9,399 nt of DNA from an uncultured Fibrobacterota bacterium. GTDB taxonomy: Bacteria > Fibrobacterota > Chitinivibrionia > Chitinivibrionales > CAIOZP01. Below the pieces are notes generated by a model. That model made no database searches and was not told where the DNA came from. It worked only from the letters and a program-made list of their open reading frames with translations. A program made the translations under genes and the position numbers. Positions 1 to 9,399 of this stretch are shown here, one piece after another (position 1 is the first letter of the stretch; every line of letters begins with the position of its first letter). The stretch lies in contig CAIOZP010000304.1 in NCBI GenBank assembly GCA_903862805.1, positions 1-9,399 of the forward strand. The letters run 5' to 3'.

Positions 1-484
1 AGTACGCTTGGTGAACTGCAGGTGCCCGCAATTCCGTACACCTTCCGCAACCGGTGCAATTATTCCAATTGATTTCCGGAAGAAATCTGATATTTGCTGT
101 GATAGTTCCATTGGTATCAGAGATTATCTTATAGGAAACTTTTGTCGCCTGACTCCAGTTATCAGCAGTTACTGGAGATGAAAAGATACGGATTTCATAG
201 CCATCGGCTCCTTCGACCACTGGGAATTTCACAGTAAATCCCCGGCATACCGTATCATAATGCTTGATTGGTTCACTGTCTATGTTCGCCGCTATCATTG
301 CCTCTGCAAAGGGCCAGACGGTCGTATCTAAACGTCCTTCAAACACCGAAATTGAACCCACACTCGCCGGAGCACCCTTCCCACCTGTCGCTTTATTCCC
401 AATCAAATTTGAACAAGAATAAAATACGGTGAACAGCACGGCACCACCGGCGATCAAAAGCATTCTGCGGGTAAACTGATTCAT
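1..484 (-). CDS. Lipoprotein with ferredoxin-like Cys motif, partial (continues past the window)
   Basis: Start at 484 with GGAGG six bases upstream; 161 codons are visible before the window ends. The N-terminus has TRRMLL followed by a hydrophobic stretch and FYSC, so it looks like a lipoprotein signal (C24) with a twin-arginine-like motif, which would fit Tat export of a folded iron-sulfur protein. Residues about 45-138 are beta-rich and resemble a fibronectin-like domain, with one Cys at 80. At residues 143-149 there is CTGCGRC, the start of a [4Fe-4S] motif, but the expected fourth Cys position holds Arg153. More Cys residues may follow outside the window. It lies 19 bases after the polyferredoxin gene and is probably in the same operon. 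Confidence 0.78.
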   Translation of the reverse strand, partial: MNQFTRRMLLIAGGAVLFTVFYSCSNLIGNKATGGKGAPASVGSISVFEGRLDTTVWPFAEAMIAANIDSEPIKHYDTVCRGFTVKFPVVEGADGYEIRIFSSPVTADNWSQATKVSYKIISDTNGTITANIRFLPEINWNNCTGCGRCTELRAPAVHQAY

Positions 485-503
485 ATCGACCTCCAACTAC
501 TCA

Positions 504-2012
504 TTACTTTTTTGCAAGCGGCTTCCGCTTTGGCGGACGTTTGATTCCGTAGATTCTTATCGCTTTGTCTCCGTTGACCGGACACTGGAATTCACACGCT
601 CCGCAGCCGACACATTTCACACGATTGACAACTGGAGAATCATAGGATTCGCCAGCGGCATCGGTATGCTGAACCGAATCTAATGCCTCATACGGACAGT
701 TGTCGATACAGACAGTGCAGGTGCGCTCGCAGTTCCATGAACGGCAGCGACCGCGTTCGACCACGGCAACACCGACCTTTGCTTTTTTCTTGTCGGCTAC
801 GACAATCGGTTCAAGCGCACCGGTCGGACATGCAGAACTGCACCGCGTACACTCCGGCAGACAGTAGCCAAGTCGACCTACAATCTGCGGAGTGTTCCAG
901 TTTTTCAATCCTTCAGACAATGGCACCGGATGCAACGCGCTGTTCGGACACGCGCCCACACATGCCTGGCACGTGAGGCAGCGCTCGAGGAACAGATCTT
1001 CGTCGACAGCGCCCGGCGGTCTGACCGGCCCTGGCTCGGCAATCTGCCTGATTGGTGCCGGACGCAGAAGTGCGGGCATCAGCGCAAGTCCGCCTGCAAG
1101 TCCCAGCAGCGCGTGACGCTTGCGCAGATCGGGATTATCGACCTTGATCTTATGCGGAAGTGCAAGAGTGAACCGCCCACACTTGCGTTTATCGGCGGTG
1201 CAGTTGCCGCACAGAATGCATTCGGCTTTGACGATTCTTGTGAAATCACCGGAAGGAATCGCCCTTGTCGGACAATGAACCGAAGTACAAACTCCACAAC
1301 CTCCGCCTTCGCGGCCGCAGGTTGTTATGCGCTTGACAAAAGAGAATCGGCTGAGCAGCCCAAGAAACGCTCCCGACGGGCAGATGTACTGACACCAGAA
1401 CCGGCGATCGAGAAAAGTCCCTGCGAATACAGCAATCAAGAGCAAAAGCGTTCCGAAAACCCCGCCAATGGCACCGTTGAGAACCCAGGTATTCTTGGCA
1501 TAGATTTTACCGACAGCACCCGGAATTAGTGCGGCAGCACTCATGGCTTCGGGTCTTGCAAGCAGAGTTGCGAAGCGCACCGAAATCAGCATCGGATCCA
1601 TGAACAGCGGGAAGATCATTCCGGCGGAGGCAAGAACAATCATTGCAAAAAGAATTAGATATTTCGTGCGATGCAAAGTGAGCGGCAAGCGAAATGGCGG
1701 TTTTATTTTTCTACCGGCACGGACAACCGCGTCAACAGCATCGACAAGTGTTCCGAGCGGACAGATCCAGCTACAGAAAAACCGGCCGAATAGAATGGTC
1801 AGCAGGATCATACCACCGGCAAGCGTCACAGCACCGACAACAAATGTTCGGGCCGCTATCGAAGTAATTACGGCGGTGAAGGGTTCAAGCCGCATGAACC
1901 ATGCAAGTGGCGAGACATGGCCTTCGTGCCAGAGTCTGCCATAACCGGCAAGCACCACGAGGAACATCAAAAACAAGATCGTCTGGGAGGCAATTCTGAA
2001 ACGGCGAAGCAT
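504..2012 (-). CDS. NapH-NapG-type membrane polyferredoxin fusion
   Basis: Predicted 502-residue membrane iron-sulfur protein. Residues 1-225 form a NapH/MauN/CcoG-like part with about four membrane segments and the paired motifs GRFFCSWICPLG (77-88) and RRFWCQYICPSG (203-214). Two Cys clusters follow (C232, C239, C242, C247 and C265, C268, C271, C278). A further hydrophobic segment (300-316) is preceded by RKRH. The C-terminal part resembles NapG/MauM, with four Cys clusters: 345-355, 384-395, 423-439 and 467-477. Known NapH/NapG pairs carry electrons from quinol to periplasmic acceptors; having both in one chain suggests a dedicated trans-membrane electron wire. The start follows GGAGAG; the stop is TAA. 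It sits between the TauE/DsbD-like gene and another lipoprotein with a ferredoxin motif. The membrane topology of the C-terminal part is inferred. Confidence 0.9.
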   Translation of the reverse strand: MLRRFRIASQTILFLMFLVVLAGYGRLWHEGHVSPLAWFMRLEPFTAVITSIAARTFVVGAVTLAGGMILLTILFGRFFCSWICPLGTLVDAVDAVVRAGRKIKPPFRLPLTLHRTKYLILFAMIVLASAGMIFPLFMDPMLISVRFATLLARPEAMSAAALIPGAVGKIYAKNTWVLNGAIGGVFGTLLLLIAVFAGTFLDRRFWCQYICPSGAFLGLLSRFSFVKRITTCGREGGGCGVCTSVHCPTRAIPSGDFTRIVKAECILCGNCTADKRKCGRFTLALPHKIKVDNPDLRKRHALLGLAGGLALMPALLRPAPIRQIAEPGPVRPPGAVDEDLFLERCLTCQACVGACPNSALHPVPLSEGLKNWNTPQIVGRLGYCLPECTRCSSACPTGALEPIVVADKKKAKVGVAVVERGRCRSWNCERTCTVCIDNCPYEALDSVQHTDAAGESYDSPVVNRVKCVGCGACEFQCPVNGDKAIRIYGIKRPPKRKPLAKK

Positions 2013-2020
2013 CTTCTCTC

Positions 2021-3064
2021 CTACGGAAGTATTTCCCCGGAAGACGGCATGGCTTTCATTCGAAACATCGATCCATTACGGTCTGAGCGGAAATAAAACT
2101 CGGCAAAAAATGTAACAATCTTTACGGCGTATGCCGAATCGACCTTGGCTGTTGGTACCGGCAGTATCACGGCGAAACGCCCACCCTTCTTGTAAGTGCT
2201 GTCGGCAGTAGGATGTTTACTGTCCCAATCGCTCGAAACAAATACGTAGGCATTTTGCGGAACCGATTCGAGGCTACCCGCACAGCGCGTCTCGCCTTTT
2301 CCATTCTGATGCTGACGAAGCGCCGCAATCAGCGGCATGACTGAAGAACTGTCGTCGGAAAGAACAAAGTTTTCTTTGCCTTCAAGCAGATTGACCACAG
2401 GTCGCGTGTCGGATGCGGCGGCCTTCTGGGCGGACAGTGACTCATAGAAATCTACCGCCGACTTTGCAGATTGAGCCGCGAACCAGATACCGACAACAAC
2501 TGATCCCCAAAGCGCAACACGGCGCATGAAGGTCTTGTTGCTCATGATCCCAAAAATTATTACAGGAAGAAGCCAGATACTTGATCCGACAAAAAAGGCG
2601 ACAAAAACAAGTATACCGGCAACAGGCCCAGAAATATCAACCGCGTCAACGACAACGCCAAGGAAGGGCGGACAAAGATTTATTCCGGTAACGAGTCCGA
2701 CAATGAACGGACGATCAGCGAAGCCGGTCATCTTGGAAACTGCGCAACCTTTATCGCGCCGGTTCTGCCGAAAAGCCGAAACAAAAAGCATGACCGTTAC
2801 GAGCATATATCCGATAGCCGTCACTAAAAGCTTATGTTCCGGTGCGATCTGTAGACCGAGCCAGCCAAGCAGTGCCCCGATTGCTGCATAAGCGATCAGT
2901 CGCCCTAAGGAAATTTCGAGAATCGAGAGAATGCTTTTTGTCGGATTGATCTTCCGCATCATCAGGTACGGCGCATAAACCGGCCCGCAGGTAAGAAGAC
3001 AGGTGCCACCAAGTGAAAGACCAAGCAACAATCCGCGAACCAGATGCGACCAGATCAGATCCAT
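2021..3064 (-). CDS. Polytopic TauE/SafE- or DsbD/CcdA-like membrane protein with soluble C-terminal domain
   Basis: Predicted 347-residue inner-membrane protein. About six membrane segments fill residues 10-205. The first carries GGTCLLTCGPVY (C22, C26) and a later one GINLCPPFLG (C131), the layout of the TauE/SafE-like and CcdA/DsbD transmembrane families. The latter shuttle reducing equivalents from cytoplasmic thioredoxin to the periplasm using one Cys in each half. Residues about 215-347 form a soluble domain with a single Cys (C261), not an obvious thioredoxin fold. The start overlaps the barrel gene, with a weak ribosome site, so coupling is likely; 8 bases separate it from the polyferredoxin gene. 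It may supply reductant for the CxxU or Cys residues of exported proteins, or help assemble extracytoplasmic clusters. Annotation as a sulfite exporter would be unreliable. Confidence 0.8.
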   Translation of the reverse strand: MDLIWSHLVRGLLLGLSLGGTCLLTCGPVYAPYLMMRKINPTKSILSILEISLGRLIAYAAIGALLGWLGLQIAPEHKLLVTAIGYMLVTVMLFVSAFRQNRRDKGCAVSKMTGFADRPFIVGLVTGINLCPPFLGVVVDAVDISGPVAGILVFVAFFVGSSIWLLPVIIFGIMSNKTFMRRVALWGSVVVGIWFAAQSAKSAVDFYESLSAQKAAASDTRPVVNLLEGKENFVLSDDSSSVMPLIAALRQHQNGKGETRCAGSLESVPQNAYVFVSSDWDSKHPTADSTYKKGGRFAVILPVPTAKVDSAYAVKIVTFFAEFYFRSDRNGSMFRMKAMPSSGEILP

Positions 3065-4410
3065 GTTTCTACACCAATGGAAAACTCGAGAGAAGGAGCT
3101 TTCCAGTCAACAACCGACTGCGAGGACGGCGGTGCGGGATACCAGCGGTAGGCTGCTCCGCCGGCGATCGTCATATTGTTGAAAACAGCAGCACCAGCGT
3201 GCGGCATCAACTTCAGATCGAGCGCGCCGTCAAAGCGCGAATATTCGTATTTGCCTGATGTCATCTGATAATCCCAATAATTTCTCACCGACGGCTCGAC
3301 CGACAGATGTTTTCCAATGCCAATACTGCTTCGCGCAAAGGCATCCATGCGCGGAAACAGCGTTCCGGAGGTAACATAATATCCGCCTTCAATCGCGAAT
3401 TTCTTTTTCACCTTCTTGACGGAAACGAGATACGCCTGCTTGGTTGAAATGCTTCCAGCCTCGATCATGGCATCGCCCTTGATGTAGAACATCGGCAGAG
3501 GAACGAGTATGCCACGGAAATTCAAAGTCGAAACTGCGCCGGTCTGAAAACCCTTCTGATCCATTTCGGACGACATGATGTAGCGGCCGCCCAAATTGCC
3601 GGAAAGCATCACATTCCCGCGCGCCACCTGCATGTCGGTTCCGATTCCACCGTGAACGTTGGCCAAGTTGTAGCCTGTCCACTGATTGAAATCGTCCTTC
3701 ACAACACCGCCAGCCGCCACGAAAAGCTTGTGCCCGATAATCCGGAATGCCCCGTCACCGAAAAACCACAGATCATCGTCATGAAGATTTGTAACCGGCG
3801 CAGGATCGTCTGGGTTGCGTGAGAGACAATCGAAACGCAGCCTTGTCAGCTGCGAAAAGATCGAAATATCAACGCGGTTCTTCTGCATGATGCCAGCTAA
3901 ATTTACACCGACAATCCTATGCGGAAGAAGACGTTCGCCAAAGAAATAGCTCGAGTTGTCGGCAGTGTCGTTACCAAGAGAAACGTCTTTCGCCTTTTGC
4001 AGAAATTCTGCGAAGCCTTCGACTCTCGCGGTAAACCCCTTGCGGGACCTGAGCGAAATCGAAGCTGGAACATGAATCACATCGGGACGCGTAACTCCAC
4101 CGATCAGAACTTTCGTGAGAGGAAACTGGAAATCTGCCGATGGATTCAGATCGAAAAACACCGTGCCCGGCAAGGGAACTGTCATCGTTGTGCCGGAATC
4201 ACCTTTGGACGAATCGACCCAGGTTGAATCTTTTTTGAATAGTTCAGCTTCAAGTCTGCCGTGGACATTCGCAAAAGTAGCCGCGTTCACAAATCCGCCA
4301 TGACCAGAACCGTCACCGGCACTGATCCAACCGGCCGTGATCCCTGCATTCTGCTCGGCGATAGCCGGAAGAGCCGCAAATATTACAAAAAGTAATTTCG
4401 ATATTTTCAT
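3055..4410 (-). CDS. Predicted outer-membrane beta-barrel protein
   Basis: Predicted 451-residue protein, from ATG at 4410 (signal peptide MKISKLLFVI to PAIA); the in-frame ATG at 4449 lies inside the upstream ferredoxin gene and is less likely. The mature chain has alternating hydrophobic/polar, aromatic-rich segments, few cysteines and many Gly/Asp turns, as in outer-membrane barrels. It ends with EFSIGVETWI, a final strand with a hydrophobic terminal residue, the usual barrel-assembly signal. I recognise no named porin family and no cofactor motif. It follows the lipoprotein ferredoxin by 4 bases, and its stop overlaps the next start by 10 bases. By position it could be the outer-membrane conduit or receptor for the ferredoxins and secreted selenoproteins; this is inference. 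Confidence 0.75.
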   Translation of the reverse strand: MKISKLLFVIFAALPAIAEQNAGITAGWISAGDGSGHGGFVNAATFANVHGRLEAELFKKDSTWVDSSKGDSGTTMTVPLPGTVFFDLNPSADFQFPLTKVLIGGVTRPDVIHVPASISLRSRKGFTARVEGFAEFLQKAKDVSLGNDTADNSSYFFGERLLPHRIVGVNLAGIMQKNRVDISIFSQLTRLRFDCLSRNPDDPAPVTNLHDDDLWFFGDGAFRIIGHKLFVAAGGVVKDDFNQWTGYNLANVHGGIGTDMQVARGNVMLSGNLGGRYIMSSEMDQKGFQTGAVSTLNFRGILVPLPMFYIKGDAMIEAGSISTKQAYLVSVKKVKKKFAIEGGYYVTSGTLFPRMDAFARSSIGIGKHLSVEPSVRNYWDYQMTSGKYEYSRFDGALDLKLMPHAGAAVFNNMTIAGGAAYRWYPAPPSSQSVVDWKAPSLEFSIGVETWI

Positions 4411-4414
4411 TTTT

Positions 4415-4669
4415 TCACCACACCGCATCGTATGGACAGGCACTGACACACTTACCGCACTTGATACACTTGGTCGGATCGATCACGGCCTTGCCGTCTA
4501 TAAGCGAAATTGCATCAGCGTTGCAAACAACCACACATTTGCCGCAGCCTTTGCACGAGCTGCTGTTAACCGAAAGCGTCGCGCCCTGCGTAGGCGCACC
4601 GAACTTGCAAGAAACCGCAAGCCCGCACATGAAAACCAACACTATTGTCAAACGGGAAAATGACTTCAT
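4415..4669 (-). CDS. Lipoprotein 2x[4Fe-4S] ferredoxin
   Basis: Predicted 84-residue membrane-anchored ferredoxin. I start it at 4669, where ATG overlaps the previous TGA; the frame is open further upstream to 4795, but that part only mirrors the preceding gene. The N-terminus is a lipoprotein signal ending in GLAVSC, with C21 as the likely lipidated residue. The mature part is a minimal ferredoxin with C39-x2-C42-x2-C45-x3-C49 and C68-x2-C71-x2-C74-x3-C78-P, linked by a typical DGKAVIDPTKC stretch. It ends at a TGA just before the barrel gene. Lipid anchoring would hold this carrier on the periplasmic face of the inner or outer membrane, suited to passing electrons to the outer-membrane barrel or secreted partners (inference). 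Confidence 0.87.
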   Translation of the reverse strand: MKSFSRLTIVLVFMCGLAVSCKFGAPTQGATLSVNSSSCKGCGKCVVVCNADAISLIDGKAVIDPTKCIKCGKCVSACPYDAVW

Positions 4670-4929
4670 TTGCACGCACCGTATGAACACACGTAGATGC
4701 ACTTGCGGCAGCTGATGCAGGTAACAGGATCGATAACCGCCTTGCCGTGAACGAGAGTAATCGAATTCGCCTTGGGCGGACAGATTCTGATGCAATCACC
4801 ACAGCCAGAACAGCGGGATTCGGAGATATGCGGCACCACCTTCGCCGCAGTAACAGCCACCGCCGAAACCGACAGCGCAGCAGCGGCAAGGGCTATGTAA
4901 ACAGCTTTTTTGAATGACAAAATTTTCAT
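4666..4929 (-). CDS. Exported 2x[4Fe-4S] ferredoxin
   Basis: Predicted 87-residue ferredoxin. I start it at 4929 rather than the in-frame ATG at 4944 because the later ATG overlaps the previous stop (ATGA) and begins a clean Sec signal peptide (MKILSFKK to VAVTAA). Two classic bacterial motifs follow: C40-x2-C43-x2-C46-x3-C50-P and C71-x2-C74-x2-C77-x3-C81, each expected to bind one [4Fe-4S] cluster. A ninth Cys, C86, is the second-last residue, and the Pro after the second motif is replaced by Ser. Ferredoxins are normally cytoplasmic, so a Sec-type signal implies cluster assembly outside the cytoplasm or unusual export. It is likely one link in an electron relay with its neighbours. Confidence 0.88.
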   Translation of the reverse strand: MKILSFKKAVYIALAAAALSVSAVAVTAAKVVPHISESRCSGCGDCIRICPPKANSITLVHGKAVIDPVTCISCRKCIYVCSYGACK

Positions 4930-5375
4930 TGTGCCTTTGTCCATACGGTATCGAAAACAGAATCAATAAGCATAGACTGCCTGTAAGCCTGCATAACAAC
5001 AATATAGGCAGAGTCGGGAAGCAAGCCGCCGAAACTTGTCTCGTTTACACTTTCGGGTCGCGCCGGATAAGGTGCTGCGGTTACATTGTTGTAAGAAAGA
5101 AAAGCTGGAGTGGCTACGGTACGAATACCGATTTTCAGATCAAGTGTCTTATCGTCTATAAATGAGTACTGAACCTTGATCTCGTTAGCCCCGACGTTTC
5201 CGCCATAAATCCAAGCTGCATGAGATAAGCTGTCAGTTGCCGGAACATCGGCACCAATAGCCGCCGGAACGAAAGGCCCACGGTTCAAACTGTCGGAACA
5301 TGCCACAAAGAAAATTGATACGATTGCCGGAACGAGCAAGCAACAAAACAAATGTAATGATCTGGATTTCTTCAT
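4926..5375 (-). CDS. Small predicted lipoprotein, function unknown
   Basis: Predicted 149-residue lipoprotein. The signal sequence ends in FFVAC with the lipidation Cys at residue 26. The mature part is rich in beta-type segments; its end (GGLLPDSAYIVVMQAY, then VFDTVWTKAQ) resembles the last strands of a fibronectin type III-like fold. I see no cysteines after residue 26 and no cofactor motif, so it is not itself a ferredoxin. It starts within the stop of the preceding ferredoxin gene (ATGA) and ends within the start of the next (ATGA). Being embedded and coupled between two exported ferredoxin genes suggests a scaffold or assembly partner for them. No family is recognised. Confidence 0.8.
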   Translation of the reverse strand: MKKSRSLHLFCCLLVPAIVSIFFVACSDSLNRGPFVPAAIGADVPATDSLSHAAWIYGGNVGANEIKVQYSFIDDKTLDLKIGIRTVATPAFLSYNNVTAAPYPARPESVNETSFGGLLPDSAYIVVMQAYRQSMLIDSVFDTVWTKAQ

Positions 5376-5725
5376 TTCGCGGGAGCTTTATCCTCTGTGG
5401 CAGGCTTCGCAGCAGCCTTGTCTCCAGCCGCAGGAGCAGGCGCGACGGTCTTCGATTTGCTCAATGAACCCGCCGGACACACACTGAAGCAATCGCCTTC
5501 ACCCTGACACTTGGCAGGATCAATAACCAGAATGGTTTTACCCTTTACCTTGGCCTCGGAAATCGAGTTATTCTTACAGATGTCAAGACACGCACGGCAT
5601 CCATCGGTGTAGGTACAGGTCGAAGGATCAAGCACGTATGGATAAATCGGGCCTTTCGGCTTGGTTCCAGCCGCAATAACAAGTGGCAAAGCCACTACGG
5701 CTGCAATAATTAAAATTCTTTTCAT
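5372..5725 (-). CDS. Exported ferredoxin-like protein with one 4-Cys and one 3-Cys motif
   Basis: Predicted 117-residue exported iron-sulfur protein. Residues 1-20 form a Sec-type signal peptide with no twin arginine. Motif I is C37-x5-C43-x2-C46-x3-C50, with a first loop three residues longer than usual. Motif II is C73-x5-C79-x3-C83, where the second Cys of the CxxCxxCxxxC pattern is Glu76. In bacterial 7Fe ferredoxins, loss of one Cys usually goes with a [3Fe-4S] cluster, so this protein may carry a [4Fe-4S] plus a [3Fe-4S] or an incomplete cluster. Residues 91-117 are a flexible Ala/Pro/Lys-rich tail. An AGGGAG sequence precedes the start. The stop overlaps the next start (ATGA), implying translational coupling. 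Likely role: extracytoplasmic electron carrier; partners are inferred from the operon only. Confidence 0.85.
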   Translation of the reverse strand: MKRILIIAAVVALPLVIAAGTKPKGPIYPYVLDPSTCTYTDGCRACLDICKNNSISEAKVKGKTILVIDPAKCQGEGDCFSVCPAGSLSKSKTVAPAPAAGDKAAAKPATEDKAPAK

Positions 5726-5754
5726 ATCAAACTCCCTGAACTAAGTCTTTGCAG

Positions 5755-5779
5755 AAAGGGGCAGATTGACTGCCCCTTT
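5755..5779 (-). terminator. Perfect GC-rich hairpin between paralog 3 and the ferredoxin operon
   Basis: AAAGGGGCAG (5755-5764) and CTGCCCCTTT (5770-5779) form a perfect 10-bp stem with a 5-base loop, 9 nt after the paralog 3 stop codon. On the minus strand the stem ends in UUU with little further U-tract. Only 29 bases separate it from the next start codon, too few for a full promoter. It probably acts as a partial terminator that lowers expression of the ferredoxin genes relative to the selenoprotein, unless a promoter lies inside paralog 3. Confidence 0.75.
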
Positions 5780-5788
5780 TAGTTTCAA

Positions 5789-6784
5789 TCAATGAACCAT
5801 CATTACAGAACGGGTGGCAGATCGCCCCTCAAACTGAAGTGTAAGAAACGCCACGCCATTTGCCTTGCCAAAACCAGAAAGCTCCGCCGATCCGCCGATA
5901 CCGGATGTAGTCGCAATCATTCTGCCTTTAGCATCATGAAGTTCGGCAATATATTTCCCTACATGCGGGAACGACATCCTGAACATACCCGGCAGAGACT
6001 CGATGCTTACACCTGTCATCCCAGATTTTGCAACTGGAATGATACCAGTTGATTCGTACGATAAAGTAAGCTTAGGTCTCTTCGTTGAATCGGCATATTT
6101 GCTTGAAGCGTAGAAGTAGCCTTTCTGAGTCAAAGCATCTTTGATAATCATCCCGAAATTCACGTCAGGATTCTGGACAAAATACTCCACGGCCGAAGTT
6201 ACATCTACAGTTATCCAGCTACTGTCCGCAGGAAGTGGTCCAAGGTACACCGGTGTCGAATTATGATCGCCACCACCAAGAACCGGAACCGAATACGCTC
6301 CCTTAACAGCATACGTATCTGCCCATGCCACGCCAGCCTGAGCATCGTTCCATGTAACCTCGTCTTTGTTCCATGACTTGGTCGCTACAAACAGCGAACA
6401 GTTCCAGTTTCCACCCTCGTCCGTCGCATCCTCTGTCATAAATCCACCCCGCGTCCACATCGGCCCAATGACGTGATACAACTGCAATGTCGCACTGTTG
6501 ACACTCGTACAACCACTCATACCCGAAAGATCAAATCGAATCGCGCCCTGCGCGTAAAGATCTCCTCAGGTGAGACAATCGCGCATGTAGTAGATCGAAG
6601 AATCCTTGAAATTCACCTTTGGCTCAAGCGTATCCGGACCGGCATGCGAGAGCATCGCATCTGAACAGCCAAGATAGCCGTTCACACCCTGCTGGTACAC
6701 CGCATTGACGGTCGCCGCAAAAGACGGTGCCACACTAATCGAGGCAACCGCAGCCGCAGCCATCAGTTTCAATCCGATTTTCAT
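5789..6784 (-). CDS. Secreted DNRLRE/CBM96-like selenoprotein, paralog 3 (TGA at codon 73 read as Sec)
   Basis: Predicted secreted protein of 331 residues, read through an in-frame TGA at 6566-6568. I chose the start at 6784, not the upstream in-frame ATG at 6838, because GGAGG sits just before it and it opens directly into a signal peptide (MKIGLKLMAA to SFAA). C40, C70 and U73 keep the shared spacing; C129 lies in the conserved NWNCSLFVA. The DNRLRE-like module has AIRFDLSG, SATLQLYH, EVTWNDAQAG, WITVDVTSAV and RPKLTLSYE, followed by the HDAKGR tail ending in RSVMMVH. The true stop is TGA and a perfect 10-bp hairpin follows it. Unlike paralogs 1 and 2, it sits directly before the ferredoxin genes, separated only by that hairpin, so it probably shares their transcript. 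Cysteines 319 and 326 of paralog 1 are absent. Function is unknown. Confidence 0.87.
6538..6568 (-). promoter_or_regulatory. Sec UGA codon and candidate bacterial SECIS hairpin, paralog 3
   Basis: After the TGA (6566-6568), the minus strand carries CGCGC-AGG-GCGCG at 6554-6542, a five-base-pair stem with an AGG loop starting 17 nt after the UGA. The only loop change from paralog 1 is G to A at its first base, which keeps a G in the second position. The lower GAU/AUU pairs can form across a bulge (6562-6560 with 6541-6539, or G with C6538). The stem core is unchanged in all three genes. Candidate by eye; not folded. Confidence 0.7.
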
Positions 6785-7143
6785 ATAACCTCCGCTACAA
6801 AAAATATTTCTAAAAGTAAGCGGCCTAAAAGTCCGCACGTTTTACAAAATATAAGCATTCAAAGCTCAAGTATGCTTTTTTTGTGACTGATTTAGCAAAT
6901 TTCCGCTTTTTCACAGATAAGCACACTCAAAACAGCAGTCATTTCCATGAATTCTTCCATTTAGACATCGCGTTCCGCCACCTTCTTGACATTATGCGAT
7001 GCCATCGTTCATTCAGAAGTGACTGTCTGGAGATAATATACGCATAAAATTCGTAGTATGGTGGGTGTAATATTTGACGAGAACAATTTGCGTTCACTCA
7101 AGTGACCAGAATATTTTTTGCGGATTAGTCAGACCCGAACCAA
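6785..7143. other. Intergenic region upstream of paralog 3, no gene seen
   Basis: About 360 bases between the hairpin after paralog 2 and the paralog 3 start. It is A/T-richer than its surroundings and has no convincing coding frame on either strand. It should hold the paralog 3 promoter, but I cannot place one firmly. A TATATT lies on the minus strand near 6847-6852, without a good -35 at the right distance. It lies just downstream of a small inverted repeat listed separately. Confidence 0.5.
6853..6877. repeat. Short inverted repeat (AAGCAT / ATGCTT) in the paralog 3 leader
   Basis: AAGCAT at 6853-6858 and ATGCTT at 6872-6877 form a 6-bp inverted repeat separated by 13 bases, 69-93 bases upstream of the paralog 3 start codon. 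Placed next to a TATATT sequence, it could be an operator or a weak hairpin. A repeat of this length may also arise by chance. Confidence 0.25.
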
Positions 7144-7187
7144 GGTTGAAACACTCGCCTTGTGATTTTAAGGCGGGTGTTTCAACC
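7144..7187 (-). terminator. Long hairpin after the paralog 1-2 pair
   Basis: An inverted repeat of 18 bases per arm (7144-7161 and 7170-7187) with an 8-base loop begins 9 nt after the paralog 2 stop codon. There is one mismatch, which would be G-U if transcribed from the plus strand and C-A from the minus strand. No clear U-tract follows on the minus strand, so it may be a factor-assisted terminator, an mRNA 3'-end stabiliser, or a dispersed palindromic repeat rather than a textbook intrinsic terminator. Confidence 0.6.
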
Positions 7188-7196
7188 AATTAGCCA

Positions 7197-8174
7197 TCAA
7201 CGTGAAATTACAAGAGACCTCGTATCCAAACGCCCTTCAAATTCCGATGATATAAATACAATACCACCGATTCCGGACAGCGACGCACTCGATCCATTTC
7301 CGGAAAGTGCCGCAAGCAGACGACCTTTCGCATCGTGAATCTTTGCCGAATACCGGCCATAATGCGGAAATGTCAATCTGATTCCGCCATTGATTGCCTC
7401 GAACTTTATTCCTGCTCCGCTTGATGCTTTGGCGGGAATAATTTCTGTGGTTTCGTATTTCAGTGATAGCTTCGGGCGCTTTGCTATGTCGGCATTTTTG
7501 GAGGAAGCGTAGGAATATCCCCTCTGTGTTTCCATATCCTTAAGTATGAAGCCAAAGTTTTTACTCGGATTTTTTATGAATGACTTTACTGCGGGTGTCA
7601 CATCAAATGTAACCCAAGTAGTATCCACCGGCAACAACCCTGCTGAGAACAAAGAGCTATCGTAGTTTCCTCCCCCCTTGATAAATGGAATCTGATTACC
7701 GGGGAATGAGTCATCCCACGCAACTCCAGCCTGAGAATTTCTCCATGTAACTTCATTGGGAACCCATGCCTGCCTTGCAACAAACAAACTGCAGTTCCAC
7801 ATACCACCTTCATTGTTGATGTCTTCCGACATCATTATCCCTTCGACCACCCACTGCGAAACAGTATTCTGATGATAAATCTGCAGTGTTGCGCAGTCGA
7901 TTTTGGCATCTGTATCAAGCTCTGGCAGATCAAACTTCAAAGCGCCCCGCGCATATTCATCGCCTCAGCCAAAACATTGCCCAATGAAATACGTCAAAGA
8001 ATCTTTGAAGTTAATATCCGGAAGAACCGTATCAAATCCTACAGACATCATCATCGCATCTGAACACCCACCATACCCGTCAACTCCCTGTTGCAAAGTC
8101 ACATTCACTGTTCCGGCCGATGCAAACGCGGCTCCGACCGACATAATTGCCATAATAATCTTACCAAATTTCAT
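7197..8174 (-). CDS. Secreted DNRLRE/CBM96-like selenoprotein, paralog 2 (TGA at codon 70 read as Sec)
   Basis: Predicted secreted protein of 325 residues, read through an in-frame TGA at 7965-7967. Residues 1-20 are a signal peptide (FASA-GTVN). C37, C67 and U70 keep the GC-x29-C-x2-U-GD spacing of the paralogs. The DNRLRE-like module follows: ALKFDLPEL, CATLQIYHQ, MWNCSLFVA (C128), EVTWRNSQAG, WVTFDVTPAV and RPKLSLKYE, then the HDAKGRL tail. The mature N-terminus is almost identical in DNA to paralog 1, with only synonymous differences over 73 nt, whereas the rest has diverged clearly. A GGAG sequence precedes the ATG. The true stop is TGA, so the same gene would use UGA both as Sec and as terminator, which requires a local signal. 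A long hairpin follows the stop. It is likely co-transcribed with paralog 1. Molecular function is unknown. Confidence 0.87.
7942..7967 (-). promoter_or_regulatory. Sec UGA codon and candidate bacterial SECIS hairpin, paralog 2
   Basis: Downstream of the TGA (7965-7967), the minus strand has GCGC-GGG-GCGC at 7952-7942, a four-base-pair stem with a GGG loop. The loop begins 17 nt after the UGA, exactly as in paralog 1. The outer pairs seen in paralogs 1 and 3 are weaker here because the flanks are A/U-rich (AAUAU against UUU). The codons forming the stem are the same as in paralog 1 except for third-position changes outside the core stem. This is a candidate only; it has not been folded. Confidence 0.62.
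8051..8123 (-). repeat. Near-identical 73-nt segment shared with 9092-9164 (copy in paralog 2)
   Basis: Second copy of the segment described for paralog 1. Differences fall only in third codon positions (Thr, Gln and Ser codons). Paralog 3 encodes a related peptide here, but its DNA is clearly different, so the sharing is between the adjacent pair only. Confidence 0.85.
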
Positions 8175-8201
8175 TTCAGCTCCATTTCCAAAAAGAGTTA
8201 T

Positions 8202-9227
8202 CTACCGTGTTTGAATAAGCGACCGCGTATATGTGTTCCCATCGAATTGACAGGTCAGAAACAACATTCCGCAATGATCACTTATTCCCGATAGTTGTGC
8301 GGTCTCCCCTCTTCCCGACACAGACACCACAAGCCGCCCTTTCGCATCGTGAAGCTTCGCCGAATATTGGCCCGAATGTGGGAAGGTCATTTTCACTGCA
8401 CCAGAAACCGCTTCGATCTTCATACCTTTTATCGAAGAATTCTCGACAGGAATTATGGCCGATGTTTCGTACGACAATGTCAGCTTGGGTCTCTGCGTCG
8501 GGTCTGAATACTTGGAGGAAGTGTAGAAATATCCTTTCTGCGTATCTTTATCTTTCAAAACGAATCCGAAGTTCTGGTCAGGATTCTGGATGAAGGAACT
8601 AATTGCCGATGTGACATCAATGGTAATCCAAGAGCTGTCAGCTGGCAAAACGGCTGTCGAAACCAGTGAAGAATTGTAATCGCCGCCGCCATGAACAAAT
8701 GGAACGAGATGACCGGGGAATGAATCTGCCCATGAAACACCAACCTGTGCTCTATTCCAAGTTATTTCATCCTTATTCCACGCTCTTGTGGCGACAAATA
8801 GAGAACAATTCCATCCGGCTCCTTCATCGGTTGCATCTTCTGTCAAAGAGTACACTGTATCCCATACGCCGCTTACAAGAACAGGAGTTGGTCGCCAATG
8901 CGGGCCAATTTTATGAAAAATCTGCAATGTTGCACTATTTACTTTTGTGCAACCTGTTATTCCAGAAAGATCGAACTTGATCGCGCCCCGCGCGTAGAGA
9001 TCGCCTCATATAAAACAATTTCGCATGTAATAAATCGTAGAATCTTTAAAACTGAGCGCAGACTCGACGGTATCCACTAACGCATGAGAAATCATCGCAT
9101 CCGAACACCCACCATACCCGTCAACTCCCTGCTGCAAAGTCACATTCACCGTTCCGGCCGATGCCGCCAAAGCGAGCCCGAGGGTCAGCACAGTGGCTGC
9201 TGTCAAAATTTTCCAGTCTGCTTTCAT
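8202..9227 (-). CDS. Secreted DNRLRE/CBM96-like selenoprotein, paralog 1 (TGA at codon 74 read as Sec)
   Basis: Predicted secreted protein of 341 residues, read through one in-frame TGA (9006-9008). Residues 1-24 are a Sec signal peptide with a cleavage-like AASA. Residues about 25-254 match the DNRLRE (CBM96-like) beta-sandwich pattern: a QQGVDGY start, GCSDAM where family members have D-[AT]-Y, AIKFDLSG, SATLQIF, EITWN (154-158), WITIDVTSAI and RPKLTLSYE (246-254). C41, C71 and U74 form GC-x29-C-x2-U-GD, identical in spacing in all three paralogs; C141 in WNCSLFVA is also shared. Residues about 260-341 are a C-terminal sorting-like tail with HDAKGR (293-298). Extra C319 and C326 occur only here, as does a short insertion near residues 111-127. 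The start is supported by GGAGG before ATG; the stop is TAG. The gene heads a pair with paralog 2 (27 bp gap). Function is unknown: a thiol/selenol redox or metal-binding role is inferred from CxxU. Confidence 0.88.
8979..9008 (-). promoter_or_regulatory. Sec UGA codon and candidate bacterial SECIS hairpin, paralog 1
   Basis: After the TGA (9006-9008), the minus strand carries CGCGC-GGG-GCGCG at 8994-8982, a five-base-pair stem with a GGG loop. The first loop base is 17 nt after the UGA, so 16 nt lie between them. Three more pairs, GAU with AUC, can close the base across an internal bulge (9002-9000 with 8981-8979). Bacterial SECIS elements are known to sit directly after the UGA inside the coding region, with a short upper stem and a G among the first loop bases, and to bind SelB. 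The fit is by eye only; no folding energy was computed. Confidence 0.7.
9092..9164 (-). repeat. Near-identical 73-nt segment shared with 8051-8123 (copy in paralog 1)
   Basis: This stretch encodes the end of the signal peptide and the mature N-terminus through GCSDAM. It matches 8051-8123 in paralog 2 with three differences, all synonymous. The rest of the two genes is much more diverged in DNA. This is compatible with recent gene conversion or with strong selection on this segment. Confidence 0.85.
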
Positions 9228-9399
9228 TTTTCCTCCATTGGGATATGTTTTATGTAAGACACTAAAAGACGGAAAGCAACACCGTCATTTGAAAAGGAAA
9301 TCTTATTTTGGATCGGGTGCCGTTTAGCCATTTAGAAACAATCAGGGAGGTCGGCCAACGAGCACTCAAAAATTTATGCTCCGTTATCAATATATACAT
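9228..9399. other. Upstream region of the paralog 1-2 pair
   Basis: This 172-base region has no gene I can support. GGAGG lies six bases before the paralog 1 start. On the minus strand, GACGG (9286-9282) and CCGTC (9272-9268) can form a 5-bp hairpin followed by TTTT (9267-9264), perhaps a weak terminator of an upstream gene. A possible promoter, TTGCTT (9279-9274) and TACATA (9256-9251) at 17-base spacing, overlaps it and is weak. Neither is convincing. Confidence 0.35.

Follow-up and report, generated by a model that had tools for sequence, protein, structure and literature searches.

Three tandem genes with an in-frame TGA

The window analyzed here, a stretch of 9,399 nucleotides, is contig 304 of the genome of an uncultured Fibrobacterota bacterium (3.13 Mb, 748 contigs, 83% complete). 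Three tandem paralogous genes were found on its minus strand, copy 1 (8202..9227), copy 2 (7197..8174) and copy 3 (5789..6784), copies 2 and 3 sharing 56% and 60% identity with copy 1, respectively. The product of copy 1 comprises a signal peptide, a CBM96-like domain (residues 25–254) and a tail domain (267–340). Each frame contained a single internal TGA and was otherwise open, as the initial annotation had described for codons 74, 70 and 73. In copy 1 this codon lies at 9006..9008 within CFI-TGA-GD and is read here as selenocysteine (Sec); the corresponding codons are at 7965..7967 in copy 2 (CFG-TGA-GD) and at 6566..6568 in copy 3 (CLT-TGA-GD), all on the minus strand and all in the contexts previously given. 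The claim of equal spacing to an upstream GC motif also stood, with a gap-free alignment from GC to TGA in the three copies and the TGA in the same column (C-x-x-TGA-G-D), and the FDL and ATLQ sequences were found directly after the TGA, as claimed.

Behind the TGA, dN between the copies was 0.31–0.44 over 252–255 codons, against a dS of 2.5 in one copy pair and saturation in the other two. Hence, selection on the protein continues 3' of this codon. The terminal stop of copy 1 is TAG and that of copies 2 and 3 is TGA. An organism that reads every UGA as an ordinary amino acid would account for frames that stay open when UGA is read through, but both copy 2 and copy 3 terminate normally at TGA and UGA is therefore not simply a reassigned codon; moreover, the genome encodes a tRNA-Sec whose anticodon is UCA, and the homologous residue is Cys (see below). 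General reassignment was rejected on account of the two terminal TGA codons and retains practically no probability.

The database records corresponding to copy 1 and copy 3 (217 and 216 residues) start 3' of the UGA and illustrate how Sec genes of this kind get missed. Inverted repeats were spotted by eye at 5755-5783, behind copy 3, and at about 7146-7190, behind copy 2. They were not listed by the terminator scan, and they may divide the region into separate transcripts.

Distribution of the family and its Cys/Sec motifs

When copy 1 was used as a query against 60 genomes, matches were obtained in nine of them. With a profile built from 19 members (A2), 167 genomes of the phylum were scanned, at most 13 candidates being scored per genome; ten genomes were scanned with it nearly in full, and there the 33 best matches were those over 117 bits. 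The TGA was present at the column in 31 of these 33 matches, in six genomes of one order; the 31 genes were assembled for having a TGA, and the fair figure is therefore 31/33 among matches over 117 bits. They were distributed as five in the genome of the window, 16 in G001, six in G007, one each in G027 and G031, and two in G039, which leaves 28 TGA-bearing relatives beyond the three window genes in this genome and five related ones. The two matches without TGA were G001:C156 (minus strand), with neither Cys nor Sec at the column, and G041:C102. Five family loci were found in two MAGs in public records, and a single-protein search of genome contigs gave 18 pattern matches, none of which was confirmed as a relative. 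The family thus contains at least 31 genes within a survey covering the genomes of one phylum.

The motif around the TGA took several forms among the 31 genes: CU in ten, CxxU and UxxC in seven each, UxxU in four, UU with a Cys before it in one, and Sec without a near Cys in two. A Cys or Sec partner was located at spacing 1 or 3 in 28/31, and the UU gene, whose Cys stands four positions before, adds one more. The conserved element is a pair, whose order and spacing are free. The CxxU redox motif stressed in the initial annotation is indeed present, yet it is just one of several pair forms, and its redox function is presumed.

A SECIS-like hairpin behind the TGA

According to PMC13188914, bacterial SECIS elements lie just 3' of the UGA and have a loop that opens with two G; the distance from UGA to loop is usually 16–37 nt. 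Hairpins were searched for with a rule requiring a loop that starts with G[G/U] or NG[G/U], applied identically to the genes, to their shuffles and to other codons. A hairpin with a G[G/U] loop was found 15–30 nt behind the last TGA in all 31 family genes. The mean energy was -4.4 kcal/mol, versus -0.55 for synonymous shuffles and -0.47 for other codons of the same genes; taken gene by gene at p of 0.05 or less, 26/31 beat the shuffles and 24/31 the other codons. In the window, on the minus strand, the hairpin of copy 1 (8982..8994) has five pairs and a GGG loop, that of copy 2 (7942..7952) has four pairs and a GGG loop and, taken alone, did not fall below p 0.05 (0.065 and 0.137), and that of copy 3 (6542..6554) has five pairs and an AGG loop. 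A stricter first search had found hairpins at -7.5 kcal/mol in 12/31 genes and none in 6/31; short stems were missed because its windows were at least 18 nt long and only the minimum fold of each was taken. The Rfam gathering search of the window gave no match, which was not counted against a bacterial SECIS.

Covariation was analyzed in the 24 of the 31 genes that could be anchored on the protein motif A-R-x-x, the seven without this anchor being excluded. The anchor belongs to the protein and, therefore, the pairs were not chosen by structure. Pair (3,9) was formed in 23/24 genes, versus 37% expected, and appeared as CG, GC, TA and AT; pair (0,12) was formed in 21/24, versus 39% expected. 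None of 500 synonymous shuffles reached either value. Pairs (2,10) and (1,11) follow from the protein sequence, pair (-1,13) was weak (5/500 shuffles) and pair (-2,14) was at background. Additionally, the Arg codon of the loop was CGG or CGT in 22/24, although the family genes use AGA most often for Arg. Stem pairs hence covary at silent codon positions across the family. This SECIS analysis, which was not among the checks proposed in the initial annotation, provided the most convincing support for the selenoprotein reading.

A separate observation concerns the family member at 2741-3640 of L067 (minus strand, G001 contig 20), where two adjacent in-frame TGA codons (UU) are followed by a hairpin with the loop GGUC.

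A Cys homologue and relatives without the pair

Three protein searches yielded the homologue sequences P0003-P0036, and among those read P0013 was the only form with a Cys pair at this place. This 305-residue metagenomic protein, encoded on a contig of 1459 bases, carries CPGC at the position of UPGC in the G039 Sec gene; the two are 42% identical over 301 columns and the Cys falls exactly at the TGA column. The initial annotation had proposed looking for Cys at this column in homologues from genomes lacking Sec genes; P0013 supplies a Cys form, and the remoter DNRLRE relatives lack the entire Cys/Sec pair.

An upstream Cys, within GYxGC or, in three shortened members, IQDC, was present in 29/31 Sec genes versus 4/17 homologues without the pair (Fisher 1e-6), these 17 having been picked by hand for a readable motif and including some that are two repeats of one protein. 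A previous tally restricted to 11 of the 17 had found the Cys in two. Three chalcogens are thus kept together, as would be expected if the UGA encodes Sec and the pair and the upstream Cys41 bind a metal or metalloid, or form a fixed structural selenenylsulfide, with no redox cycling. P0033 and P0034, which lack the pair, have the upstream Cys and another Cys before the third strand, an arrangement that would suit a disulfide. Nevertheless, Sec would be an expensive choice for a simple structural bond, the order and spacing of the pair vary freely (CxxU, UxxC, UxxU, CU), and thioredoxin-fold genes adjoin some of the Sec genes (see below). We regard this metal-binding or structural role as rather unlikely, and redox use of the pair, once Sec insertion and export are granted, as fairly likely.

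Selenocysteine machinery and other probable Sec genes

A tRNA-Sec over the Rfam cut-off was detected in 17 of 60 genomes searched and in all six that carry the TGA family, a coincidence with a chance of 2.5e-4 when the genomes are treated as unrelated. In the genome of the window it was identified by ARAGORN as tRNA-SeC(tca), with anticodon UCA, and a partial selD (304 bits) was also found. Of the Sec genes that the initial annotation had proposed to look for, these two were recovered; searches for selA and selB gave nothing in this assembly of 748 contigs, which is 83% complete. The five other TGA-bearing genomes contained tRNA-Sec, selA and selD over cut-off in 5/5 and selB in 4/5. In G005 and G007, selA lies directly behind tRNA-Sec. 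In the genome of the window, the tRNA-Sec (L048, contig 6, 2312-2409) is followed by a phage-type integrase (PF00589) at 2458-3711 on the minus strand; this tRNA gene may have served as the site at which an element integrated and, since the integrase occupies the place of selA, selA and selB possibly lie beyond the inserted element on a missing contig.

As controls for UGA being used as Sec, a selD with an in-frame TGA was found in G001, G004, G005, G007, G027 and G031. A formate dehydrogenase over cut-off with one TGA (1279 bits) was found in G007, with no match in the genome of the window and four others searched. The genome of the window also contains three AhpC/TSA-like genes with TGA (UPSC, UGGC and UGSC) on L161 (contig 94) and L162 (contig 122). 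Two of the three have hairpins with CGGGU or CGUGU loops (9 and 18 of 500 shuffles were as good), and the hairpin of the third was no better than shuffles, 250/500 being as good. Further candidates were noted in G001, namely two deiodinase-like Sec genes (SUPPF and TUPPFC) and one with RUGGC, located at L051 6207-7070 (minus strand), L056 539-1690 and L055 1-681; the tails of these candidates resemble the C-terminal domain of the Sec family.

If the TGA were a true stop, the loci would be decaying genes or would yield N-terminal products of about 70 residues. The missing selA and selB, together with database entries that begin behind the TGA in copies 1 and 3, would agree with such products. 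Against this stand the selection acting on the codons 3' of the TGA, the retention of the column by 31 genes from six genomes, the covariation of the hairpin and the existence of a Cys form. A true stop is consequently very improbable. Gene decay or sequencing error was likewise rejected, since six genomes together hold 31 such genes and their hairpin covaries.

Predicted scaffold and export

Copies 1–3 match DNRLRE/CBM96 domains by fold and by profile, in agreement with the module first assigned to them; copy 3 exceeded the cut-offs of the DNRLRE domain (NF033679) and CBM96 (PF24517) and was below that of Disaggr_repeat (PF06848; 32.9 vs 33.9). The predicted scaffold is a DNRLRE/CBM96-like beta-sandwich joined to a domain like the tails of type IX secretion. 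In the profile alignment, the Cys/Sec pair falls on the sugar-groove wall of CBM96. No thioredoxin-like profile was found around the pair, the profile and structure searches giving only the CBM beta-sandwich. The alginate module TM6-N4 (7vbo) and the chondroitin-sulfate module 8wab differ from the family in having no Cys at the place that aligns to the pair. The alginate contacts of 7vbo, given as Lys10, 22, 25, 27, 31 and Arg36 in PMC9971899, are not kept in the consensus of the Sec family when mapped by hand with an offset of 16.

The C-terminal domain resembles a type IX tail by structure and by a weak sequence match, while no match to Por_Secre_tail or any other Pfam or NCBIfam tail was obtained for the window proteins at 1e-3. 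SprA, of the type IX translocon, was over cut-off in 8/8 genomes searched. Export of the Sec proteins by the type IX system is probable.

Gene neighbourhood

ORFs of at least 80 residues within 1.2 kb of the Sec genes were surveyed; selected ones were scanned with Pfam and the rest judged by eye. No single conserved neighbour was found across the loci surveyed. Thioredoxin-fold genes adjoin a Sec gene in at least 4/27 loci. An AhpC/TSA-type gene and a gene for a large DUF6029-like protein come after the Sec genes of G031 and G039, in the same orientation; on G001 contig 28, a Sec gene has an AhpC/TSA-type gene on one side and, on the other, a large protein that resembles the DUF6029-like one and gave no Pfam match. 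The gene upstream on G001 contig 18 is deiodinase-like and has an in-frame TGA of its own. A DUF362-like gene with a Tat-like start was also noted upstream of a Sec gene in G007 (L060 3921-5150) and in G001 (L053 5684-6925); the former was over the DUF362 cut-off and the latter under it.

In the window, the next gene downstream of copy 3 (5372..5725, minus strand) encodes a small 4Fe-4S protein that probably carries an export signal and is a possible electron partner, and a DsbD_2 membrane protein (2021..3064, minus strand; PF13386, 61.2 bits) might be a source of thiol electrons. The stretch 2-5725 of the minus strand, as a whole, holds a cluster of small 4Fe-4S, DsbD_2 and NapH/NapG-like proteins together with two lipoprotein-like genes, and has the appearance of an envelope-spanning electron chain. 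Relatives of the lipoprotein at 2-496 were found in 2/167 genomes, both with the Sec family. Of the four lipoprotein copies in these two genomes, the window copy and that of G001:C228 stand with Sec genes, and no Sec-family gene was found in the stretch read beside the copies on G000:C137 and G001:C130. G001:C228 also carries a NapH-like gene about 4 kb away, on the opposite strand. These neighbour links suggest a supply of electrons to the surface.

Discussion

The TGA column, the covariation of the hairpin, the tRNA-Sec and the Cys homologue give strong in silico support to the selenoprotein family proposed in the initial annotation, and we consider Sec insertion at the in-frame UGA highly probable. 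SelB and the Sec-tRNA would read the UGA owing to the hairpin 15–30 nt downstream, the signal peptide and the tail domain would direct the protein out of the cell, and the old carbohydrate groove would have been converted into a Sec/Cys site, possibly kept in the reduced state by exported partners, of thioredoxin-fold or DsbD-like type, whose genes lie close by. The explanation as a whole, in which a UGA with a SECIS-like hairpin gives Sec, the type IX system exports the protein to the surface and the Sec/Cys pair works in thiol/selenol redox chemistry, seems to us reasonably likely. The proposed redox step is its weakest link. A fuller picture, offered tentatively, is that of an array of surface selenoproteins delivered by the type IX system, in which a rebuilt carbohydrate groove with a three-chalcogen site (the upstream Cys and the Cys/Sec pair) might exchange electrons or thiols outside the cell. 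Exported partners of thioredoxin-fold, DsbD-like and ferredoxin type, encoded in the vicinity, would supply this site, and the whole would form a selenium-based redox system at the surface.

A thioredoxin-like fold is found in most of the selenoproteins characterized so far. To judge from their family names, the MtrB/PioB-type barrel, the ExtKL cytochrome and the FCYXU TonB-dependent receptor carry Sec outside the cytoplasm, and their folds differ from the CBM96-like sandwich of the Sec family. These three are exported or outer-membrane selenoproteins tabulated in PMC13188914. The CxxU, UxxC and CU selenoproteins of that source have the same in-frame UGA, a hairpin behind it and a Cys/Sec pair. 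No DNRLRE or CBM96 family stands among the 119 prokaryotic selenoprotein families and subfamilies of its table, in line with the initial remark that no selenoprotein family built on such a module was known, and the words carbohydrate, secreted and disaggregatase are absent from PMC13188914. Furthermore, no description of the family was found in the open-licence literature on selenoproteins with DNRLRE, carbohydrate-binding module, type IX secretion, Fibrobacter, Chitinivibrionales or Chitinispirillum. Selenoproteins as such are known; no description was found of a Sec site on a DNRLRE/CBM96 scaffold with so many forms and gene copies.

The placement of Sec on a scaffold of the sugar-binding type, probably at the cell surface, would broaden the picture of bacterial selenium use, both in location and in manner, and the family would offer a testable case of why Sec repays its cost outside the cell.
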